A stretch of 64,000 nucleotides of DNA from Acidobacteriota bacterium. GTDB taxonomy: Bacteria; Acidobacteriota; Blastocatellia; Pyrinomonadales; Pyrinomonadaceae. The notes below the pieces were generated by a model, which was not told where the DNA came from, did no database searches, and saw only the letters and a list, made by a program, of their open reading frames with translations. Shown here piece after piece: positions 1 through 64,000 of the stretch; positions within the stretch are counted from its first letter, which is position 1, and each line of letters opens with the position of its first letter. The position numbers were made by a program, and so were the translations under genes. The stretch is taken from positions 1 through 64,000 of the forward strand of contig JAOAPX010000073.1 of NCBI GenBank assembly GCA_025463125.1, written 5' to 3'.

Positions 1-41
1 GAAAATTCAGGTCAAAAGGATTTCTATTTGAAATAAATTTT

Positions 42-100
42 GATTTATCCTGCTTTTTATCAGTGTCTATCAGTGTTTATCCGTGGATAAATGCTCTTAA
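42..100. repeat. Degenerate short direct repeats upstream of dapB
   Basis: Three imperfect 10-11 bp units resembling TTTATCxGTG run head to tail just before dapB. The same word TTTATCCGTG recurs at about 7432 upstream of the PEGA kinase, so it looks like a dispersed intergenic repeat rather than a dapB-specific operator. I see no clear -35/-10 pair here, and no function can be assigned from sequence. Confidence 0.45.
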
Positions 101-106
101 ATTTTT

Positions 107-802
107 ATGAAAATAGCTTTAATCGGACACGGCGCAATGGGGCGACTTATCGAAACGCTCGCCAAAAATAAAAATCACGAAATCGTCGCAATCATTCATG
201 AAGCCGATGCGAATTTGTCGGCGGAAGAATTAGTGGAAAAACTGAAAGGCGCGGATGCGGCGATTGATTTTTCGGTCGCCGAAGCGGTTGAGAGGAACGT
301 TCGCGCTTGCCTGCTGGCGGAAGTTCCGCTGGTTGAAGGAACGACCGGTTGGAACGATCAAAAAGAAGCGATCAAAAGTTTGGTTAAAGAAAAACAAGGC
401 GCGTTTGTTTTCGGCGCGAATTTTTCGGTCGGCGTCAATTTGTTTTATAAAATCGCCGATTACGCCTCGGCGCTGTTTGCCGTATTCGAAGATTACGAAG
501 CGTTTATCGAAGAACAGCATCATTCGCGCAAAAAAGACGCGCCTTCCGGGACGGCTTTGAAATTAAAAGACATCGTTGCCGCGCACATCGCAAAAGATTT
601 CAGTGTGGCGGCGACGCGCGCCGGAAATATCCCCGGAACGCACCGCGTCGGATTCGACGGAACGGCTGACCAGATTTTACTCGAACACTCGGCGCGCTCG
701 CGCGAAGGCTTCGCTTCGGGCGCGATTACAGCGGCGGAATGGATTGTCGGTCGTGCGGGATTTTATGAATTCACGGAGGTAATGGACGAGATTTTAGGAT
801 AG
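107..802 (+). CDS. dapB: 4-hydroxy-tetrahydrodipicolinate reductase
   Basis: DapB reduces hydroxy-tetrahydrodipicolinate to tetrahydrodipicolinate with NAD(P)H, the second committed cytosolic step toward diaminopimelate and lysine. The N-terminus has a Rossmann nucleotide loop (GHGAMGR, residues 8-14). The C-terminal half carries the family's substrate and catalytic signature HHSRKKDAPSGTA near residues 138-150. At 231 residues it is shorter than the roughly 270 of the E. coli enzyme, like other compact DapB proteins. It leads a same-strand group with dapA, dapD and an aminotransferase, although a divergent peptidase gene lies between it and dapA, so it is probably transcribed separately. The ATG at 107 is the only reasonable start. 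Confidence 0.96.
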   Translation: MKIALIGHGAMGRLIETLAKNKNHEIVAIIHEADANLSAEELVEKLKGADAAIDFSVAEAVERNVRACLLAEVPLVEGTTGWNDQKEAIKSLVKEKQGAFVFGANFSVGVNLFYKIADYASALFAVFEDYEAFIEEQHHSRKKDAPSGTALKLKDIVAAHIAKDFSVAATRAGNIPGTHRVGFDGTADQILLEHSARSREGFASGAITAAEWIVGRAGFYEFTEVMDEILG

Positions 803-818
803 CGGCGGAAACCGGTCT

Positions 819-1448
819 TTACCAAAACGCAAAAATGCCGGAAGAACGTTTGCGGTGTTTTTCGATAAATTCCGAGGGGTCGATCCATCCGCGCCGGTCA
901 TCGGCGTAACCGTTTCCGGCTTGATTCCACATCGGGCAATCAACCCGTCGAATTTCAAAATGCAGATGACACATATAACGCCCGTTCGCGCTGCCGATTG
1001 TTCCGATAAGTTCTCGCCGCGATACATTTCCGGCGGTTTTTAGAATCGTTTCCAGGTGAGCGTAGAGGCTTTGAACTTTGGTTCCGTCCTCGGCGGTATG
1101 TTCGATAATAAGGACATTTCCCCAACCCGCGCCGGCATCGGCGGCAAAAACGATCTGACCGTCGGCGGCGGCATAGACAGGTTCGCCGCAATCGGTATTT
1201 CCGCCCGTGGTTTTGTTCCAGTCTTCGCCGAGATGACGGTTTTCACCGAAATCCTGCGCGTTGTACCACAAATCGCCGTCTCTTTTTTCGGTGATGTAAT
1301 CGGTTTCTCCGGTCGGGTAAGCAAAGCTGTCGGCAGGAAATTTTATTAAAAATTCGGGTATTTCTTTATTCGGATCGGGCTTAAAAGTACAGGCGGAATG
1401 ACATATTAAGACGCTGAAAATGATAATCAAAATAATTATTGGTCTCAT
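819..1448 (-). CDS. M23 (LytM) family metallopeptidase lipoprotein
   Basis: Predicted envelope endopeptidase that cuts peptidoglycan cross-bridges, or a LytM-type activator. The ORF opens at 1493, but the internal ATG at 1448 is preferred because it gives a clean signal (RPIIILIIIFSVLICHSAC) ending in a lipobox-like HSAC. The peptidase domain follows from about residue 65. Zinc ligands are visible as HLGED (HxxxD) and HLHFE (HxH), and the core YAHLE is present, so it is probably catalytic rather than a degenerate LytM factor. It is transcribed divergently from dapA and shares a short promoter region with it. Its substrate chemistry fits the diaminopimelate genes around it, but a direct link is only inferred. 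Confidence 0.9.
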   Translation of the reverse strand: MRPIIILIIIFSVLICHSACTFKPDPNKEIPEFLIKFPADSFAYPTGETDYITEKRDGDLWYNAQDFGENRHLGEDWNKTTGGNTDCGEPVYAAADGQIVFAADAGAGWGNVLIIEHTAEDGTKVQSLYAHLETILKTAGNVSRRELIGTIGSANGRYMCHLHFEIRRVDCPMWNQAGNGYADDRRGWIDPSEFIEKHRKRSSGIFAFW

Positions 1449-1541
1449 AAGAGAAGTTGATTGCCGTCTTTGTCTCCGCGCAATTATGAACATATAATTT
1501 TAATTTGGTCAACACGAATTTGGGGAATGATTTTGTAAATT

Positions 1542-2441
1542 ATGACAATGAAACTAGATTGGATGCGAGGCTGCGGCACCGCGCTTGTAACGCCGTTTAG
1601 AAAAGACGGCTCGGTTGACGACGATTGTTTTAAATCTCTGGTCGAGCGGCAGATAAAAAACGGCGTCAAGCTTTTGATTCCGTGCGGAACGACCGGCGAA
1701 AGCGCGACGATGTCTCACGAAGAAGATGAGCGCGTCATTGCTATGACGGTCGAGATCGCGCGCAGGCACGGCGCGAAAGTGATTGCCGGAACCGGCAGCA
1801 ATAATACGGCGACGGCGATCGAATACACGCGCAAAGCGAGTGAATTGGGCGCTGACGCGGCTTTAGTCGTCGCGCCTTACTATAACAAACCGACGCAAAA
1901 CGGCTTGCTCGCGCATTTCGGCGAGATAGCGCGTTCGGTCGAGAAATTCCCGATCGTGCTTTACAACGTGCCGGGCAGAACCGCTTCGAATATTTCGGCT
2001 GAAACGACCGTTAAACTGGCAAACGAACACGAAAACATCGTGGCGATCAAGGAAGCTTCGGGAAACTTTTCGCAAATTATGGAAATCATCGCCGCGCGCC
2101 CGGAAAACTTCGCGGTTTTTTCCGGCGACGACTCGTCGACTTTGCCTTTAATCTCGGTCGGCGCTGACGGGCTGATTTCGGTTGTCGCAAACGAATTTCC
2201 GAAAGAAACTTCCGCGATGGTCGAAAAAGCTCTCGACGGCGAGTGGGCTTCGGCGAGAAAACTTCATTACAAGCTTTTCGCCCTGATGGAAGCCAATTTT
2301 ATCGAAGCCTCGCCCGCTCCGTGCAAATTCGTGATGAAAGAATTAGGACTGCTGGAAGAAAATTTAAGATTGCCGCTCGTTCCCATAACCGAGCCGACGC
2401 AAAATCTTTTGCGCGATATTTTAAAGAATTTGGAAAAATAG
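1542..2441 (+). CDS. dapA: 4-hydroxy-tetrahydrodipicolinate synthase
   Basis: DapA condenses pyruvate with aspartate semialdehyde through a Schiff-base lysine, the first committed step of the diaminopimelate/lysine branch. It is a TIM-barrel aldolase of normal length (299 aa). The family loop CGTTGESATMSHEE lies near residue 45. The catalytic Tyr is in VLYNVPGRT and the Schiff-base Lys in VAIKEASG near residue 170. The start may be the ATG at 1542 or the ATG two codons later (MKLDWM); neither has a strong ribosome-binding site. It is followed by dapD after a 164-bp spacer that holds a perfect 14-bp inverted repeat. The substrate comes from Asd, encoded at 16.2 kb. Confidence 0.97.
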   Translation: MTMKLDWMRGCGTALVTPFRKDGSVDDDCFKSLVERQIKNGVKLLIPCGTTGESATMSHEEDERVIAMTVEIARRHGAKVIAGTGSNNTATAIEYTRKASELGADAALVVAPYYNKPTQNGLLAHFGEIARSVEKFPIVLYNVPGRTASNISAETTVKLANEHENIVAIKEASGNFSQIMEIIAARPENFAVFSGDDSSTLPLISVGADGLISVVANEFPKETSAMVEKALDGEWASARKLHYKLFALMEANFIEASPAPCKFVMKELGLLEENLRLPLVPITEPTQNLLRDILKNLEK

Positions 2442-2443
2442 TT

Positions 2444-2594
2444 CACCGCGGAGACGCACGGCGTCGCCAGGTTGAAAATAAATCATTTAAACAAGCGATT
2501 TAATGTGTTTAAAAAAGCGGTTTGATGATTGGAATAAAAAACAAATAAGAGCAAACGATAAATAAAAAAACGCGCTCTTCGCGTCTCCGCGGTG
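2444..2594. repeat. 14-bp perfect inverted repeat spanning the dapA-dapD spacer
   Basis: CACCGCGGAGACGC at 2444-2457 is exactly reverse-complemented at 2581-2594. The two arms enclose about 120 bp of AT-rich sequence with no ORF. The arms start 2 nt after the dapA stop and end 11 nt before the dapD start, so they fill the whole spacer. This looks like a small dispersed palindromic or MITE-like element rather than a terminator: the loop is very long and no T-tract follows. Confidence 0.6.
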
Positions 2595-2605
2595 CAAATT
2601 TAATT

Positions 2606-3436
2606 ATGACTTTACAGGAAAAAATCGAACAATTATTTACAAAGTCGGAATTCGACGCCGGCGACCACGAAACTTTTACGCAATTCAAGACCGAGTTGCG
2701 CGAAGGCAGAATTCGCTCCGCCGAAAAAGACGAAAACGGCGATTGGAAAGCGAACGCCTGGGTCAAGCGCGGAATTTTGCTCGGCTTCAAGATGGGCGAA
2801 ATGGTAACGATGTCTATGAGCGGCGAGACGTTCCAGTTTTTCGACAAAAACACGTATCCGCTGCGCCCGATGAATTTAGACGACAAAATCCGCATCGTTC
2901 CCGGCGGCTCGACTATCCGCGACGGCTCTTACGTCGGACAAAACGTCGTTTTAATGCCGCCGTGCTACGTCAATGTCGGCGCTTACGTTGACGAAGGCAC
3001 GATGATCGACAGCCACGCGCTCGTCGGCTCGTGCGCGCAGATCGGCAAACGAGTTCATCTTTCGGCGGCGGCGCAGATCGGCGGAGTTTTGGAACCCGTT
3101 AACGCGAATCCGGTCGTCATCGAAGACGATTGTTTGATCGGCGGCAACACGGGCGTTTACGAAGGCACGATCGTCAGGGAAAAAGCCGTTTTGGCTTCGG
3201 GCGTAATTTTGACGCGCTCGACGCCGGTTTTCGATCTGGTCAACAATCGCGTTATCAAATCCGACGGCGAAAAACCTCTGGAAATCCCTGCCGGCGCAGT
3301 CGTCGTGCAGGGCTCGCGGCAGATTACGAGCGGTTTCGGCAAAGAAAACGGTCTTTCGATTTACGCTCCCGTCATCGTCAAATACCGCGACGAAAAAACC
3401 GACGCTTCGACAAAGCTCGAAGACTATTTGAGATAA
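2606..3436 (+). CDS. dapD: 2,3,4,5-tetrahydropyridine-2,6-dicarboxylate N-succinyltransferase
   Basis: DapD transfers succinyl from succinyl-CoA to tetrahydrodipicolinate, which commits this organism to the succinylase route to meso-diaminopimelate. The 276-aa protein has an N-terminal helical domain (residues 1-100) and a left-handed beta-helix of hexapeptide repeats after about residue 105 (for example [20 protein letters not shown] and [17 protein letters not shown]), ending in the usual short C-terminal segment. It sits between dapA and a class I aminotransferase, the order expected for the next two steps. DapE and DapF are not in this window. Confidence 0.96.
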
Positions 3437-3587
3437 ACGATTTTCGCAGAGGAGTAATACGAAAAGCTGAAAACGAACGACGAAAAATTAACGATTTAAT
3501 CGTCTGAATAATCACGGCTGGAGCGCGTTTTTTTTTGTTTTGCGGTTTTTAAATGTTCGATTCGCCTTTGTGATAAATTTATAAAAT

Positions 3588-4742
3588 ATGACAGCAACTC
3601 AACAGGATAAAGTTTTTCAAGTGCCGCGCCGTTTGCAGGGAATTCAGCCGACTTTGATTCGTCAGATTTTCGAACGCGCTTTGCCGGGGTCGATAAATTT
3701 CGGCATCGGCGAGCCGGATTTGCCGACGCCGCAGTTTATGCGCGAAGAAGCCGCGCGCGTAACTCTCGAAGAACAAAACGGTTACACTTCGCACGCCGGT
3801 CTGCTTTCGCTGCGCGAAAAGATCGCCGCGCAATATCCGCATTTGAATTTAGACGCCAATCAGGTTTGCGTGACGGTCGGCTCGCAGGAAGCGATGACCG
3901 CCGCGTTTTTGTCGATCGTCGAAGAAGGCGACGAAGTTCTGGTGCCGAATCCCGCTTTTCCGGCGTATGAAAACTGCGTCCATATTTCCGGCGGCAAGAC
4001 GGTTTTTTATCGCCTGCCAGCCGAAAAGGATTTCGCTTTTGACATCGAAGAATTCAAATCGAAAATCACTTCTAAAACCAAAATCGCCGTAGTCATTTCG
4101 CCTTCGAATCCGACCGGGAAAATTTTCACGAAAGAAGATTTTCAGGCGATCGCCGAAGTTTTGAAAGACACGGGAATTTATTTGATCTCCGATGAAATTT
4201 ACGCGGATTTGTATTTTACGAAAAACGCGCCGCATTCGGCTTCGGAATTTTACGAACGGACGATAATCGTTTCCGGCTTGTCAAAATCTTTGAGTATGAC
4301 GGGCTGGCGCGTCGGCTGGATCGCCAGCTCGCAAACGGACGTGGTCAAAGCCGCGCTGACTTTGCACGGCTTTATGACGGTCTGCACTTCGACCATTTCG
4401 CAAAAAGCGGCGCTTTTAGGCTGGACTGACGAAGCCGAACGGGCGAAAGCCGATGCCAGGGAAATCTACAAGCGTCGCGGCGAGTTTCTGATCGACATTC
4501 TGCAAAAAGAACTCGGCTTGCGCGCGACCGCGCCCGAAGGCGCTTTTTACACGATGGTTGACGTGCGCCGAATCGGCGACGACGCGGAAGTTGCCGAAAA
4601 ATTTCTGCAAAACCGCGTTATTACCGTGCCGGGCATCGCGTTCGGCTCGGAAGCGAAAGGTTTTTTGCGAGTTTCTTTCTGCAACCCGGAAGATCGAATC
4701 GAGGAAGGCGTGCGGCGTATGAAAGAAGCTTTAAGCAAATAA
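3588..4742 (+). CDS. Class I/II PLP aminotransferase, probable succinyl-diaminopimelate aminotransferase
   Basis: Fold-type I PLP aminotransferase of 384 aa. The PLP-lysine motif IVSGLSKSLSMTGWRVGW lies near residues 225-242. The cofactor Asp/Tyr segment ISDEIYADL and a C-terminal substrate Arg region (FLRVSFCNPEDRIEEG) are also present. Position after dapA and dapD suggests it makes N-succinyl-LL-diaminopimelate from the keto acid (DapC role). Class I enzymes of this group often accept aspartate or aromatic amino acids, so the substrate is inferred from context only. The 151-bp gap from dapD has a short T-rich run (about 3526-3540) but no convincing terminator hairpin. Confidence 0.85.
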   Translation: MTATQQDKVFQVPRRLQGIQPTLIRQIFERALPGSINFGIGEPDLPTPQFMREEAARVTLEEQNGYTSHAGLLSLREKIAAQYPHLNLDANQVCVTVGSQEAMTAAFLSIVEEGDEVLVPNPAFPAYENCVHISGGKTVFYRLPAEKDFAFDIEEFKSKITSKTKIAVVISPSNPTGKIFTKEDFQAIAEVLKDTGIYLISDEIYADLYFTKNAPHSASEFYERTIIVSGLSKSLSMTGWRVGWIASSQTDVVKAALTLHGFMTVCTSTISQKAALLGWTDEAERAKADAREIYKRRGEFLIDILQKELGLRATAPEGAFYTMVDVRRIGDDAEVAEKFLQNRVITVPGIAFGSEAKGFLRVSFCNPEDRIEEGVRRMKEALSK

Positions 4743-4788
4743 TTATAATTTGCTTCGGTAAATTTAATTTTGCTTTCGTAAATACAAC

Positions 4789-5346
4789 TTAACTTCTATT
4801 GTTATAAAGCTCGCGCTGCAAAAACATCTTGGCGATTTGCCATTCTCGTTTGATTGTCGCAGCCGATATTCCGAGCACTTCGGCGGTTTCTTCGACCGAC
4901 AAGCCGCCGAAAAACCTCAGCTCAAAAACGCGCGACTGGCGATCGTCAAGGCGCGCTAAATTATGCAGAGCCTCGTCTAATTCCAACAAATTCAATTCGC
5001 CTTCGGCAAATGCGTCAACGGCGCGATCAAGCGTGATGCGAACGAAAGTTCCTTCGCGCTTTTGTCTTTTGCGCGCGACGGCGTGATTTACAAGGATTCG
5101 CCGCATCATTTTAGCGGCGATGCTGATAAATTGCGTTCGATTGATAAAAACGCCTTTTTCCTGCTCGGCGAGGCGCAAAAATGCTTCGTGAACCAGCGCC
5201 GTCGGCTGCAATGTGTGATCGGTTCGCTCCTGCCGCATATAAAATGTCGCGAGCCGCCGCAGCTCGTCGTAAACCTGCGGGTAAATGTTCTCCAAATCAG
5301 CGTCCGCTGAATTTTCCGGTTCTCGGGTTAGTGGAATCAGGCTCAT
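4789..5346 (-). CDS. ECF-family RNA polymerase sigma factor (X6-like)
   Basis: Extracytoplasmic-function sigma factor of about 185 aa. Region 2 covers residues 20-95 (VYDELRRLATFYMRQER, then FLRLAEQEK and FISIAAKMMRRILVNHA). Region 4 is an HTH near residues 130-180 (FELRFFGGLSVEETAEVLGISAATIKREW). The DHTLQPTALVHEAFLRL stretch is typical of the sigma group common in Acidobacteria and Planctomycetes that often lacks a classical anti-sigma partner. The ORF is open back to 5478, but the ATG at 5346 (MSLIPLTREP) is the likely start because the upstream 44 residues are a low-complexity translation of an A/T-rich leader. It is divergent from the FHA-protease/kinase cluster, and no anti-sigma gene is adjacent, so control through phosphorylation is an open possibility. 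Confidence 0.93.
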   Translation of the reverse strand: MSLIPLTREPENSADADLENIYPQVYDELRRLATFYMRQERTDHTLQPTALVHEAFLRLAEQEKGVFINRTQFISIAAKMMRRILVNHAVARKRQKREGTFVRITLDRAVDAFAEGELNLLELDEALHNLARLDDRQSRVFELRFFGGLSVEETAEVLGISAATIKREWQIAKMFLQRELYNNRS

Positions 5347-5632
5347 AAAAACAGAAATATCCTGCTTGATTATAAAAAAAATAAAACGAAAAAAAAATGA
5401 GCTGTGTGGGCGAAAAAAATTGCGTATTGATGAAGAGGAAAAAATCCGTACTAAAGCAAAATATTTATTCAAATACAAGTCATATTTTGCAGAGAGATTC
5501 TAGCAGATATCGCTCTCTATTAAAAAGGATTTTAATTTCAAACACCCTAAGAAGCATTTTATAAAAAATAATCGATGAAAACCGGGGCGGTTTTGCGTAA
5601 AACTGCGCGGTCTTTTGAGGAGCAAGAAATCA

Positions 5633-7363
5633 ATGGAAAGAATGATTATTAAACACTTGAGCGGTTCGAAAGCCAATCAGGTCGAAGAATTCGCGCTGCG
5701 TCACCATAACGAACTCGTTTTCGGGCGCGATACGTCCGCGACCGTCAAATACGATCCTGACCGCGATGATTTAGTCGGCAGACAACACGCCAAAATCACG
5801 AGAGATCCGAGCAGCCCCGAAGGATTTTTACTGACAGATTTAAATAGCACGAACGGAACTTTTTACAACAAGCAGCGCATCAGCGGAACGGTTAAGATAA
5901 ATCCGGGCGATTCCGTGCAGTTCGGACCGGGCGGACCCGAATTCGTTTTCGACGTCGAGCCGCGACCGAATAATTTCGCGAAAGCTACAAGAATGGTCGA
6001 TGCGAGCAAGCCTCCGATGCCGCAAACCCGTATGGTCGAAACGGGCGCGAGCGCCATGAGCGCATCCGCCGGCGCAAGCGGCGTCAAGGCTCCCGGAACG
6101 GTCGGAAAAGCGACCGTTGAAAGAATGATCTCGCAAACCGTTCACGAAACGAAATCTTCGCAAACGAAAAAATTCGGCATAATCGGCGCCGTCGCGGCAA
6201 TTGTCGTTCTGGTTCTTTTCGGCGCGGTCATTGGCGGCGCTTACTGGTACAGCAGCAGCCGCGAATCGGCTTTGAAAGACGAAATGGCTGGCAAAACCAC
6301 CGACCTCGAAAAGAAATTATCCGAAGGAAAAGGTTTCACGGCTGCTGACATAAACGACAAATACGGAAAATCCGTCGTTTATTTCGAAGCCGCGTGGCGT
6401 TTGATTAACACCGCGGAACAAGCTCAGGCGTTTCACGCACATTTTTCCCCGGCTGAAGTCAAAGCGCTTTTCAAAGCCGATGTCGGCGCGCCGATTCCTC
6501 TTTACGTGCAGGTGGACGCCAATACTATCGAGCCGGTTTTGCGCTATTCGAAAGGCGCTTCCGATCGCCCGATCGGCGGGGTTCACAGCGGAACCGGATT
6601 TATCGTCACCAATGACGGTTTTGTTTTAACTAATCGCCACGTCGCCGCCGCGTGGATGAGCGTTTATAATTTTCCGCCCGACACTCCGCCCGGAATCGTT
6701 CTTTCCGCCGATTATCGAAACATCGTCAAAATCGGACAAACTCCGCCGATTGATTGGGTTCCGGCAAACAGCCAGCAGGCTGGCGGAATGCTCGGCGGAC
6801 GTTTGAAAGTAGCTTCACCGGCAGAACTTAAAGGCGTTAACGACACGCTCGACATCACTTTGCCCGGTAAAGAATCGAGAATGGCGGCAAGCCTTAAACA
6901 GGTTTCCGATCGCCACGACGTAGCGCTCGTTAAAGTAGACGTTCCCGGACAGCTTACCAAAGCCGAGCTTTTCGACAACTACGACGCGCTCAAAAAAGGC
7001 GAACAGGTCGTCGTTTTAGGTTACCCGGCAGCTTCGCCTCGAACATACGGGATTATCAAATCAAACGACACCTTTAACAGTACGACGCAGATGAAAATGA
7101 TCCCCGACCCGACCGTTACTTTAACGAATATCGGCAACATCATTCGCGACAGCGACAAAGACGATCGAAAACGCGTCAGCACGATGGGCGACGTCATACA
7201 ACTGGCAACGAGCGAAACCGGTTCGGGCAATTCCGGCGGTCCGGTATTTGATATGCAGGGACGCGTGATCGGAATTTTCTTTGCCGGAAGCAGCCGCGGC
7301 GGCGTTAATTTAACCTACGCAGTGCCGATTCGCTACGGTAAGGAGTTTTTAGCGGGCGAATAA
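5633..7363 (+). CDS. FHA domain membrane-anchored trypsin-like serine protease
   Basis: Fusion of a phosphothreonine-reading FHA domain to a protease. The FHA domain (about residues 25-105) shows FGRD, GRQHAKI and LNSTNGTF. A linker with two near-identical TRMV motifs (Thr119, Thr132) follows. One membrane segment lies at about 180-205. The extracytoplasmic S1C-like protease domain has an intact triad by motif: His336 (TNRHVAA), Asp429 (DVALVKVD) and Ser534 (GSGNSGGP). No PDZ domain follows. I start it at the ATG at 5633, 10 nt after GAGGAG; the ORF track's TTG at 5615 lies before that ribosome-binding site. The topology suggests that cytoplasmic phosphorylation signals are passed to a periplasmic protease. 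It precedes kinase, phosphatase and kinase genes on the same strand. Confidence 0.9.
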   Translation: MERMIIKHLSGSKANQVEEFALRHHNELVFGRDTSATVKYDPDRDDLVGRQHAKITRDPSSPEGFLLTDLNSTNGTFYNKQRISGTVKINPGDSVQFGPGGPEFVFDVEPRPNNFAKATRMVDASKPPMPQTRMVETGASAMSASAGASGVKAPGTVGKATVERMISQTVHETKSSQTKKFGIIGAVAAIVVLVLFGAVIGGAYWYSSSRESALKDEMAGKTTDLEKKLSEGKGFTAADINDKYGKSVVYFEAAWRLINTAEQAQAFHAHFSPAEVKALFKADVGAPIPLYVQVDANTIEPVLRYSKGASDRPIGGVHSGTGFIVTNDGFVLTNRHVAAAWMSVYNFPPDTPPGIVLSADYRNIVKIGQTPPIDWVPANSQQAGGMLGGRLKVASPAELKGVNDTLDITLPGKESRMAASLKQVSDRHDVALVKVDVPGQLTKAELFDNYDALKKGEQVVVLGYPAASPRTYGIIKSNDTFNSTTQMKMIPDPTVTLTNIGNIIRDSDKDDRKRVSTMGDVIQLATSETGSGNSGGPVFDMQGRVIGIFFAGSSRGGVNLTYAVPIRYGKEFLAGE

Positions 7364-7368
7364 AAAAA

Positions 7369-7474
7369 GATAACGGGATGAACGGGGATTAGCGAAGATA
7401 ACTAAAACTTTTACGCGTCTTTTATCTTTTCTTTATCCGTGTTCGTCCCGTCAATCCTCGTTAATCGGTTTTAT
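7369..7474. repeat. Imperfect inverted repeat between protease and kinase genes
   Basis: The left part (AACGGGATGAACGGGGAT) and the right part (ATCCGTGTTCGTCCCGT) are imperfect reverse complements around a 30-40 nt core. The right arm contains TTTATCCGTG, also seen upstream of dapB. It fills most of the 118-bp spacer. It may fold in the mRNA between the two genes. It is more like a dispersed repeat than a factor-independent terminator. Confidence 0.45.
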
Positions 7475-7481
7475 TTAGATA

Positions 7482-8858
7482 ATGCAGAGACGTTTAAATA
7501 TCGGCGAACAGCTCGGAGAATACCGCATCACGCAATTTTTAGGCGCGGGCGGCATGGGCGAGGTTTATCGCGGCGAACACTCGAAACTCGGACGTTCGGC
7601 GGCGATAAAAGTTTTGCTCTCTTCGGTGACGGACGAATCTTTCCGTCACCGGTTCCACAATGAAGCGCGTCTGCAGGCAAATCTTCATCATCCGCACATC
7701 GCGGCTCTTTACGACTTTCAGGAAATCAGCGGACAGCTTTGTATATTTATGGAGTTTGTTGACGGAACCAGTCTTGAAGATGTCGTTAAAGCTCGCTCAC
7801 TAGCCGTTGAAGACGCCTTACAAATCTTCACCTCAATCGTTGAAGCCGTCGGTTTTATACATTCTCACGGGATTGTTCACCGGGATATTAAATCCCAAAA
7901 CGTCAAGCTGAACGGAATCGGCAAGCCGAAACTTCTCGATTTCGGCATCGCCAAAAATTCCGCCGATACTCACGGCTTGACACAGACCGGCGGCGTCATC
8001 GGAACGCCTCATTACTTAGCACCCGAGCAGCTCGAAGGCAAACCGGCTACGCCTCAAGCCGATATTTGGGCTCTCGGCGTGCTTTTGTACGAAATGCTGA
8101 CGGGCGTTACGCCTTTTCACGGCGATACGCTCGGCGGGCTCGTCTTAAAGATTACGACGGCGCGGTTTTCAGCGCCGGAAACTCTTAACCCGGCGGTTTC
8201 ACGCGAAATCTCCAGAATCGTCGCGCGCTGTTTGAAGAAAAACCTTTCGGAACGATATCAAACGGCAAACGAGCTTTTACGCGACGTGCAAAGCGTCTTG
8301 AGCGGCGGGAAAACTTCGGCGAACGCTTTCGGCAAAACTTTCGGATTTTTCGGAAAGACCGACGAGCAAACGCATTCGCAAAACAATCAAACCGGCTGTG
8401 AATCGCCGCAGGCGGTTTACTCTCCCGATGATTATTCCAGCCCGGCGGAACCGGCGGAAAAACCGAAAAACAAACTGCCGTTCGGCGTGATCGCCGCCGC
8501 TTCTTCGCTTGCGGTCGTCGCGCTTTTTATTTTTGTCGGCGCGGGAATTTATCTATTGAAAAGCTCGAATGACGCTGCGGGAAAAGTCCTCGCGTCGGAC
8601 AAAAATAATACAAATAAATCTTCGGCTGTCGTTGTTCCGAGCGCAGCCGCAAGGCAAATAAAAATCGATGTGGATGAAGGAAAAGCTCACGTTTACCGGG
8701 GAGGTGAATCCATCGGTTCGACCCCTCTCGATTTAACTGTCCAGGACGGCGAAAAACTCGACCTTACACTTCGCCGCGACGGTTTTGAAGACAAAGCCGT
8801 GAAGTTTGAAGCCGTCGGCGGAAAACGCGTTTATACGTTTTCTCTAAAACAAAAATAA
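7482..8858 (+). CDS. Membrane Ser/Thr protein kinase with C-terminal PEGA domain
   Basis: Hanks-type kinase (about residues 13-275). It has a glycine loop GAGGMGEVYRG, the VAIK-like lysine in AAIKVL, catalytic VHRDIKSQN, DFGIAKN and the APE segment GTPHYLAPEQ, so it should be active. A Ser/Pro/Gln-rich juxtamembrane linker leads to one membrane helix at about 332-359. The extracytoplasmic tail carries a single PEGA domain (about 392-458, with GGESIGSTPLDLTV and LRRDGFE), a fold often attached to the cell surface. The start ATG at 7482 directly precedes the kinase fold. A PP2C phosphatase follows 73 bp downstream. Its ligand and targets are unknown. Confidence 0.94.
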   Translation: MQRRLNIGEQLGEYRITQFLGAGGMGEVYRGEHSKLGRSAAIKVLLSSVTDESFRHRFHNEARLQANLHHPHIAALYDFQEISGQLCIFMEFVDGTSLEDVVKARSLAVEDALQIFTSIVEAVGFIHSHGIVHRDIKSQNVKLNGIGKPKLLDFGIAKNSADTHGLTQTGGVIGTPHYLAPEQLEGKPATPQADIWALGVLLYEMLTGVTPFHGDTLGGLVLKITTARFSAPETLNPAVSREISRIVARCLKKNLSERYQTANELLRDVQSVLSGGKTSANAFGKTFGFFGKTDEQTHSQNNQTGCESPQAVYSPDDYSSPAEPAEKPKNKLPFGVIAAASSLAVVALFIFVGAGIYLLKSSNDAAGKVLASDKNNTNKSSAVVVPSAAARQIKIDVDEGKAHVYRGGESIGSTPLDLTVQDGEKLDLTLRRDGFEDKAVKFEAVGGKRVYTFSLKQK

Positions 8859-8931
8859 CGAACGCGAATCATATACAAAATATAAAAATCATAAATAAAA
8901 AAGGAAAAGAGACGAGGAATTATACGATTTA

Positions 8932-9762
8932 ATGCAAAGCAGCAGAGAAATACAAACAAACAATATTATCGCGAGCGTGCAAACCGACGTCGGCTGCGTG
9001 CGCGAAGCGAATGAAGATTCGGGGCGGCACGTTCAATCGAGCGATCCGCAAATTTTATCAAGCAAGGGAACTTTAACGATCGTTGCAGACGGCATGGGCG
9101 GGCACGCTTCGGGCGAAATCGCTTCGCGGATGGCGGTCGATTTGATCAGCGATTTTTATTACCGTGACACGGCAAATCCGCCGGGCGCGGCTTTGAAAAA
9201 CGCGATCGAAGCGGCGAGCCGCCGAATTTACGAAACGTCGCTTTCGGACGAAAAATATTTCGGAATGGGAACGACGGTCGTCGCCCTGATCCTGCAAAAC
9301 GACAAGGCTTTCGTTGCGCACGTCGGCGACAGCCGCGTTTATCGCCTTCGCGGCGAGGAGTTTCGGCAAATAACCGAAGATCATTCGCAGGTGATGGAAA
9401 TGGTCAGATACGGAATCATCAGCCGCGAAGAAGCCAAAAATCACGATGATAAAAACATAATTCTGCGAGCGATGGGCACGCAGGCGGAAGTCGAAGCCGA
9501 ATTAAGCGATTCTTTCAGCTTTTTGCCCGGAGATATTTTTCTGCTTTGCTCGGACGGTTTGTGCGACATGCTCGACGACGAGCAAACGCGCCGCATTTTA
9601 ATCGCTTCGGGCGACATCCACGAAGCTTGCGAGCGCTTGATCGAAGAAGCGAAACATCGCGGCGGACACGACAATATCACGGTCGGAATCGTAAAAGTTT
9701 TGCCGTCGGGCGAAACGCATACGCGCGCCGTCCGGGCGACGCGCGAAATTAAAGTTTCATAA
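8932..9762 (+). CDS. PP2C-family Ser/Thr protein phosphatase
   Basis: Soluble metal-dependent phosphatase of the Stp/PrpC type, 276 aa. The N-terminal signature DVGCVREANEDS, the metal-binding VADGMGGHASGE, the central VAHVGDSRVYRLR and the late CSDGLCDM and GGHDNITVGIV motifs are all present, so it should be active. Its last 15 residues form a basic tail with two Thr-Arg dyads (THTRAV and RATREI, Thr264 and Thr270) that recall the Thr-Arg motifs in the neighbouring kinase and FHA-protease. It lies between two kinase genes, with gaps of 73 and 33 bp, and is the obvious antagonist of both. Confidence 0.95.
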   Translation: MQSSREIQTNNIIASVQTDVGCVREANEDSGRHVQSSDPQILSSKGTLTIVADGMGGHASGEIASRMAVDLISDFYYRDTANPPGAALKNAIEAASRRIYETSLSDEKYFGMGTTVVALILQNDKAFVAHVGDSRVYRLRGEEFRQITEDHSQVMEMVRYGIISREEAKNHDDKNIILRAMGTQAEVEAELSDSFSFLPGDIFLLCSDGLCDMLDDEQTRRILIASGDIHEACERLIEEAKHRGGHDNITVGIVKVLPSGETHTRAVRATREIKVS

Positions 9763-9795
9763 ACGGCTCGCCGCAAAAAATCAGGAGAATTAATA

Positions 9796-11370
9796 ATGAT
9801 CGGACAAATAGTTGGTAATTATAAAATCGAAGAAAAATTGGGCGAAGGCGGGATGGGCGCGGTTTATAAAGGCGTCGATACGATGCTCGACCGCGAAGTC
9901 GCCATTAAGGTTCTGCGTCCGGAACTGACCAGTCAAACCGCGGTTGTCGAACGATTTCGCTCTGAGGCGGTAACTTTAGCCAAACTGAATCACCCGAATA
10001 TCGCGACGCTTTTCTCGCTTTTCCGCAACGGCAACGAGCTTTTTATGGTTTTGGAATACGTGCGCGGCGAAACGCTCGATAACATTTTGCAGCGGCGCGG
10101 CGCTCTCCCGGCTGAAGAAGCGATCCCGGTTTTTTCGCAGGTTCTCGACGGGATCGACCACGCGCACGATCTGGGCATCGTTCACCGCGATATAAAACCG
10201 GCAAATATGATGCTCACCGAAAAGGGAACTTTGAAAGTGCTCGATTTCGGTATCGCGCGTCTTTTAGGCAGCGCGCGAATGACGCGCGCCGGTAATATCA
10301 TCGGAACGCTCGAATATATGGCTCCCGAACAGGTCAAAGGGCAGGAAACCGACGGGCGAAGCGATATTTACGCGCTCGGAATGATGCTTTACGAAGTGTT
10401 AACCGGAAAATTGCCGTTTCAAACCGAGAACGAATTCGAGCTGATGATGCTGCAAACGGAAAAAATGCCTCAGAGCCCCCGCGAAATAAATCCGGCGATT
10501 CCCGAGGAGGTAGAAGAGGCGATTATGAAAGCGATTCAGAAAAATCCTGACGATCGTTTTCAAACCGCCGGTGAATTTCGCGAGCTGCTTCTCGAAGCCG
10601 GTTTCGGCACGCAAGGCAGAATGCACGGAATTACCGGAACGCACAAAAAACCTTTAACGCACCCGTCGCGCCCGGCGATTTCACAAGCGGGAGCTTCGGC
10701 GGACGCTAAATCGGAACCTGCGCAGGCGGCACCGAAAGAAACCCGTTTAGGCGCGCCAATCGCTCCGCCGCAAAAGCAAAAAGAAATAAAATCAACGCGT
10801 CTCGGCGCGTCTGCGGCAGCTGCCGGCGCGGCTCAAAATCAAGCGGCGAAAGCGACGCGTCTCGGGCAGGCGGCGCCCGCACCGCAACCCGCAACCGCCG
10901 CCGCTGTATCTGGATCGTTTTTCAGTAAATTGAAACCGATTCATTACATCGGCGCGGGCGTCGCCGTTTTGCTTCTGATCGGCGTCGTTGTCGCCGTTCC
11001 GCTGATAATGTTCGGCGTGAGCGTCTCAAATGCGATTGACGCGAAAGCCGCCGAAGAGAAAAAAGTCGAACAATTGAAAATAGAAGAAGCGCAAAAACCC
11101 GCGATCGTCGAACTGCCGAAACAAGCGCCGCCCGAATCACAAACAACGTCCGTGCCTGTTGCGCCGCCCGATGCCGCGACGGTAAACGCCCAGCAGCCTC
11201 TTAACCTGGAAGCGATTGAAACTAAACCGGTCGGTTCGAAACCGGATGAAAAACCGATTGAAAAGCCTTCGACCACCGCGCCGAAGCCAGCCGCGCCGAA
11301 ACCTTTGGCTCCGAAAAAACCAGCGGCTAAAAAACCGAGCCTTGAAGACATGATGACAGATGACGGTTAA
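9796..11370 (+). CDS. Membrane Ser/Thr protein kinase with Thr-Arg repeat linker
   Basis: Kinase domain at residues 8-275: GEGGMGAVYKG, VAIKVL, VHRDIKPANMM, DFGIARL, and an activation loop MTRAGNIIGT with Thr163 as the likely autophosphorylation site. The linker (about 290-380) is Ala/Pro/Gln-rich and repeats TRLG three times at Thr316, Thr334 and Thr354, each preceded by K plus one residue. A membrane helix at about 383-410 follows. The external tail is Lys/Pro/Ala-rich with PK repeats, which would suit contact with the wall or polysaccharide. The ATG is preceded by AGGAG. It belongs to the operon-like run from the PP2C gene to the repeat protein 49 bp downstream. Confidence 0.94.
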   Translation: MIGQIVGNYKIEEKLGEGGMGAVYKGVDTMLDREVAIKVLRPELTSQTAVVERFRSEAVTLAKLNHPNIATLFSLFRNGNELFMVLEYVRGETLDNILQRRGALPAEEAIPVFSQVLDGIDHAHDLGIVHRDIKPANMMLTEKGTLKVLDFGIARLLGSARMTRAGNIIGTLEYMAPEQVKGQETDGRSDIYALGMMLYEVLTGKLPFQTENEFELMMLQTEKMPQSPREINPAIPEEVEEAIMKAIQKNPDDRFQTAGEFRELLLEAGFGTQGRMHGITGTHKKPLTHPSRPAISQAGASADAKSEPAQAAPKETRLGAPIAPPQKQKEIKSTRLGASAAAAGAAQNQAAKATRLGQAAPAPQPATAAAVSGSFFSKLKPIHYIGAGVAVLLLIGVVVAVPLIMFGVSVSNAIDAKAAEEKKVEQLKIEEAQKPAIVELPKQAPPESQTTSVPVAPPDAATVNAQQPLNLEAIETKPVGSKPDEKPIEKPSTTAPKPAAPKPLAPKKPAAKKPSLEDMMTDDG

Positions 11371-11419
11371 GCGCAGGTTTTAAGTAATTATATTGAAGCT
11401 GCAAGGAGATTAAAGAAAG

Positions 11420-12529
11420 ATGAAACGCATTATTTACTTATTTATTTTAGTTGTGCTCGCTATGTCCGTAACGGTTTTCGGTCAGAGAAACAAACCGACG
11501 ACGAAAACCGGGTTGGTCAAAACCTTACGCTCGAAGCAATTTCAAACCCGGCAGATCGTCGGCTTTATCGAAGATCGCGGCGTAGATTTTAAATTAACCC
11601 CGGACATCGAGGAAGAATTAATCGCCGCCGGGGCGCGCCCGCAGGTTCTCGAAGCCGTAAAAAACAATTACCGCGCATCGGTTCCGGTTTCAAATGTCGG
11701 AAGCAAAAACAGCGGTAAAAACAATACGAATAAGAACAGCGGCAGCGAAGCTTTAACCAAAGACCGTTTACTGAAAACGCTGCGTTCGAAAACCGTCAGC
11801 AACGGCGTTTTACTCGATTCGATCGAGAAGAACGGCGTGAGTTTTGAAACGACAGCCGCGGTCGAAAAAGAGCTGTCCGCCGCCGGAGCTTCGCCGGCAA
11901 TTATCGCCGCCGTAAAAAATGCTTACAGCGGCAACCGGGCTTCGATCGAAGACGGCGAGCCGGTTTCCGCTTCGAGCCGCTACGAAAACCTGATCGAACA
12001 GGCAATCGAAACTTATAACCGCGACGTGAATTCGAGCCTTCCGCCAAACTCAGCCGGGCGTCTCGAAGCGATTAAAACTTTGACCGAAGCGGCAAAATTG
12101 CAGCCGAATAACCCGATCGCTTTTCAGCAAATCGGCTTTATGGTGCTTTACGGAACGCTCAACGGGTTTTCGCTGGCGGAAACCGGTTTTCGCAAAGCTT
12201 TAGACCTCGGCGGCAGCGCTGTTTTTCGCGTTTTCCACGATCACGACGGGATTTTTCAGGACGTTTGCCATGGCTCGCTTTACGTATCGAAAGACGGCGT
12301 TCGCTTTGAATCGGACGATAATAAGCATACTTTCGACACGACCGATGCGAATATCAAGCAGGTAAAAACCAACAGCAGCTGGAGACGCGCGTTTCAAATC
12401 AAAAGCGGTTCGTTCAAGATCGTCTTAAACGATCAGAGCGACAAGGACGGGAAAAAATTCAGCTTCGCGCCGCTGACCGATAACATCGAAGAATCGAAAA
12501 TGGTTATCCGTTTAATCGGCAAGCAGTAA
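11420..12529 (+). CDS. Secreted protein with two internal repeats and a C-terminal PH-like domain
   Basis: Function not known. A signal peptide (IIYLFILVVLAMSVTVFGQ) is followed by two tandem copies of a roughly 57-residue helical unit. The first begins GLVKTLRSKQF and ends EAVKNNYR; the second begins RLLKTLRSKTV and ends AAVKNAYS. Each contains a conserved EELxAAGAxP turn. A Ser/Asn linker separates the copies. Residues 180-270 look TPR-like (AIKTLTEAAKLQPNNPIAFQQIG). The last 100 residues (HGSLYVSKDGVRFESDD onward) are beta-rich and resemble a PH-like fold. GCAAGGAG precedes the ATG. Being last in the kinase run, it may be a periplasmic partner or target of the kinase tails; this is inference. 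Confidence 0.8.
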   Translation: MKRIIYLFILVVLAMSVTVFGQRNKPTTKTGLVKTLRSKQFQTRQIVGFIEDRGVDFKLTPDIEEELIAAGARPQVLEAVKNNYRASVPVSNVGSKNSGKNNTNKNSGSEALTKDRLLKTLRSKTVSNGVLLDSIEKNGVSFETTAAVEKELSAAGASPAIIAAVKNAYSGNRASIEDGEPVSASSRYENLIEQAIETYNRDVNSSLPPNSAGRLEAIKTLTEAAKLQPNNPIAFQQIGFMVLYGTLNGFSLAETGFRKALDLGGSAVFRVFHDHDGIFQDVCHGSLYVSKDGVRFESDDNKHTFDTTDANIKQVKTNSSWRRAFQIKSGSFKIVLNDQSDKDGKKFSFAPLTDNIEESKMVIRLIGKQ

Positions 12530-12554
12530 AAGCTTGAAGACAAACTCTCCCCGG

Positions 12555-12600
12555 AAAAAGGCGGCAATCGATCGAAAGAAGATTGCCGCCTTTTTCGTTT
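12555..12600. terminator. Bidirectional factor-independent terminator
   Basis: A perfect 15-bp stem (AAAAAGGCGGCAATC at 12555-12569 with its complement at 12581-12595) is flanked by A-tract and T-tract. It lies between the convergent repeat-protein gene (+) and TPR kinase gene (-), so it can end transcription from both sides. Confidence 0.9.
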
Positions 12601-12657
12601 TTCTTGGTTTTTATTTCGTTTTTATTAATTTTTATATTGAAACTTTTGCAGAAGTTT

Positions 12658-15366
12658 TTATAAAAAGTAGCCGGTTTGCAGATTTCGCAGATTAGTTTTA
12701 ACTTTTTCCAGATCGTTTCGGCGGCTTAAATTTTCCGGCGAAGTTTTGAACAGATTTTCAAAAATCGGCAATGCGGCGGCAAAGTTCTCGTAAGCTTTTT
12801 CCTTATTTTTTTTCTTTAAATAAGCTTCGCCGATACGCAGAAAGGACATCGCGACATCATGCCGGTAATCGGTGTTTTGCGGATCGCCGGCGGTTATTTC
12901 TTTTGAGCCGTTCAAACATTTCTCGTAAATATCAAGCGCTTTTGTCGCCTCTTCTTTCGCCAGGTAAATATCAGCCAGATGTCGCCGCGTAAAAAGAATC
13001 TGCCGCCGGGCGGCTATATTGACGGCATCGGTTTTGGCGACCGCTTCGTAATGCGCGATTGCTTCAAGATAAGCTTTTTCGGCTTGTTCGTAATTTTTAT
13101 TTAGGGCGAGCGTCCAGCCGAGTTCCAAAAAGCAATCGGCAAGACCGTTCTGCTCGCCGAAATTGGCTTTATCGGCATCGAAAATCGATTGCTGGATTGA
13201 TAAAGCGTCGCGAAGGCGCTTTAAGCTTTCATCCATCCGGTTAAGACTGCGCAAAGCTATCCCGACCCATAATTCAGCGATAGCAAGACTCGCGCGATAC
13301 TGTTTGTTGTTCGGATCTGTCTCCAAAACTTTTTCTTCGATAGCAAGAGCGTCAGAAAAAAAACGCAAAGCTTCGTTTTGCCCGCCGATCTCGAGCTTCG
13401 CATAGCCTGCGTAGGAATAATAAGCGCTCAAAAGTCGCTCTAACTGCAAATCGCCCGGATTGTCTTCGATTACGCGTTTAATTGTGGAGATAGCTTTCTC
13501 GTAATAATTTAAAGCGTTTGAAAGCGAACCGCTGCGCAGAATCGCTTGCCCGAGCATCGCGTAAGAGCGGCTCGCGCTTTTGAGCAGCTGCACGTTTTCC
13601 GGTTCGATTGAAAGCAGTTTTTCGTGAAGAGCGACGGCTTTATTATAATACTCGACGGCGCTTGCCGTATTTCCGATCATCGACGAAACGTTTCCGATCT
13701 TGACGTAGCTTTGCGCGAGCTCGAGCCCGCTTTGAACGTCTTGCGGGCTGCGGCTGTAAATTATTTCGCGCATTTGCAGAGCTTTTCTATGGCTTTCGTA
13801 TGCGCCCTGAGAATTGCCGAGACCGGGCTTGAAAATTTCCGACTGCACATCGCCGATTTTTTCGTAAGCCGTGGCAAGCTCGCTTTGCAGCGTGATATCG
13901 GAATCGGCTTCGGCGGCGAGTTTGTCGAGATATTCAATGGCGCGCATCACCAGCAGTTCGCGCGCTTTGATCGGGCTTTCGTCGATTTTTTCGTTTATCT
14001 CGAACATAAACGAATTTGCAAGGGCTCGCACATCCTTAAATCGCCGCTCGGCTTTGGCGCGCTCGGCGATGGCGATTTGTCTCTGGTAATTTGAAATTAA
14101 AAGCCCGCCCGATAAACAAACAAAAGCCAGCAAAGTCGCGGCAAAAGCCAAAGGATTGCGCGAAACGAATTTTTCCGCGCGGTAAAGAAAAGTGTCGGGG
14201 CGAGCCGTTACGGGCAAACCAGCCAGGTGTCTCCGGATGTCTTCGGCAAAAAGCTCGACCGATTTGTATCGCCGCTCCGGGTTCTTTCTAAGAGCTTTGA
14301 GAATGATGTTGTCGAGATCGGTTTTTATAATTGATCTGAAAAACAGAAGCCGGGAAAAAAACGGCGCGTCCGGCGAAGAAACGCCGCTTTGCGTTTCTCG
14401 TTTTCGCTGATCGTTCGCGTTTTTTGTCAGCGCTTCGCTCGGTTTGACCGGCGCTGTTTCGGCAATGGCGTGAAGCAGTTGTTCGGCGTTCGAACTGCTT
14501 GCGGCGAAAGGTCTCTGTCCTGTAACGAGCTCGTAAAGAATTATGCCGAGACCGTAAATATCGGTCGCCGTGGTAATCGCTCCGCCGGTAATTTGTTCCG
14601 GGCTCGCGTATTCCGGCGTCAGCGCCTGGAATCTGGTGACGGTAGCGTTTATCTCGTTTTCCGACAGCAGCTTGGCAATTCCGAAATCGAGCAGTTTCGG
14701 TATGCCGTCCTCGTTTATTAAAATATTATCCGGCTTTAAATCGCGGTGAACGATCAAGTTTCGATGCGCGAAGGAAACGGCTTCACAAACTTTTCTGAAA
14801 AGATCGAGCTTTTCGCTGAGCGACAAGTTTTTTTCAGCGGCATAACGCGTGATCGGCGTGCCGCGAACGTGCTCCATGACGAGAAAAGGCGTGTTTTCTT
14901 CGGTCGCTCCGCCGTCTAAAAGCTGCGCGATGTAAGGATGTTTCAGCCGCGCGAGGATTTGTCTTTCCTGCTGAAATTTTTGTTTCGCCGAAGAATTGAA
15001 AAAGCTTCGGCGCAGGATTTTAACGGCGACCTGCTGTTCGAATTCGCCGTCTGTGCGTTCAGCCAGAAAAACCATTCCCATTCCGCCCGAACCGAGCTCG
15101 CTGATGATGCGATATTTGCCGATTTTCATTCCGACGAAATTGTCCGCCGCGTCTGCGGCAGATAATTCCTTGAATGCCGTCGAGAAGGCGGGTTTGTCGA
15201 ACACGTCGCCGCCTGCGTTTTCAAAAGCGAGGAAAGACTCGACTTCGCGCAGCAGCTCGTCGTCGCCCGAGCAGGCGTTTTTTAAATAAACCTCGCGTTC
15301 GGTCGGTGAAATTTCCATCGCCGTTTCCAAAACGCTTTTTAAATGCTGCCAACGCTCAGGGGTCAT
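12658..15366 (-). CDS. Large Ser/Thr protein kinase with TPR sensor domain
   Basis: A 902-residue kinase of the type expanded in Acidobacteria. An N-terminal helical region (residues 1-75, TPERWQHLKSVLETAMEI) precedes the kinase domain at about 85-385, with GSGGMGMVFLAE, VAVKIL, HRDLKPDNIL, DFGIAKLL and LTPEYASPEQ, so all catalytic motifs are intact. One membrane helix lies at about 408-430. The remaining 470 residues hold many TPR units (for example ALNYYEKAISTIKRV, AEKAYLEAIAHYEAV, ALDIYEKCLNGS), predicted outside the membrane. It converges on the kinase/phosphatase cluster and so is a separate transcript. The PP2C phosphatase may also act on it. Confidence 0.94.
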   Translation of the reverse strand: MTPERWQHLKSVLETAMEISPTEREVYLKNACSGDDELLREVESFLAFENAGGDVFDKPAFSTAFKELSAADAADNFVGMKIGKYRIISELGSGGMGMVFLAERTDGEFEQQVAVKILRRSFFNSSAKQKFQQERQILARLKHPYIAQLLDGGATEENTPFLVMEHVRGTPITRYAAEKNLSLSEKLDLFRKVCEAVSFAHRNLIVHRDLKPDNILINEDGIPKLLDFGIAKLLSENEINATVTRFQALTPEYASPEQITGGAITTATDIYGLGIILYELVTGQRPFAASSSNAEQLLHAIAETAPVKPSEALTKNANDQRKRETQSGVSSPDAPFFSRLLFFRSIIKTDLDNIILKALRKNPERRYKSVELFAEDIRRHLAGLPVTARPDTFLYRAEKFVSRNPLAFAATLLAFVCLSGGLLISNYQRQIAIAERAKAERRFKDVRALANSFMFEINEKIDESPIKARELLVMRAIEYLDKLAAEADSDITLQSELATAYEKIGDVQSEIFKPGLGNSQGAYESHRKALQMREIIYSRSPQDVQSGLELAQSYVKIGNVSSMIGNTASAVEYYNKAVALHEKLLSIEPENVQLLKSASRSYAMLGQAILRSGSLSNALNYYEKAISTIKRVIEDNPGDLQLERLLSAYYSYAGYAKLEIGGQNEALRFFSDALAIEEKVLETDPNNKQYRASLAIAELWVGIALRSLNRMDESLKRLRDALSIQQSIFDADKANFGEQNGLADCFLELGWTLALNKNYEQAEKAYLEAIAHYEAVAKTDAVNIAARRQILFTRRHLADIYLAKEEATKALDIYEKCLNGSKEITAGDPQNTDYRHDVAMSFLRIGEAYLKKKNKEKAYENFAAALPIFENLFKTSPENLSRRNDLEKVKTNLRNLQTGYFL

Positions 15367-15608
15367 CTATCTAATAAATGATTTATCGAAAGTAAAGTTT
15401 TTTCTGGATTTGTACGGGTTATTTAAATTCAATCTGGAAGGGAACAGATATTTATTTAAAATATATATTGGTAAGCATAAGTTTCTTTTTTATGCATTTC
15501 AAGAAAAATAGAGCGAACAGAAAAGTTTTTTGAGCCGTACTTTGAAATTTTATTGCATTAAGTATATGAAAAATTGTAATTTTATTTCCCGAATCTCAAG
15601 GAGCTTCA

Positions 15609-15977
15609 ATGAAATATTCACGTTCGATCATTAGTTTGGCGCTGGTTTTCGTAGTTTTAATGAGTACAGGCTTTTTGTGCGGCAGCGACCGGAAAAAACA
15701 AACCGCGCAAACTTCCGGTGTCGTGACGGAAACCGGATACGAAACCAAAAGAGTAAGAAAAAGCGGAAACCGCAACCGGAAGAAAAAGACTAAACGCACA
15801 TTTGAAATCGTTTATCGCTATACGGTAAACGGCGTCGAATACGAGGAAGACAGCGATAGAGATGAAAGCGGCGCGGAAAACAGATATCGCGCCGGAACTC
15901 AGGGAACGGTCTGCTACGACCCGAACGACCCGGAAAATTCGGAGTTTCACCTGTCGAATTATACTTGCGGGCAATAA
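15609..15977 (+). CDS. Small secreted DUF3592-like protein
   Basis: Function not known. The 122-aa protein has an N-terminal hydrophobic signal (SIISLALVFVVLMSTGFLCGS); the Cys is not in a canonical lipobox, so lipidation is uncertain. A very basic stretch (VRKSGNRNRKKKTKR) follows. It is then similar in pattern to DUF3592 proteins: YRYTVNGVEYEED, then GTQGTVCYDPNDPENSEFHL, the family's usual tail of the type V-YDP-NP--S. CAAGGAGC lies 6-12 nt before the ATG, which fixes the start. It stands alone between the divergent TPR kinase and asd. Confidence 0.75.
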   Translation: MKYSRSIISLALVFVVLMSTGFLCGSDRKKQTAQTSGVVTETGYETKRVRKSGNRNRKKKTKRTFEIVYRYTVNGVEYEEDSDRDESGAENRYRAGTQGTVCYDPNDPENSEFHLSNYTCGQ

Positions 15978-16100
15978 AATCAATAAAATCCCGAGGCTTT
16001 TCAGCTGTTATTTCAGTTCGGGTTATCGTGCCGAATTAACTTGCCGCGCCGTTTCTCTTACTAAAAATAAAGAGTTTCGCCGTTGTTTTTCGTTGCTATT

Positions 16101-16130
16101 TTGACATGCTCATTGTTTTCGAGGTTAAAT
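16101..16130 (+). promoter_or_regulatory. Candidate sigma-70 promoter of asd
   Basis: TTGACA at 16101-16106, an 18-nt spacer and TTAAAT at 16125-16130 give a good -35 and a fair -10. The asd ATG is 34 nt downstream. Assigned by consensus only. Confidence 0.5.
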
Positions 16131-16163
16131 TGAAGCTTAATCTTAAACTTTTAACTTTCATCA

Positions 16164-17204
16164 ATGAGCAAAAAATATCGTATCGGAATATTAGGCGCGA
16201 CCGGAACGGTCGGTCAGCGATTCATTCAATTACTTGAAAATCACCCGCAGTTTGAAATAACTGCGCTTGCCGCTTCGGATCGTTCGGCTGGAAAACCGTA
16301 CGCCGAAGCGTGCGCATGGAAACTGCCCGGCGCGATGCCGGAAAGCGTTAAGCAAATTATAGTTGAGCCGATCGCTCCGCCGCTCGATTGCGAAATCGTA
16401 TTTTCGAGCCTGCCGTCATCGGTTGCGCGCGAAACAGAAGAAGCATTCGCTCGCGCGGGCTGTGCGGTCATCAGTAATTCTTCGAGCTATCGTATGGACG
16501 AAGACGTTCCTTTGCTGATTCCGGAAATTAACGCCGATCATTTGGGGTTAATCGAAGTTCAGCAGCAAAAACGCGGTTTCGGAAAAGGCTTTATCGTTAC
16601 GAATCCGAATTGCGCCGTTGTCAGTTTCGCGCCGCCGCTTGCCGCTCTGCATCGCAGATTCGGCTTGGAATCCGTCGTTGTCACCACTTTACAGGCGATT
16701 TCCGGCGCGGGATATCCGGGCGTTCCGAGCCTCGATATTACCGATAACGTCATTCCGTATATCGCCGGCGAGGAACCGAAAGTCGAAACCGAAGCGCAAA
16801 AAATTCTCGGCGTCCTAACCAACGGCGCGATCGAAAAAGCCGATTTCAATGTTTCGGCGCAGTGCTTTCGCGTCCACGTGATCGACGGTCACACGGCTTC
16901 GGTTCGTGTAAACTTGAAGCAGAAACCAACGCTCGAAGAAGTAATCGAAACGATTCAAAGTTTTCCGAGCCTGAGTCTGCATTCTTCGCCGCCGCGATTT
17001 ATTGATTTCTGCGACGAACCTTCGCGCCCGCAGCCGCGGCTCGATCGCGACGCCGGAAACGGAATGACGATTACCGTCGGGCGGCTTTTCCCGGACAACG
17101 TTTTCGATTACCGTTTTGTTACGCTCAGTCATAACACCGTGCGCGGCGCGGCTGGCTCGGCGATTTTAAACGCCGAGCTTTTGATTGATAAGAAAATTCT
17201 TTAA
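16164..17204 (+). CDS. asd: Aspartate-semialdehyde dehydrogenase
   Basis: Asd reduces aspartyl phosphate to aspartate semialdehyde with NADPH, feeding DapA as well as threonine and methionine synthesis. The N-terminal Rossmann motif is GILGATGTVGQ. The catalytic Cys is in VTNPNCAVV near residue 152 and the acid/base His lies in HVIDGHTAS near residue 245. The sequence layout is that of the archaeal/fungal-type branch (346 aa) rather than the E. coli branch. It is followed by a long AT-rich imperfect palindrome, which separates it from the AI-2E family gene. Confidence 0.95.
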   Translation: MSKKYRIGILGATGTVGQRFIQLLENHPQFEITALAASDRSAGKPYAEACAWKLPGAMPESVKQIIVEPIAPPLDCEIVFSSLPSSVARETEEAFARAGCAVISNSSSYRMDEDVPLLIPEINADHLGLIEVQQQKRGFGKGFIVTNPNCAVVSFAPPLAALHRRFGLESVVVTTLQAISGAGYPGVPSLDITDNVIPYIAGEEPKVETEAQKILGVLTNGAIEKADFNVSAQCFRVHVIDGHTASVRVNLKQKPTLEEVIETIQSFPSLSLHSSPPRFIDFCDEPSRPQPRLDRDAGNGMTITVGRLFPDNVFDYRFVTLSHNTVRGAAGSAILNAELLIDKKIL

Positions 17205-17233
17205 TCGAAAAAAAATAGAAAAATCAAAAGCGG

Positions 17234-17383
17234 GAATTGAAAACTTTAATTTAAAGAGCTTGGAATTAAAAGCAGGCGATAAATGAGTAAGTTGAAAATA
17301 ATTGTGAGCTTTAAAGTTTCATCTGTATTTATTTATATTTATTCGCTTTTAACTCCAAGCCGTTAAATTAAAGCTGAAAATTC
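17234..17383. repeat. Long imperfect palindrome downstream of asd
   Basis: Arms of about 40 nt (17234-17273 and 17345-17383) match at most positions, including CTTTAATTTAA and GCTTGGAATTAAAAGC against their complements. They enclose 71 nt of AT-rich loop that itself holds shorter complementary stretches. It fills the spacer between asd and the next gene. It could work as an attenuating hairpin or be a palindromic mobile repeat; there is no ORF. Confidence 0.6.
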
Positions 17384-17407
17384 ATAATACTTTTGATTAA
17401 CGGCTTC

Positions 17408-18550
17408 ATGAAAGAAGAAAAAAAGCCCGAACAGGAAAAAACGGCGGAAAACCTTTTCGCGAGACGTGTTTTAATCGCGGGCGGAATCGGGCTGCTGCTT
17501 CTTTTGATTGCCGGTCTTGTTTTTTACGCGATAGAAGTTATTCTTCTTCTTTTCGGCGCGATTTTGCTGGCGATTTTTCTGCACGGGCTGGCAAATATTT
17601 CGCGCCGTTACTTGCGTATCGGCGAAGGTTATTCGGTTCTGCTCGTTTCGGTAATCCTGCTTGGAGTGCTGGTTACAAGCGGCTGGATGCTCGCGCCGAG
17701 CATCGCCGATCAAGTTACAAATCTTCGTTATCAATTGCCGCAGGCGGCGGCGGATGTCAGCCGGTATCTTTCAAACTACAGTTGGGGAAATTTAATTCTC
17801 GAGCAAATGCCGAGCAGCGCCGAGGTTGTCGAAAAAGTCAACAATTCGAATATGTTGTCGCGCGTCGGCGGATTTTTTTCGTCAACCGCTGCAATTTTGA
17901 CTAATATCGCGCTGATGATTTTGCTGGCGATTTATCTGGCGAGCGAGCCGAAAACTTATATAAAAGGTTTCGCAAAGCTTTTTCCGCAGCAAAACCGCAA
18001 GCGCGTGCGCGAGATTTTGTATGAAATCGGCGAAACTTTAAGCTGGTGGCTGATCGGAAAAGGCGCTTCGATGATTTTTATAGGGCTTTTGACGTGGGTC
18101 GGGCTTTCTTTTATAGGCGTTCCGCTTGCTCTTTCGCTCGGTTTGATTGCCGGTCTTTTATCGTTTATTCCTAATTTCGGACCGATCTTGTCTGCAGTTC
18201 CCGCCATTCTTCTGGCTTTTATCGACAGCCCGATCAGCGCATTGTACGTTTTGGGTTTATACGTCGGCGTGCAGCTTATCGAATCGAATCTGGTGACGCC
18301 GATGATCGAGCGGGAAACGGTCGAACTGCCGCCGGTTTTAACGATCGTTTCGCAGCTGGCGCTGGCTATTCTGTTCGGCGCCCCCGGCTTGATTCTGGCA
18401 ACGCCGATTCTAGCCGTCGTCATGGTGCTCGTTCAGACTCTCTATATTCAGGATGTTTTAGGCGATAAAACGGAAAACCTGCCCGAAGATAACGAGTCGA
18501 ACGCTGATAATCAGCAAAGCGGTCCGATTACGACGGTTTTTGATAAATAA
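17408..18550 (+). CDS. AI-2E family transporter (PerM-like)
   Basis: Polytopic membrane protein of the AI-2 exporter/PerM superfamily, with about seven to eight hydrophobic segments. The first pair spans residues 25-75 (LLLLIAGLVFYAIEVILLLFG). A soluble middle region covers about 95-165. The C-terminal pore half contains the family signature FIPNFGPILSAVPAI and IESNLVTPMI. The ORF opens at a TTG at 17393, but the ATG at 17408 (MKEEKKPEQ) is the more usual start. The transported substrate is unknown; family members include AI-2, Na+/H+ and other exporters. A short charged tail follows the last helix. Confidence 0.88.
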   Translation: MKEEKKPEQEKTAENLFARRVLIAGGIGLLLLLIAGLVFYAIEVILLLFGAILLAIFLHGLANISRRYLRIGEGYSVLLVSVILLGVLVTSGWMLAPSIADQVTNLRYQLPQAAADVSRYLSNYSWGNLILEQMPSSAEVVEKVNNSNMLSRVGGFFSSTAAILTNIALMILLAIYLASEPKTYIKGFAKLFPQQNRKRVREILYEIGETLSWWLIGKGASMIFIGLLTWVGLSFIGVPLALSLGLIAGLLSFIPNFGPILSAVPAILLAFIDSPISALYVLGLYVGVQLIESNLVTPMIERETVELPPVLTIVSQLALAILFGAPGLILATPILAVVMVLVQTLYIQDVLGDKTENLPEDNESNADNQQSGPITTVFDK

Positions 18551-18630
18551 CTTTTTTTGGAAAATCCGGATTTTTCAATTTCGGGTAATCCGATCTTGTT
18601 GCGGAATTTTCTGCGCTTTAATTTATAAAT

Positions 18631-19947
18631 ATGATTGCACGCTATACTTTGCCCGAAATGGGCGCTATTTGGTCACAGGAAAACAAGTTTCAGAAATGGC
18701 TCGACGTAGAAATCGCCGTTTGCGAAGTTCACGCCGAAGACGGAATTATTCCGCCGGACGCGCTCGAAGAAATTAAAACGAAAGCCGCTTTTACGGTCGA
18801 ACGAATCAACGAAATCGAGAAAACAACGGATCACGACGTAATCGCTTTCACGACGAATCTAGCCGAAAACATCGGCGAAGCGGCGCGTTTCGTTCATTAC
18901 GGCTTAACTTCCTCGGACGTTGTCGATACGGCAAACGCGCTTTTGTTAAAAGAATCGTGCGACGTTCTGCTGCCGAAAATCGACGCGCTTCTGGACGTTC
19001 TAAAACGCCGCGCATACGAATTTAAAGACACGCCGCAAATCGGCAGAACGCACGGAATCCACGCCGAACCGACAAGTTTCGGCTTGACGTGGGCTTTGTG
19101 GTATTCGGAATTCAAGCGCAATAAAGAGCGTTTGCTAAGAGCTAAAGAAACAATTTCGGTCGGTAAAATCTCGGGCGCCGTCGGCGCGTTCGCGCATCTC
19201 GCGCCGGACGTCGAGGAAAGAGTTTGCGAAAAACTCGGAATCAAAGCGGCGGACGTGTCTACGCAGGTAATTCAGAGAGATCGTTACGCCGAATATCTCT
19301 GCACGCTTGCGATCATCGCTTCGAGCCTTGAGAAAATCGCGCTCCAGGTTCGCCACTGGCAGCGCACGGAAGTTCGCGAAGCGCAGGAAAAATTCAAAAC
19401 CGGGCAGAAAGGATCGAGCGCGATGCCGCACAAGCGCAACCCGATTTTGTCGGAAAGAATCTGCGGGATGGCGCGAACGGTGCGCGCCAATTCGATTGTC
19501 GGGCTTGAAAACATCGCTTTGTGGCACGAGCGCGATATTTCGCACTCGTCAGCCGAGCGCATCGTTCTGCCCGATTCGGCGGCGACGCTCGATTACATTT
19601 TGGCGAAAACCGCTTCGCTTCTCGACAGTCTCGTCGTTTACCCGGAAAATATGCTGAAAAACCTGAACGCGACGCGCGGGCTCGTATTCAGCGGGCAATT
19701 GCTGCTCGCTTTAACGCAAAAAGGCGTTTCGCGCGAAGACGCTTACGTCTTCACGCAGCGCAACGCGATGAAAGTCTGGGACGAAGGCGGCGATTACAAA
19801 GAATTGCTGCTCGAAGACGCGGACGTCAGCGCAAAATTGTCGGCGGAAGAAATCGAAAAAGTTTTCGACGTGCGGCATTACCTGCGAAACGTAGATAAAG
19901 TTTTCGCCAGAGTTTTCGGCGAAAATAAAAAAGGGCAGTCTAACTAG
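18631..19947 (+). CDS. purB: Adenylosuccinate lyase
   Basis: PurB cleaves SAICAR to AICAR and adenylosuccinate to AMP, acting twice in purine synthesis. The fumarase-superfamily signature GSSAMPHKRNP lies near residues 262-272. The catalytic regions TTDHDVIAF and GLTSSDVVDTAN (residues about 68-95) and the TH pair in IGRTHGIHAEPT are intact. Its length of 438 aa is typical. It precedes purS and purQ, but with an intervening opposite-strand gene and a terminator, so it is not in one transcript with them. Its stop codon lies in the loop of the following terminator. Confidence 0.97.
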   Translation: MIARYTLPEMGAIWSQENKFQKWLDVEIAVCEVHAEDGIIPPDALEEIKTKAAFTVERINEIEKTTDHDVIAFTTNLAENIGEAARFVHYGLTSSDVVDTANALLLKESCDVLLPKIDALLDVLKRRAYEFKDTPQIGRTHGIHAEPTSFGLTWALWYSEFKRNKERLLRAKETISVGKISGAVGAFAHLAPDVEERVCEKLGIKAADVSTQVIQRDRYAEYLCTLAIIASSLEKIALQVRHWQRTEVREAQEKFKTGQKGSSAMPHKRNPILSERICGMARTVRANSIVGLENIALWHERDISHSSAERIVLPDSAATLDYILAKTASLLDSLVVYPENMLKNLNATRGLVFSGQLLLALTQKGVSREDAYVFTQRNAMKVWDEGGDYKELLLEDADVSAKLSAEEIEKVFDVRHYLRNVDKVFARVFGENKKGQSN

Positions 19948-19965
19948 ACCTGCCCTTTTCTTTGT
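19929..19965. terminator. Terminator overlapping the purB stop codon
   Basis: AAAAGGGCAG (19929-19938) pairs with CTGCCCTTTT (19950-19959), followed by CTTTG. The last codons and TAG of purB are in the left arm and loop. The A-tract on the left lets it also serve the convergent DUF4870 gene. Confidence 0.85.
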
Positions 19966-19980
19966 AAAATTAAAAACGGG

Positions 19981-20394
19981 TTAATTTGAATATCGGTCCG
20001 CTAAATTGCCGATAACCGGAATTTTGTATATTTCGCCGTTGTAAGCTTTGATTGCCGCTAAAATCATAAATACGAACATGCCGAGAAAGGCGAGTAATAA
20101 AACGAAGTAAAGCAGCATGGCGATAATCGAGAAAATCGGAACGCCGATGACCGCATCAATGGCGACTCCGATTCCGGCTAAAACGAAATAAACAAACAAT
20201 ACAATTATCGGAAGGACGGATAAAAGGATCGATTGAAAAGCGTGAAATCGCGAAAGCTTGTTGGTTTTGTCTGAAGCGACGACAATGATACTGTAAATTA
20301 AGCCTAAAAAGCAGACCAGGTTGCCGATATAACAGATAAGCGCGCCGACATTAGCATCGAGTCCGAGAGCGGTTTTACCGGTAGTATTTTGCAT
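19981..20394 (-). CDS. DUF4870 domain membrane protein
   Basis: A 137-aa protein with three to four membrane helices of the DUF4870/Tic20-like family. Recognisable pieces are the N-terminal LGLDANVGALICYIGNLVC, the loop KTNKLSRFHAFQSIL (the conserved RFHA-Q element between helices) and the closing AYNGEIYKIPVIGNLAD. Function is not known; family members are small inner-membrane proteins. It is convergent with purB and monocistronic. Confidence 0.85.
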   Translation of the reverse strand: MQNTTGKTALGLDANVGALICYIGNLVCFLGLIYSIIVVASDKTNKLSRFHAFQSILLSVLPIIVLFVYFVLAGIGVAIDAVIGVPIFSIIAMLLYFVLLLAFLGMFVFMILAAIKAYNGEIYKIPVIGNLADRYSN

Positions 20395-20546
20395 AATTTT
20401 TTTTTAAGATTCTCCTAAGGGGTTGTATTTGAAAAATTGCAGACCGCTAAATGAAATTAGCGAGGAGTGTAACATAAGACGTTGCGTATTTCCGCTATTT
20501 GCGTAAAAATCTGTAATTTATTTTATTTGAAATAATTTATAATAAT

Positions 20547-20789
20547 ATGAAAGCTAAAATTTATGTCACGTTAAAGCCGAGCGTTCTCGATCCGCAGGGC
20601 AAGGCGATTCATCATTCGGTCGAGCTTCTCGGATTTGAGCAGATTCAGGATATACGTCAGGGAAAATACTTTGAAATTGCCCTGGATTCGCAGATGTCCG
20701 AAACAGAGGCGCAGGAAACGGCTGAGAAAATCGCTAGAAACGTTTTGGCGAATCCGGTCATCGAAGATTACAGGGTTGAAATAGTTTAA
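20547..20789 (+). CDS. purS: Phosphoribosylformylglycinamidine synthase subunit PurS
   Basis: Small dimeric subunit of the three-part FGAR amidotransferase (PurS, PurQ, PurL), which moves ammonia between the glutaminase and synthase parts. At 80 aa it is the normal size. The family pattern is clear: KIYVTLKPSVLDPQGKAIHHS, then LGFEQIQDIRQGKYFEI and the closing NPVIEDYRVEI. purQ lies 83 bp downstream on the same strand. purL is not in the window, so the operon is incomplete. Confidence 0.95.
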   Translation: MKAKIYVTLKPSVLDPQGKAIHHSVELLGFEQIQDIRQGKYFEIALDSQMSETEAQETAEKIARNVLANPVIEDYRVEIV

Positions 20790-20872
20790 TAATCGCGGAG
20801 GATAAATTGCGGGTGATGAATAAAATATCGTTCATAATTTATCGTTAATCGTTCACTTTTTTCACTTTTTTA

Positions 20873-21577
20873 ATGAATATGAAATTCGGAGTTGTTGTTT
20901 TTCCCGGGTCTAATTGCGACCACGACGCTTATCACGTCATTTCGAAACACGTCGGTCAACCGGTTGATTTCATCTGGCACAAGCAGACGGATCTGAGCAG
21001 TTATGACGCCATCATCATTCCCGGCGGTTTTTCTTACGGCGATTATCTGCGGGCGGGCGCGCTGGCGCAGTTTTCGCCCGTTATGCAGTCGGTCAAGGAA
21101 TTTGCCGCGCAGGGAAAATACGTTTTCGGTATCTGCAACGGTTTTCAGATTTTGTGCGAAGCCGGGCTTCTTCCGGGCGCGCTGATTCGCAATGAAAACC
21201 TTCATTTCGTCTGCAAACACATCAATATCAAGGTCGAGAATCCGAACACGCCGTTTACGACTGAATTAAGCGTAAATGAAGTGCTTTCGATTCCGATCGC
21301 GCACGCTGAAGGCAATTACGTGTGCGATGACGCGACATACAATTCGCTTGAGGAAAACAATCAGATTGTTTTTCGCTACTGCGACGCGAGCGGAGAAGTC
21401 ACGAGCGAAGCAAATCCAAACGGTTCGCGCGCGAACATCGCCGGAATCTGTAATTTCGGCGGAAACGTAATCGGAATGATGCCGCACCCGGAAAGAGCCT
21501 GTGAAGAACTTCTCGGCTCAAACGACGGGCGCGATATTTTTCGTTCGCTGACAAACGCGATTGCCAAAAGCGAGTAA
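20873..21577 (+). CDS. purQ: Phosphoribosylformylglycinamidine synthase subunit PurQ
   Basis: Class I glutamine amidotransferase subunit that supplies ammonia to FGAR amidotransferase. The nucleophile Cys is in [10 protein letters not shown] near residue 87 and the catalytic His/Glu in [10 protein letters not shown] near the C-terminus. [15 protein letters not shown] is the oxyanion and PurL-contact loop of the family. Start at the ATG at 20873, or two codons later at 20879 ([16 protein letters not shown]), which matches the family start better. A very long terminator-like inverted repeat follows directly. Confidence 0.96.
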
Positions 21578-21585
21578 TAAATAAC

Positions 21586-21669
21586 AAAAAAGTCGGGAAC
21601 TTCTTAACAAACGTAAACAGGCAGGTTTTATGTCCTGAACGCGGTTGTTAAGAAGTTCCCGACTTTTTT
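21586..21669. terminator. 25-bp perfect inverted repeat after purQ, probable terminator
   Basis: The arms at 21586-21610 and 21645-21669 are exact complements, with an A-tract before and a T-tract after, around a 34-nt loop. It fits a bidirectional terminator between convergent purQ and the GHMP kinase gene. The stem is unusually long, and the loop contains a further small pairing (CAGG/CCTG), so a MITE-like origin is possible. Confidence 0.75.
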
Positions 21670-21772
21670 TATCTTCTTAAATAAACGAAATCCGGTATTT
21701 AATCTTTCTTTTGCCGGGAAATTTCCGTCTCCGCTCGCAAAGATTAATTACCGGTAACCGGATTGATTATTT

Positions 21773-22780
21773 TTATAATTCTTTAACGGTCAAGCCTTCG
21801 GGACAAATCTGCCAGTCTAAAATCTCGACCGCTTCTTCGCCCGCTAATGCGGCTTCGACAACCGGGCGTCGTCCTTCTTCGCAGAAAAACGCGATGCAGC
21901 CGCCGCCGCCCGCGCCGCAAACCTTCGCCCCGGCTGCTCCGTGAGCGTATGCGATTTCGATCAGCTCGTCCATCTTCGGCGTTGTAATATTCGGCGCCAG
22001 ACGCTTTCGATGCGGGTGCGCTTTATACAGAATTTCGCCGACCGCCGTCCAGTCGCTGTCGATAAGAGCGTCGCGCAAATTCAGAGACGAATCGCGGATG
22101 CCTTCGAAAATATCGAAAATCTCGCGGTCGCCGTCAATGTGGCGCTTGGTCATTTCCCAGTTGTTTGTGCCGGAATTGCGCGGCTCGCCCGTGTATATGA
22201 CGACGACGCGTTCCTGCAAGGTTTTCGTGTCGATGTCGAGCGCCTCGCGCTCCATTCCGTCGGGACGGAAATGAATCGTCGCCGCTCCGCCGTATTGAGC
22301 CGAATAGTAATCCTGAAACCCGGTCGGAACGCGAATCACCTGGCATTCGATATTAGCGGCAATCGGAATAAATTTTTCCGGCGCGTATCGATCGCCGACG
22401 AGTTTATTAAGAGCGCCGATGCAGGCGATATTCAGCGTCGAAGAACCGGCAAGACCGGCTCCGGCGGGCGCTTCGGATTCCGTTATCATATTAAAACCGG
22501 TTTCGGGCTTGAAAAAATAAACGAGTTTTGAGAGTAGTTCGAGCCGCGGCTCGTTTTTCAGCTCGCCGAAATTGTCGAGCGATGTTTCAAAGCTCACGCC
22601 GCGATCAATCGATTCGAGAATGATGCGATTGTCGGAACGCGTTTCGATGCGGCAGCGCGCCATTAAATTAACGGCGAAATTTACGGTCGCCGCGCCTTCG
22701 TGAAACAGGAATAGCGGCGGAATATCAATAGTTCCGCCCGCTAAATCAACTCTGGTCGGCGCGGATGATTCGATTATCAC
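21773..22780 (-). CDS. GHMP family sugar/isoprenoid kinase
   Basis: Small-molecule kinase of the GHMP (galactokinase, homoserine kinase, mevalonate kinase) fold, 335 aa. The N-terminal substrate motif is APTRVDLAGGTIDI. The ATP loop is EAPAGAGLAGSSTLNIA near residues 102-118. The third motif is GAAGAKVCGAGGGGCIAFF near 290. The N-terminal RVDLAGG pattern is closest to the heptose-7-phosphate (HddA-like) and related sugar kinases, so LPS-type heptose or another sugar is a reasonable guess. No heptose pathway genes are adjacent to confirm it. Confidence 0.85.
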   Translation of the reverse strand: MIIESSAPTRVDLAGGTIDIPPLFLFHEGAATVNFAVNLMARCRIETRSDNRIILESIDRGVSFETSLDNFGELKNEPRLELLSKLVYFFKPETGFNMITESEAPAGAGLAGSSTLNIACIGALNKLVGDRYAPEKFIPIAANIECQVIRVPTGFQDYYSAQYGGAATIHFRPDGMEREALDIDTKTLQERVVVIYTGEPRNSGTNNWEMTKRHIDGDREIFDIFEGIRDSSLNLRDALIDSDWTAVGEILYKAHPHRKRLAPNITTPKMDELIEIAYAHGAAGAKVCGAGGGGCIAFFCEEGRRPVVEAALAGEEAVEILDWQICPEGLTVKEL

Positions 22781-22877
22781 TTAAATTTTTCCTCTTGATT
22801 TTGGTATTTCAGAATAAATTGTCGAGTAGCGACTGAATATCTTAACGTAAGTTAAACGAAAATTAATAGCTGAGAAA

Positions 22878-23630
22878 TTATTTTTTCGCCGCCTGTGACG
22901 TTTCCGTCTGCGGTAATTGCTCTTCAGGCGTTTTTTCTTCGCGGTTCGGCGCGTTCGTCAAATGCAGGCGCTCGCCGATGTCGTACAGTTTTTCGTGCGC
23001 CACTTCTTCTACTTTATGAATTCTTTCTTCGATTTTATGAATCGTTTCCGGCGTTACATCTTCGATCTTTTCCGACAGCCAGTATCGCTCGACAACGAAG
23101 AATATGATGATGCCGATCAAAACGACAAAGAAAAGCGCGACTCCGATTTGTTTGAAATCGCCGACGATGCTGGAAATCGCGCCGCTGAAAAAATAGCCGA
23201 TGCTCGAAAGCATAAACGACCAGACTATGCAGCTGATAACATCGAGCACTAAAAAGCGCAGATAGCGCATTCTGCCGATGCCGTAAAACAAACACATCGC
23301 CGCTCGTATGCCGTAGATGTATTTGGAAATAATCAGCGCGAAATTGCCGAATTTTTCTATCAGGCGCTCGATACGCGGGCGAGCCATTTCATAGAAAGCG
23401 TAATCTTTGATTGTTTTCCGAAACATCCGCCCCATAAAATAAGCGATGTTATCGCCGACGATGCCGCCGAGCGTTCCGGCTAAAAAGACACGCCAAAAAC
23501 TGTATTTTCCGAAAAAATCGCCGTGAGCCATCGCGCCTGAAATCAAAAGCGTGATGTCGCCTTCGACCGTGCACAGCACGAATACGGCGTAAATGCCGTA
23601 TTGCTCGATTAGTTGGGAAAGATGTTCCAT
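22878..23630 (-). CDS. DedA family membrane protein
   Basis: DedA/VTT-domain membrane protein, 250 aa, of the family linked to polyprenyl-phosphate and phospholipid flipping. Visible family features are the acidic first motif (CTVEGDITLLISGAMA), the re-entrant GGIVGDNIAYFMGR and the later SKYIYGIRAAMCLFYGIGRM. Four to five membrane segments end near residue 190. The remaining 60 residues are a charged, heptad-like cytoplasmic tail (IHKIEERIHKVEEVAHEKLYDIGERL) that is longer than in simple DedA proteins and may form a coiled coil. It is divergent from the L,D-transpeptidase gene. Confidence 0.9.
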   Translation of the reverse strand: MEHLSQLIEQYGIYAVFVLCTVEGDITLLISGAMAHGDFFGKYSFWRVFLAGTLGGIVGDNIAYFMGRMFRKTIKDYAFYEMARPRIERLIEKFGNFALIISKYIYGIRAAMCLFYGIGRMRYLRFLVLDVISCIVWSFMLSSIGYFFSGAISSIVGDFKQIGVALFFVVLIGIIIFFVVERYWLSEKIEDVTPETIHKIEERIHKVEEVAHEKLYDIGERLHLTNAPNREEKTPEEQLPQTETSQAAKK

Positions 23631-23816
23631 AGAAAAACAGTATAATAAAAACTTTTCGTCTTTATCACACTTTCAAAAGATTAACTTTCTCGCGCCTGTT
23701 CGTCAAAGAAAAATATTATTGTTAAAAATGAGGCGCGCGCGCAAAATATATTTAATCGACACCGCTTTTCGGCAAAACCGATACAACTATTTTACCTGCT
23801 TAAGCGACAAATAGCC

Positions 23817-24806
23817 GTGATAATTGCTAATTTATTCAATATGATTTTACCCGGAAATAATAAGTATTTCGCCAATATATTGCTTTTTTTACTGCTTTCG
23901 TTCGCTTTTACCGGCACGATTTCGGCGCAATCCTACGTTCAGGATATGCGGCGCGATTCGGCGCGTTCGGATAAACTGACCGGCGGCGTAATCGAAAAAA
24001 CAGAGCTTGTCGCCGGCGACGGCAACGTGAAAATTACGATAAACGTTCCGGCGTTTCAAATGACGCTCTGGCAAAACGGAAAGGAAATAAAAACTTATCC
24101 GATCGGTATCGGGCTGAAAGATTATCCGATTTATATCGGTTTCAGGCAAGCGTCGGGCGTTATCTGGAACCCGGTTTGGATCCCGCCTTCGAGCGATTGG
24201 ATCGACGCTTCTTCGTCGGTCAAGCCCGGCGAGATTATTTTGCCGACCGATAAGCGAAACCCGCTCGGGAAAGTGAAGATTCCGCTCGGCTACGGCTACC
24301 TGATTCACCAGGCGAAAGGCGCGGGCGATCTGGGCAATCTGGTGTCTCACGGCTGCGTGCGCGTGATGCAGCGCGATTTATATGATTTAGCCGAGAAAAT
24401 CGTGCTGGCGCGCTCGCTTCCGGTTTCGCCGAAAGAAATCGCGCGGGCAAAGGCGACTAAAAAGACCTTAACGGCAGATTTAGACCCGATAATTCCGGTC
24501 GAGATTACTTACGACACATTGGTTGTCGAAGGCGGCAAGCTTTACATTTACCCGGACGTGTACGAACGCAAAACCAACACGCCCGAAAGGCTTCTCGCCG
24601 AGCTTAAATCAAGCGGCGTCGATACTTCGGAATTAACCGCCGCCGATGTGAAAAAGATGCTTGCGCGAGCCGTCGGAAAAACCAAATACGTCGTCAGCGC
24701 GGCGAATATCGAAGCCGGAAACGCTTCGGCAGGCGGTCAGGCGACGGCGGTTTTATCGCAAACAGGCGCGGCGCAAAACAACAAAACAAGAAAAGCCAGG
24801 CGTTAA
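23817..24806 (+). CDS. L,D-transpeptidase (YkuD/ErfK family)
   Basis: Periplasmic enzyme that forms 3-3 peptidoglycan cross-links or attaches proteins to diaminopimelate. A signal peptide (YFANILLFLLLSFAFTGTISAQ) is followed by a YkuD domain at about residues 70-200. It opens with VKITINVPAFQMTLWQNGKE and ends with the catalytic signature SHGCVRVMQRDLYDL, where the nucleophile Cys and preceding His are intact. The C-terminal 130 residues contain a Lys/Ala-rich region without a known domain. Two starts are possible: GTG at 23817 or ATG at 23841 (MILPGNNKY). It converges on another peptidoglycan enzyme. Confidence 0.92.
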   Translation: MIIANLFNMILPGNNKYFANILLFLLLSFAFTGTISAQSYVQDMRRDSARSDKLTGGVIEKTELVAGDGNVKITINVPAFQMTLWQNGKEIKTYPIGIGLKDYPIYIGFRQASGVIWNPVWIPPSSDWIDASSSVKPGEIILPTDKRNPLGKVKIPLGYGYLIHQAKGAGDLGNLVSHGCVRVMQRDLYDLAEKIVLARSLPVSPKEIARAKATKKTLTADLDPIIPVEITYDTLVVEGGKLYIYPDVYERKTNTPERLLAELKSSGVDTSELTAADVKKMLARAVGKTKYVVSAANIEAGNASAGGQATAVLSQTGAAQNNKTRKARR

Positions 24807-24868
24807 AATTTAAGCGTTAAAATTTAAGCCCTGAAATTTTTAGAGCGAAAACACGCGTTAACTAGAAA

Positions 24869-24922
24869 AAAGTGAGAGCGGCGAATATTGTAAATTTATT
24901 CGCCGCCGATCTCAGTTTTTTC
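24869..24922. terminator. Bidirectional terminator between ldt and M15 peptidase genes
   Basis: GCGGCGAATA and TATTCGCCGC-type arms, with extra flanking pairs, sit between an A-tract (AGAAAAAAG) and a T-tract (CAGTTTTTTC). The flanking genes converge here. Confidence 0.8.
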
Positions 24923-24984
24923 TACGTTTGATTTCGCTTATATTTCCCGGCTCTATTTTTGCCGGATATGTAAGATTCTTAAAA

Positions 24985-25935
24985 TTACTTAATTTCCACT
25001 GCCCGGTTCGGCACGTATTCCCAGTGCCACGGTTCGTAATAATACGGGTAAAAACCGAACTTTTCGGCGTTTTTAACAAGCCATTTGTAAGCGGGCGTTT
25101 CTACTTGCAGGGCGCGGTTCGAATCTTTTGTAATAGTCGGTTCGCCGCCGACATATATATCGAGCGCGCGACCGGTAAAATGCGGGCTGTTCACGGCAAG
25201 CCCGGCGCTGCCCGAATGCGGCGAAGCGCGGCGCAGTTTTTCCTGGTATTCGCGCGAACGGAACGAAGAAACTATTCGTAGAAATTTTTCTTCCGGCGCG
25301 AGTTCGCCGGTTTTCGTCGTTTTCAGGTTAAGCTCTTTTGCCGCCGCAGCGACCATTTTTCTATAAGCTTCGTAAGTTTCGCGCTCGACTCGCGTAAGTT
25401 CGGCGGCGCGCGACGGGTCGTAAAAATCGGCAATCGGAGCTGCTACCAAATCTCCGCCGGAAGGATAGCGGCTGCTTTTCAAACGCCGCGCCTGCCACCA
25501 CCCGACCATTTGCATAAGCGTTTCGCGATCGAGCCTGCCAGATGCGGGCAAGTCGAATTTTTGCTGCCAGGCGGAAATCGCCTGTGCGAACTCGGGCGTT
25601 TCCGCCTCGGCTTCGGTTCCGACCGTTTGCTGAATCAGCGGAACGTATAGATACCAGCCGCGCTGTTGTTTCGCGCCGAAAGTCCACGCGAGCGAATTTT
25701 TCAGCATCCGGTTTTCATTTGCCGCCGTTGCAAGGCTTGCCGGAAAAGATGAATTGGTTTTCTTTATAAAAGCGTTCGGAGCGGGCGTTTTCGGCGTGTC
25801 GGCTTCAGCGTTTTCTGTAAATTGGGAATTCGGAGCGCTTTGCCCGTAAATTTTGAGCTTTGTTAAAGTGAGAATTGATAAAACGGCGCCGAATGCCAAT
25901 ACGACGAATAATGAAAATAAATATCTCTTTTTCAT
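24985..25935 (-). CDS. M15 family D,D-carboxypeptidase with peptidoglycan-binding domain
   Basis: Envelope carboxypeptidase that trims stem peptides (VanY/DdcY-like). An N-terminal membrane or signal segment (YLFSLFVVLAFGAVLSILTL) is followed by a PG_binding_1-like helical domain (about residues 95-150, FAQAISAWQQKFDLPASGRLDRET). The zinc peptidase domain at about 200-316 has metal ligands in SPHFTGRALDIY (HxxxxxxD) and YEPWHWEYVP (ExxHxE-like). SSFRSREYQEKL is the substrate loop. It converges on an L,D-transpeptidase; both act on the donor peptide. Confidence 0.9.
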   Translation of the reverse strand: MKKRYLFSLFVVLAFGAVLSILTLTKLKIYGQSAPNSQFTENAEADTPKTPAPNAFIKKTNSSFPASLATAANENRMLKNSLAWTFGAKQQRGWYLYVPLIQQTVGTEAEAETPEFAQAISAWQQKFDLPASGRLDRETLMQMVGWWQARRLKSSRYPSGGDLVAAPIADFYDPSRAAELTRVERETYEAYRKMVAAAAKELNLKTTKTGELAPEEKFLRIVSSFRSREYQEKLRRASPHSGSAGLAVNSPHFTGRALDIYVGGEPTITKDSNRALQVETPAYKWLVKNAEKFGFYPYYYEPWHWEYVPNRAVEIK

Positions 25936-26007
25936 GATTTTTTTAAAAATTGAATGAACCAGAAGGTGTTTGAACGGAAATTACGTGATTATTTTTAAGA
26001 TGTTCAA

Positions 26008-26025
26008 AACCCGAAAGGGTTTGCT
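26008..26025. repeat. Small hairpin upstream of the ROK gene
   Basis: AAACCC, a GAAA tetraloop and GGGTTT form a compact hairpin in the 278-bp divergent region between the M15 peptidase gene and the ROK gene. Its role is unknown. Apart from this and the promoter below, nothing else is recognised in the region. Confidence 0.35.
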
Positions 26026-26141
26026 TTTATATTTTCTGCGTTCTTTCTCATAATAACTGTATCTCTATATCTTATTTCGCTTTTTCAGATAAGCGGCGGC
26101 GATTCTTGAAATAATTTCCAAAGCCCTTTGAAACCCTCTAT

Positions 26142-26170
26142 TTGACACTTTTCCGGCTAGTGTCTAAAAT
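26142..26170 (+). promoter_or_regulatory. Sigma-70 promoter of the ROK gene with overlapping palindrome
   Basis: TTGACA (26142-26147), a 17-nt spacer and TAAAAT (26165-26170) form a near-consensus promoter 44 nt before the ROK start. GACAC (26144-26148) and GTGTC (26160-26164) are an inverted repeat that spans from the -35 to the edge of the -10, the usual place for a repressor operator. The operator role is inferred. Confidence 0.65.
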
Positions 26171-26213
26171 CTCGTTAGTTTACAGCAAAAGTTTAACAAT
26201 TGAGGACTTTTAA

Positions 26214-27143
26214 ATGACAAACGGAACCTCGGAAAACAGGGGGAAACTCATCGGTGTCGAAATATCGAATTCGGTCTTTAAAGCCGTCTGTCTCGATGCT
26301 AAAGGAGCTCTGCTCGGTTCGCACAAGGTTTTGTTTGACAGTTCCCAGGTAAACCTTCCGCAGCTGCTTGATTTTATAAAGCAGCTGCAAAAGCAATTCG
26401 GCAGTTTCGACCGGATCGGGATCGCCGTTCCGGGGCTTGTGCGCCAGGACACGAAACGCATCGCTTTTTCAACTTATATTCCCGAACATTCGGAAATTGA
26501 TTTGCTCGGCGAAGTGGAAGCGGCGACCGGTTTGAAAATGGTCATCGAAAACGACGCAAACGCGGCGGCTTTCGGCGAATTTCAGCTCGGTGCCGGACGC
26601 ACGGGCAGCAATATGTTTTATGCGACGATCGGCAGAGGCGTCGGCGGCGCTTTTATTTTCGACGGGAAAATCTGGCGCGGCAGCTCTGGATTTGCCGGTG
26701 AATTCGGTTACATTGCCGTAAATTCCGATGGAATGAAGCTGGAAGACGTCGCTTCGACGACCAATATCGTTCGCCGCACGCGCAATCGTTTTCATCAGGA
26801 CAGCACGTCTTCGCTGAGCCATCTGCCGGAAGATCGGATAACGCTCGGCGATATTATTCGCGAAGCGAATAACAATGACGATTTCGCGCAGATGATGCTC
26901 AAGCGCACGGGCGTTTATGTCGGGACGGCGATTGCCGGAGTAATAAATCTTTTGAATATCGAGAAGATCGTTGTCGGCGGCGAGATTATGGAAGCGGGGC
27001 AATTGGTTTTGGACGCGATCATCGCGCGCGCCAGGGAGCTTGCTTTTTCGCCTTCGTTTGACGCGGCGCAGATTGTTAAGGGCGAGCTCGGCGAAAACGC
27101 TTCAGCCGTCGGCGTCGCTCTTCTGGCAAATATCGCCGATTAG
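26214..27143 (+). CDS. ROK family protein (glucokinase-like)
   Basis: ROK-fold sugar kinase or regulator, 309 aa. N-terminal phosphate loop GVEISNSVFKAVCLD, the catalytic Asp in IENDANAAAFGEF near residue 120 and the GRGVGGAFIFDGKIWRGSSG segment are present, so ATP and sugar binding look possible. There is no N-terminal HTH, which argues against a NagC-type repressor. The Cys-rich zinc motif normally found after the catalytic region (CxCGxxGCxE, with a preceding His) is absent; the equivalent place reads EFGYIAVNSDGMKLEDVAST. Substrate is therefore uncertain. A near-consensus promoter lies upstream. Confidence 0.85.
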   Translation: MTNGTSENRGKLIGVEISNSVFKAVCLDAKGALLGSHKVLFDSSQVNLPQLLDFIKQLQKQFGSFDRIGIAVPGLVRQDTKRIAFSTYIPEHSEIDLLGEVEAATGLKMVIENDANAAAFGEFQLGAGRTGSNMFYATIGRGVGGAFIFDGKIWRGSSGFAGEFGYIAVNSDGMKLEDVASTTNIVRRTRNRFHQDSTSSLSHLPEDRITLGDIIREANNNDDFAQMMLKRTGVYVGTAIAGVINLLNIEKIVVGGEIMEAGQLVLDAIIARARELAFSPSFDAAQIVKGELGENASAVGVALLANIAD

Positions 27144-27615
27144 GCGAGATAGAATTCTAATAGATTAGATAAAATTATTTGATGTTATTGAAATGACGAA
27201 TGATGTCGAATAAGTGGGCAGGTTTCTTCAGGTAAATAATTTATCCCGCAGCAATCACGATTTAGACGCACAACGCGCTTAAAGGGCAAGAAACTCCTAC
27301 TCTTTTCCGATACTCGGGTTTTCACGACGGTAATATTCAGACGTTTCGGTAAATCGAAATAATTAATTTGGCTTATCAGTTAAACTAATCTAGTGAAAAC
27401 TTGCACAAAAACGGTAAAAGAAATTAATGTTTAATGTTGAATTTGCGGAATTCGTGAGATTCGGTAAACTTAAAAAATAGTTTTACAAAGCTCTTCTTAT
27501 TTTTTGTCAAAAGAGTTTATCAGTTCGCAAAAGCAAAGCGACGCGGGTATTTTTGTAATCCGAGAATTAAGCGGACCACGACCGTTTATAAATTTTCGGT
27601 TTCGAGAGAGTTAAA
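27144..27615. other. 472-bp non-coding gap before the act operon
   Basis: No ORF of note, tRNA or clear hairpin terminator is visible. It is AT-rich and must hold the promoter of the long respiratory operon, but I cannot pick a convincing -35/-10 pair. TTGCAC near 27400 and TTGTCA near 27506 are weak -35 candidates without good -10 boxes. Confidence 0.6.
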
Positions 27616-28278
27616 ATGGCACAATTTTTTCATAAAAGCGCAAATAATATAGCCAGAATAAGTATGGTTTCAGTTGTCGTCCTGGCTGGGGTGGCAGGCT
27701 ACGTCTATACGCAGGTCGCGCGGTCTTCTTATATGACGGGCGCATTCATAGAAAAGCAGCAGCCGGTTCAGTTCAGTCATAAGCACCACACGGGCGATGA
27801 CGGAATTGATTGCCGTTATTGCCACTCGACGGTGGAAACGACCGCAACAGCCGGAATGCCGCCGACGCAAACCTGTATGAATTGTCATAATCAATTATGG
27901 GCTGACAGCCCGTATCTGGAACCGATTCGCGCAAGCTTCCGTGAAAACAAGCCGATTCAGTGGGAAAGAGTTCACGATCTGCCCGAATACGCCTATTTCA
28001 ACCATAGCATTCACGTGAGTAAAGGCGTCGGCTGCGCGAGCTGCCACGGCGATGTCGCGAATATGCCAGCCGTTTACCAGGCGAACACTTTACAGATGGA
28101 ATGGTGTTTATCGTGTCACCGCGACCCGGCTCCTAATATTCGTCCGAAATCGGAAATTTACAATACGTCCTGGGATCCGAGCCAAATTACGCCGGATCAG
28201 CGGAGAGAAGTTGACGAGAAGATTACACATTTACGAAGTTCGTCAATCCTGACCAGTTGTTCGACTTGTCACAGATAG
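27616..28278 (+). CDS. actA: Alternative complex III pentaheme cytochrome c subunit ActA
   Basis: Membrane-anchored multiheme cytochrome c that takes electrons in the Act (alternative complex III) menaquinol oxidoreductase. One N-terminal helix (ISMVSVVVLAGVAGYVYTQV) anchors it. Five CxxCH heme motifs are present: CRYCH, CMNCH, CASCH, CLSCH and CSTCH, the last at the extreme C-terminus, with extra His residues for distal ligands. At 220 aa it is normal. GAGAGAG lies before the ATG. It leads the operon actABCDEF. Confidence 0.95.
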   Translation: MAQFFHKSANNIARISMVSVVVLAGVAGYVYTQVARSSYMTGAFIEKQQPVQFSHKHHTGDDGIDCRYCHSTVETTATAGMPPTQTCMNCHNQLWADSPYLEPIRASFRENKPIQWERVHDLPEYAYFNHSIHVSKGVGCASCHGDVANMPAVYQANTLQMEWCLSCHRDPAPNIRPKSEIYNTSWDPSQITPDQRREVDEKITHLRSSSILTSCSTCHR

Positions 28279-28373
28279 TTTTTTGAATGTCGGGTGTCAT
28301 TGAGAAAAGCAGTAATAATTATTAAAGTAATCAAAGCTTTGACGCCTGTAAAAATTGAGGAATCAGAAACAAA

Positions 28374-31790
<3,417 letters not shown>

Positions 31791-31808
31791 TTTTGACAGG
31801 GAAAAGCT

Positions 31809-33242
<1,434 letters not shown>

Positions 33243-33256
33243 AATTTTGTAAAATT

Positions 33257-33352
33257 GATTTTGTAATCAACCGTTTTAGCCCGCATACGGAAATAAAGGG
33301 CAACTCACCCGTGTCAAGCCGTTAGCCGGCAAAAACGGTTGATTACAAAATC
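33257..33352. repeat. 96-bp element with 21-bp perfect terminal inverted repeats
   Basis: GATTTTGTAATCAACCGTTTT (33257-33277) is exactly complemented at 33332-33352. The 54-nt core is richer in G+C than its surroundings and contains CCCGCATACGG and GCCGTTAGCCGGC. It sits inside the operon between actC and actD without breaking a gene. The structure suits a MITE or a strong intra-operon RNA hairpin. No target-site duplication is evident by eye. Confidence 0.7.
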
Positions 33353-33368
33353 AAAAAAACGAAAGATT

Positions 33369-33902
33369 ATGGACAGAAAAATTTACGGATTATTGGCGGA
33401 ATTCGATACGGCAACTCAGGTGGTTGACGCTGCTCGGAAAATACGTGAAGCCGGTTATAAAAAAACCGATGCCTTTTCACCGTTTCCGATTCACGAAATG
33501 GACGAAGCGCTCGGAATCAGGCGAAGTATTCTGCCGTACCTGGTTTTTGCCGGCGGTGTCGCCGGGTTACTGACCGGATTAGGTCTTCAGTGGTTTGTTC
33601 ACGTTTACGATTACCCGATTATTGTCGGCGGTCGTCCTTATTTCAGTTTGCCGTCGTTTATTCCGCCGGCATTTGAGTTGACAATTTTATTTGCGGGTTT
33701 TGCGGCGGTTTTCGGGATGCTTTTTTTGAACGGTTTACCGCAGCCGTATCATCCGGTTTTTAATGTTCCGCGTTTTGCCCTTGCAACACGTGAAAAGTTC
33801 TTTTTATTGATTGAAACAAAAGACCCGAAATTCGATTACGAAGAAACGAAACGTTTTATGCACAGTTTGAGTCCGCAGGAGGTTTTCGATGTCGAAGAAT
33901 AG
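33369..33902 (+). CDS. actD: Alternative complex III subunit ActD
   Basis: Small membrane subunit (DUF3341 family) of Act, about 177 aa. The start MDRKIYGLLAEFDTATQVVDAA matches the family's N-terminal ferredoxin-like soluble part. Two membrane helices follow (about residues 58-80 and 105-130: YLVFAGGVAGLLTGLGLQW and FELTILFAGFAAVFGMLFL). The ORF opens at a TTG at 33339 inside the inverted repeat, so the ATG at 33369 is preferred. Its 3' end overlaps actE by 14 nt. Confidence 0.93.
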   Translation: MDRKIYGLLAEFDTATQVVDAARKIREAGYKKTDAFSPFPIHEMDEALGIRRSILPYLVFAGGVAGLLTGLGLQWFVHVYDYPIIVGGRPYFSLPSFIPPAFELTILFAGFAAVFGMLFLNGLPQPYHPVFNVPRFALATREKFFLLIETKDPKFDYEETKRFMHSLSPQEVFDVEE

Positions 33903-34662
33903 TGGAAAGTGGGAAGCGAAAAGTAGAAAATGGTCGGCGAGCAAAGTTGCTTACTGCTTACTGCTTACTGCTTACTGCTTACTGGCGGTTGGCTGCCGTT
34001 ACGATATGCAGGACCAGCCGCGCTATAAATATTATAAACAGAGCGACTTTTTTGCGGACGGACGCGCTTCGCGGGATTTGCCGGAAGGCACGGTATCGCG
34101 CGGCAACTTGCGCGATAATAAAGCGTTTTACACCGGCAAAATAGATAATCCGAACCCGAACGCGGCGGCTGAAACGACGACTGACGCTTCGGGAAATACG
34201 CTGGTTTCGAGCTTTCCGAATGCGATTGCGAAAATCCCGGTTCCGGTCACAAAAGAACTGATTGATCGCGGACAGGAACGCTATAACATTTACTGTATCG
34301 TTTGCCACGGTCCGGTCGGCAGCGGCGACGGAATGGTCGTTCGCCGCGGGTATCCGCAGCCGCCGACTTATCACGACGACCGTTTAAGAAATGCGCCCGA
34401 CGGGCATTTCTTTGACGTAATAACCAATGGGTGGGGCAAAATGAATTCCTACGCTCATCAGGTTCCGGTCGCTGATCGCTGGGCAATCGTAGCTTATATT
34501 CGGGCTTTGCAAGTGAGCCAAAACCCGAATGGAAACGCAACAATGACTGCAAACACACAAGCAAATACCGCCGCTAATAGAGCAAACACAAACGCCGCAA
34601 CGGCACCGGCGCCCGCAACAGGCGGCGCGGCAAACGCCAATACGCAAGGAGGTGCAAGATAA
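33889..34662 (+). CDS. actE: Alternative complex III monoheme cytochrome c subunit ActE
   Basis: Lipoprotein c-type cytochrome of Act that passes electrons on toward the oxidase. The heme motif is YCIVCHGPVGSGDG near residue 140, with a Met ligand candidate in the C-terminal half (GWGKMNSYAHQV). The N-terminus is odd: residues 1-19 are basic and come from degenerate AGTGGAA-type heptads, and the hydrophobic core of the signal (AYCLLLTAYCLLAVGC) is encoded by five perfect GCTTACT copies. The lipobox is LAVGC. The C-terminus is a long Ala/Asn/Thr tail. The start overlaps actD by 14 nt, and actF begins directly after the stop. Confidence 0.93.
   Translation: MSKNSGKWEAKSRKWSASKVAYCLLLTAYCLLAVGCRYDMQDQPRYKYYKQSDFFADGRASRDLPEGTVSRGNLRDNKAFYTGKIDNPNPNAAAETTTDASGNTLVSSFPNAIAKIPVPVTKELIDRGQERYNIYCIVCHGPVGSGDGMVVRRGYPQPPTYHDDRLRNAPDGHFFDVITNGWGKMNSYAHQVPVADRWAIVAYIRALQVSQNPNGNATMTANTQANTAANRANTNAATAPAPATGGAANANTQGGAR
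33949..33983 (+). repeat. Five perfect GCTTACT heptanucleotide repeats inside actE
   Basis: 35 bp of uninterrupted 7-bp repeats encode the hydrophobic core of the ActE signal peptide. Since 7 is not a multiple of 3, gain or loss of one copy shifts the reading frame of actE. Just upstream, 33901-33935 reads as five degenerate AGTGGAA-like heptads. Confidence 0.9.
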
Positions 34663-35886
34663 ATGACGAATTTTGAAGATTATCGGGCACCCGAAGAAAT
34701 CAGCCGCTGGCGCACATTTGCGCTCGGCATCGGCGGTTTGCTGTCAATTATAATTTTAGTAATCGCCGTAATCTTTCCCGAACAGCGTGAGCAGGCTCTG
34801 CGTTCGTGGCTTTTAGGATTTATCTTTTGGGGCGGCATCGGTATCGGATGTCTCGGAGTTTTGATTCTGCAGTATCTGACGGGCGGCGCGTGGGGCGTTG
34901 TCAGTCGCCGAATTCTCGAAGCCGGTTCGCGAACCATTCCGATTTTGTTTGTTTTGTTTTTACCGATTATGGCTGGCGTCACATACGCGTATGAATGGAC
35001 GCACCTGATGGATCTTCCGGTAGTTGTTCACCGGCAGCCGTATCTGAGCGTCGAGTGGTGGATTTTCCGCGCTGTTTTATATTTCATTTTATGGTATTTA
35101 ATGGCGTATTTTCTCAACAAATGGTCGGCGCAGCAGGATCAGGCGAAGGATTTCGATCAGGCGGCAAAGCTTTTAGCCGATTCATCGAAGTTTTCCGGTC
35201 CGACGATGGTTTTCTTTGTGCTCGTCGTTTCGTTCGCCGCGATTGACTGGGTAATGACGCTCGATCCGCACTGGTTTTCGACGATGTACGGATTTCTTTT
35301 CACGGCTGGGTGGGGATTAAGCTGCTTTTGTTTTGTCGTTGCTAATTTGGCTTTTCTGGCAAATAAAGCGCCGCTCAACCGAATTATCGGCAAGCGCCAT
35401 TTTCACGATCTGGGGAAATTGATGCTCGCTTTGACGATGGTTTGGGCGTATTTTAACTTTTCACAGTTTTTGATTATCTGGTCGGGCAACCTGCCGGAAG
35501 AAACCACCTGGTACTTGAGCCGCTTGAAAGGCGGTTGGGGCGTAGTCGGCGCAATCCTGATTTTGTTCCATTTCGCGTTCCCGTTTCTCGTTTTGTTGAC
35601 GCGCGACGTGAAAATGAGAGCCAAGTGGCTGGCGTCTTTAGCCGTTTTCATTTTAGTTCTGCGTCTTGTAGATATGTTCTACCTGATTAGCCCGAATCCG
35701 AGAATCTCCACGCACGGAAAAAGTTTGGAGCTTTGGGCGAGCTTTAGCTGGATGGACATTGCCGCGCCGCTCGCGGTCGGCGGAATCTGGCTCTGGTTTT
35801 ATTTCGGCGAATTAATGAAACGTCCGCTCGTTCCGGTAAACGATCCGTATTTAGGAAACGCCATCGAACACGGAAAAGGGCATTGA
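34663..35886 (+). CDS. actF: Alternative complex III membrane subunit ActF
   Basis: Second NrfD/PsrC-like integral membrane subunit of Act, 407 aa with about ten helices. It pairs with ActC in the membrane core and may form part of a proton path. Helices include TFALGIGGLLSIIILVIAVIF (first) and FWGGIGIGCLGVLILQYLTGG. TMVFFVLVVSFAAIDWVMTLDPHW is a family-typical helix and loop. The ATG follows the actE stop with no gap, so translation is probably coupled. GGAGG within the actE tail is a good ribosome-binding site. Confidence 0.94.
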   Translation: MTNFEDYRAPEEISRWRTFALGIGGLLSIIILVIAVIFPEQREQALRSWLLGFIFWGGIGIGCLGVLILQYLTGGAWGVVSRRILEAGSRTIPILFVLFLPIMAGVTYAYEWTHLMDLPVVVHRQPYLSVEWWIFRAVLYFILWYLMAYFLNKWSAQQDQAKDFDQAAKLLADSSKFSGPTMVFFVLVVSFAAIDWVMTLDPHWFSTMYGFLFTAGWGLSCFCFVVANLAFLANKAPLNRIIGKRHFHDLGKLMLALTMVWAYFNFSQFLIIWSGNLPEETTWYLSRLKGGWGVVGAILILFHFAFPFLVLLTRDVKMRAKWLASLAVFILVLRLVDMFYLISPNPRISTHGKSLELWASFSWMDIAAPLAVGGIWLWFYFGELMKRPLVPVNDPYLGNAIEHGKGH

Positions 35887-35903
35887 TAATTGCGAGTTTT
35901 AGA

Positions 35904-35953
35904 TTGCGAATTGCGGATTAAGAGAAGTTATTTTTCATAACCGCAATTCGTAA
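35904..35953. repeat. Inverted repeat upstream of the small act-linked gene
   Basis: TTGCGAATTGCGG (35904-35916) pairs with CCGCAATTCGTAA (35941-35953) with one mismatch. The right arm ends at the next ATG, so the hairpin would bury the start of that gene. Confidence 0.5.
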
Positions 35954-36514
35954 ATGAAAAAGATTATGGGAAACACGAAGCACGAAAAATCATTTGTAGA
36001 TTATGACAAGACGTATGAGCAGAATCTTATCGGCTTGCGCGGAGTTGCCTATTTCAGCATCGGCTTAACTCTGCTGATTGTCATCACTTTCGGATTAATG
36101 TGGGCGCTGCAAAACGTTATGGAAGATCAGGCGAGGGAATCGAAGGCTTCGACAAACCCGATGGTAATGAGCGATCAGGAGCGTCTTCCGCCCGAACCGC
36201 GTCTTCAGGCTGCGCCCGGATTCGGCGTCGATTCGGAAAACGGTCGCGTTAATCTCGAATTAAAAGCGCCGCAGTCGGAATACTGGGAATTGACGCGGCA
36301 ATGGAACAACCTTCTCAGAAACGGGCAGAAAGACCCGAAAACCGGAACGGTTGTAACTTTGCCGATTGAACAGGCGAAAGAAAGATTTTTGCAGCAATCG
36401 GCAGCCGCAGCTAATACGGGAGCCGCCGCGCCGAACAGCGATATTTTACAAAAATCGCGTTTGATTGTTTCCGACGCGAGCTCCGGCAGGCAGGCTTCGA
36501 TCACGCATAGATAG
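35954..36514 (+). CDS. Small membrane protein of the act operon (ActG-like candidate)
   Basis: A 186-aa protein with one membrane helix at about residues 30-53 (VAYFSIGLTLLIVITFGLMWAL), a short N-terminal cytoplasmic part and an exported region. The motif PEPRLQAAPGFGV followed by a Trp-containing segment and LPIEQAKERFL resembles the small proteins that follow actF or precede oxidases in other Act operons. Whether it is a true ActG subunit or an assembly factor cannot be told. Two ATGs, at 35954 and 35966, are possible starts. The tail is Ala-rich. Confidence 0.75.
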   Translation: MKKIMGNTKHEKSFVDYDKTYEQNLIGLRGVAYFSIGLTLLIVITFGLMWALQNVMEDQARESKASTNPMVMSDQERLPPEPRLQAAPGFGVDSENGRVNLELKAPQSEYWELTRQWNNLLRNGQKDPKTGTVVTLPIEQAKERFLQQSAAAANTGAAAPNSDILQKSRLIVSDASSGRQASITHR

Positions 36515-36532
36515 AAGCTTTTTTATTAAGGT

Positions 36533-36567
36533 TTGATGAAAAATCTGTGGCTTGCGGATTTCATCAA
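36533..36567. repeat. Short inverted repeat before the sco gene
   Basis: TTGATGAAA (36533-36541) and TTTCATCAA (36559-36567) form a 9-bp hairpin in the 70-bp spacer. Alone it is weak; it is listed because most spacers of this operon have one. Confidence 0.35.
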
Positions 36568-36584
36568 GTCGAGAGAACAAAAAA

Positions 36585-37490
36585 ATGAATAAAAGTTCGG
36601 CAAATTCAGCAGTTTTGAAGCTGACACTTTTCAGTTTGGCAGTAATTTTATTAAGTTTCGCGAGCATTTCGGCGCAAAAGACAGAGCATTACAATTCTCC
36701 GCTTTATTCGCCGAAAACTTACGATCCGAACCAGACATCGAGCAACGGTCTGCCGGAAGTTTTGAAAGAAATCGGTATTGACCAGAAATTAGGCGAGCAG
36801 CTTCCGCTCGACGCGGAATTTAAGGACGAAGCTGGCAACGCCGTAAAATTAGGCGATTTTTTTAATAAAGAAAAACCTGTTGTCCTGGCTTTTGTTTATT
36901 ACGAGTGTCCGATGCTTTGCAATCAGGTTCTTAACGGTTTGACCGGTTCGCTGAAAGGAATTTCCTTTGACGCCGGGAAAGAATTCGATGTTGTGGCAAT
37001 CAGTTTCGACGCTCGTGAAAACGATAAAGCCGGTTTAGCGCAGAATAAAAAAATCAGTTATATGGAGCGTTACGGACGCCCGGAAACTGAAAAGGGCTGG
37101 CACTTTTTGACCGGCAGCCAGGAATCGATTGATAAAGTAACGAGCGCCGCCGGGTTTAAGTATAAATGGGATGAGCAGTCAAACCAGTTTGCCCACGGCA
37201 GCGCGGTCATGGTCGTAACGCCTGAAGGAAAACTTTCGCGCTATCATTACGGAATTGATTATGCGCCGAAAGATTTAAAGTTCAGCCTGATGGATTCGGC
37301 AAAACTTAATATCGGAAATCCGGTCGAACAGCTTTCTTTATACTGTTTTCATTACGACCCCTCGACCGGAAAATACGGTTTGGCGATATTGCGCGTGTTA
37401 CGGCTTTTTGCGATAGCGACATTAATAGGATTGGGCGGTATGCTGTTTGTTTTCTGGCGCAGAAAAAGCAGAAAACAGGAAATGAATTAG
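36585..37490 (+). CDS. SCO1/SenC family copper chaperone
   Basis: Thioredoxin-fold protein that delivers copper to the CuA site of cytochrome oxidase. After a signal or anchor (LTLFSLAVILLSFASISAQ), the copper motif ECPMLCNQV (CxxxC) lies near residue 113 and the third ligand His is probably in FAHGSAVMV near residue 205. A second hydrophobic segment at the C-terminus (ILRVLRLFAIATLIGLGGMLFVFW) anchors it. The track ORF starts at 36552, but the ATG at 36585 (MNKSSANSAV) directly precedes the signal. It sits immediately before subunit II, its expected client. Confidence 0.92.
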   Translation: MNKSSANSAVLKLTLFSLAVILLSFASISAQKTEHYNSPLYSPKTYDPNQTSSNGLPEVLKEIGIDQKLGEQLPLDAEFKDEAGNAVKLGDFFNKEKPVVLAFVYYECPMLCNQVLNGLTGSLKGISFDAGKEFDVVAISFDARENDKAGLAQNKKISYMERYGRPETEKGWHFLTGSQESIDKVTSAAGFKYKWDEQSNQFAHGSAVMVVTPEGKLSRYHYGIDYAPKDLKFSLMDSAKLNIGNPVEQLSLYCFHYDPSTGKYGLAILRVLRLFAIATLIGLGGMLFVFWRRKSRKQEMN

Positions 37491-37501
37491 TTTTTAATTC
37501 T

Positions 37502-37533
37502 AATTTTAGGTTTGGAATGTTAAATCTAAAATT
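37502..37533. repeat. Inverted repeat between sco and coxB
   Basis: AATTTTAGGTTT (37502-37513) pairs with AAATCTAAAATT (37522-37533) except at one base. It fills most of the 54-bp spacer and is followed by TTTTATAAG rather than a long T-tract. Confidence 0.45.
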
Positions 37534-37544
37534 TTTATAAGAAT

Positions 37545-38684
37545 ATGCAAAATACTTCGTGGGTTCCATTTTTTCCTGAACAGGCTTCCACCTTCGCGTG
37601 GCAGGTTGACGGGCTGTATCTTTACCTGATTTTAATCAGCGTGTTTTTCACGGTTTTAATTTTCGCCGGGCTTTTAGTGTTCGGTATTAAATACCGGGAA
37701 AGAGAAAAATACGCGACCGGAGCGGAAATTCACGGTTCAATCGGGTTGGAAACATTCTGGTCAATCATTCCTTTCATTATTTCAATGACGATTTTCCTCG
37801 GCGGCGCGATTGTTTACTACAACCAGCAGCGTATGCCCGACGATGCGACGGAAATCTTCGTTGTCGGAAAACAATGGATGTGGAAAATTCAGCACGGTAC
37901 GGGACAGCGCGAAATCAACGAGCTGCACGTTCCGGTCGGGCGAAAGATCAAGCTGACGATGACGACCGAGGACGTTCTGCACGATTTCTCGATTCCCGCC
38001 TTCCGCACCAAATTCGACGTCGTTCCGGGAAGATACACGACCACCTGGTTTGAGGCGACAAAGCCCGGCAAATATCACCTGTTCTGCGCCGAATATTGCG
38101 GTCTGAATCACTCGGGTATGGGCGGCTACGTTTATGTAATGGAACAGCGCGATTTTGACAACTGGCTGAGCGGAAACGTTTCCGGGCAAACGCCGGTCGA
38201 AGCCGGTAACGATTTGTTCAATAATAAGCTCGGCTGCGCGTCCTGCCACCAGCAGAACGATCAGGGACGCGGACCGAATCTAGCCGGTATCTTCGGAAAA
38301 GACGTCAGGCTGACGGGCGGGCAGATCGTTAAAGCCGACGATGAATATATTCGCAACTCGATTTTGAATCCGCAAGGGCAGATCGTCGAAGGTTACCAGC
38401 CGATAATGCCGACCTTTAAAGGACAAATTACAGAAGAACAGCTGGTTCAGCTGATCGCTTATATAAAATCTTTGGGCGGCAATTCCATCGAAGGAACGAC
38501 AACCAGGACCACAACCACAACTAACACAAATACTTCGGGCGGAAACAATATGAATAGTAATTCCGGCACGGGGGGAAGTACAATAAGAGTACCGTTGCCC
38601 GAAAGAGGAGCAGCCAACAATAGACAGGGTAGTAATCCGAACGCTCCGGATATAACATCAGAGCCGACGAATCGACAACGATAA
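37545..38684 (+). CDS. coxB: caa3-type cytochrome c oxidase subunit II with fused cytochrome c
   Basis: Subunit II carries two N-terminal helices (LYLYLILISVFFTVLIFAGLLV and LETFWSIIPFIISMTIFLGG), a cupredoxin domain with the CuA site (HDFSIPAF, then FCAEYCGLNHSGMGG) and a C-terminal cytochrome c domain with CASCH near residue 230 and a Met ligand in QPIMPTFKG. This makes it a caa3 oxidase that does not need a soluble donor. After the heme domain there is an unusual 60-residue Thr/Asn/Gly/Arg tail. The gene precedes coxA by 21 bp. Confidence 0.96.
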   Translation: MQNTSWVPFFPEQASTFAWQVDGLYLYLILISVFFTVLIFAGLLVFGIKYREREKYATGAEIHGSIGLETFWSIIPFIISMTIFLGGAIVYYNQQRMPDDATEIFVVGKQWMWKIQHGTGQREINELHVPVGRKIKLTMTTEDVLHDFSIPAFRTKFDVVPGRYTTTWFEATKPGKYHLFCAEYCGLNHSGMGGYVYVMEQRDFDNWLSGNVSGQTPVEAGNDLFNNKLGCASCHQQNDQGRGPNLAGIFGKDVRLTGGQIVKADDEYIRNSILNPQGQIVEGYQPIMPTFKGQITEEQLVQLIAYIKSLGGNSIEGTTTRTTTTTNTNTSGGNNMNSNSGTGGSTIRVPLPERGAANNRQGSNPNAPDITSEPTNRQR

Positions 38685-38705
38685 AAGAGGTACTAAAAGA
38701 AGATT

Positions 38706-40373
38706 ATGCAAAACGTGGACACAATTAATTCCGGCTATATCGAAAAGCCGACAAATTATTTAACAAACGGTTACACGCTAAAATCCTGGCTTTTGACGAA
38801 AGATCATAAACGCATCGCGATTTTGTATCTGATAGTTATATCAATCTTTTTTTTGATGGGCGGGCTTTACGCGGCGACGATTCGGCTTGAACTTTTAACT
38901 CCGCAGAGCGATATGCTCGAAACGCAGACGTACAATAAAGTTTTCACGCAACACGGGATTTTGATGATTTTCTTTTTTTTGATTCCATCAATTCCGGCGG
39001 TTTTAGGAAACTTTTTTGTGCCGATTATGATCGGCGCGAAAGATCTGGCGTTTCCGCGCATTAACTTGCTGAGCTGGTATCTTTATATGATCGGCGGCGT
39101 GCTGACGCTGTGGGCTTTGATGCAGGGCGGCGTCGATACGGGCTGGACTTTCTACGCGCCTTATTCGACGACATTCTCCAACAGTTATGTGACGGCGGTC
39201 GGACTCGGTATTTTCGTCAACGGTTTCTCATCAATTCTGACGGGCTTAAACCTTATCGTCACAACGCATACGATGCGCGCGCCGGGAATGACCTGGTTCA
39301 GGCTGCCGCTTTTCGTTTGGGCGCTTTACGCGACGAGTTTAGTGATGATTCTGGGAACTCCGGTTATTGCTATTACGATCCTTCTGCTGGCTGTCGAGCG
39401 CTTGGCGCAGATCGGCATTTTCGACCCGGCAATCGGCGGCGATCCGATCCTGTTTCAACATCTTTTCTGGTTTTACTCGCATCCGGCTGTTTATATTATG
39501 GTTCTGCCCGGAATGGGCGTCATCTCGGAATTGATTTCCAACTTTTCGCGTAAAAAGATTTTCGGTTACGAGTTTATTGCCTTTTCATCGATTGCCATCG
39601 CGGTTTTCGGCTTTCTCGTCTGGGGGCATCATATGTTCGTCAGCGGTCAGTCGATTTACGCCGGTCTCGTATTCTCGTTTCTGACGATGGTCGTTGCCAT
39701 TCCCTCGGCGATCAAAATGTTTAACTGGACGGCGACGCTTTATAAAGGTTCGATTTTATTCGATACCCCGATGCTGTACGCGCTCGGCTTTTTGGGATTG
39801 TTCCTGATCGGCGGATTGACCGGGTTGTTTCTCGGGTCGATGGGACTCGATATTCATTTAACCGACACGTATTTTGTCGTCGCGCATTTCCATTACGTGA
39901 TGGTAGGCGGACAGGTGATTGCGTATTTAGGCGGAATTCATTACTGGTGGTCGAAAATGACCGGCAAAATGTATTCGGAGTTTTGGGGGAAAATTTCGGC
40001 GATGCTTGTTTTCGTCGGCTTTAACCTGACGTTTTTCCCGCAGTTTATTTTAGGTTATCAGGGAATGCCGCGCCGGTATGCGGCTTACCCGGAAGAGTTT
40101 CAGGTATTGAATATCTTCTCGACGGCAGGCGCTTCGGTTTTAGGCGTCGGTCTGGTAATGCCGGTTATATATCTGACGCATTCGCTGATCTGGGGTAAAG
40201 ACGCCCCGGCAAACCCATGGCTTCTGCCCGGACTTGAATGGAGAATTCCATCGCCGCCGCCGACGGAAAACTTTGAAACGACGCCGATCGTAACTTGGGA
40301 AGCCTACGACTTTACGGAAGAAAGCGGTTTGGATTTAGAAAGCGCGCGAAATAAAAATAAGGTAACGGTTTAA
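38706..40373 (+). CDS. coxA: Cytochrome c oxidase subunit I (A2-type)
   Basis: Heme-copper oxidase catalytic subunit, 555 aa with 12 or more helices. Heme a ligand His lies in [11 protein letters not shown] and the second in VVAHFHYVM. CuB ligands lie in [14 protein letters not shown] and GHHMF. The helix-VI motif is YSHP with Ala where A1 enzymes have Glu, the mark of A2 oxidases, which use Tyr-Ser in the D-type proton path. The Tyr crosslinked to the CuB His is present (HPAVYI). RBS region AAAGAGG precedes the ATG. It works with subunit II-cytochrome c just upstream. Confidence 0.97.
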
Positions 40374-40377
40374 TCGA

Positions 40378-40480
40378 TTACGAGTAAAAATGGAGAACGG
40401 TAAATTTTGAATGATAAGCGTAAGAAATGCTTTCGCTTATCATTCAAAAGTCGAAATTCACCATTTTTACAAGTCGTAAT
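40378..40480. repeat. Long hairpin in the coxA-coxC spacer
   Basis: The inner arms TTTTGAATGATAAGCG (40405-40420) and CGCTTATCATTCAAAA (40434-40449) are a perfect 16-bp pair. Outer sequences (ATTACGAGTAAAAATGG and CCATTTTTACAAGTCGTAAT) continue the pairing imperfectly. The element fills the 125-bp gap and has no terminal T-tract, so it looks more like an mRNA stabiliser or a palindromic repeat than a terminator. Confidence 0.65.
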
Positions 40481-40498
40481 TCGTAATTAGAAAAAAAT

Positions 40499-41449
40499 AT
40501 GGCGACACACGCAGACGTTCACGACCATTATCATCCGCCGGGTCTTCAGCATCAGTTTGAAGATATGGGACAGCAACAGGAATCCGCTTCTATCGGAATG
40601 TGGATGTTTCTCGTCCAGGAAATAATGTTTTTCGGCGGTTTATTTACGGTTTATCTGGTTTTTCGTTCCAAATACCCGATGGCATTTGCCGCCGGCAGTA
40701 ACCATCTGGATGTGGCTTGGGGCGCGGGAAATACGGTTGTTCTAATCGTCAGCAGTTTAACGATGGCTTTAGCCGTTCATTATGCCCAGCTCGGCAAAAG
40801 AATGGCGCAGGTTGTCTGTATTATCCTGACGATGATTCTCGGCACGATGTTTCTCGGCGTAAAATCGATCGAATACGCGGCTAAATACAACGATGGAATC
40901 GTCCCTGTCACCGGTCTCAACCGAAGAACCGCGGTCAGTCACGAAGCAGGCACATACAGTCTTCCGAGTGATCCGAATATGCAGAGGAATCAGTCTTTGG
41001 ACGCTCCGGCTTCGGTCGAGCAAAACAAAGGCGTGTCCGGCGAGCAGCACGGCGCAGAAAAAGAGCACGTATATGTAAACCCGACGGGCAGCTTTATATG
41101 GGAAGATATAAGCCTGGCGCAATTGGCTGAAAAAGGAAACTTTTTAACTTCAGCCGAAAAGATCGGATATTACACGAACGGTCAGCTCGACCCGCATAAA
41201 TTCCGCGATAAAGTCCGCATTTTCTACTGGATTTATTTTGTGATGACCGGATTGCACGCTCTGCATATGATCATCGGTTTGGGCTTAATGGCTTGGCTTT
41301 TGTGGAAAGCGTGGCTCGGAACGTTTACGGCGGATTACTACTCGCCGGTTGAGATGTCCGGGCTTTACTGGCACTTTGTCGATATCGTCTGGATTTTCCT
41401 CTTTCCTTTATTATATCTTTTGGGAAGGCATTTCGCGGGAGGACATTAA
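40499..41449 (+). CDS. coxC: Cytochrome c oxidase subunit III
   Basis: Subunit III of the caa3 oxidase, 316 aa. After a His-rich N-terminus come helices [43 protein letters not shown] and [20 protein letters not shown] long soluble insertion of about 90 residues (about 130-215, rich in Glu, Asn and Gln) interrupts the usual 5-helix bundle before [20 protein letters not shown] and [20 protein letters not shown]. The family His and Glu in these helices are kept. The subunit IV gene starts 7 nt downstream. Confidence 0.94.
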
Positions 41450-41455
41450 GGTTTT

Positions 41456-41824
41456 ATGGCTGATAATTACACGGAACATCAAAAGAATAATTTAAATACG
41501 CACGATGAACACAGCGGCGCTCATCACATCGTCTCGATCCCGCTTTACTTAACGGTTTTCGGAATCCTGATGATCGGAACGGTTTTAACCGTCGGCGCGG
41601 CTTATGTCGATCTCGATTACATTTTTCCGGGCGCGAACACGCTGGTTGCGTTAGCCATCGCTTTTTTCAAAATGGGCGCGGTCGTTCTGATATTTATGCA
41701 CGTGCGCTGGAGCTCGAAATTGATTTGGCTGACGGTGCTCGCGGGCTTTTTCTGGCTGGCGATTATGTTCGCCTTCACGATGCAGGATTACCTGACGCGC
41801 GCGCCGGGCGTTTTCCCGCAATAA
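41456..41824 (+). CDS. Cytochrome c oxidase subunit IV
   Basis: Small subunit IV (prokaryotic, CyoD/CtaF-like) of 122 aa with three helices: LTVFGILMIGTVLTVGAAYVDL, ALAIAFFKMGAVVLIFMHVRWS and LIWLTVLAGFFWLAIMFAFTM. The KMGAVVLIFMHVRW element is the family hallmark. A His-rich N-terminus resembles that of subunit III. It closes the act-cox operon and is followed by a small hairpin. Confidence 0.93.
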   Translation: MADNYTEHQKNNLNTHDEHSGAHHIVSIPLYLTVFGILMIGTVLTVGAAYVDLDYIFPGANTLVALAIAFFKMGAVVLIFMHVRWSSKLIWLTVLAGFFWLAIMFAFTMQDYLTRAPGVFPQ

Positions 41825-41855
41825 AAAAATAAAGATAAAAAAATAAGCGAATACC

Positions 41856-41883
41856 GGGACGAAAAGCAAAATCTGATCGTCCC
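41856..41883 (+). terminator. Possible terminator after the oxidase operon
   Basis: GGGACGA (41856-41862) and TCGTCCC (41877-41883) form a 7-bp stem, followed after a few bases by CTTTTAAT. It is modest in strength but well placed 30 nt after the last oxidase gene. Confidence 0.45.
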
Positions 41884-42023
41884 ATTCGTCTTTTAATAGT
41901 TAGGAATTGGGCTTGTTTTCGTGGTATTATTATCGATTTGAACGAATTGATTTTTAATTATAAAGGGTATTTTGTAAGAGCTTTATAATACAACAAATCG
42001 CTTTAATTCAACATCACAAATCA

Positions 42024-43106
42024 ATGAATTTTACCAGACCCTCTTATAAGCATTTATTTCTATTTATATTTATTGCCGCGTTTTTAAGCGGCTGCGGGAT
42101 CATTGCTCCGAAGACAAAGGAAAAAACGGTTACATTATTGAAATCCGAAGACGCGACGCAGGCGCAGTTAATAAGTGAGATTAATCGTTTTGCCGCCGTC
42201 GGCTCGATGCGCGCCAAGATGGATTTGAAATTTGAAGATAATTCTTACGCCGAACTCGGCATCGCGGAAAAATATAAAACCGCAGACGGTGAAGTTGTCG
42301 TGCAAAGACCGGCTAATATTCTTTTAAAAGTTCAGGTTCCGATTATCAAAACCGATGTCGCGCAGATGACTTCTGACGGCGAGAAATTCCGCGTGGCGAT
42401 TCTGGAAGACGGCGCGGGCGGCAAATACAAAAAATTCGTTACCGGAACCAACGAGGCTGATTACTCGATTTTGCAGGAACAGGTAAAAAAGCTCGATCTG
42501 AACGCGAAAGCTATTCAGCAAAACGTCAACGCTTTTTCCAATCTGCGCCCGCAGCATTTTACAGACGCTGTTTTAGTGCGACCGATTAGCACTGAAAACA
42601 ACGCTTACGTGCAAAGCACGATCGTGCAGGAAGAAGAAGACCTCGCGAAAGATAAAAAATCGCCTTTGCGCAAGGTTTTGCGCGGTTATTATCTGCTCGA
42701 CGAGTTTCGGAAAAATCCTGACGGCAGTTTGAAAGTTCTGCGCCGTTTTTGGTTTGACAGGGTCGGCGGCATAAGGCTCGCGCGCCAGCAGATTTTCGAT
42801 GAACGCGGTGAGATCGAATCCGACATTGTTTACGGCAAAGAAGGAAACCTGGGTGATTCGTCTCAGTATAATAATTTACCTTTAGAAATCGTCGTTACGC
42901 GTCCGAAGGAAAAATATAAAATGAAGCTGACGTACCAATCGCCGGCGAGCGTAACGATCGGAAAAAATTACCCGGCGAAAGCTTTTGTTCTGGAAAACAC
43001 CTGGGGACTCGAAGAAGTCGATCTTGACAAAAAATTGTTGGAAGCCAGGAACCGCAGCGGCGAAAACGTTATGCAGGAGCCGGAGGCAAAGGCGCACGCG
43101 CAATAA
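42024..43106 (+). CDS. LolA/DUF4292-like outer-membrane lipoprotein
   Basis: A 360-aa lipoprotein with signal LFLFIFIAAFLSGC (lipobox LSGC). The body looks like a LolA/LolB-type half-barrel: a region starting INRFAAVGSMRAKMDLKF that binds acyl chains in relatives, then VQRPANILLKVQVPI, then a second part near 230 with LRRFWFDRVGGIRLARQQIFDERGEIE, typical of DUF4292-like proteins. Function is not proven. The next gene, 6 nt downstream, is a LolD-type ATPase, and a LolA-like gene lies 1.2 kb later, so a role in lipoprotein or lipid traffic is plausible. TATAAT at 41984-41989 is a possible -10 box, without a clear -35. Confidence 0.75.
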   Translation: MNFTRPSYKHLFLFIFIAAFLSGCGIIAPKTKEKTVTLLKSEDATQAQLISEINRFAAVGSMRAKMDLKFEDNSYAELGIAEKYKTADGEVVVQRPANILLKVQVPIIKTDVAQMTSDGEKFRVAILEDGAGGKYKKFVTGTNEADYSILQEQVKKLDLNAKAIQQNVNAFSNLRPQHFTDAVLVRPISTENNAYVQSTIVQEEEDLAKDKKSPLRKVLRGYYLLDEFRKNPDGSLKVLRRFWFDRVGGIRLARQQIFDERGEIESDIVYGKEGNLGDSSQYNNLPLEIVVTRPKEKYKMKLTYQSPASVTIGKNYPAKAFVLENTWGLEEVDLDKKLLEARNRSGENVMQEPEAKAHAQ

Positions 43107-43112
43107 TTTTTG

Positions 43113-43787
43113 ATGAAAACGATTCTAAAAACCGAAAACTTAACAAAAACCTACAAAATCGGAAAAGTCGAAACGCACGCTTTACGCGGCGTTTCGCTTG
43201 ATATAAAGGCTGGAGAATTCGTCGCCATTATGGGACAATCCGGCTGCGGCAAATCAACTTTGCTGCATCTTTTAGGCGGATTGCTGAGCCCTTCGAGCGG
43301 AAAGATTATAATCGACGGCGAAGACATTTCCCGCGTATCCGATGCGGCTCGCACCGATATACGCCGCCGCAAAATCGGGTTTGTTTTCCAGCGCTTTAAT
43401 CTTTTTCCGACCCTGACGGCGGAAGGCAATTTGAAGCTTGCCGAAAAGATACATTCCGGCAACGGCGGCAACCAGGAACGCCGTCACGAAGTTCTGCGTC
43501 TTTTAAAGCTGGAAAACCGAATGCATCACAAGCCTCTGGAAATGTCGGGCGGCGAACAGCAGAGAGTCGCGCTGGCGCGCGCGATTATCAATAGTCCGGC
43601 GATCATTCTCGCCGACGAGCCGACCGGGAATCTCGATTCGGAAAATTCGGAAATCGTTTTGAATATGTTTCGCGAATTAAATGACAAATTCGGACAAACG
43701 ATTATAATGATTACGCATAACCCGGAAGCCGCGGTTAATTGTTCGCGCACGATTCAGATGCGCGACGGAACGGTTGTTAATTCATAA
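43113..43787 (+). CDS. ABC transporter ATP-binding protein, LolD/MacB type
   Basis: ATPase of the LolCDE/MacB (type VII) group, 224 aa. Walker A is [11 protein letters not shown], the Q-loop is [14 protein letters not shown], the ABC signature is [16 protein letters not shown], Walker B is [13 protein letters not shown] and the H-loop is MITHN. The track ORF begins with a TTG at 43110; the ATG at 43113 is the better start. No LolC/E- or MacB-like permease is next to it, so the membrane partner must be encoded elsewhere or be unusual. It is tightly coupled to the lipoprotein upstream. Confidence 0.93.
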
Positions 43788-43874
43788 AGCTTGCAAGCGT
43801 TTATTGCTTCGGGAAAACTTTAAGAAATTTCTTTCTCAAAAACACCTTAAAGATTTTCAAACTCTACAAAGTAA

Positions 43875-44180
43875 ATGAGCCTAATAAAAGATATCGTCCT
43901 TTGGAAGTATGAACGCGCCAGCTGGCAATGGGATGTTTTATGTATTTTAATCTTAGTGTTTATTTTCTTTACGCCGAAAATATGGTTTGATAAACGCGAA
44001 AAGCTTGCAACCCAAACTTCGCGTTTAATCGTCAAAGCCGAAGGTTTTTCGCTGGAAAAAAGCGAAATGGAACGCCGCGTAAAAGAAATCAGCGGAAATG
44101 AAAACGCCGAAATCCTTGATATTCGCGAAAAGCGCATTCCAAACGGCGAAACCTTTTACGAAATCGATATAAGGAAGTAG
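43875..44180 (+). CDS. Small single-pass membrane protein of unknown function
   Basis: A 101-aa protein not recognised. One hydrophobic segment (WDVLCILILVFIFFTPKIWF, residues about 19-38) is followed by a charged soluble part with EGFSLEKSEMERRVKEISGNENAEILDIREKRIPNG. Its end, ETFYEIDIRK, forms a predicted strand. It lies between the orphan LolD-type ATPase and the LolA-like gene on the same strand, so it could belong with them. Start at 43875 follows a weak AAAGTAA; no better start exists. Confidence 0.7.
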   Translation: MSLIKDIVLWKYERASWQWDVLCILILVFIFFTPKIWFDKREKLATQTSRLIVKAEGFSLEKSEMERRVKEISGNENAEILDIREKRIPNGETFYEIDIRK

Positions 44181-44202
44181 TAAGAAGGAGATTTCAAAGC
44201 TC

Positions 44203-44267
44203 AGATGCCGGATGCCGATAAAAACCGGTTTTTAATTTATTAAACCCCCATCCGGCATACGGCATCT
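44203..44267. repeat. Inverted repeat upstream of the LolA-like gene
   Basis: AGATGCCGGATGCCG (44203-44217) pairs with CGGCATACGGCATCT (44253-44267) except at one base. Each arm contains a tandem ATGCCG-like unit. The core includes AAACCGGTTT. This looks like a REP-type palindrome in the intergenic space. Confidence 0.6.
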
Positions 44268-44292
44268 AATATCTTTAGCTGGGTATATTTTT

Positions 44293-44988
44293 ATGAATAA
44301 ATTTACAAGATTCGGATTAACCGCATTCGCTTTAATGCTTGTGTTCAATATGTTTGCCGTCACCGAAACGAAGGCGCAGGGGGCTATAAACGAGATTTTG
44401 AACAGAATGGACGCGCATTATAGAGCGTTGACGTCGCTTCAGGCTACGGTGAAAATGGACAAGTATAACGCGCAGCTTGACGAGCACGATCTTACAGAAG
44501 GAACGGCGAAATATCTGCCTCTTAAAGGTCGCGACGCGCTTGTGCGCATCGATTGGACGAAACCGGTCGAAGAATCTTTAGCCGTCGTCAATAAACGTTA
44601 TGTTTTATTTCGTCCGCGTTTGGGGCAGGCGATCGTCGGAAAAGTCGAAAAAGCGCAGGGAAACGCCAAATCGAACAGCGCGCTGGCTTTTATGAATATG
44701 TCGAAAGCGCAGCTGAAAGCAAATTACAATGTTAAGTATATCGGGCAGGAAACCGTCGCCGGCGGAATTCAAACCTGGCATCTCGAACTGACGCCGAAAG
44801 TTAAAACGAGCTATAAAATAGCCGATATTTGGGTTGACGGCAACGGGATGCCGATTCAGATGCGCGTAACGGAAAATAACAACGATTCAACGACCATTCT
44901 TCTTTCGAATCTGGATAAAAACTCAACTATCCCGACTAATGTTTTTCAGATAAATCTGCCGAAAGGAACAAAACAAATCGAAGGCTAG
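44293..44988 (+). CDS. LolA-like outer-membrane lipoprotein carrier protein
   Basis: Periplasmic protein of 231 aa with signal FGLTAFALMLVFNMFAVTETKAQ. The mature part follows the LolA plan: INEILNRMDAHYRALTSLQATVKM, a strand with AKYLPLKGRDALVRIDW, the central YVLFRPRLGQAIVGKV, and QTWHLELTPKVKTSYKIADIWVDGNGMPIQMRV near the end. It probably carries lipid-linked cargo across the periplasm. With the LolD-type ATPase and the lipoprotein upstream, it makes a partial Lol-like set. Confidence 0.82.
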   Translation: MNKFTRFGLTAFALMLVFNMFAVTETKAQGAINEILNRMDAHYRALTSLQATVKMDKYNAQLDEHDLTEGTAKYLPLKGRDALVRIDWTKPVEESLAVVNKRYVLFRPRLGQAIVGKVEKAQGNAKSNSALAFMNMSKAQLKANYNVKYIGQETVAGGIQTWHLELTPKVKTSYKIADIWVDGNGMPIQMRVTENNNDSTTILLSNLDKNSTIPTNVFQINLPKGTKQIEG

Positions 44989-45008
44989 TATTATATTTAC
45001 CCGCGTAT

Positions 45009-45055
45009 TCCGCAAAGGCTTTGGCTTTGAAACGAGTCGAAGCCTTTTCTGCGGA
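45009..45055. terminator. Hairpin after the LolA-like gene
   Basis: TCCGCAAAGGCTT pairs with AAGCCTTTTCTGCGGA, with a 3-nt bulge. It lies 20 nt after the stop, but there is no good T-tract, so it may be a weak or factor-dependent terminator. Confidence 0.4.
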
Positions 45056-45187
45056 TTTGAAAAGAAACGCCGCAGAAACTATAATTAAAAATTTGGATTT
45101 CGAGTCAAAAATTTCACCTTAAATTGCCGTACAGCTATAATTAAGGCTAAAGTTCCACAGAAAGTTTTCAGGAGTCGTCAAACAATA

Positions 45188-46216
45188 ATGCCAAAGGCAA
45201 GCAGTTTCAGTCGCTTTACGCGCGGAGTTCGTCATACGGTTCGCGCGTTCGCTTCGACCAAACATCCGGTTCTCGTTCATATCGTCCCGATGCGGCGGTG
45301 TAATTTGTCGTGCACTTACTGCAATGAATACGACAAGACAAGCGAACCGGTCGCAATCGACGTGATGCTCAAGCGTATTGACAAATTGGCTGAATTCGGC
45401 AGCTCCGTCATTACGATTTCCGGCGGCGAGCCGATGATGCACCCGCAGATTTACGAAATCATCGAGCGCATTCGTCATCACGGGATGATTGCCGGATTGA
45501 TTTCAAACGGTTATTATTTCCAGCCGGAAAAGGTTAAAAAATTAAACGAAGTCGGGCTCGATTATTTGCAAATCTCGATCGATAACGTCAACCCGGACGA
45601 GGTTTCCAAAAAAAGCTTGAAAGTTCTGGACGCAAAGCTCGTTAATTTGCGCGACCACGCGAAGTTCAAAGTCAACATTAATTCGGTTGTCGGCGGCGGC
45701 GTGGCTAATCCGGAAGAAGCCTTGATTATCGCCAACCGCGCCGTTGAGCTTGGATTTTCTTCGACCGTCGGCGTTATTCACGACGAAATGGGACTCAACA
45801 AAGGCTTGACCGACCGCGAAAAAGAAGTTTACAAGGAAATTAAAGCTAAGGGAACGCGTTCTTACGCGCGCTGGAACTGGTTTCAGGACAAACTCGTTGA
45901 CGGCGGCGAATACGAGTGGCGTTGCCGCGCCGGAGCCCGTTATTTATACGTGGACGAAGCGGGAATCGTCAGCTGGTGCTCGCAGCAGCGCGGAACGCCG
46001 GGCATTCCGCTTCTCGAATACACGCACGCCGATATGGAACGCGAATACATCACCGAAAAATGGTGCGCGCCGACCTGCACGATTCAATGCGTTCATCAAG
46101 TCGGGCATCTCGACGCCTGGCGCGACCCGCAAATTTCGCCCGCCGATTACAACAATCGAAAAGGCGGAAAAGGCTTGAAAAAGGAAACCGTGCAGCAGGT
46201 TTTAAGCGCTGAATAG
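45188..46216 (+). CDS. Radical SAM protein with C-terminal Cys cluster
   Basis: Radical SAM enzyme of 342 aa. The AdoMet cluster motif is [14 protein letters not shown] (CxxxCxxC, near residues 37-44). GGEPMMHP is the SAM-binding GGEP motif, followed by ISNGYY and [14 protein letters not shown]. The C-terminal 80 residues contain several Cys ([24 protein letters not shown]), a SPASM/Twitch-like arrangement for an auxiliary FeS cluster. Substrate unknown. The N-terminus resembles the HpnH/MoaA-like group, but no hopanoid or molybdopterin gene is adjacent. AGGAG lies upstream of the ATG. Confidence 0.88.
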
Positions 46217-46246
46217 AAGTAAAAGATAATTTGCAAATTTAAAGGG

Positions 46247-46278
46247 AAAGATTGACTGATTTTAGTCAATCTTTTTTT
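46247..46278. terminator. Terminator shared by convergent genes, overlapping a stop codon
   Basis: AAAGATTGACT (46247-46257) pairs with AGTCAATCTTT (46264-46274), with T-runs on the right and A-rich sequence on the left. The stop codon of the minus-strand Cys-rich gene is inside the right arm. Confidence 0.85.
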
Positions 46279-46652
46279 TCATACCAATCTTCGTGGCGCG
46301 ACCATTCGCCGCATCGAAAACAGGTTGTCCAAATCCATCGATGATTGCAGCCCGGGCAAACTCCGCCCGTTTCAAAAGTGTTCCAATTGGTTCCGCAGCC
46401 GCCGTAAAAGTATTCCGGGTAATCGCAATCCCAACACATCCAGCGACTTGATTTTTTCGGCTGCCACTCGCACAGCGGGCAGCGAATACGTCTGGTTTTC
46501 GATTTATCTTCGGCGGGTTTATGGTCTTTCAGGATATCGTCGGTTTCCGCTGTTTTTCGATACGCCGAAAAGATTATTTTCAACCAAAAGTGTTTGAAAA
46601 AATCGTTTTTTTCGCGTAAAAGTCCTTTTTGTGAAAGCCGAATTTTCTTCAT
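46266..46652 (-). CDS. Cys-rich zinc-ribbon-like protein
   Basis: A 128-aa protein, function not known. The C-terminal 75 residues contain five to six CxxC-type pairs: CPLCEW, CWDCDY, GGCGTNW, CPGCNHRW and CFRCGEW, spaced with aromatic residues. This pattern indicates two or three structural zinc ribbons. The N-terminus is basic. It may bind nucleic acid or a protein. It stands alone and converges on the radical SAM gene. Confidence 0.72.
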   Translation of the reverse strand: MKKIRLSQKGLLREKNDFFKHFWLKIIFSAYRKTAETDDILKDHKPAEDKSKTRRIRCPLCEWQPKKSSRWMCWDCDYPEYFYGGCGTNWNTFETGGVCPGCNHRWIWTTCFRCGEWSRHEDWYEKKD

Positions 46653-46729
46653 TTTCTTGTAATCCTCAGCTGTAAAACTTAGTATCGTTAAAACGAATTG
46701 AAAATCAAGCTTTAAGGAGCGTTCAGCAA

Positions 46730-47314
46730 ATGAGCGAAAACAGGCTTTTTCTGCCGGTTGTATTGGGAACGAATCGAAAAAATCGTCAGAGCGAAAACGT
46801 CGCCCGCTGGGTTTTCGGCAAAATGAACGGGCGCGAGGAAATAGAAACCCGGCTTTTCGACGTGCGCGATTTCGATCTGCCGCGCGACGATTACGGGCAG
46901 GAAATCAAAGACGATTTTCCCGAATGGCGCGATGCCGTTATCCGCGCCGACGGCTTGGTTATTGTCACGCCCGAATATAATCACGGTTATCCGGGAGTTT
47001 TGAAAAGCGTTCTCGATTTGCTTCTGAAAGAATATATTCACAAACCCGTCGCTTTTGTCGGCGTTTCGGCACAGGTTTGGGGCGGCACGCGCGTTATCGA
47101 AGCTTGTCTGCCGATGGTCAGGGAACTCGGTCTCGTATCGACTTTTACGGATTTGAATTTCCCTCGCGTGCAGACGCTTTTTGACGAAAACGGGAAACTG
47201 CTCGACGCGGCTTATGAAAAACGCGCTGAAGGATTTCTCGACGAGCTCGTCTGGATGAGCCGAGCGCTGCGTTGGGGACGCGAAAACTTGCCGTCGAAGT
47301 ATCATCAACCGTGA
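46730..47314 (+). CDS. NAD(P)H-dependent FMN reductase
   Basis: Flavodoxin-fold reductase of the ArsH/SsuE/YieF type, 194 aa. The phosphate-binding loop is VVLGTNRKNRQSENVA near residues 10-25. The flavin-ring motif VTPEYNHGYPGVLKSVLDLL near 82-101 is the family signature. VGVSAQVWGGTRVIEACLPM follows. AAGGAG precedes the ATG. It probably reduces FMN, quinones or metals; substrate not assignable from sequence. Confidence 0.92.
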   Translation: MSENRLFLPVVLGTNRKNRQSENVARWVFGKMNGREEIETRLFDVRDFDLPRDDYGQEIKDDFPEWRDAVIRADGLVIVTPEYNHGYPGVLKSVLDLLLKEYIHKPVAFVGVSAQVWGGTRVIEACLPMVRELGLVSTFTDLNFPRVQTLFDENGKLLDAAYEKRAEGFLDELVWMSRALRWGRENLPSKYHQP

Positions 47315-47413
47315 AATTTCTGCGAAAATCTTGACTCATACGGGTTGTATATCCGATGCTATTTGTACAGGTTTTTATTACTTAAAAAGAATAAAAGGGA
47401 AGGTGTAATACAA

Positions 47414-47812
47414 ATGGCGGAAGAACTCGCAAAAAAATTTATTGAAGCGCTTCACAAACTCGAATCGGAACGCGATTTGGAAACAATAGTCAACCTCTTT
47501 GAAGAAAACGCCGAGGTCGGAAACGTCGTTATGAGAAACCGAAACACAACGGCGCGCGAATTCTGGAAATCTTACAGGGATAATTTCGACAGCATCGAAT
47601 CGATTTTTCGCAATGAAATAATCACCGGCAAAAACGCCGCCCTCGAATGGACTTCAAAAGGCACGAGCCCGGACGGAAACGATTTCGAGTATAACGGCGT
47701 AAGCATTCTTGAAATGAACGGCGATAAAATTTCACGTTTCCAGGCATATTTCGACCCGAACAATCTCGGTCACCAGATCATTGACGAGAAAAGCGCGGAA
47801 GCAAACAGGTAA
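47414..47812 (+). CDS. SnoaL/NTF2-like domain protein
   Basis: A 132-aa protein with the cone-shaped NTF2/SnoaL fold pattern: LAKKFIEALHKLESERDLETIVNLFEENAEV, FWKSYRDNFDSIESIFRNEI, AALEWTSKG and VSILEMNGDKISRFQAYFDP. Family members are isomerases, cyclases or binding proteins, so no reaction can be named. The track ORF starts at 47345, but AGGGAAGGTG lies before the ATG at 47414, which fixes the start. Confidence 0.85.
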   Translation: MAEELAKKFIEALHKLESERDLETIVNLFEENAEVGNVVMRNRNTTAREFWKSYRDNFDSIESIFRNEIITGKNAALEWTSKGTSPDGNDFEYNGVSILEMNGDKISRFQAYFDPNNLGHQIIDEKSAEANR

Positions 47813-47842
47813 TTACCGGAAACTTTAGAGAATTGATAAACT

Positions 47843-47909
47843 TGCCCGCGAAATACGCAAAACGGAATTAGAAAAAACTTTTCTCTTCTTTTAATGTTTT
47901 TCGCGGGCA
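47843..47909. repeat. Spaced inverted repeat after the SnoaL-like gene
   Basis: TGCCCGCGAAA (47843-47853) and TTTCGCGGGCA (47899-47909) are perfect 11-bp complements around a 45-nt T-rich loop. Probably part of the termination region, together with the next hairpin. Confidence 0.5.
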
Positions 47910-47928
47910 TAAAAACTAAAACCGAATA

Positions 47929-47968
47929 GAAAGCGGCTCGAATTAGTAAATTAATTCGAGCCGCTTTC
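47929..47968. terminator. 17-bp perfect hairpin between convergent genes
   Basis: GAAAGCGGCTCGAATTA (47929-47945) pairs exactly with 47952-47968 around a 6-nt loop. It lies between the SnoaL-like gene (+) and the MBL-fold gene (-). There is no strong T-tract on the plus strand. Confidence 0.75.
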
Positions 47969-47992
47969 CCATTCGATTTCTTAAATTTAATT

Positions 47993-48859
47993 TTAAGCCG
48001 AAGCTTTTTGCCAGCGATTTGCCGGGATTTCGAAATCGTAAGTTTCGCCGTGCGCGAGGTAAACGATTTTTTCCGTCAAACCGGCTTGTTCGGCAGCGCG
48101 TTTGAAATCTTCGAGCGGCGATTTGAAAACGTCGTAATCGTTGTAATGAATAGGAATCGCCGTTTTCGGATTGATAAGTTTGATTGCTTCGACGCCCTGC
48201 TCGTCGTCCATCGTCAGCATCACGCCCATAATCCGCGTTCCGCCGAGATGAAATAGTCCCAAATCGACTTCGGGATAGCGTTCGGGAATTTTTTGCAGAT
48301 CATCGTGAATCAATGTGTCGCCGGAAATATAAAGCCTGAGCGTGCGGCTGCCGTTTTCGGTTTCGAAATCGAGCACCGAACCCATTACCGGCGGAAGCGC
48401 GAAATCGACGATTCCGGGACCGTGCTGACCGGGCATCGAAGAAATCGTCAGACGCGCCGAGCCTTTTGTAAACTCGGCTTTTTCCCATGTGTCGAGTCCG
48501 GTCGCGCGCTTGAAATCTTTCGATTCAAGCTCGGCTTTCGCGTGATTCGTCGTTATGATCGGCAGGTTTTTATCGAGCCTTTCTTCGGCGATGCGGTCGA
48601 AATGATCGCCGTGATAATGCGACAAAACGCACAAATCGAGCGGCGGCAATTGTTCGATGTCGATCGCCGGCTCGGTCAGGCGTTCCGAGGTTAAGCCGTA
48701 ACCGAGATGAACATGGTCGCCCGCGTGCAGAAAATTCGGGTCGGTTAAAATCGTAAAACCGGCGTAGCGCAAAATCACCGTTGCCGTACCGATGAAAAAT
48801 ATAGAGCCTTTGCTGAAATCCGCCTCGCCCGAAGAGGGTATTTGAAACACATTTGTCAT
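47993..48859 (-). CDS. MBL-fold metal-dependent hydrolase (UlaG-like)
   Basis: Metallo-beta-lactamase fold hydrolase, 288 aa. The metal motif LSHYHGDHFD (HxHxDH-type) is near residues 79-88. Further ligands are probably the His in GQHGPG, the Asp in YISGDTLIHDD and the His in PIHYNDYD near residue 238. The order matches the UlaG/RNase Z-like hydrolase group that includes N-acyl-phosphatidylethanolamine phospholipase-like proteins. Substrate unknown. It is transcribed toward the 17-bp hairpin. Confidence 0.88.
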   Translation of the reverse strand: MTNVFQIPSSGEADFSKGSIFFIGTATVILRYAGFTILTDPNFLHAGDHVHLGYGLTSERLTEPAIDIEQLPPLDLCVLSHYHGDHFDRIAEERLDKNLPIITTNHAKAELESKDFKRATGLDTWEKAEFTKGSARLTISSMPGQHGPGIVDFALPPVMGSVLDFETENGSRTLRLYISGDTLIHDDLQKIPERYPEVDLGLFHLGGTRIMGVMLTMDDEQGVEAIKLINPKTAIPIHYNDYDVFKSPLEDFKRAAEQAGLTEKIVYLAHGETYDFEIPANRWQKASA

Positions 48860-49020
48860 AAAAATCTCCCTTGTTCGTAAAATTCGCTGTCAAAAACTAT
48901 ATGAAAAAAAATATCACACGCATTTTTGACGGGCAAGACTTTTCTGAGAAAGTTAAAGTCTTCTGAAGATTCTACCGGTAAAGATTAAAAGCTTTCGAAA
49001 CTCCGGGAAACGTGAATAAA

Positions 49021-49073
49021 AAAAATGCTGCGGGCGAAACCATTAATTCGATAGTTTCGCCCGCAGCATTTTT
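49021..49073. terminator. Terminator of the pyruvate kinase gene
   Basis: A 20-bp perfect stem (49021-49040 with 49054-49073) is rich in G+C in the core and flanked by A and T tracts. It lies 20 nt after the pyk stop on the minus strand. Confidence 0.9.
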
Positions 49074-49092
49074 CCGGTAATAGTTTGCGAAT

Positions 49093-50541
49093 TTACCTGC
49101 GCGGCACGTTTTCGCCGATCGTCCAGACGATAACCGAGCTCGATAAACCGAGTCCCGAAAGCCGTCCCGCCATCATCACGATCGTTTCGCCTTTTTCGAC
49201 CGTTTTTGCCTTGATCAGCGTTTTTTCGCCGTCTTTGAGCATCGCTTCGGTCGTCGTCCCGGCTTCGTGGCAAAGCGGTTCGACGCCCCAGATCAAGGCG
49301 AGCTGATTGCGGACTTCGTCGGTATTGGTCAGGGCGAACGTCGAAAGACCCGACCTGACGCTTGAAAGACGACGCGCCATCAAACCGGATTCGGTAAAAA
49401 CAGCGACCTTTTCGGTTTTGATTTCGCGCGCGCAGTAAGCCGCTGCTTTGCATAAAGCCTGCGAAGTTCTGCCGGTCGGAGCTTCCGTAAATTTGAACGG
49501 GCGTTTTAATTTCGTCGTCTGCACGGTTTCCGCCGTGTCAATAATGCGTTTCATCGTGGCGACCGATTCGACCGGATATTCCCCGGCGGCGGTTTCAGCC
49601 GAAAGCATTACGGCGTCGGTTCCGTCCCAGACGGCGTTTGCCACGTCAGAAGCTTCGGCGCGCGTCGGGCGCGGACTTTCGATCATCGATTGCAGCATCT
49701 GCGTGGCGGTGATAACGAATTTATCGTTCATCACGGCTCTTTCGATAATGCGTTTTTGATAAACCGGCACGAGCTCCGGGCTCGTTTCAACGCCTAAGTC
49801 TCCGCGAGCGACCATTACGCCGTCCGTGTTGGCGATTATATCGTCGAGGTTTTCCATCGCTTCGGCTTTTTCGATCTTAGCGACGAGCAGCGGTCTGCCC
49901 CATTTTCGCGTGTTGAGCTTTTTGATAATATCGCGCACTTCGCGGCAGTCGGAACCTTGACGAACAAAAGAAAGCGCGATGTAATCGACGTCCTGCGTCA
50001 TCGCCCAATCCAAATCCTTGCGGTCTTTTTCGGTCAAAGACGGGATCGGAAGCTTTGTGTTCGGCAGGTTGATTCCTTTGCGTTCGGAAAGCGTTCCGCC
50101 GTTGACGACCGTCGTCGTGACATCGGTTTTCGTAACCTTTGTTACCTTTAATTCGATCGCGCCGTCGTCGAGCAGAATTTTGTCGTCTTTTTTGACGAGT
50201 TTCGGGATTTCCTTGTAATTGGTCGAAACTTCTTTCACGCTGCCCTGAATGTCGCGCGAAGTGATGACGAATTCCGCTCCGGCTTCCAGAGTCACAGGTT
50301 TTGCGTCCTGCAAATGCCCGGTGCGTATTTTCGGACCGGAAAGATCGACGAGAATCGCTACCGGTCGGTCGAGTTTTTTCGCCGCTTGTTTTACCTTTTT
50401 AATTGTTGCGGCGTGTTCTTCCTGTGTTCCGTGCGACATATTTATTCGCACGGCGTTAAGCCCGGCGCCCATCATCTGTTCGATAATTTCATTTGTGTTC
50501 GATGCCGGTCCGAGTGTTGCTAGTATTTTTGCTCTGCGCAT
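49093..50541 (-). CDS. pyk: Pyruvate kinase
   Basis: Glycolytic enzyme that makes pyruvate and ATP from phosphoenolpyruvate. The 482-aa sequence has the N-terminal RRAKILATLGPASN and NMSHGTQEEHA, and the B domain at about 70-170. The active-site lysine region is LLVAKIEKAEAMEN, the metal/PEP motif is GVMVARGDLGVET, and TATQMLQSMIESPRPTRAE follows. The C-terminal regulatory domain is present. The start MRRAKIL matches the family. It shares the window with enolase and a PGM-like gene but is not in one operon with them. Confidence 0.97.
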   Translation of the reverse strand: MRRAKILATLGPASNTNEIIEQMMGAGLNAVRINMSHGTQEEHAATIKKVKQAAKKLDRPVAILVDLSGPKIRTGHLQDAKPVTLEAGAEFVITSRDIQGSVKEVSTNYKEIPKLVKKDDKILLDDGAIELKVTKVTKTDVTTTVVNGGTLSERKGINLPNTKLPIPSLTEKDRKDLDWAMTQDVDYIALSFVRQGSDCREVRDIIKKLNTRKWGRPLLVAKIEKAEAMENLDDIIANTDGVMVARGDLGVETSPELVPVYQKRIIERAVMNDKFVITATQMLQSMIESPRPTRAEASDVANAVWDGTDAVMLSAETAAGEYPVESVATMKRIIDTAETVQTTKLKRPFKFTEAPTGRTSQALCKAAAYCAREIKTEKVAVFTESGLMARRLSSVRSGLSTFALTNTDEVRNQLALIWGVEPLCHEAGTTTEAMLKDGEKTLIKAKTVEKGETIVMMAGRLSGLGLSSSVIVWTIGENVPRR

Positions 50542-50586
50542 ATTTATTTATTTTATAACCTTATTGAATAGGAAATGTTACAACTG

Positions 50587-51519
50587 TTACTTGTATCTTC
50601 TCAAATCCACAATTTCGATTTCTTTCAGCACGATCTTGCCTTCCTTCGGCAAAGCGTTGTCGGCGTAAATTTTCCATTTGATGGATAAATCATCTTCGCG
50701 AAGCGTTTCAAAATCGGGGCTCAGAGGTATTTTCCAGCTCATATTCATACTGCGCAAAAGCGGAAAATTCGATTTAAATTGCTGGTCGGCGTATTCCTGG
50801 TTAAAATTCGTCAAACGATGCCGGTAATATCTTCCGCCGTCTTTGACGTTCATTTTATTTTCTATTTTTTCCAGGATCGCCACCGGGACATCGAGAAAAC
50901 AAGCGACATACTGGGCGAAAGCCGAGCCGTTATTGCGCGCTTCGACGATTAAATTAATCGAATTTGAATGATTTTCCTCAAGACTGGAAACGTTATTTCC
51001 GATTTCGATCAAAAAATTGAGCGCGATATTCGGCGTTTGCTCGCGAAACATCACGTCGCGAATCTCGTAATCCTCCATCGGGACGGCTTGAAAATTAAAG
51101 CGCTTGTAATAACGATGATCCGACGCCTGATGCGCCGTGTTGCTCTGCGGAATTTCGATGATATAAGCCGTGTCGTTTTCGCCCGAACTCAAGTTGACCG
51201 AGTGAATGACGATGCCGTCGATGCGCGGGCGAATCGCCTGAATGATCTGTTCGACCCATTCCCGCGGGTATTTGCGACGATCGACGGGCGTAATTTTTTC
51301 CGGCAGATGACGTTTTGTTTCGCCGGAAAACTCGCAGATGCCGTAAATTAAAGTGCCGCCCGCCGAATTTGCCATCGCCGAGACGTCTTTCGTGATTTCC
51401 TTTTTTTTCGCGTCGACGCGGTCGAGCGCTTCGGCGGATTTATATTCGAGCGTCAGTGATTCTTCGATTTCGCTTTCAATGTATCGATGAAGCCGGGCTT
51501 CGGTCCAATGTCTCGCCAT
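50587..51519 (-). CDS. AlbA_2 (Schlafen-type) domain protein
   Basis: A 310-aa protein whose first 140 residues match the AlbA_2 putative DNA/nucleotide-binding domain: ESLTLEYKSAEALDR, then ITKDVSAMANSAGGTLIYGICEF and later IIQAIRPRIDGIVIHSV and YYKRFNFQAVPMEDYEI. There is no C-terminal winged-helix or HATPase-like part of the usual length. Residues 150-310 are not recognised. The role could be transcriptional or defence-related. It is followed on the same strand by pyk after 45 bp and preceded by an RDD gene. Confidence 0.8.
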   Translation of the reverse strand: MARHWTEARLHRYIESEIEESLTLEYKSAEALDRVDAKKKEITKDVSAMANSAGGTLIYGICEFSGETKRHLPEKITPVDRRKYPREWVEQIIQAIRPRIDGIVIHSVNLSSGENDTAYIIEIPQSNTAHQASDHRYYKRFNFQAVPMEDYEIRDVMFREQTPNIALNFLIEIGNNVSSLEENHSNSINLIVEARNNGSAFAQYVACFLDVPVAILEKIENKMNVKDGGRYYRHRLTNFNQEYADQQFKSNFPLLRSMNMSWKIPLSPDFETLREDDLSIKWKIYADNALPKEGKIVLKEIEIVDLRRYK

Positions 51520-51524
51520 AATTT

Positions 51525-52022
51525 TTATATATTGGTTTTAACGACCACCGTTCCGGCAATAAAATCGTGCAAAGCGCGTTTTTTTTCGTTGGAAAGAAAA
51601 ACGAAAATGTCCGCCATTCCCCAGACGGTTAGTAAGATCGAATAAATTCCGATAGCCTGCTCGACGCGAGGCGCCTGTAAATCAAAAGGCAGAGCCATAA
51701 TGCTGAGAACGATCACGCAGATATTAAAAATTACCTGCGGAAGCTGGCGCAAAAACGACTGCCGCATCGTCATAGATTTTTCGGAAACATCCAGAACTTT
51801 TACGTTCATCCACATTTTACCGAGAGTCTGCCCGTAAAAACCGTGCATTAAAATCGTGTAAACCGGAGCGACGAGCGACGAAAGCGGAATCCAGAAATAG
51901 AAAAAAACATCCGGAAACTCGGCTTTGCGAAACCAATCGTCAAAGACCACGATCGGCATCATGATAAAAGTATCGATCAGAAGGGCAACAAAACGCGGAA
52001 AGAAAGTTTTATATTTTTCCAT
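51525..52022 (-). CDS. RDD family membrane protein
   Basis: A 165-aa membrane protein of the RDD family. The first helix starts FFPRFVALLIDTFIMMPIVVF with the R-D pair. Further segments are FYFWIPLSSLVAPVYTILMHG and LPQVIFNICVIVLSIMALPF, and the RALHDFIAGTVVV ending is the family hallmark. Function unknown; relatives are proposed cation antiporters or accessory proteins. The track ORF starts at 52064 within the GH15 gene; the ATG at 52022 (MEKYKTFFPRF) fits the family and lies 14 nt after the GH15 stop. Confidence 0.88.
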   Translation of the reverse strand: MEKYKTFFPRFVALLIDTFIMMPIVVFDDWFRKAEFPDVFFYFWIPLSSLVAPVYTILMHGFYGQTLGKMWMNVKVLDVSEKSMTMRQSFLRQLPQVIFNICVIVLSIMALPFDLQAPRVEQAIGIYSILLTVWGMADIFVFLSNEKKRALHDFIAGTVVVKTNI

Positions 52023-52035
52023 AATTGTTTTTACT

Positions 52036-53994
52036 TTATTCCTCGTTTGCGCCGATTTCGGCAAGTTTTCTTAAATAATTCAATACTGTTGCGACAAATG
52101 TCGAATGCGACCACGTTAATGGCGAAACGGAAACAGGCTCGCCCGTCGCCGGATGAAGCTGTTCAGCCAGAACGCCCGAAGGCAGAGCGTTTTTCGCCGT
52201 CCATTCTAATATTTCCAGCGCGCCGCGCAAATCTTCTTTCGATTCGGCAACGGCGATCCGGTAATCGGCGAGCCAGAGCGTGCAGATAAACCACGCGTTT
52301 CCGGTCGCCGCGTCGGAAACGCGCATATAACCGTCGTTTTCAAAGCGCGCCACGCCGCCGATCTCCGTTTTAACCCAGAGTTTCTCTTCGATCGCGCGCA
52401 TCGTTTTAACGATCATTTCATCTTTGACTGAAAACGCCCCGAAATAAAACGCGCCGAAAAGCGAGGCGTCGATCGTCGCGTCGGCTTCGAAATGCTCGTC
52501 GCCGTGAAACTCAAGCGCGCGCAGAAAGCGCCCGAGCCGCTCGCTGTAAAGATGTTCGCGCATTCCGCAGACAAATTCGTCGGCTGTCTTATTATAAGCT
52601 TCGGCGCGCTCGTCTTCACCGAAAAGCGCGGCAAATTTCGCCGCGGCGCGAAGCCCGCCGACAACCGTCGCGCACGTAAAAGTGTGAATGCCCCGCCGGT
52701 CTTCCCACAAATTCCACGAAGGCTTCGGCAGATCCATCGTTTCGCGGCGAAACCCGGTCATAAAATCCGCGCAGCGAACGATCAGCGGTCGATAAAGGCG
52801 ACGGACGAATTCGATGTCGCGATTATTATTGTAATGCTCCCATAAAGCCCAGACGACCAGCCCGGTTTCATCTTCCTGAATCGGCACGAGCTGCTGTTTG
52901 CCCCAAACGTCCCACGAAGCGTGCCAGCCTGAAGCGACCGTTCCGTCGGCGTTATATTTTTGCAGAAAATAACCGTCGCGATGAACGATTTTTTCGCAAA
53001 ACTCAAAAAACTTTCTGGTTAAAAACGGGTAACCGGCAAGATCGAGCGCGTATGCGACAAGCGCGCCGTCGCGCGTCCAGAGATAGCTGTAATGATCGGT
53101 CGCGCGCGCCGTGACGTCCCAGTCGTTAGCCGCTAAAATGGCTCCGTCGTTGTCGATCTGAGTGCGGATTATCAGCAGCGAGCGCTTGTAAAGCTCGATG
53201 ATTTCGGGCGATAGATCGGCAAAGTCGGTATCGTTTTTATTAACCCACGCGCGCCAGTAGTTTTGCGTGTATTTCAGATAAAGCTCGGGTTTCCGGGTTT
53301 TTACGAGAGTATTTAACTCGGAAACTTCGGCGTGGGATTTGCCCGCCGCGATCCAGTAAAAGAACTCTCTTGAGCCGTGCGGCTCGATTTTGAAATTTAA
53401 TTGAACGGTCGAATCAACCGATCCTTCGGTTATCGCGGCGGCGGCGAGCGCGCCGTCTTCGGCATCGCGCCAGGTTCCTTCCTGATCGCGAAAATCTTTG
53501 CGCCCGGTCGTGAAAGCGTCGAAATGCGGTTCGGTATTAATCAAAAAATAACGATCTTTTTTGTAATGAAGAAGCGCGAAATTCTCCGGGTCGTAAAAAG
53601 CCGTGTCGCCGATCTTGTTTTCGGAAATGCGAAAATCGTGATGCAGAAAAACGCGCGCGTCGCGCTCCGCGTCGAGCGTGTTTTTGATGCGAACGCGGCG
53701 CAGAAAGACGTTCTCGTGACTGGCGACCGTGTCGTTCGAAACGATTTGCAAGCCGAGTTTTTCGTTCGTTAAAACAACGTTCGTCACCAGCGTTTCCGGC
53801 AGATAACTTAAATCGCGTTTCCAATCATCGTTATAAATCCAGGAAAATTCGCCGTCAGCCCAGACGCCGAAGCGAAAAGGAAAGCCTTCGGTGTGATTTT
53901 CCTGACCGACGTGCGGAAAATAAACGTCGCGGATTTGATATTTTTCGTCAAAATTAACAAGCAGAGAACCGTTTCCTACCGGAATATCACGCAT
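52036..53994 (-). CDS. Glycoside hydrolase family 15 (glucoamylase/trehalase-like)
   Basis: GH15 alpha-glucan hydrolase, 652 aa, soluble with no signal peptide, so it acts on cytoplasmic glycogen, maltooligosaccharides or trehalose. The N-terminal beta-sandwich (residues 1-240: MRDIPVGNGSLLVNFDEKYQIRDVYFPHVG) is followed by an (alpha/alpha)6 barrel from about 265. Catalytic-site segments include HYSYLWTRDGALVAYALDLAG (the general-acid side), PIQEDETGLVVWALWEHY and WNLWEDRRGIHTFTCATVVGGL (base-containing region near residue 430). Substrate choice between maltose-type and trehalose cannot be settled. Confidence 0.92.
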   Translation of the reverse strand: MRDIPVGNGSLLVNFDEKYQIRDVYFPHVGQENHTEGFPFRFGVWADGEFSWIYNDDWKRDLSYLPETLVTNVVLTNEKLGLQIVSNDTVASHENVFLRRVRIKNTLDAERDARVFLHHDFRISENKIGDTAFYDPENFALLHYKKDRYFLINTEPHFDAFTTGRKDFRDQEGTWRDAEDGALAAAAITEGSVDSTVQLNFKIEPHGSREFFYWIAAGKSHAEVSELNTLVKTRKPELYLKYTQNYWRAWVNKNDTDFADLSPEIIELYKRSLLIIRTQIDNDGAILAANDWDVTARATDHYSYLWTRDGALVAYALDLAGYPFLTRKFFEFCEKIVHRDGYFLQKYNADGTVASGWHASWDVWGKQQLVPIQEDETGLVVWALWEHYNNNRDIEFVRRLYRPLIVRCADFMTGFRRETMDLPKPSWNLWEDRRGIHTFTCATVVGGLRAAAKFAALFGEDERAEAYNKTADEFVCGMREHLYSERLGRFLRALEFHGDEHFEADATIDASLFGAFYFGAFSVKDEMIVKTMRAIEEKLWVKTEIGGVARFENDGYMRVSDAATGNAWFICTLWLADYRIAVAESKEDLRGALEILEWTAKNALPSGVLAEQLHPATGEPVSVSPLTWSHSTFVATVLNYLRKLAEIGANEE

Positions 53995-54037
53995 AATTTA
54001 GCTGTACTGAAATATTAAAAGAAGTTGTTTTTTGCAT

Positions 54038-54289
54038 TTATTGCAGACGGTTTTTTGAAATGTATCGCCGAAGTAATGTCACGAAAAGAATTAAAAAGAT
54101 TTCCGCCGCAAAAAGTAAAAATATAATAGCGGACAGCGAAATGACTAATCCGAGTCCGGGCAGCAAAATATAGCCGTCACCGCCATTGCTGATCCGCAAA
54201 ATAATTGAAGCTATAAGCAGCAAACCGACGACAATCGTTTTAATTACGGCAATCGCCAGGATAATTTTTAGCAGAAGTTTCATTCCCAA
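54038..54289 (-). CDS. Small two-helix membrane protein
   Basis: An 83-aa protein not recognised. It has two hydrophobic segments (LLLKIILAIAVIKTIVVGLLLIASII and LVISLSAIIFLLFAAEIFLILFVTLL) with a Gly-rich turn (NGGDGYILLPG) and a basic C-terminus. It sits 43 nt before the GH15 gene and 12 nt after the Nudix gene on the same strand, which supports it as a real coding gene. AGGTTGGG lies before the ATG. Nothing points to a function. Confidence 0.6.
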   Translation of the reverse strand: MGMKLLLKIILAIAVIKTIVVGLLLIASIILRISNGGDGYILLPGLGLVISLSAIIFLLFAAEIFLILFVTLLRRYISKNRLQ

Positions 54290-54301
54290 CCTCGATTTAC
54301 C

Positions 54302-54817
54302 TTATAAAGTATCATCCCGGTTCATTTCTAAAGCATTTTTCCCCAGCGTTTTAGCAATCAAAAGATTTGCTTTTTCAATTGTTTCCTTTTCGCTCTTAAA
54401 AGCGAGCATCCCGATCGCCTCGTCGATTTTCACCCAGCGCGATTCGGAAACCTCGTGATCGTGATCGGCAACGTCGCCCGAAACGTATTTCATTAAATAA
54501 AAATGAACTAATTTATGAAAACGAACGCGCTCGCCCTTTTTCGTGCCGAAATACCAGTATTCGACCGTCTCGATTTTTTCTACGATTTCAGCGTCGATGC
54601 CGGCTTCTTCGCGAACTGCGCGCGCGGCGGCAATTTCCGCGGTTTCGCCTTCATCGACCAATCCTTTCGGTAATTGCCAGCGCCCGCTCGGTCTGACGGC
54701 GACGATCGCAACTTCAAAATCAGAACCGTTTTGCCGGAAAGCCGCGCCGCCGGCGGAAACTTGCTCGACGGTTTGAATCTTCGGTTTTTCTGCGGCTGTA
54801 GTTTCCGATTTTGCCAT
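54302..54817 (-). CDS. Nudix hydrolase
   Basis: Nudix phosphohydrolase of 171 aa. The Nudix box GLVDEGETAEIAAARAVREEAGI (near residues 55-77) follows the GX5EX7REUXEEXGU pattern except that the residue after the first Arg is Ala. SAGGAAFRQNGSDFEVAIVAV and RWQLPKGLVDEGE are the typical strands before the box. The LPKG-type start of the box and the WV-DEA segment (SRWVKIDEAIGML) suggest an Ap4A or housecleaning enzyme. The exact substrate is unknown. Confidence 0.9.
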   Translation of the reverse strand: MAKSETTAAEKPKIQTVEQVSAGGAAFRQNGSDFEVAIVAVRPSGRWQLPKGLVDEGETAEIAAARAVREEAGIDAEIVEKIETVEYWYFGTKKGERVRFHKLVHFYLMKYVSGDVADHDHEVSESRWVKIDEAIGMLAFKSEKETIEKANLLIAKTLGKNALEMNRDDTL

Positions 54818-54842
54818 TATTGTTACAGATTATTTTTTCAAA

Positions 54843-55439
54843 TTATTGTTTCAAAGCGCGCTCGACGGCGTCATCAAGCCGTGTTTTTACCGCCGGGTCA
54901 AACCCGATAAACTTTTCGACTAAAACGCCTTTGCGGTCGAAAACGGCGGTTTGCGGAATGTCGTTTCTCGTACCGAAAATAAAGTTCGTCAAAGCGTCTT
55001 CCGGCGTTGCCAACGGGTAATCGATCTTCAGTCGCTCGACAAACGTCGGAACCAACGGGCGATCTTCTTCGCCGCCGACGTGCAGCCCGATGATTTCTAA
55101 ATTTTCTTTGCCGTGTTTTTGCTGCAATTCCTTAAGATGCGGAATTTCTTCGAGGCACGGCGGGCAATACGTCGCCCAGAAATCCAGAATTACAACCTTT
55201 CCCTGTAAATCTTTTAATTTCTGATCGGCGGCGTCCGCGTTCGTGTTGCCGTCGAAAGTCGTCCAGGTCATCTCGCCTAAAGGTTTCGACGGCGGCATCG
55301 GCACATTCGTTTGCGGAACGTCGTTTATCGAAATCGGTTTGTTGCCGATTGTAACCGGCGACGCGCTCGGGCGGCACGCCGCGAAAATTGAAAAAGATAA
55401 GGCACAAAGTAAAATGTATATTAACTTCATCAAATTCAT
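54843..55439 (-). CDS. TlpA-like thioredoxin-fold lipoprotein
   Basis: Periplasmic, membrane-tethered thiol-disulfide protein. The signal (LIYILLCALSFSIFAAC) ends in the lipobox FAAC. The thioredoxin domain has WATYCPPCLEEIPHLKEL, with active-site CPPC near residue 100 and the cis-Pro region NDIPQTAVFD. TlpA/ResA relatives reduce apocytochrome c or CuA cysteines, which would suit the Act and caa3 cytochromes nearby, though this is inference. The track ORF starts at 55523; the ATGs at 55439 and 55430 directly precede the signal. Confidence 0.88.
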   Translation of the reverse strand: MNLMKLIYILLCALSFSIFAACRPSASPVTIGNKPISINDVPQTNVPMPPSKPLGEMTWTTFDGNTNADAADQKLKDLQGKVVILDFWATYCPPCLEEIPHLKELQQKHGKENLEIIGLHVGGEEDRPLVPTFVERLKIDYPLATPEDALTNFIFGTRNDIPQTAVFDRKGVLVEKFIGFDPAVKTRLDDAVERALKQ

Positions 55440-55531
55440 TTTACACAAAAACGGCGCAAATTCATTAACGCGTAAAGTGAAAAGTCGCTGAACGCGCGCA
55501 GACTTTTTTAACCGGGAAATCAAAACGATTC

Positions 55532-55559
55532 TTTACTTTTTGTCTTTTCCTTTTTACTT
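55532..55559. repeat. Degenerate TTTACTT-type heptads before the NifU-like gene
   Basis: Four 7-nt units (TTTACTT, TTTGTCT, TTTCCTT, TTTACTT) run in tandem. On the reverse strand they read AAGTAAA-like and resemble the AGTGAAA array at 63522 and the degenerate units in actE. Confidence 0.4.
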
Positions 55560-55567
55560 TCTAGCTT

Positions 55568-56155
55568 GTGAGCTTTTACCCGCAAAAGATAAACGAGAGA
55601 TTTCAAAACCCGCGCAATGGCGGAAAACCGGAAAATCCAAACGCCGTCGGCGCGGGCGCAAGCTTCGTCTGCGGCTCGTTCGTCAGGTTTTATCTGCGTA
55701 TAAACCCCGAAACAAAGGAAATCAGCGAAGCGGGATATAAAACCAACGGGTGCGGTTTTGCGATCGCGGCGGCTGAAATTCTGGCGGAAAGCATCGTCGG
55801 CGAAAAATTAACCGGGCTGCACGGGCTCGACACGGAAGCTTTGCGCGCGGAGATCGAACGCAAGCTCGGGCAATTTGCAAACGAGCGGACGCAATGCGCC
55901 GAAATTTGTTTCGACGCGCTTCACCGGGCTTTCTCCGATTACCGCGCGCGGCAAATCGAAGAATTCGCCGGAGAAAAAGCTCTGATCTGCACGTGCTTCA
56001 GCGTTTCCGAAGAAACGATCGAAACGGCGATCGACCGCAATCAAATAGAAACGGTCGAAGAAGTGGCGAAAGTTTGCAGAGCGGGCGGCGGCTGCGGTTC
56101 GTGCCGGTTTTTGATTCAGGAAATGATTGATATTTACCGGAGCGAAAGATTTTAA
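55568..56155 (+). CDS. NifU-N/IscU-like domain fused to a BFD [2Fe-2S] domain
   Basis: Iron-sulfur scaffold-like protein of 195 aa. Residues 1-135 follow the IscU/NifU-N pattern (FQNPRNGG, FVCGSFVRF, TNGCGFAIAAAEIL, TQCAEICFDA), so the three scaffold cysteines are kept. The Asp after the first Cys (CGD in IscU) is Ser, and the His before the third Cys is Gln, both unusual. Residues 140-190 are a BFD-like [2Fe-2S] domain with CTCFSVSE and CRAGGGCGSC. The normal NifU-C Cys pair is absent. The start is GTG at 55568; no ATG is available. Confidence 0.85.
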   Translation: MSFYPQKINERFQNPRNGGKPENPNAVGAGASFVCGSFVRFYLRINPETKEISEAGYKTNGCGFAIAAAEILAESIVGEKLTGLHGLDTEALRAEIERKLGQFANERTQCAEICFDALHRAFSDYRARQIEEFAGEKALICTCFSVSEETIETAIDRNQIETVEEVAKVCRAGGGCGSCRFLIQEMIDIYRSERF

Positions 56156-56361
56156 GGCGAACATTGAAAATAAGACCGCGCGGCACAACAGCTTAAAGAT
56201 AAAACACACCCGGCGGGCGTTTGTGCAATTGCTGTATTTTTACCGTGCGTTTTTATGTTATACTCCTAAAATATAATCCGCTTTCCAACGCGGGAAAATT
56301 TAATTTTACGGAGAATATTCGAAGATTTTCAAAAGAAAATCAAACACTTCCGATTTCAAAT

Positions 56362-57756
56362 ATGGACGATCCTGCTAGTTTAAGTTTACTTTTATTTTTT
56401 GCGGAACCTGCCGCCGCAGCGGAAACACCAACGCTCACTTCTACCGCTTTAAATCTCTTACTGGTAATATTTTTAGTTCTTGCCAACGGTTTTTTCGTCG
56501 CCAGCGAGTTTGCGCTCGTCGCGGTCAGAAAGTCTAGAATCGAAGCCCTAGCCAACGAAGGACACAAAGGCGCCGAGCGGCTTTTAGGTTTATTAAATAA
56601 TCTCAACGCGTATATTTCCGCCACGCAGCTCGGCATTACGCTCGCTTCGCTCGGTTTAGGCTGGGTCGGCGAACCGGCGGTCGCGGCGCTGCTCGAACCG
56701 GCTTTGATCCGTCTCGGCGAGATGACGGGACTGACGTTTCTCGCTTCGGGAACCGTTCTGCACACGATTTCATTCACGATAGCGTTTTCGTTTATTACGT
56801 TTCTGCACATCGTTTTCGGCGAGCTTGCGCCGAAAACCGCCGCGCTCGAGCTTTCCGAAAGAGTTTCGCTGGTTATCGCGCTGCCTTTGCAGATTTTCTA
56901 CAAGGTTTTTAATTACCCGATTCGCCTGCTCGATTGGGCTGGTACGAGAACCGTTAGATTGTTCGGTCTTCACCCGTCGGGCGAACACGGCGGCTCGAAT
57001 TACACGGAAGACGAAATTCGACAGCTCGTTAATCTTTCCGAAGCGAGCGGGCATTTAAACGAAGACGAGCGCCGTTTAATCAACCAGGTTTTCGAGTTTT
57101 CCGAAACGACCGTTCGCGAAGCGATGATTCCGCGCACGGAAATCACGGCTATCTCGGAAAGCTGCACGCTCGAAGAAATCGCGCTCGCTTTTCGTAAAAA
57201 CGGTTATTCGCGCCTGCCGGTTTATCGCGGCTCGCTCGACGATATGATCGGCTTTATTCACAGCAAGGACGTGATGGGATTTTTGCTCGAACCGGAAACT
57301 TTCGCGCTCGAACACGTTTTGCAAAAACCGATGTACGTCGTCGATACGGCGCGGCTTGAAGACGTTTTGAGACAGATGCAGAAGGAAAAATTCCATTTCG
57401 GATTCGTCGTTGACGAGCACGGCGGCGTTGAGGGAATTATCACGCTCGAAGACCTTCTCGAAGAAATCGTCGGCGATATTTCCGACGAGCACGACGAAGA
57501 AGCAAACGAGCAGATTCACGAGCAGCCGGACGGCAGCTATCTTCTCGACGGCGGTCTGGCGGTCAGAGATTTAAACCGCCGCCTGGAATTGAATCTTCCG
57601 ATTTCAGAAGGCTACACGACGATCGCCGGATTTTTAATGAGCGAATCGGGACAGATTTTAAATGAAGGCGAAACGGTTCCGTTTAACGGGCACGTTTTCA
57701 AGATCGAAAAAGTCGATAAACGCCGGATTCTAAAGGTTAGGATGGAACACTCGTAA
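56362..57756 (+). CDS. CNNM/CBS domain membrane protein (HlyC/CorC family)
   Basis: Membrane protein of the CorB/CorC (CNNM) family, 464 aa from the ATG at 56362. The DUF21 membrane domain has about four helices (LNLLLVIFLVLANGFFVASEFALVAVRKSR, then YISATQLGITLASLGLGWVGEP and the later FITFLHIVFGELAPKTAAL). It is followed by two CBS motifs (about 215-335, AMIPRTEITAISE and MYVVDTARLEDVL) and the CorC_HlyC domain (GSYLLDGGLAVRDLNRRL). It likely takes part in Mg2+ homeostasis. The track ORF begins 47 codons earlier, but that part is not family-like. A strong terminator follows. Confidence 0.9.
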   Translation: MDDPASLSLLLFFAEPAAAAETPTLTSTALNLLLVIFLVLANGFFVASEFALVAVRKSRIEALANEGHKGAERLLGLLNNLNAYISATQLGITLASLGLGWVGEPAVAALLEPALIRLGEMTGLTFLASGTVLHTISFTIAFSFITFLHIVFGELAPKTAALELSERVSLVIALPLQIFYKVFNYPIRLLDWAGTRTVRLFGLHPSGEHGGSNYTEDEIRQLVNLSEASGHLNEDERRLINQVFEFSETTVREAMIPRTEITAISESCTLEEIALAFRKNGYSRLPVYRGSLDDMIGFIHSKDVMGFLLEPETFALEHVLQKPMYVVDTARLEDVLRQMQKEKFHFGFVVDEHGGVEGIITLEDLLEEIVGDISDEHDEEANEQIHEQPDGSYLLDGGLAVRDLNRRLELNLPISEGYTTIAGFLMSESGQILNEGETVPFNGHVFKIEKVDKRRILKVRMEHS

Positions 57757-57798
57757 AGCATAGAAAACAAGCGGCAAAGCGAAATAGCAAAAGTTAAC

Positions 57799-57848
57799 AA
57801 AAGCAAAAGTAACACGAGAATAAATATTTGTTACTTTTGCTTTTTTGT
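57799..57848 (+). terminator. Terminator after the CNNM/CBS gene
   Basis: AAAAGCAAAAGTAAC (57799-57813) pairs exactly with GTTACTTTTGCTTTT (57830-57844), followed by TTTT. Confidence 0.85.
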
Positions 57849-57895
57849 CTTTAAATCCGATACAGGATAAATTTAACTGATAAGTTTTTTTATAA

Positions 57896-59212
<1,317 letters not shown>

Positions 59213-59234
59213 CATTTAGCCGCGAACAGAAAAT

Positions 59235-59337
59235 TAGCCGCAAACAAACTCGAAAAGGCGCGAAAAGGCGCGAAAAAGACAAAAACTATATGTGAATTTA
59301 ATTTTTGTTCCTGATCTTTCGAGTTTGTTCGCGGCTA
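59235..59337. repeat. Spaced inverted repeat downstream of eno
   Basis: TAGCCGCAAACAAACTCGAAA (59235-59255) pairs with TTTCGAGTTTGTTCGCGGCTA (59317-59337) except at one base. The loop starts with two direct copies of GGCGCGAAAA. It may end eno transcription or be a dispersed repeat. Confidence 0.6.
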
Positions 59338-59349
59338 AAAAAGCATCTT

Positions 59350-59638
59350 ATGAAGATTTAATTATCGGCGGAGCAAAATTTCCCGGGCGTCGCCTCACAA
59401 ACGCGGCGTTAGCCCGAAATCATAAAATAACGCTTTTCAATCGCGGCAAACATTCAGCGGCTTTTTGCCTTAGGCGGTGAAAGCTTCGGCGGATGCTTTG
59501 AAAAGTTCGGTCGGGCGATACGTTTTTACGGAAGTCAGGGAAAAAGTCAAAAAGCTTGAACAAATGAGCAAAATCGGTGGTATTATTGCTGACGAATTCG
59601 GGTTAAATAATTTCAAAGTCGGTTCTTTTTTGTACTGA
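59350..59638 (+). pseudogene. Decayed NAD-dependent epimerase/dehydratase fragment
   Basis: ATG AAG ATT at 59350 is followed by TAA, but adding one T restores MKILIIGGAKFPGRRLTNAAL, the Rossmann start of a short-chain epimerase. The reading continues as HKITLFNRGKHS and then stops at 59480. In another frame from 59483 comes ASADALKSSVGRYVF, which matches the later ALKxSVxxYVF segment of the same family. So there is a 1-nt deletion near 59358 and an internal deletion of roughly 60-70 codons. The final 35 residues to the stop at 59638 are not recognised. Not listed as a CDS because no intact frame remains. Confidence 0.7.
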
Positions 59639-59641
59639 AAA

Positions 59642-60085
59642 ATGATGCAGGATCACGAATGGCAAAACGGCGAATACACGATCAGCACCGAGCGCGAGCG
59701 GCTGCAAATCGATGTTATTTTTAAATATTTAACCGGGGAATCTTACTGGGCGCGCGAGCGTTCCTACGAACAAACAGTAACGGCGATAAAAAATTCCTTG
59801 CCTTTTGGCGTGTATAAAGGCGAAAATTTAATCGGGTTTGCGCGCGTCGTTACCGATTACGCGACTTTCGCTTATCTCGGCGACGTTTTTATTTTAGAAG
59901 CGCATCGAGGAAAAGGCTTGAGCAAATGGCTGATGGAAACGATCGTCAATCATCCAGAGCTGCAAGGCTTGAGGCGCTGGGTTTTAGCGACCAGAGACGC
60001 GCACGGGCTTTACGAAAAATACGAATTTTCCGCTTTGAGATTTCCCGAACGGTGGATGGAGAAAACCGCTCCGAACGCGTATTAA
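59642..60085 (+). CDS. GNAT family N-acetyltransferase
   Basis: Acetyl-CoA-dependent transferase of 147 aa. The GNAT motif A is visible as DVFILEAHRGKGLSKWLMETIV (Q/RxxGxG/A-type: HRGKGLS), preceded by VVTDYATFAYLGD and followed by the C-terminal YEKYEF strand. Acceptor unknown. It starts just after the pseudogene (4 nt), with two adjacent ATGs at 59642 and 59645. Confidence 0.9.
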   Translation: MMQDHEWQNGEYTISTERERLQIDVIFKYLTGESYWARERSYEQTVTAIKNSLPFGVYKGENLIGFARVVTDYATFAYLGDVFILEAHRGKGLSKWLMETIVNHPELQGLRRWVLATRDAHGLYEKYEFSALRFPERWMEKTAPNAY

Positions 60086-60201
60086 AAAGCGAAAATTAAA
60101 AAATAATACACCGGTTACTAATCTTTTCTAATATAATAATTTAATAATCAACAGTTCTCCGTTTTTTCGAGTTTTCAGTTTTCAAAGGGGCAGAAAACGA
60201 A

Positions 60202-61809
60202 ATGTACACGATTAAATTTGGAAATTGGACTTTCGGCATTGGAAGCAATATGAACAACGGACACAAAAGCAAACGACCGCTGGCGCTTATCATTCTGGAC
60301 GGGTGGGGAATTTCGCCGCATAAAGAAGGCAATGCGATAGCTTTGGCGCACACGCCTTATTACGATGAAATCTGCGCGAAATATCCGCGAACGAATTTGT
60401 CGGCAGCCGGTTTGCGCGTCGGTTTAACGCCGGATTCGGCGGGAAACCCGGAAGTCGGGCATTTGAATCTCGGCGCGGGACGCATCGTTCAAACCGATGT
60501 TTCGCGCATCTCCGAAGCCTTAAGGTCCGGCGATTTTTTTGAAAATCAAGCGTTGAAAAAAGCGTTTGCCAAAGCCGCCGCGAATAATTCTTCGGTTCAT
60601 TTAATCGGCTTGTTAAGCGACGGCGACGCGCATTCGAAACCGGAAAACCTGTTCGCGCTTTTGCGTATGGCAAAGGCGGAAGGTTTAAGAGACGTTTTCG
60701 TTCACCCGATTTTAGACGGGCGCGACGTTTCGCCGCGAACCGCCGATATTTACGCCGAAGCTCTGGAAATCAAAATGGCTGACATCGGCGTCGGGCAGAT
60801 CGCGACGCTTTGCGGGCGATATTACGCGATGGATTCAAACCAGAACTGGGAACGCACGGCGCGGGCTTACACGATGCTCGTACACGCCGAAGGCGAGCGC
60901 GCTTTCGATGCCGTAACGGCGATTCGCAGCTCGTTTCTGCGCGGCATCGCCGATGAATTTATCGCGCCGATCGTGCTCGAAAAAGAACCGGGCAAACCGG
61001 TCGCGACGATAAAAAACGGCGACGTCGTGATTTATTTCAATCATCGCGCCGACGGAATGCGGCAAATCGTCAAATCGCTTTCCATTCCCGATTCAAACGA
61101 TTTTGCTGTTTCCGGCAAACCGCGTATCGAAACGGTTTGCCTGATCGAATACGACCGCGGCTATAATCTTCCGGTCGCGTTTCTGCCCGAATCGGAAAAC
61201 AATGTGCTGGCGCAGGTTTTCGCCGAATACGGCGTTTTGAATTGCCGTCTGACCGAAAGCGAGCGATACCCGCATCTAACTTACTTTTTCAACGGCGGCG
61301 TGGAAAACGAAAATTTGTGCGAGCAGCGCGTTCTGGTTCAATCACCGAAAAACGCCGCTTACGAATTGCAGCCCGAAATGAGCAGTTTCAAGGTGACGGA
61401 CAAGTTTCTGCGCAGTCTCGAAGCGGGCGAAAATGACGTTTTTATAATGAATCTGCCCGCGTCCGATCTGGTCGCGCAAACCGGGAACCTGGAAAAAACC
61501 ATCGAATCGGTTCAGTTTGTCGATACGTGTCTCGGGGGGATTTTAGAAAAGATTCGCGAGATGAAAGGCGTCGCGATGATCACTTCGTCGCACGGCGGCT
61601 GCGAAGAAATGGCTGACCTTCTGACCGGCGAGCCGAATTCGCAGCCGACGGCTAATCCGGTTCCGTTTCATTTTATCGACGAGCAGGCAAACGGGCTGCT
61701 GCTTCGAGACAACGGGGCGCTCGAAGACGTTGCGCCGACGATACTCGGAATTTTAGGCATCGAAAAGCCCGCTGAAATGACGGGCAGAGATTTGCGTTTG
61801 AATAATTAA
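60202..61809 (+). CDS. iPGM-like protein with altered active site
   Basis: Whole-length homologue of 2,3-bisphosphoglycerate-independent phosphoglycerate mutase (535 aa; alternative ATG at 60250, MNNGHKSKRPLALIILDGWG, fits the family start better). The fold markers ILDGWG, EVGHLNLGAGR, DGRDVSPRTADI and ANPVPFHF are present. Many catalytic residues are not: the phosphoserine position NSEVGH reads NPEVGH; the RxxR in the substrate loop is HRADGM; the Lys in TEKY is Arg (SERYPH); PDMVGHT reads SDLVAQT; ADHGN reads SSHGG; TAHTTNPVP reads QPTANPVP. Normal mutase activity is therefore unlikely without other residues. Eno is upstream, but another PGM must exist. Confidence 0.85.
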   Translation: MYTIKFGNWTFGIGSNMNNGHKSKRPLALIILDGWGISPHKEGNAIALAHTPYYDEICAKYPRTNLSAAGLRVGLTPDSAGNPEVGHLNLGAGRIVQTDVSRISEALRSGDFFENQALKKAFAKAAANNSSVHLIGLLSDGDAHSKPENLFALLRMAKAEGLRDVFVHPILDGRDVSPRTADIYAEALEIKMADIGVGQIATLCGRYYAMDSNQNWERTARAYTMLVHAEGERAFDAVTAIRSSFLRGIADEFIAPIVLEKEPGKPVATIKNGDVVIYFNHRADGMRQIVKSLSIPDSNDFAVSGKPRIETVCLIEYDRGYNLPVAFLPESENNVLAQVFAEYGVLNCRLTESERYPHLTYFFNGGVENENLCEQRVLVQSPKNAAYELQPEMSSFKVTDKFLRSLEAGENDVFIMNLPASDLVAQTGNLEKTIESVQFVDTCLGGILEKIREMKGVAMITSSHGGCEEMADLLTGEPNSQPTANPVPFHFIDEQANGLLLRDNGALEDVAPTILGILGIEKPAEMTGRDLRLNN

Positions 61810-61834
61810 ATTTGAATATTGCATAATAAACTTA

Positions 61835-63526
61835 ATGTTGTTTTACTCCGGAATTGTTAATCGTTTCTCCCTGTTTTTTCTTTTAATATTGATTTTTACG
61901 GGTTGTTCTTCCGATCAGCCGTCGGCGAATATGCAGAATGCGGCGGCTGTGCTGCCCGACGCCGACGAATCTTCGTTTGAGGTTCCCGAGTCGAATATTA
62001 ATCTCGCCAATCCGCTCGTCATTTCCAATAAACCGGAAGACGTGGCGACGTGTGAAAAGATAAACCGAACCATCGAAGAAAGCCCGTACGCCAATTCGCG
62101 CTGGGGCGTTTTCGCCGTCAGTTTAACCGACGGTCGCGTCGTTTGCTCGCTCGACGGTCGAAAGCTTTTCAATCCCGCTTCGATTCAAAAAACCTTGACG
62201 GCAATCGTCGCGCTCGATAAATTGGGCGCCGATTATCGCTGGAAAACTTCCGTCTATGTTAAAAATCAAATCGAAGCCGACGGAACCTTAAACGGCGATT
62301 TGACGCTGTACGGCGAAGGCGCTCCGGATTTCGGCGCGGCGCAGCTGGAAAATCTCGCTTCGCAATTGTATGACAAAGGCTTGCGGCGCGTAACCGGAAA
62401 CGTCGTCGGCGACGACAGTTATTTTCGCGGCGACGCGATCGGCGACGGCTGGACGTGGAACGAGCTGCAATGGTATTACGGCGCGGAAGCATCGGCGCTT
62501 TCTTTTAACGATAACCAGGCTTTTATTAATGTCGAAAACGGCGCGGGGCGCGCGACGACCGATTATCTACAGGTGACGGTCGGAAATCCGACGCCGATTT
62601 CGAGCGCCGGTAATAAAGAAGACAATTACGAAGCGGGCGGCATAAAGCGCGGGCTCGACGACAATAATTTTTACGTTTGGGGCAATGTGAAAAGCTTCGG
62701 CGCGCGCGTTTCGGTTCATAACCCGGCGGGACTCGTTGCGAAAAACCTTAAAGAAGCGCTGGAGAAAAAGGGAATTGCGATCGGCGGGCAAGCCGTTTCG
62801 CGCGATTGGAAATCCGCCGATGCGCTCGACCCGGCAAGCCAGCAGATGCTTGCTTCGGTTGAGAGCGAGCCGCTCGTCGAAGTCGTCAAAAAGATGAATA
62901 AACATTCGGTCAATCTTTACGCCGAACTGCTTTTGCGAACCATCGGCAAGCGTTTCAGCGATTCGGTTCCGACCAACATACAGCTGCCGCAAAACGTGCG
63001 CGGCGACGACATCGCGGGCGCGGCGGTTATGAAAAAATGGCTTTTGGAACACAAGATCGCCGCCGATGAAGTGCAGATTTCCGACGGCTCCGGTTTGTCG
63101 CGACTCGATTTCGTCACGCCCGAAGCTTTCGCCAAAGCTTTTATCGCCGTGGCGCAAAGCCCGTATTCAAAAGCTTTCGCCGATTCGCTGCCGATCGCCG
63201 CGACCGATGGAACCATGGGCGGGCGTTTAGGCAGGTTGAAAGGAAAAGTTATCGCCAAAACCGGCACGATCACGTATGTTAATTCGCTCGCCGGTTACGC
63301 GGCGACGGGCAGCGGCGAGGTGCTCGCTTTTGCCGTTATCAGCAATAACAACACGCGCAAAAACGGCGTGACGAACGTGATCGACAAAGTCGTGACGATT
63401 CTCGCGGGCGCGGACGAAAAGCAAAAAGGCGAAAACGGGCAAACGGAAAGTAGCGAGCCGAAACCTTCAAACACTTCAAACTCGAATCAGCCGAACGGTT
63501 TTTACGAGCAGAATCTTAGAAAGTGA
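61835..63526 (+). CDS. dacB: D-alanyl-D-alanine carboxypeptidase/endopeptidase (PBP4, S13) lipoprotein
   Basis: Class C penicillin-binding protein of 563 aa. The signal FLLILIFTGC gives a lipobox (FTGC). Catalytic motifs are SIQKTL (SxxK, about residue 117), KHSVNLYAE (SxN, about 360) and AKTGTITYVNSLAGY (KTG, about 475). The insertion between SxxK and SxN is the S13-type domain, and GDDSYFRGDAIGDGWTWNE is typical of it. The C-terminal tail is Asn/Ser-rich. It releases terminal D-Ala and cuts DAP-D-Ala cross-links. The AGTGAAA repeat begins inside its last codon. Confidence 0.94.
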   Translation: MLFYSGIVNRFSLFFLLILIFTGCSSDQPSANMQNAAAVLPDADESSFEVPESNINLANPLVISNKPEDVATCEKINRTIEESPYANSRWGVFAVSLTDGRVVCSLDGRKLFNPASIQKTLTAIVALDKLGADYRWKTSVYVKNQIEADGTLNGDLTLYGEGAPDFGAAQLENLASQLYDKGLRRVTGNVVGDDSYFRGDAIGDGWTWNELQWYYGAEASALSFNDNQAFINVENGAGRATTDYLQVTVGNPTPISSAGNKEDNYEAGGIKRGLDDNNFYVWGNVKSFGARVSVHNPAGLVAKNLKEALEKKGIAIGGQAVSRDWKSADALDPASQQMLASVESEPLVEVVKKMNKHSVNLYAELLLRTIGKRFSDSVPTNIQLPQNVRGDDIAGAAVMKKWLLEHKIAADEVQISDGSGLSRLDFVTPEAFAKAFIAVAQSPYSKAFADSLPIAATDGTMGGRLGRLKGKVIAKTGTITYVNSLAGYAATGSGEVLAFAVISNNNTRKNGVTNVIDKVVTILAGADEKQKGENGQTESSEPKPSNTSNSNQPNGFYEQNLRK

Positions 63527-63605
63527 AAAGTGAAAAGTGAAAAGTGAAAAGCGATAAGTGAAAAGTGAAAAGTGAAAAGTGAAAAGTGAAAAGTGAAAAG
63601 TGAAA
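63522..63605 (+). repeat. Array of 12 AGTGAAA heptanucleotide repeats
   Basis: Twelve 7-bp units run without gaps from 63522 to 63605. All are AGTGAAA except the fifth, AGCGATA. The first unit contains the stop codon of dacB. A decaying copy (AACGAAA) follows. It is the clearest member of the heptad family also seen at actE and 55532. No function is evident. Confidence 0.9.
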
Positions 63606-63679
63606 AACGAAAAATAATAACCGGCAAGCAGGGAATTTGAACGTTTTTATCTGCTTTTTGAATGCTTTTTACCGCTCGT

Positions 63680-63874
63680 TTATCTCACAAAAAAACCGAG
63701 GAAAAGAAACAGCCAGAACAAAATCATCAGAAAGAGCGGCGCAACCATTGCCAGAAGGCATCCGGCGTTTGCTACTGATTCCTGATTCCACCGGTAAGTC
63801 TCAGAGCAGTTCGGGCAGAATTGCTTTTCCGCCAGAAACGGTCGCTTGCAGGTTTTGCAAATCTTTAACCTCAC
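63680..63874 (-). CDS. Small zinc-ribbon membrane protein
   Basis: A 64-aa protein starting at GTG. Residues 6-23 contain CKTCKRPFLAEKQFCPNC, a four-cysteine zinc ribbon. The second half is one hydrophobic helix (GCLLAMVAPLFLMILFWLFLFLGFF). This is a common plan in small bacterial proteins of unknown role. No clear ribosome-binding site precedes the GTG. The remaining sequence to 64000 holds no gene I can support. Confidence 0.55.
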   Translation of the reverse strand: MRLKICKTCKRPFLAEKQFCPNCSETYRWNQESVANAGCLLAMVAPLFLMILFWLFLFLGFFVR

Positions 63875-64000
63875 GGAAAAAGAATAGCAAAATTACGGCG
63901 ATAATTTAACACCGGAAAAGCAGCCGGGCGGTCGGCATTTGCGGCGCGGGTAAATGACTTTTCGCGCCGTTCGTGCTAATCTTTTTTCCCTTTTCAAATC

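Follow-up and report, generated by a model that had tools for sequence, protein, structure and literature searches.

The window, by which we mean the whole stretch of 64,000 nucleotides analysed from a genome of the class Blastocatellia (Acidobacteriota), carries a run of co-directional genes, separated by gaps of about 33-120 nt, that closes with a gene for a protein of 369 amino acids. The features of the locus are as follows.

4789..5478, minus strand: divergent ECF sigma factor (TIGR02999 type)
5615..7363, plus strand: first gene of the run, protein with FHA domain, transmembrane (TM) segment and trypsin-like protease, used as operon marker
7482..8858, plus strand: STPK_A, Ser/Thr kinase with TM segment and PEGA-like extracytoplasmic end
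8932..9762, plus strand: PP2C phosphatase of the Stp1/IreP type (NF033484 over cut-off)
9796..11370, plus strand: STPK_B, the paired Ser/Thr kinase, with one TM segment (residues ~382-408) and a Pro/Lys-rich tail, predicted to be extracytoplasmic
11326..11367, plus strand: C-terminal tail peptide of STPK_B, AKKPSLEDMMTDDG, at the conserved tail position
11420..12529, plus strand: secreted unit-unit-TPR-PH protein, 369 aa
11420..11485, plus strand: signal peptide, residues ~1-22, without lipobox cysteine (sequence inspection)
11495..11677, plus strand: unit 1, residues 26-86, four helices
11756..11935, plus strand: unit 2, residues 113-172, four helices
11969..12205, plus strand: two TPR-like helical hairpins, residues 184-262 (model and sub-threshold Pfam TPR)
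12215..12517, plus strand: PH/GRAM/PTB-like fold, residues 266-366 (model and Foldseek)
12554..12596, plus strand: intrinsic terminator directly 3' of the gene for the 369-aa protein

The terminator has a 16-bp outer stem and a U-run (-29.2 kcal/mol, z -5.1), and its strength and position directly 3' make the gene for the 369-aa protein the last of the run, as a first reading of the sequence had placed it. Genome G001 has the same gene order (FHA-protease, STPK_A, PP2C, STPK_B, 369-aa protein), and modestly altered forms of it occur in several further families of the class, Chloracidobacterium-like genomes among them; the ECF sigma factor likewise occurs in G001 and close to the Chloracidobacterium-like loci. 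On the far side of the terminator, and convergent to the operon, lies a third kinase with TPR-like C-terminal repeats (window 12658-15366, minus strand); both G001 and the Chloracidobacterium-like genomes have a kinase of this type next to the locus.

The open reading frame 11420-12529 is preceded by a Shine-Dalgarno-like AAGGAG about 10 nt 5' of its start. Its signal-peptide-like N-terminus, MKRIIYLFILVVLAMSVTVFGQ, has equivalents in the relatives of the protein, and the signal peptide bears out the earlier assignment as a secreted protein. The two units are a true duplication: the Smith-Waterman score of unit 1 against unit 2 is 127, against a mean of 21 and a maximum of 47 for 2000 shuffles, with 42% identity in the aligned part and a length of about 60 residues each. 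The sequence-only reading had described two copies of a unit of roughly 57 residues with an LLKTLRSK start and an AAGAxP turn; the repeat is real, and both motifs are present (starts LVKTLRSK/LLKTLRSK, turns AAGARP/AAGASP). Relatives with a single unit retain unit 1 only.

Structure prediction, which had been proposed as a check, yielded two four-helix units, TPR-like hairpins and a PH-fold end. The AlphaFold2 model, built on a 6-sequence alignment, has a mean pLDDT of 76.8, with most domain blocks at 78-96. Helices span residues 29-38, 43-53, 61-69 and 74-82 in unit 1 and 114-123, 128-138, 146-154 and 159-171 in unit 2; residues 184-262 form four TPR-like helices, and residues 266-366 form seven strands followed by a C-terminal helix. 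In Foldseek searches against the PDB the C-terminal domain matched SSRP1 (TMt 0.68 at 2.5 A), the PH domain of Sin1 (TMt 0.66) and the PTB domain of Numb (TMt 0.57), with PTB/FERM F3 also among the fold matches. As modelled, the C-terminal domain is thus a PH/GRAM superfold, with its seven-stranded barrel and C-terminal helix, and the predicted order of a TPR-like part followed by a beta-rich, PH-like C-terminus agrees with both the model and the PH/PTB matches. The unit alone, modelled from 11 units, again gave four helices (pLDDT 81.6), and Foldseek returned no PDB fold match for it below E 1.0. Within the PH-like domain H273, C283 and G285 are invariant in the A1 set. In most relatives strand 1 ends in HxH (or HxD) and strand 2 opens with Cys-x-Gly; the two motifs, changed in a few members (L131, L135), are expected to be neighbours in the hairpin and are a possible metal site.

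Searches of Pfam, NCBIfam and PDB sequences gave no model over the units, and the match to a known unrelated family that had been named as counter-evidence was not found there. TPR_11 scored 16.8 bits on the 369-aa protein, below the Pfam gathering cut-off of 26.8, and Pfam gave no PH/GRAM match above cut-off. A named family was considered for the whole protein and set aside, the Pfam, NCBIfam and PDB sequence searches giving only sub-threshold hits to TPR, FapA_N, MamA and similar models. Among 17 relatives a Pfam scan gave TPR and, in some, weak matches to GRAM (best E 9e-4) and POB3_N PH models, and sub-threshold Pfam TPR matches occur in most family members. The architecture thus falls outside the named families of these libraries, as had been suspected, and the four-helix unit is undescribed.

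Full or near-full relatives were found in 28 of the 162 genomes of the class; outside it, in 396 genomes sampled across the phylum, there were only partial matches, mostly to the PH-like end. At most loci the gene immediately 5' of a full-length relative is a kinase gene, or a tandem copy that itself follows a kinase gene, and this linkage extends to four or more further families of the class. A kinase or pseudokinase is directly 5' (or 5' of a tandem copy) in G000, G001, G095, G120, G145, G011, G035, G147, G148, G037, G056, G048, G052, G044, G046, G050, G054, G064, G154, G065, G066 and others; a search with five closer relatives yielded 5 named loci. Across the 162 genomes the protein and the FHA-protease marker occur together in 22, the protein only in 6, the marker only in 11 and neither in 123 (Fisher p 6e-14), a value inflated by relatedness, so that the genus-level figure (12/4/5/32, p 3e-5) is the fairer one. 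The window's genome has about 30 kinase matches, and 20 of its other kinases have neither a unit neighbour nor such a tail. Absence of kinase linkage elsewhere, which would have told against the first reading, is not what was found: the linkage is strong in several Blastocatellia families. For a unit-TPR-PH family, defined in this analysis within Blastocatellia by a signal peptide followed by one or more units, TPR hairpins and a PH-like end, the 369-aa protein has the required domain order, and its gene is 3'-adjacent to a TM kinase with a conserved C-terminal peptide.

The unit itself is more widespread. Outside the class, 16 of 18 unit-bearing loci are not beside a kinase, which rules out a strict kinase linkage of the unit everywhere and suggests that the role of the four-helix unit in the envelope is probably broader, its use beside kinases being a recruitment within Blastocatellia. 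Several variants were seen at single loci. Within the class, the unit forms the N-terminal part of secreted proteins in L091, L092 and L098 that by eye resemble S10 peptidases and are encoded away from kinases, and it is present in other kinds of protein as well. The secreted proteins of L194 and L195 (G399, outside the class), encoded near kinases, have C-terminal units and a PH-like N-terminal region, and may represent a permuted version of the unit and PH-like theme in another family. In L036 (9672-10343, G009) the first part of the operon's PP2C and the TPR-PH end share one reading frame, an arrangement that deletion of the remaining PP2C, STPK_B and the unit would give, although a faulty assembly may also account for it. 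In G050 the first relative (L045:9903-10940) looks frame-broken or interrupted by an internal stop.

A second class of pairing, type II, was found in 45 of the 162 genomes of the class, where the partner is a secreted unit-TPR-TonB_C protein (TonB_C confirmed by Pfam in two examples). Type II units are recovered, with E values of 1e-10 to 1e-15, by a unit model built from type I only. In place of a full kinase, the 5' position may be taken by degenerate or kinase-less proteins, of which the following were delimited.

G000:C128 (L049:5539-8537) and 36 further loci: type II locus, pseudokinase with a VTVDDLINDN-like end directly 5' of the unit-TPR-TonB_C gene
L040:4141-4548, L128:9488-10102 and L129:7948-8478: kinase-less TM-plus-tail proteins

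Nearly every product of the type II kinase-like genes has a TM-like stretch, which lies about 106-145 residues before the C-terminus. Where the loops are readable, HRD is replaced by HRV, HQN, HCG, HSN, HGS or HRN and DFG by AFG or VFG, a few keeping HGD, so that most of these 5' genes look from their sequences like pseudokinases; two examples checked had no Pfam kinase match and retained the peptide. In the TrpS-linked group of single-unit relatives (G024, G086, G087) the 5' proteins consist of a TM segment and tail without a kinase domain (135, 204 and 176 aa, respectively). They end in RLRRAEIILTGI (G024), RLRRAEKILTGI (G086) and RLRRAERILTGV (G087), with the shared form RLRRAExILTG, and the G001 pseudokinase end, RLRRAEKLLTGF, resembles them. 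A further 5' TM-tail gene, in G027 (L042:8500-9100, G027:C99), looks frame-broken or has an internal stop.

Among the relatives of STPK_B the linker is poorly conserved and the last residues are conserved. Column information over the last six positions is 1.7-2.9 bits in type I and 2.5-4.4 bits in type II, against 0.5-1.5 bits in comparison kinases and about 0.6 bits in linkers. Type II tails end like KKxVTVDDLINDN, and 36 of 37 type II 5' genes end in [DE][DE][LIM][LIM]x1-4, a pattern absent from all 54 comparison kinases (0/54); the tail motif patterns were partly chosen after the tails had been seen. The sole exception among the 37, L159, has a different end and may be frame-disrupted. A single regular expression for the tails of all types was ruled out, since no more than 3 of 24 type I tails fit the type II-derived pattern (p 0.027); a looser pattern that matches 19 of 24 type I tails is post hoc, chosen after the tails were viewed. 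There are several tail forms (DDLINDN, ILTG, CxxTGDC, LDQ), which leaves a single binding mode less than certain.

The association of peptide and partner is also visible within genomes. In G037, G056, G048 and G044 the protein lies between two STPK_B copies, of which the 5' copy ends in LLDQ/LLNQ and the 3' copy in GGFFKKIFGG...KK or a similar basic tail, and in those operon copies of G037 and G048 that lack the secreted protein, the tail is basic and unrelated and the peptide is missing. STPK_B copies that have no unit partner (L032:7468, L033:10304, L035:10631, L038:6569) carry a basic tail of the GGFFKKIFGGGDKKKEEKK type, which resembles an amphipathic membrane-binding helix. One comparison kinase, in L041, ends in NCVFTNSCG and resembles some unit-paired tails; its operon encodes a divergent unit+FGE protein two genes 3' of the kinase, whose unit is detected at E 8e-8 by a model that excludes it (best shuffle 0.48). 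The L208 kinase, which ends in DCIFTGDC, lies 5' of a unit+beta protein. The tail peptide thus appears specific to unit-paired kinases. As it is kept without kinase activity or kinase domain, the tail-partner pair outlives both, and it may be this pair, not the kinase alone, that selection keeps, the kinase-less anchors providing the strongest argument.

The sequence-only reading had suggested a periplasmic receptor or ligand module for the kinase tails. This reading is upheld in part. The connection to the tails is independently strengthened by the conserved C-terminal peptide, which is found on precisely those 5' proteins and is retained when the kinase domain is degenerate or absent; for the role itself, receptor, ligand carrier and simple tether are all candidates. 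We think it fairly probable that the 369-aa protein acts in the periplasm, after secretion, as a co-receptor or tether docking on the STPK_B tail, likely through its unit. The kinase domain of STPK_B would be cytoplasmic, with the TM helix and the long Pro/Lys-rich linker carrying the C-terminal peptide into the periplasm, where a four-helix unit, most likely unit 1, would dock on it. The TPR and PH-like domains may in turn pass on to STPK_B a signal that comes from the envelope or depends on a ligand, this being the presumed direction, and inside the cell the PP2C would oppose the kinase and the FHA-protease would read phosphothreonine.

Which domain binds the peptide deserves consideration, since the binding of short or C-terminal peptides is a classic function of TPR and PTB-like folds, as in the TPR carboxylate clamp of HOP with EEVD and in PTB/FERM-F3 domains with receptor tails. 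Binding by the TPR or PH-like domain, with the unit bound to something else in the envelope, would suit the fold match of the C-terminal domain to PTB/FERM F3 and the presence of TPR, like the unit, in both type I and type II partners. We nevertheless regard it as rather unlikely, because partners with a unit and neither TPR nor PH (unit+beta, unit+FGE) pair with peptide-bearing kinases (ends of the CxxTGDC/CVFEGRC type), whereas the 5' kinases of unit-less TPR-PH partners (L107-L110; G049, G057, G041, G045) lack the peptide. Those L107-L110 kinases have an FGE/SUMF outside domain (Pfam-checked in L108) and lie directly 5' of secreted TPR-PH-like proteins in which an N-terminal, beta-looking domain replaces the unit. 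Together with a kinase of G065 whose outside tail itself includes a unit (residues 435-492, beyond the TM segment; E 1e-12 by the type I-only model), this comparison favours the unit as the docking module. A wider generalisation, a modular docking code of the Acidobacteriota periplasm in which the unit reads short C-terminal peptides on the long Pro-rich tails of inner-membrane proteins and interchangeable secreted sensors (TPR-PH, TPR-TonB_C, FGE, beta) plug into kinases, pseudokinases and bare anchors, is offered tentatively, and we lean somewhat against it.

Two further explanations would make the link to the kinase indirect or incidental. The 369-aa protein might be a substrate, inhibitor or cofactor of the operon's FHA-anchored trypsin-like protease, with which it shares a predicted compartment and co-occurs strongly; yet the kinase-less and type II loci keep the TM-tail neighbour and have no FHA-protease gene in the fetched stretch, and the conserved neighbour is the tail-bearing gene, which makes this very improbable. 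Alternatively it could be an ordinary envelope protein inherited with the operon and without functional contact with the kinase, in keeping with the many proteins in which units occur away from kinases. There is little chance of this either, given a tail peptide that appears specific to unit-paired kinases and to outlive kinase activity and domain, the fusion of a unit to the outside tail of the G065 kinase, and the emergence of the pairing with several unrelated partner architectures.

The proposed docking of a secreted partner on a kinase tail has parallels in known systems, although no paper on a kinase-tail/secreted-partner pairing was found within the open-access literature. RtkS of Serratia marcescens is a periplasmic activator of the T6SS kinase PpkA; it binds the periplasmic part of this Hanks-type kinase, which it stabilises or activates, depends on modification by DsbA and has been described as having no relation to known signalling proteins (PMC6082577). 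Like the 369-aa protein it has a signal peptide, and its gene adjoins PP2C and FHA genes, but compared by description it differs in having no reported unit, TPR or PH domain. TagR, from the TagQRST-PpkA-PppA-Fha1 system of Pseudomonas aeruginosa, is periplasmic and a proposed activator of PpkA via its periplasmic domain (PMC10482370). The likeness again lies in a kinase/PP2C/FHA pathway. TagR is FGE/SUMF-like, and an FGE domain also occurs in some of the unit partners described above, but the 369-aa protein has no FGE match in Pfam. A role as T6SS regulator was ruled out, the T6SS sheath gene VipB/TssC not being found in the window's genome (94% complete). With neither an FGE match nor this sheath gene, the likeness is by inference only: the 369-aa protein may work like RtkS and TagR, and we do not file it as a member of either group.

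The PASTA kinases (PknB/PrkC/StkP) share with this operon a membrane Hanks-type kinase and an operon-mate Stp1-type PP2C. In contrast to them, STPK_B has no folded outside sensor by Pfam, its Pro/Lys-rich linker ending in a short peptide, and the part of the sensor appears to fall to a second, secreted protein; the score of the PASTA-kinase model is below its cut-off. PH/GRAM/PTB proteins share the seven strands and C-terminal helix, with the SSRP1, Sin1 and Numb fold matches, but here the PH-like domain is predicted to be extracytoplasmic and is appended to TPR and an undescribed unit.

Many membrane Ser/Thr kinases of poorly studied phyla have no folded outside sensor. If the proposed docking is true, it would explain one large set of them, the sensor being a separate secreted protein that recognises a peptide at the outer end of the kinase, and the partners of kinases and pseudokinases would be predictable from their last residues. 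It would also mean that a tail-partner pair can outlive both the activity of the kinase and the kinase domain itself.

Follow-up and report, generated by a model that had tools for sequence, protein, structure and literature searches.

A probable iPGM-family pseudoenzyme retained beside an intact dPGM in an Acidobacteriota bacterium

Non-orthologous displacement between the phosphoglycerate mutases iPGM and dPGM, and redundancy of the two, are already known (Foster et al. 2010, PMC2964296); the same work leaves open whether bacteria possessing both mutases represent an early stage of displacement. In cyanobacteria, iPGM is regulated by PirC, the partner being predicted in the interdomain cleft, and His462 is a metal ligand of the enzyme (PMC12077085). 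Pseudoenzymes are a known kind of protein; in the open-licence literature, none was found for iPGM or for any other bacterial member of the alkaline phosphatase superfamily, and a putative iPGM pseudoenzyme is thus what would be new in the locus described here.

The window, i.e. the whole stretch of 64,000 nucleotides analyzed from an Acidobacteriota contig, contains an iPGM-family ORF at positions 60202-61809 of the forward strand, whose frame is open throughout and encodes 535 amino acids. The protein matches both PF06415 and PF01676, as expected for a full-length iPGM, and scores 536 bits against TIGR01307 (E 6e-161; model cut-off 331); its nearest PDB sequence is 1ejj, with 42% identity (phmmer, E 4e-134). 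The AlphaFold model has a pLDDT of 91.4 and a pTM of 0.85, residues 1-22 forming a low-confidence N-terminal extension; its best structural match in the PDB is again 1ejj (TM 0.85/0.89), and the third is 1o99, the S62A mutant of the Geobacillus stearothermophilus enzyme (Gst). With a score above the curated cut-off and the two-domain fold, the protein is an iPGM homolog, and the view of the earlier note that it belongs to this family from end to end is borne out.

The gene is preceded on the same strand by the enolase gene eno (57923-59212, +) and by a GNAT-like acetyltransferase gene (59642-60085, +); a D-Ala-D-Ala carboxypeptidase/PBP4-like gene (61835-63526, +) starts 25 bases downstream and is also a neighbor of iPGM in several genomes with an active enzyme. 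The order eno - GNAT - iPGM is ancestral and is found beside active and eroded iPGMs alike, indicating vertical inheritance; thus, the window gene is an orthologous, vertically inherited iPGM.

The roles of the iPGM active-site residues are well established in the family. Fifteen of them were scored, with Gst numbering, using a phmmer alignment to Gst and two MAFFT alignments, and seven are replaced in the window protein (S62P, R191S, R264G, K336R, H407Q, D444S and H462P), all three alignments agreeing at these sites. The position of the phosphorylated nucleophile Ser62 is occupied by P83 (60448-60450, +); those of the substrate-binding Arg191 and Arg264 by S212 (60835-60837, +) and G285 (61054-61056, +); that of the active-site Lys336 by R355 (61264-61266, +). 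Among the metal ligands, His407 corresponds to Q426 (61477-61479, +), Asp444 to S463 (61588-61590, +), followed by the retained His445 as H464, and His462 to P482 (61645-61647, +). The two-metal site (D12, S62, D403, H407, D444, H445, H462) has therefore four of its seven residues replaced and is not that of a functional enzyme, retaining only D12, D403 and H445; the substrate site is also incomplete, since R191, R264 and K336 are changed and H123, R153, D154, R185 and R261 are kept. A phosphorylatable residue is missing at position 62, which is Pro in the window and Ala, Pro or Thr in 34 of the 39 eroded sequences considered below. The list of changed and kept residues given in the earlier note is therefore correct, and the three alignments place neither the Ser nor the lost ligands at their expected sites; its statement that most catalytic residues are replaced is right as to the replacements and too strong as to their number, which is about half, with R261, R185, D403 and H445 also kept in addition to those it had listed.

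Misalignment was rejected as a cause of this pattern, since the phmmer and MAFFT alignments concur, the motifs are collinear and the sites are without gaps. The full set of 15 is present in 29 canonical iPGMs of this class, in 23 from other phyla and in 11 low-scoring ones of the same phylum, which speaks against chance divergence; the last 11, with 15/15 in spite of their poor scores, led to rejection of general divergence. A genome of the same genus (G001) shares the losses, with A, V, G, R, Q, S and P at the seven sites, so that an artefact of sequencing or binning can be excluded.

The source genome (G000) is 94% complete. A second iPGM or an archaeal-type aPGM was rejected, as PF06415 gives a single match, the window iPGM itself, and a TIGR00306 search for aPGM gives none. 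Conversely, the check for another gpm gene proposed in the earlier note revealed a full-length dPGM on a separate contig (G000:C122:1592-2326), with intact catalytic motifs (RHGES, KRAIRT, NERHYG and AHGNS).

The distribution of the two mutases was surveyed in 119 genomes of the family, and the 15 sites were tabulated for 84 iPGMs extracted from the class. Within the family, the iPGMs of genomes with dPGM group in a single clade. Every examined iPGM from a dPGM-lacking genome outside the dPGM-bearing clade has 15/15 residues; all iPGMs with any loss fall in that clade, except one from another family (G057), and within the family losses are found only inside it. An intact dPGM is thus present in the genomes with an eroded iPGM and absent where iPGM is active, with the exceptions of G129, genus g17, G041 and G149; both mutases are intact in g17 and in the latter two genomes, which belong to another family. 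The iPGMs of the clade have an SH-aLRT support of 100 and a long stem (0.4 changes per column), and active iPGMs have shorter branches than they do; the sampled dPGMs of the clade form one group (support 93/91), outside which the G129 dPGM falls, and the tree places a single acquisition of dPGM in the family. The clade members scored as dPGM-negative (G017, G062 and G063) are draft genomes in 400-500 contigs, and in G017 a gpmA piece lies at a contig end.

Retention of the 15 residues decreases by steps among the genera, from 15 in g17 to 14 in g27, 12 in g6 (9 in G072), 12 in g18 (7 in G061), 11 in g24 and 10 in g23; lower values are found in g1, which includes the window and G001 (8), g21 (9 and 6), g14 (8) and g9 (5-8). 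The gene is absent altogether from some genomes of the clade (G009, G094, G086, G090, G006, G066 and G070). The nested position of g17 inside the clade indicates that the common ancestor had dPGM together with a complete active site, and that the losses came later and separately in several lineages. The order of loss also varies: G023 retains S62 and R191, G024 retains R191, R264 and K336, the first losses in g6 are R264 and H462, and g17 has none. Dollo reconstruction gives 16 losses of Ser62, an inflated count because scattered tips still have Ser. The idea that the residues had all changed together, in a coordinated way, is therefore not borne out by the tree and the residue table, which display stepwise loss in different orders.

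Some genomes deserve separate mention. In G057 (L157, family f6), erosion has a separate onset, with D12S (LILSGFG) and H445N (SDNGN) and the rest intact; its dPGM lies directly upstream of iPGM and groups with that of G056 (family f2), not with other f6 dPGMs. G129 (L161, L168), a draft with 6% contamination, has a canonical 15/15 iPGM and a dPGM outside the group of the clade, due either to contamination or to a separate transfer. The dPGM matches in G038, G042, G046, G050 and G054 (family f3) are split at profile positions 122 and 146, with about 25 amino acids missing; a comparable lack of about 25 amino acids in the monomeric dPGM of the S. pombe type is mentioned in PMC2964296. Finally, circularly permuted iPGMs (L186, L187, L188, L189, L190, L191, L192, L193 and L185) occur in several families of the phylum (genomes G199, G222, G277, G270, G305, G235, G171, G304 and G297), as one ORF of about 530-660 amino acids that runs from Gst 214-219 to 508 and then from Gst 2-6 to 210-215, the new termini falling within the transferase domain. 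Their catalytic motifs are mostly kept (DGWG, GNSEAGH, TADHGT, TGHTKNP), with DGRD changed to GRRGE; no paper on a circularly permuted iPGM was found.

The neighborhoods of eroded loci were searched for a new partner gene, and none pointing to a specific function was found. In g9 loci (e.g. L120, L144, L125), a thymidine kinase gene usually follows the eroded iPGM after 39-92 bases on the same strand, and the two likely form an operon; tdk is near 30/39 eroded loci and 0/29 canonical ones, many of the latter having short flanks. In g18 the eroded iPGM is often found behind clpB-grpE.

Pairwise whole-gene dN/dS (NG86) is 0.04-0.14 for eroded copies and 0.07-0.23 for active ones; for the pair formed by the source genome and G001 it is 0.138 (NG86) or 0.082 (YN00). 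No stop occurs in 53 ORFs of the clade (503-543 amino acids, about 10 genera), while neutral simulation predicts some 6 stops at K=0.14, rising to about 14 at K=0.44. The fold is preserved also in the model of the most eroded protein, from G100, which keeps 5/15 residues (AlphaFold pLDDT 88.4, pTM 0.79). Neither frame disruption nor a dN/dS near 1, the marks of a pseudogene, is thus observed; catalytic residues have been lost while the fold and purifying selection persist, as in a pseudoenzyme, and these data, together with the intact second mutase, support the earlier note in its preference for a pseudoenzyme over random decay.

Comparison of the phosphatase domain (A) with the transferase, substrate-binding domain (B), which in the window protein spans residues 98-329 approximately (Gst 77-310; 60493-61188, +), revealed a reversal of constraint. 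In canonical iPGMs of the family, mean identity is 0.75 for A and 0.67 for B, with B above A in 10/210 pairs; the 39 eroded proteins average 0.49 for A and 0.62 for B, with B above A in 732/741 pairs, the pairs being not independent in either set. In close pairs, dN/dS is lower in B than in A in 6/7 eroded cases and lower in A than in B in 6/6 canonical ones. Among 97 universally invariant columns, retention in the eroded set is 0.45 at the active site and 0.72 for the rest (p=0.005), and is lower in the phosphatase than in the transferase domain (p=0.02). The best-retained active-site residues are R185 (1.00, never lost), H123, D154 and H445 (0.95 each), and D12 and R261 (0.92 each); the least retained are H407 and H462 (0.00), R191 (0.03), K336, R264 and D444 (0.05 each) and S62 (0.13). 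In the eroded clade, the stronger constraint thus lies no longer on the catalytic phosphatase domain but on the transferase domain, which has become the better conserved half of the protein and where some residues are fixed at 95-100%.

Eight residues (I149, T159, D161, T203, F224, L225, H260 and A401) set the whole clade, including g17, apart from all active iPGMs examined. Seven of these eight substitutions are in the transferase domain and are earlier than the catalytic losses; residues 149, 260 and 401 adjoin DGRD, R261 and D403, respectively. In the window protein, H281 (Gst F260; 61042-61044, +) is a new residue, fixed clade-wide, beside the retained Arg261, and A420 (Gst N401; 61459-61461, +) replaces a universally conserved Asn, a change fixed throughout the clade before loss of the metal ligands. 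Since these substitutions are shared with g17, remodelling of the pocket preceded loss of the metal site.

Having lost its nucleophile and metal ligands, the window protein is very likely devoid of mutase activity. The explanation that probably accounts best for the data is that it is a vertically inherited iPGM that ceased to be a mutase after displacement by dPGM and is kept as a pseudoenzyme for a non-catalytic role of the transferase domain. The comparison of genomes shows that dPGM entered the common ancestor of the clade and remained intact in its members, so that the glycolytic mutase step no longer depended on iPGM; iPGM subsequently lost the nucleophile, the metal ligands and the substrate arginines stepwise, in orders that differ among lineages, and the eroded gene has stayed under strong purifying selection, stronger on the transferase than on the former catalytic domain. 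The eroded iPGM was thus probably re-used for a task without catalysis, which would rest chiefly on the transferase domain; H123, D154, R185 and R261 persist in its pocket, next to the newly acquired, clade-fixed I149, D161 and H260. The protein would most likely act as a sensor, regulator or scaffold that binds a phosphoglycerate-like ligand, a protein partner or both; conservation suggests that the pocket perhaps binds a ligand. A tentative and more specific proposal, which may well be wrong, is that a single-copy iPGM ortholog became a non-catalytic regulator binding a metabolite or a partner, its pocket having been remodelled in the clade ancestor at about the arrival of dPGM and its catalytic domain having turned into a scaffold, and that it would report glycolytic flux beside enolase. 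The presence of dPGM alone does not force loss, since both enzymes are intact in G041, G149 and g17, as they are in other bacteria, E. coli among them; as dPGM was gained only once, the association amounts to one clade and one partial case (G057). The absence of the gene from several members (G009, G094, G006 and others) indicates that any new role is dispensable.

A different activity had also been considered in the earlier note. In such a case, the remodelled pocket, with D12 and H445 and, in the window, D403, would catalyze another reaction on a phosphorylated ligand, with a single metal or without metal. Retention of D12 (92%), H445 (95%), H123, D154, R185 and R261 is consistent with such an enzyme, as are replacements that are consistent rather than random (K336R in 92%, H407E in most of g9, Ala or Pro at 62) and the coexistence in g17 of all 15 residues with the remodelled pocket of the clade. 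However, the nucleophile is missing in the 34 eroded sequences mentioned above, no eroded sequence retains H407 or H462 and hardly any retains D444, which precludes the two-metal chemistry typical of the superfamily, and no co-varying set of replacement ligands was seen; a new activity is therefore possible in early members of the clade and improbable after loss of the nucleophile and most metal ligands, and as an explanation of the window protein it is unlikely. Decay, i.e. an iPGM redundant since the arrival of dPGM and drifting to loss, its intact frame being only a lag, is more doubtful still: redundancy is real, the orders of loss differ, the gene is gone in some genomes and the branches of the clade are long compared with those of active iPGMs, but dN/dS is like that of active copies, drift would have given many stops across the ten or so genera, transferase-domain residues are nearly fixed, and the most eroded member has a confidently predicted fold.

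Persistence of phosphoglycerate mutase activity, with a wrong alignment or with other residues substituting for the lost ones, would agree with the score above the TIGR01307 cut-off and with the predicted iPGM fold; it is very improbable in view of the concordant, gap-free and collinear alignments at the seven sites and of the complete active site in every iPGM from dPGM-lacking genomes outside the clade. That metagenome binning, assembly or contamination produced the pattern is hardly credible: most genomes are drafts and G129, with its contamination, carries dPGM and a canonical iPGM, but the pattern is repeated in about 50 genomes, including the near-complete G092 (2 contigs), G060 (3 contigs) and G102 (7 contigs), and the eno-GNAT-iPGM synteny is shared.

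Under the pseudoenzyme explanation, the family lays out displacement from genomes without dPGM, through those with both mutases intact, partly eroded and fully eroded iPGM, to those from which the gene is gone, and would offer a natural series for the study of the change from enzyme to pseudoenzyme. The outcome is unexpected, in that a displaced enzyme of central metabolism appears to be retained as a strongly constrained inactive protein. The mutase annotation given by TIGR01307 is probably wrong for these genomes, as the window protein, being above the cut-off, would be called an active mutase.

The closest described protein is Gst iPGM (GpmI/GpmM; 1ejj/1o98), which the window protein resembles in its full-length homology, two-domain fold, eno-linked locus and partial substrate pocket, and from which it differs in the lack of Ser62 and in the replacement of four of the seven metal-site residues, K336, R191 and R264; the S62A mutant structure 1o99 mimics one of these changes. 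As in displacement of the type described by Foster et al., dPGM takes the same step and redundancy precedes loss of one gene; here, however, a single family shows all the intermediates, and in most cases the displaced gene, far from being deleted, persists under selection after loss of its catalytic residues. The cyanobacterial PirC-regulated iPGM is a regulatory node based on protein-protein contact, as the window protein may be, but it is active and regulated, whereas the enzyme of the window type would be inactive. Finally, pseudoenzymes and moonlighting glycolytic enzymes share with the window protein the loss of catalytic residues with retention of fold and purifying selection; unlike pseudoenzymes generally, it is here the single-copy ortholog itself, and not a paralog, that appears to have become inactive.
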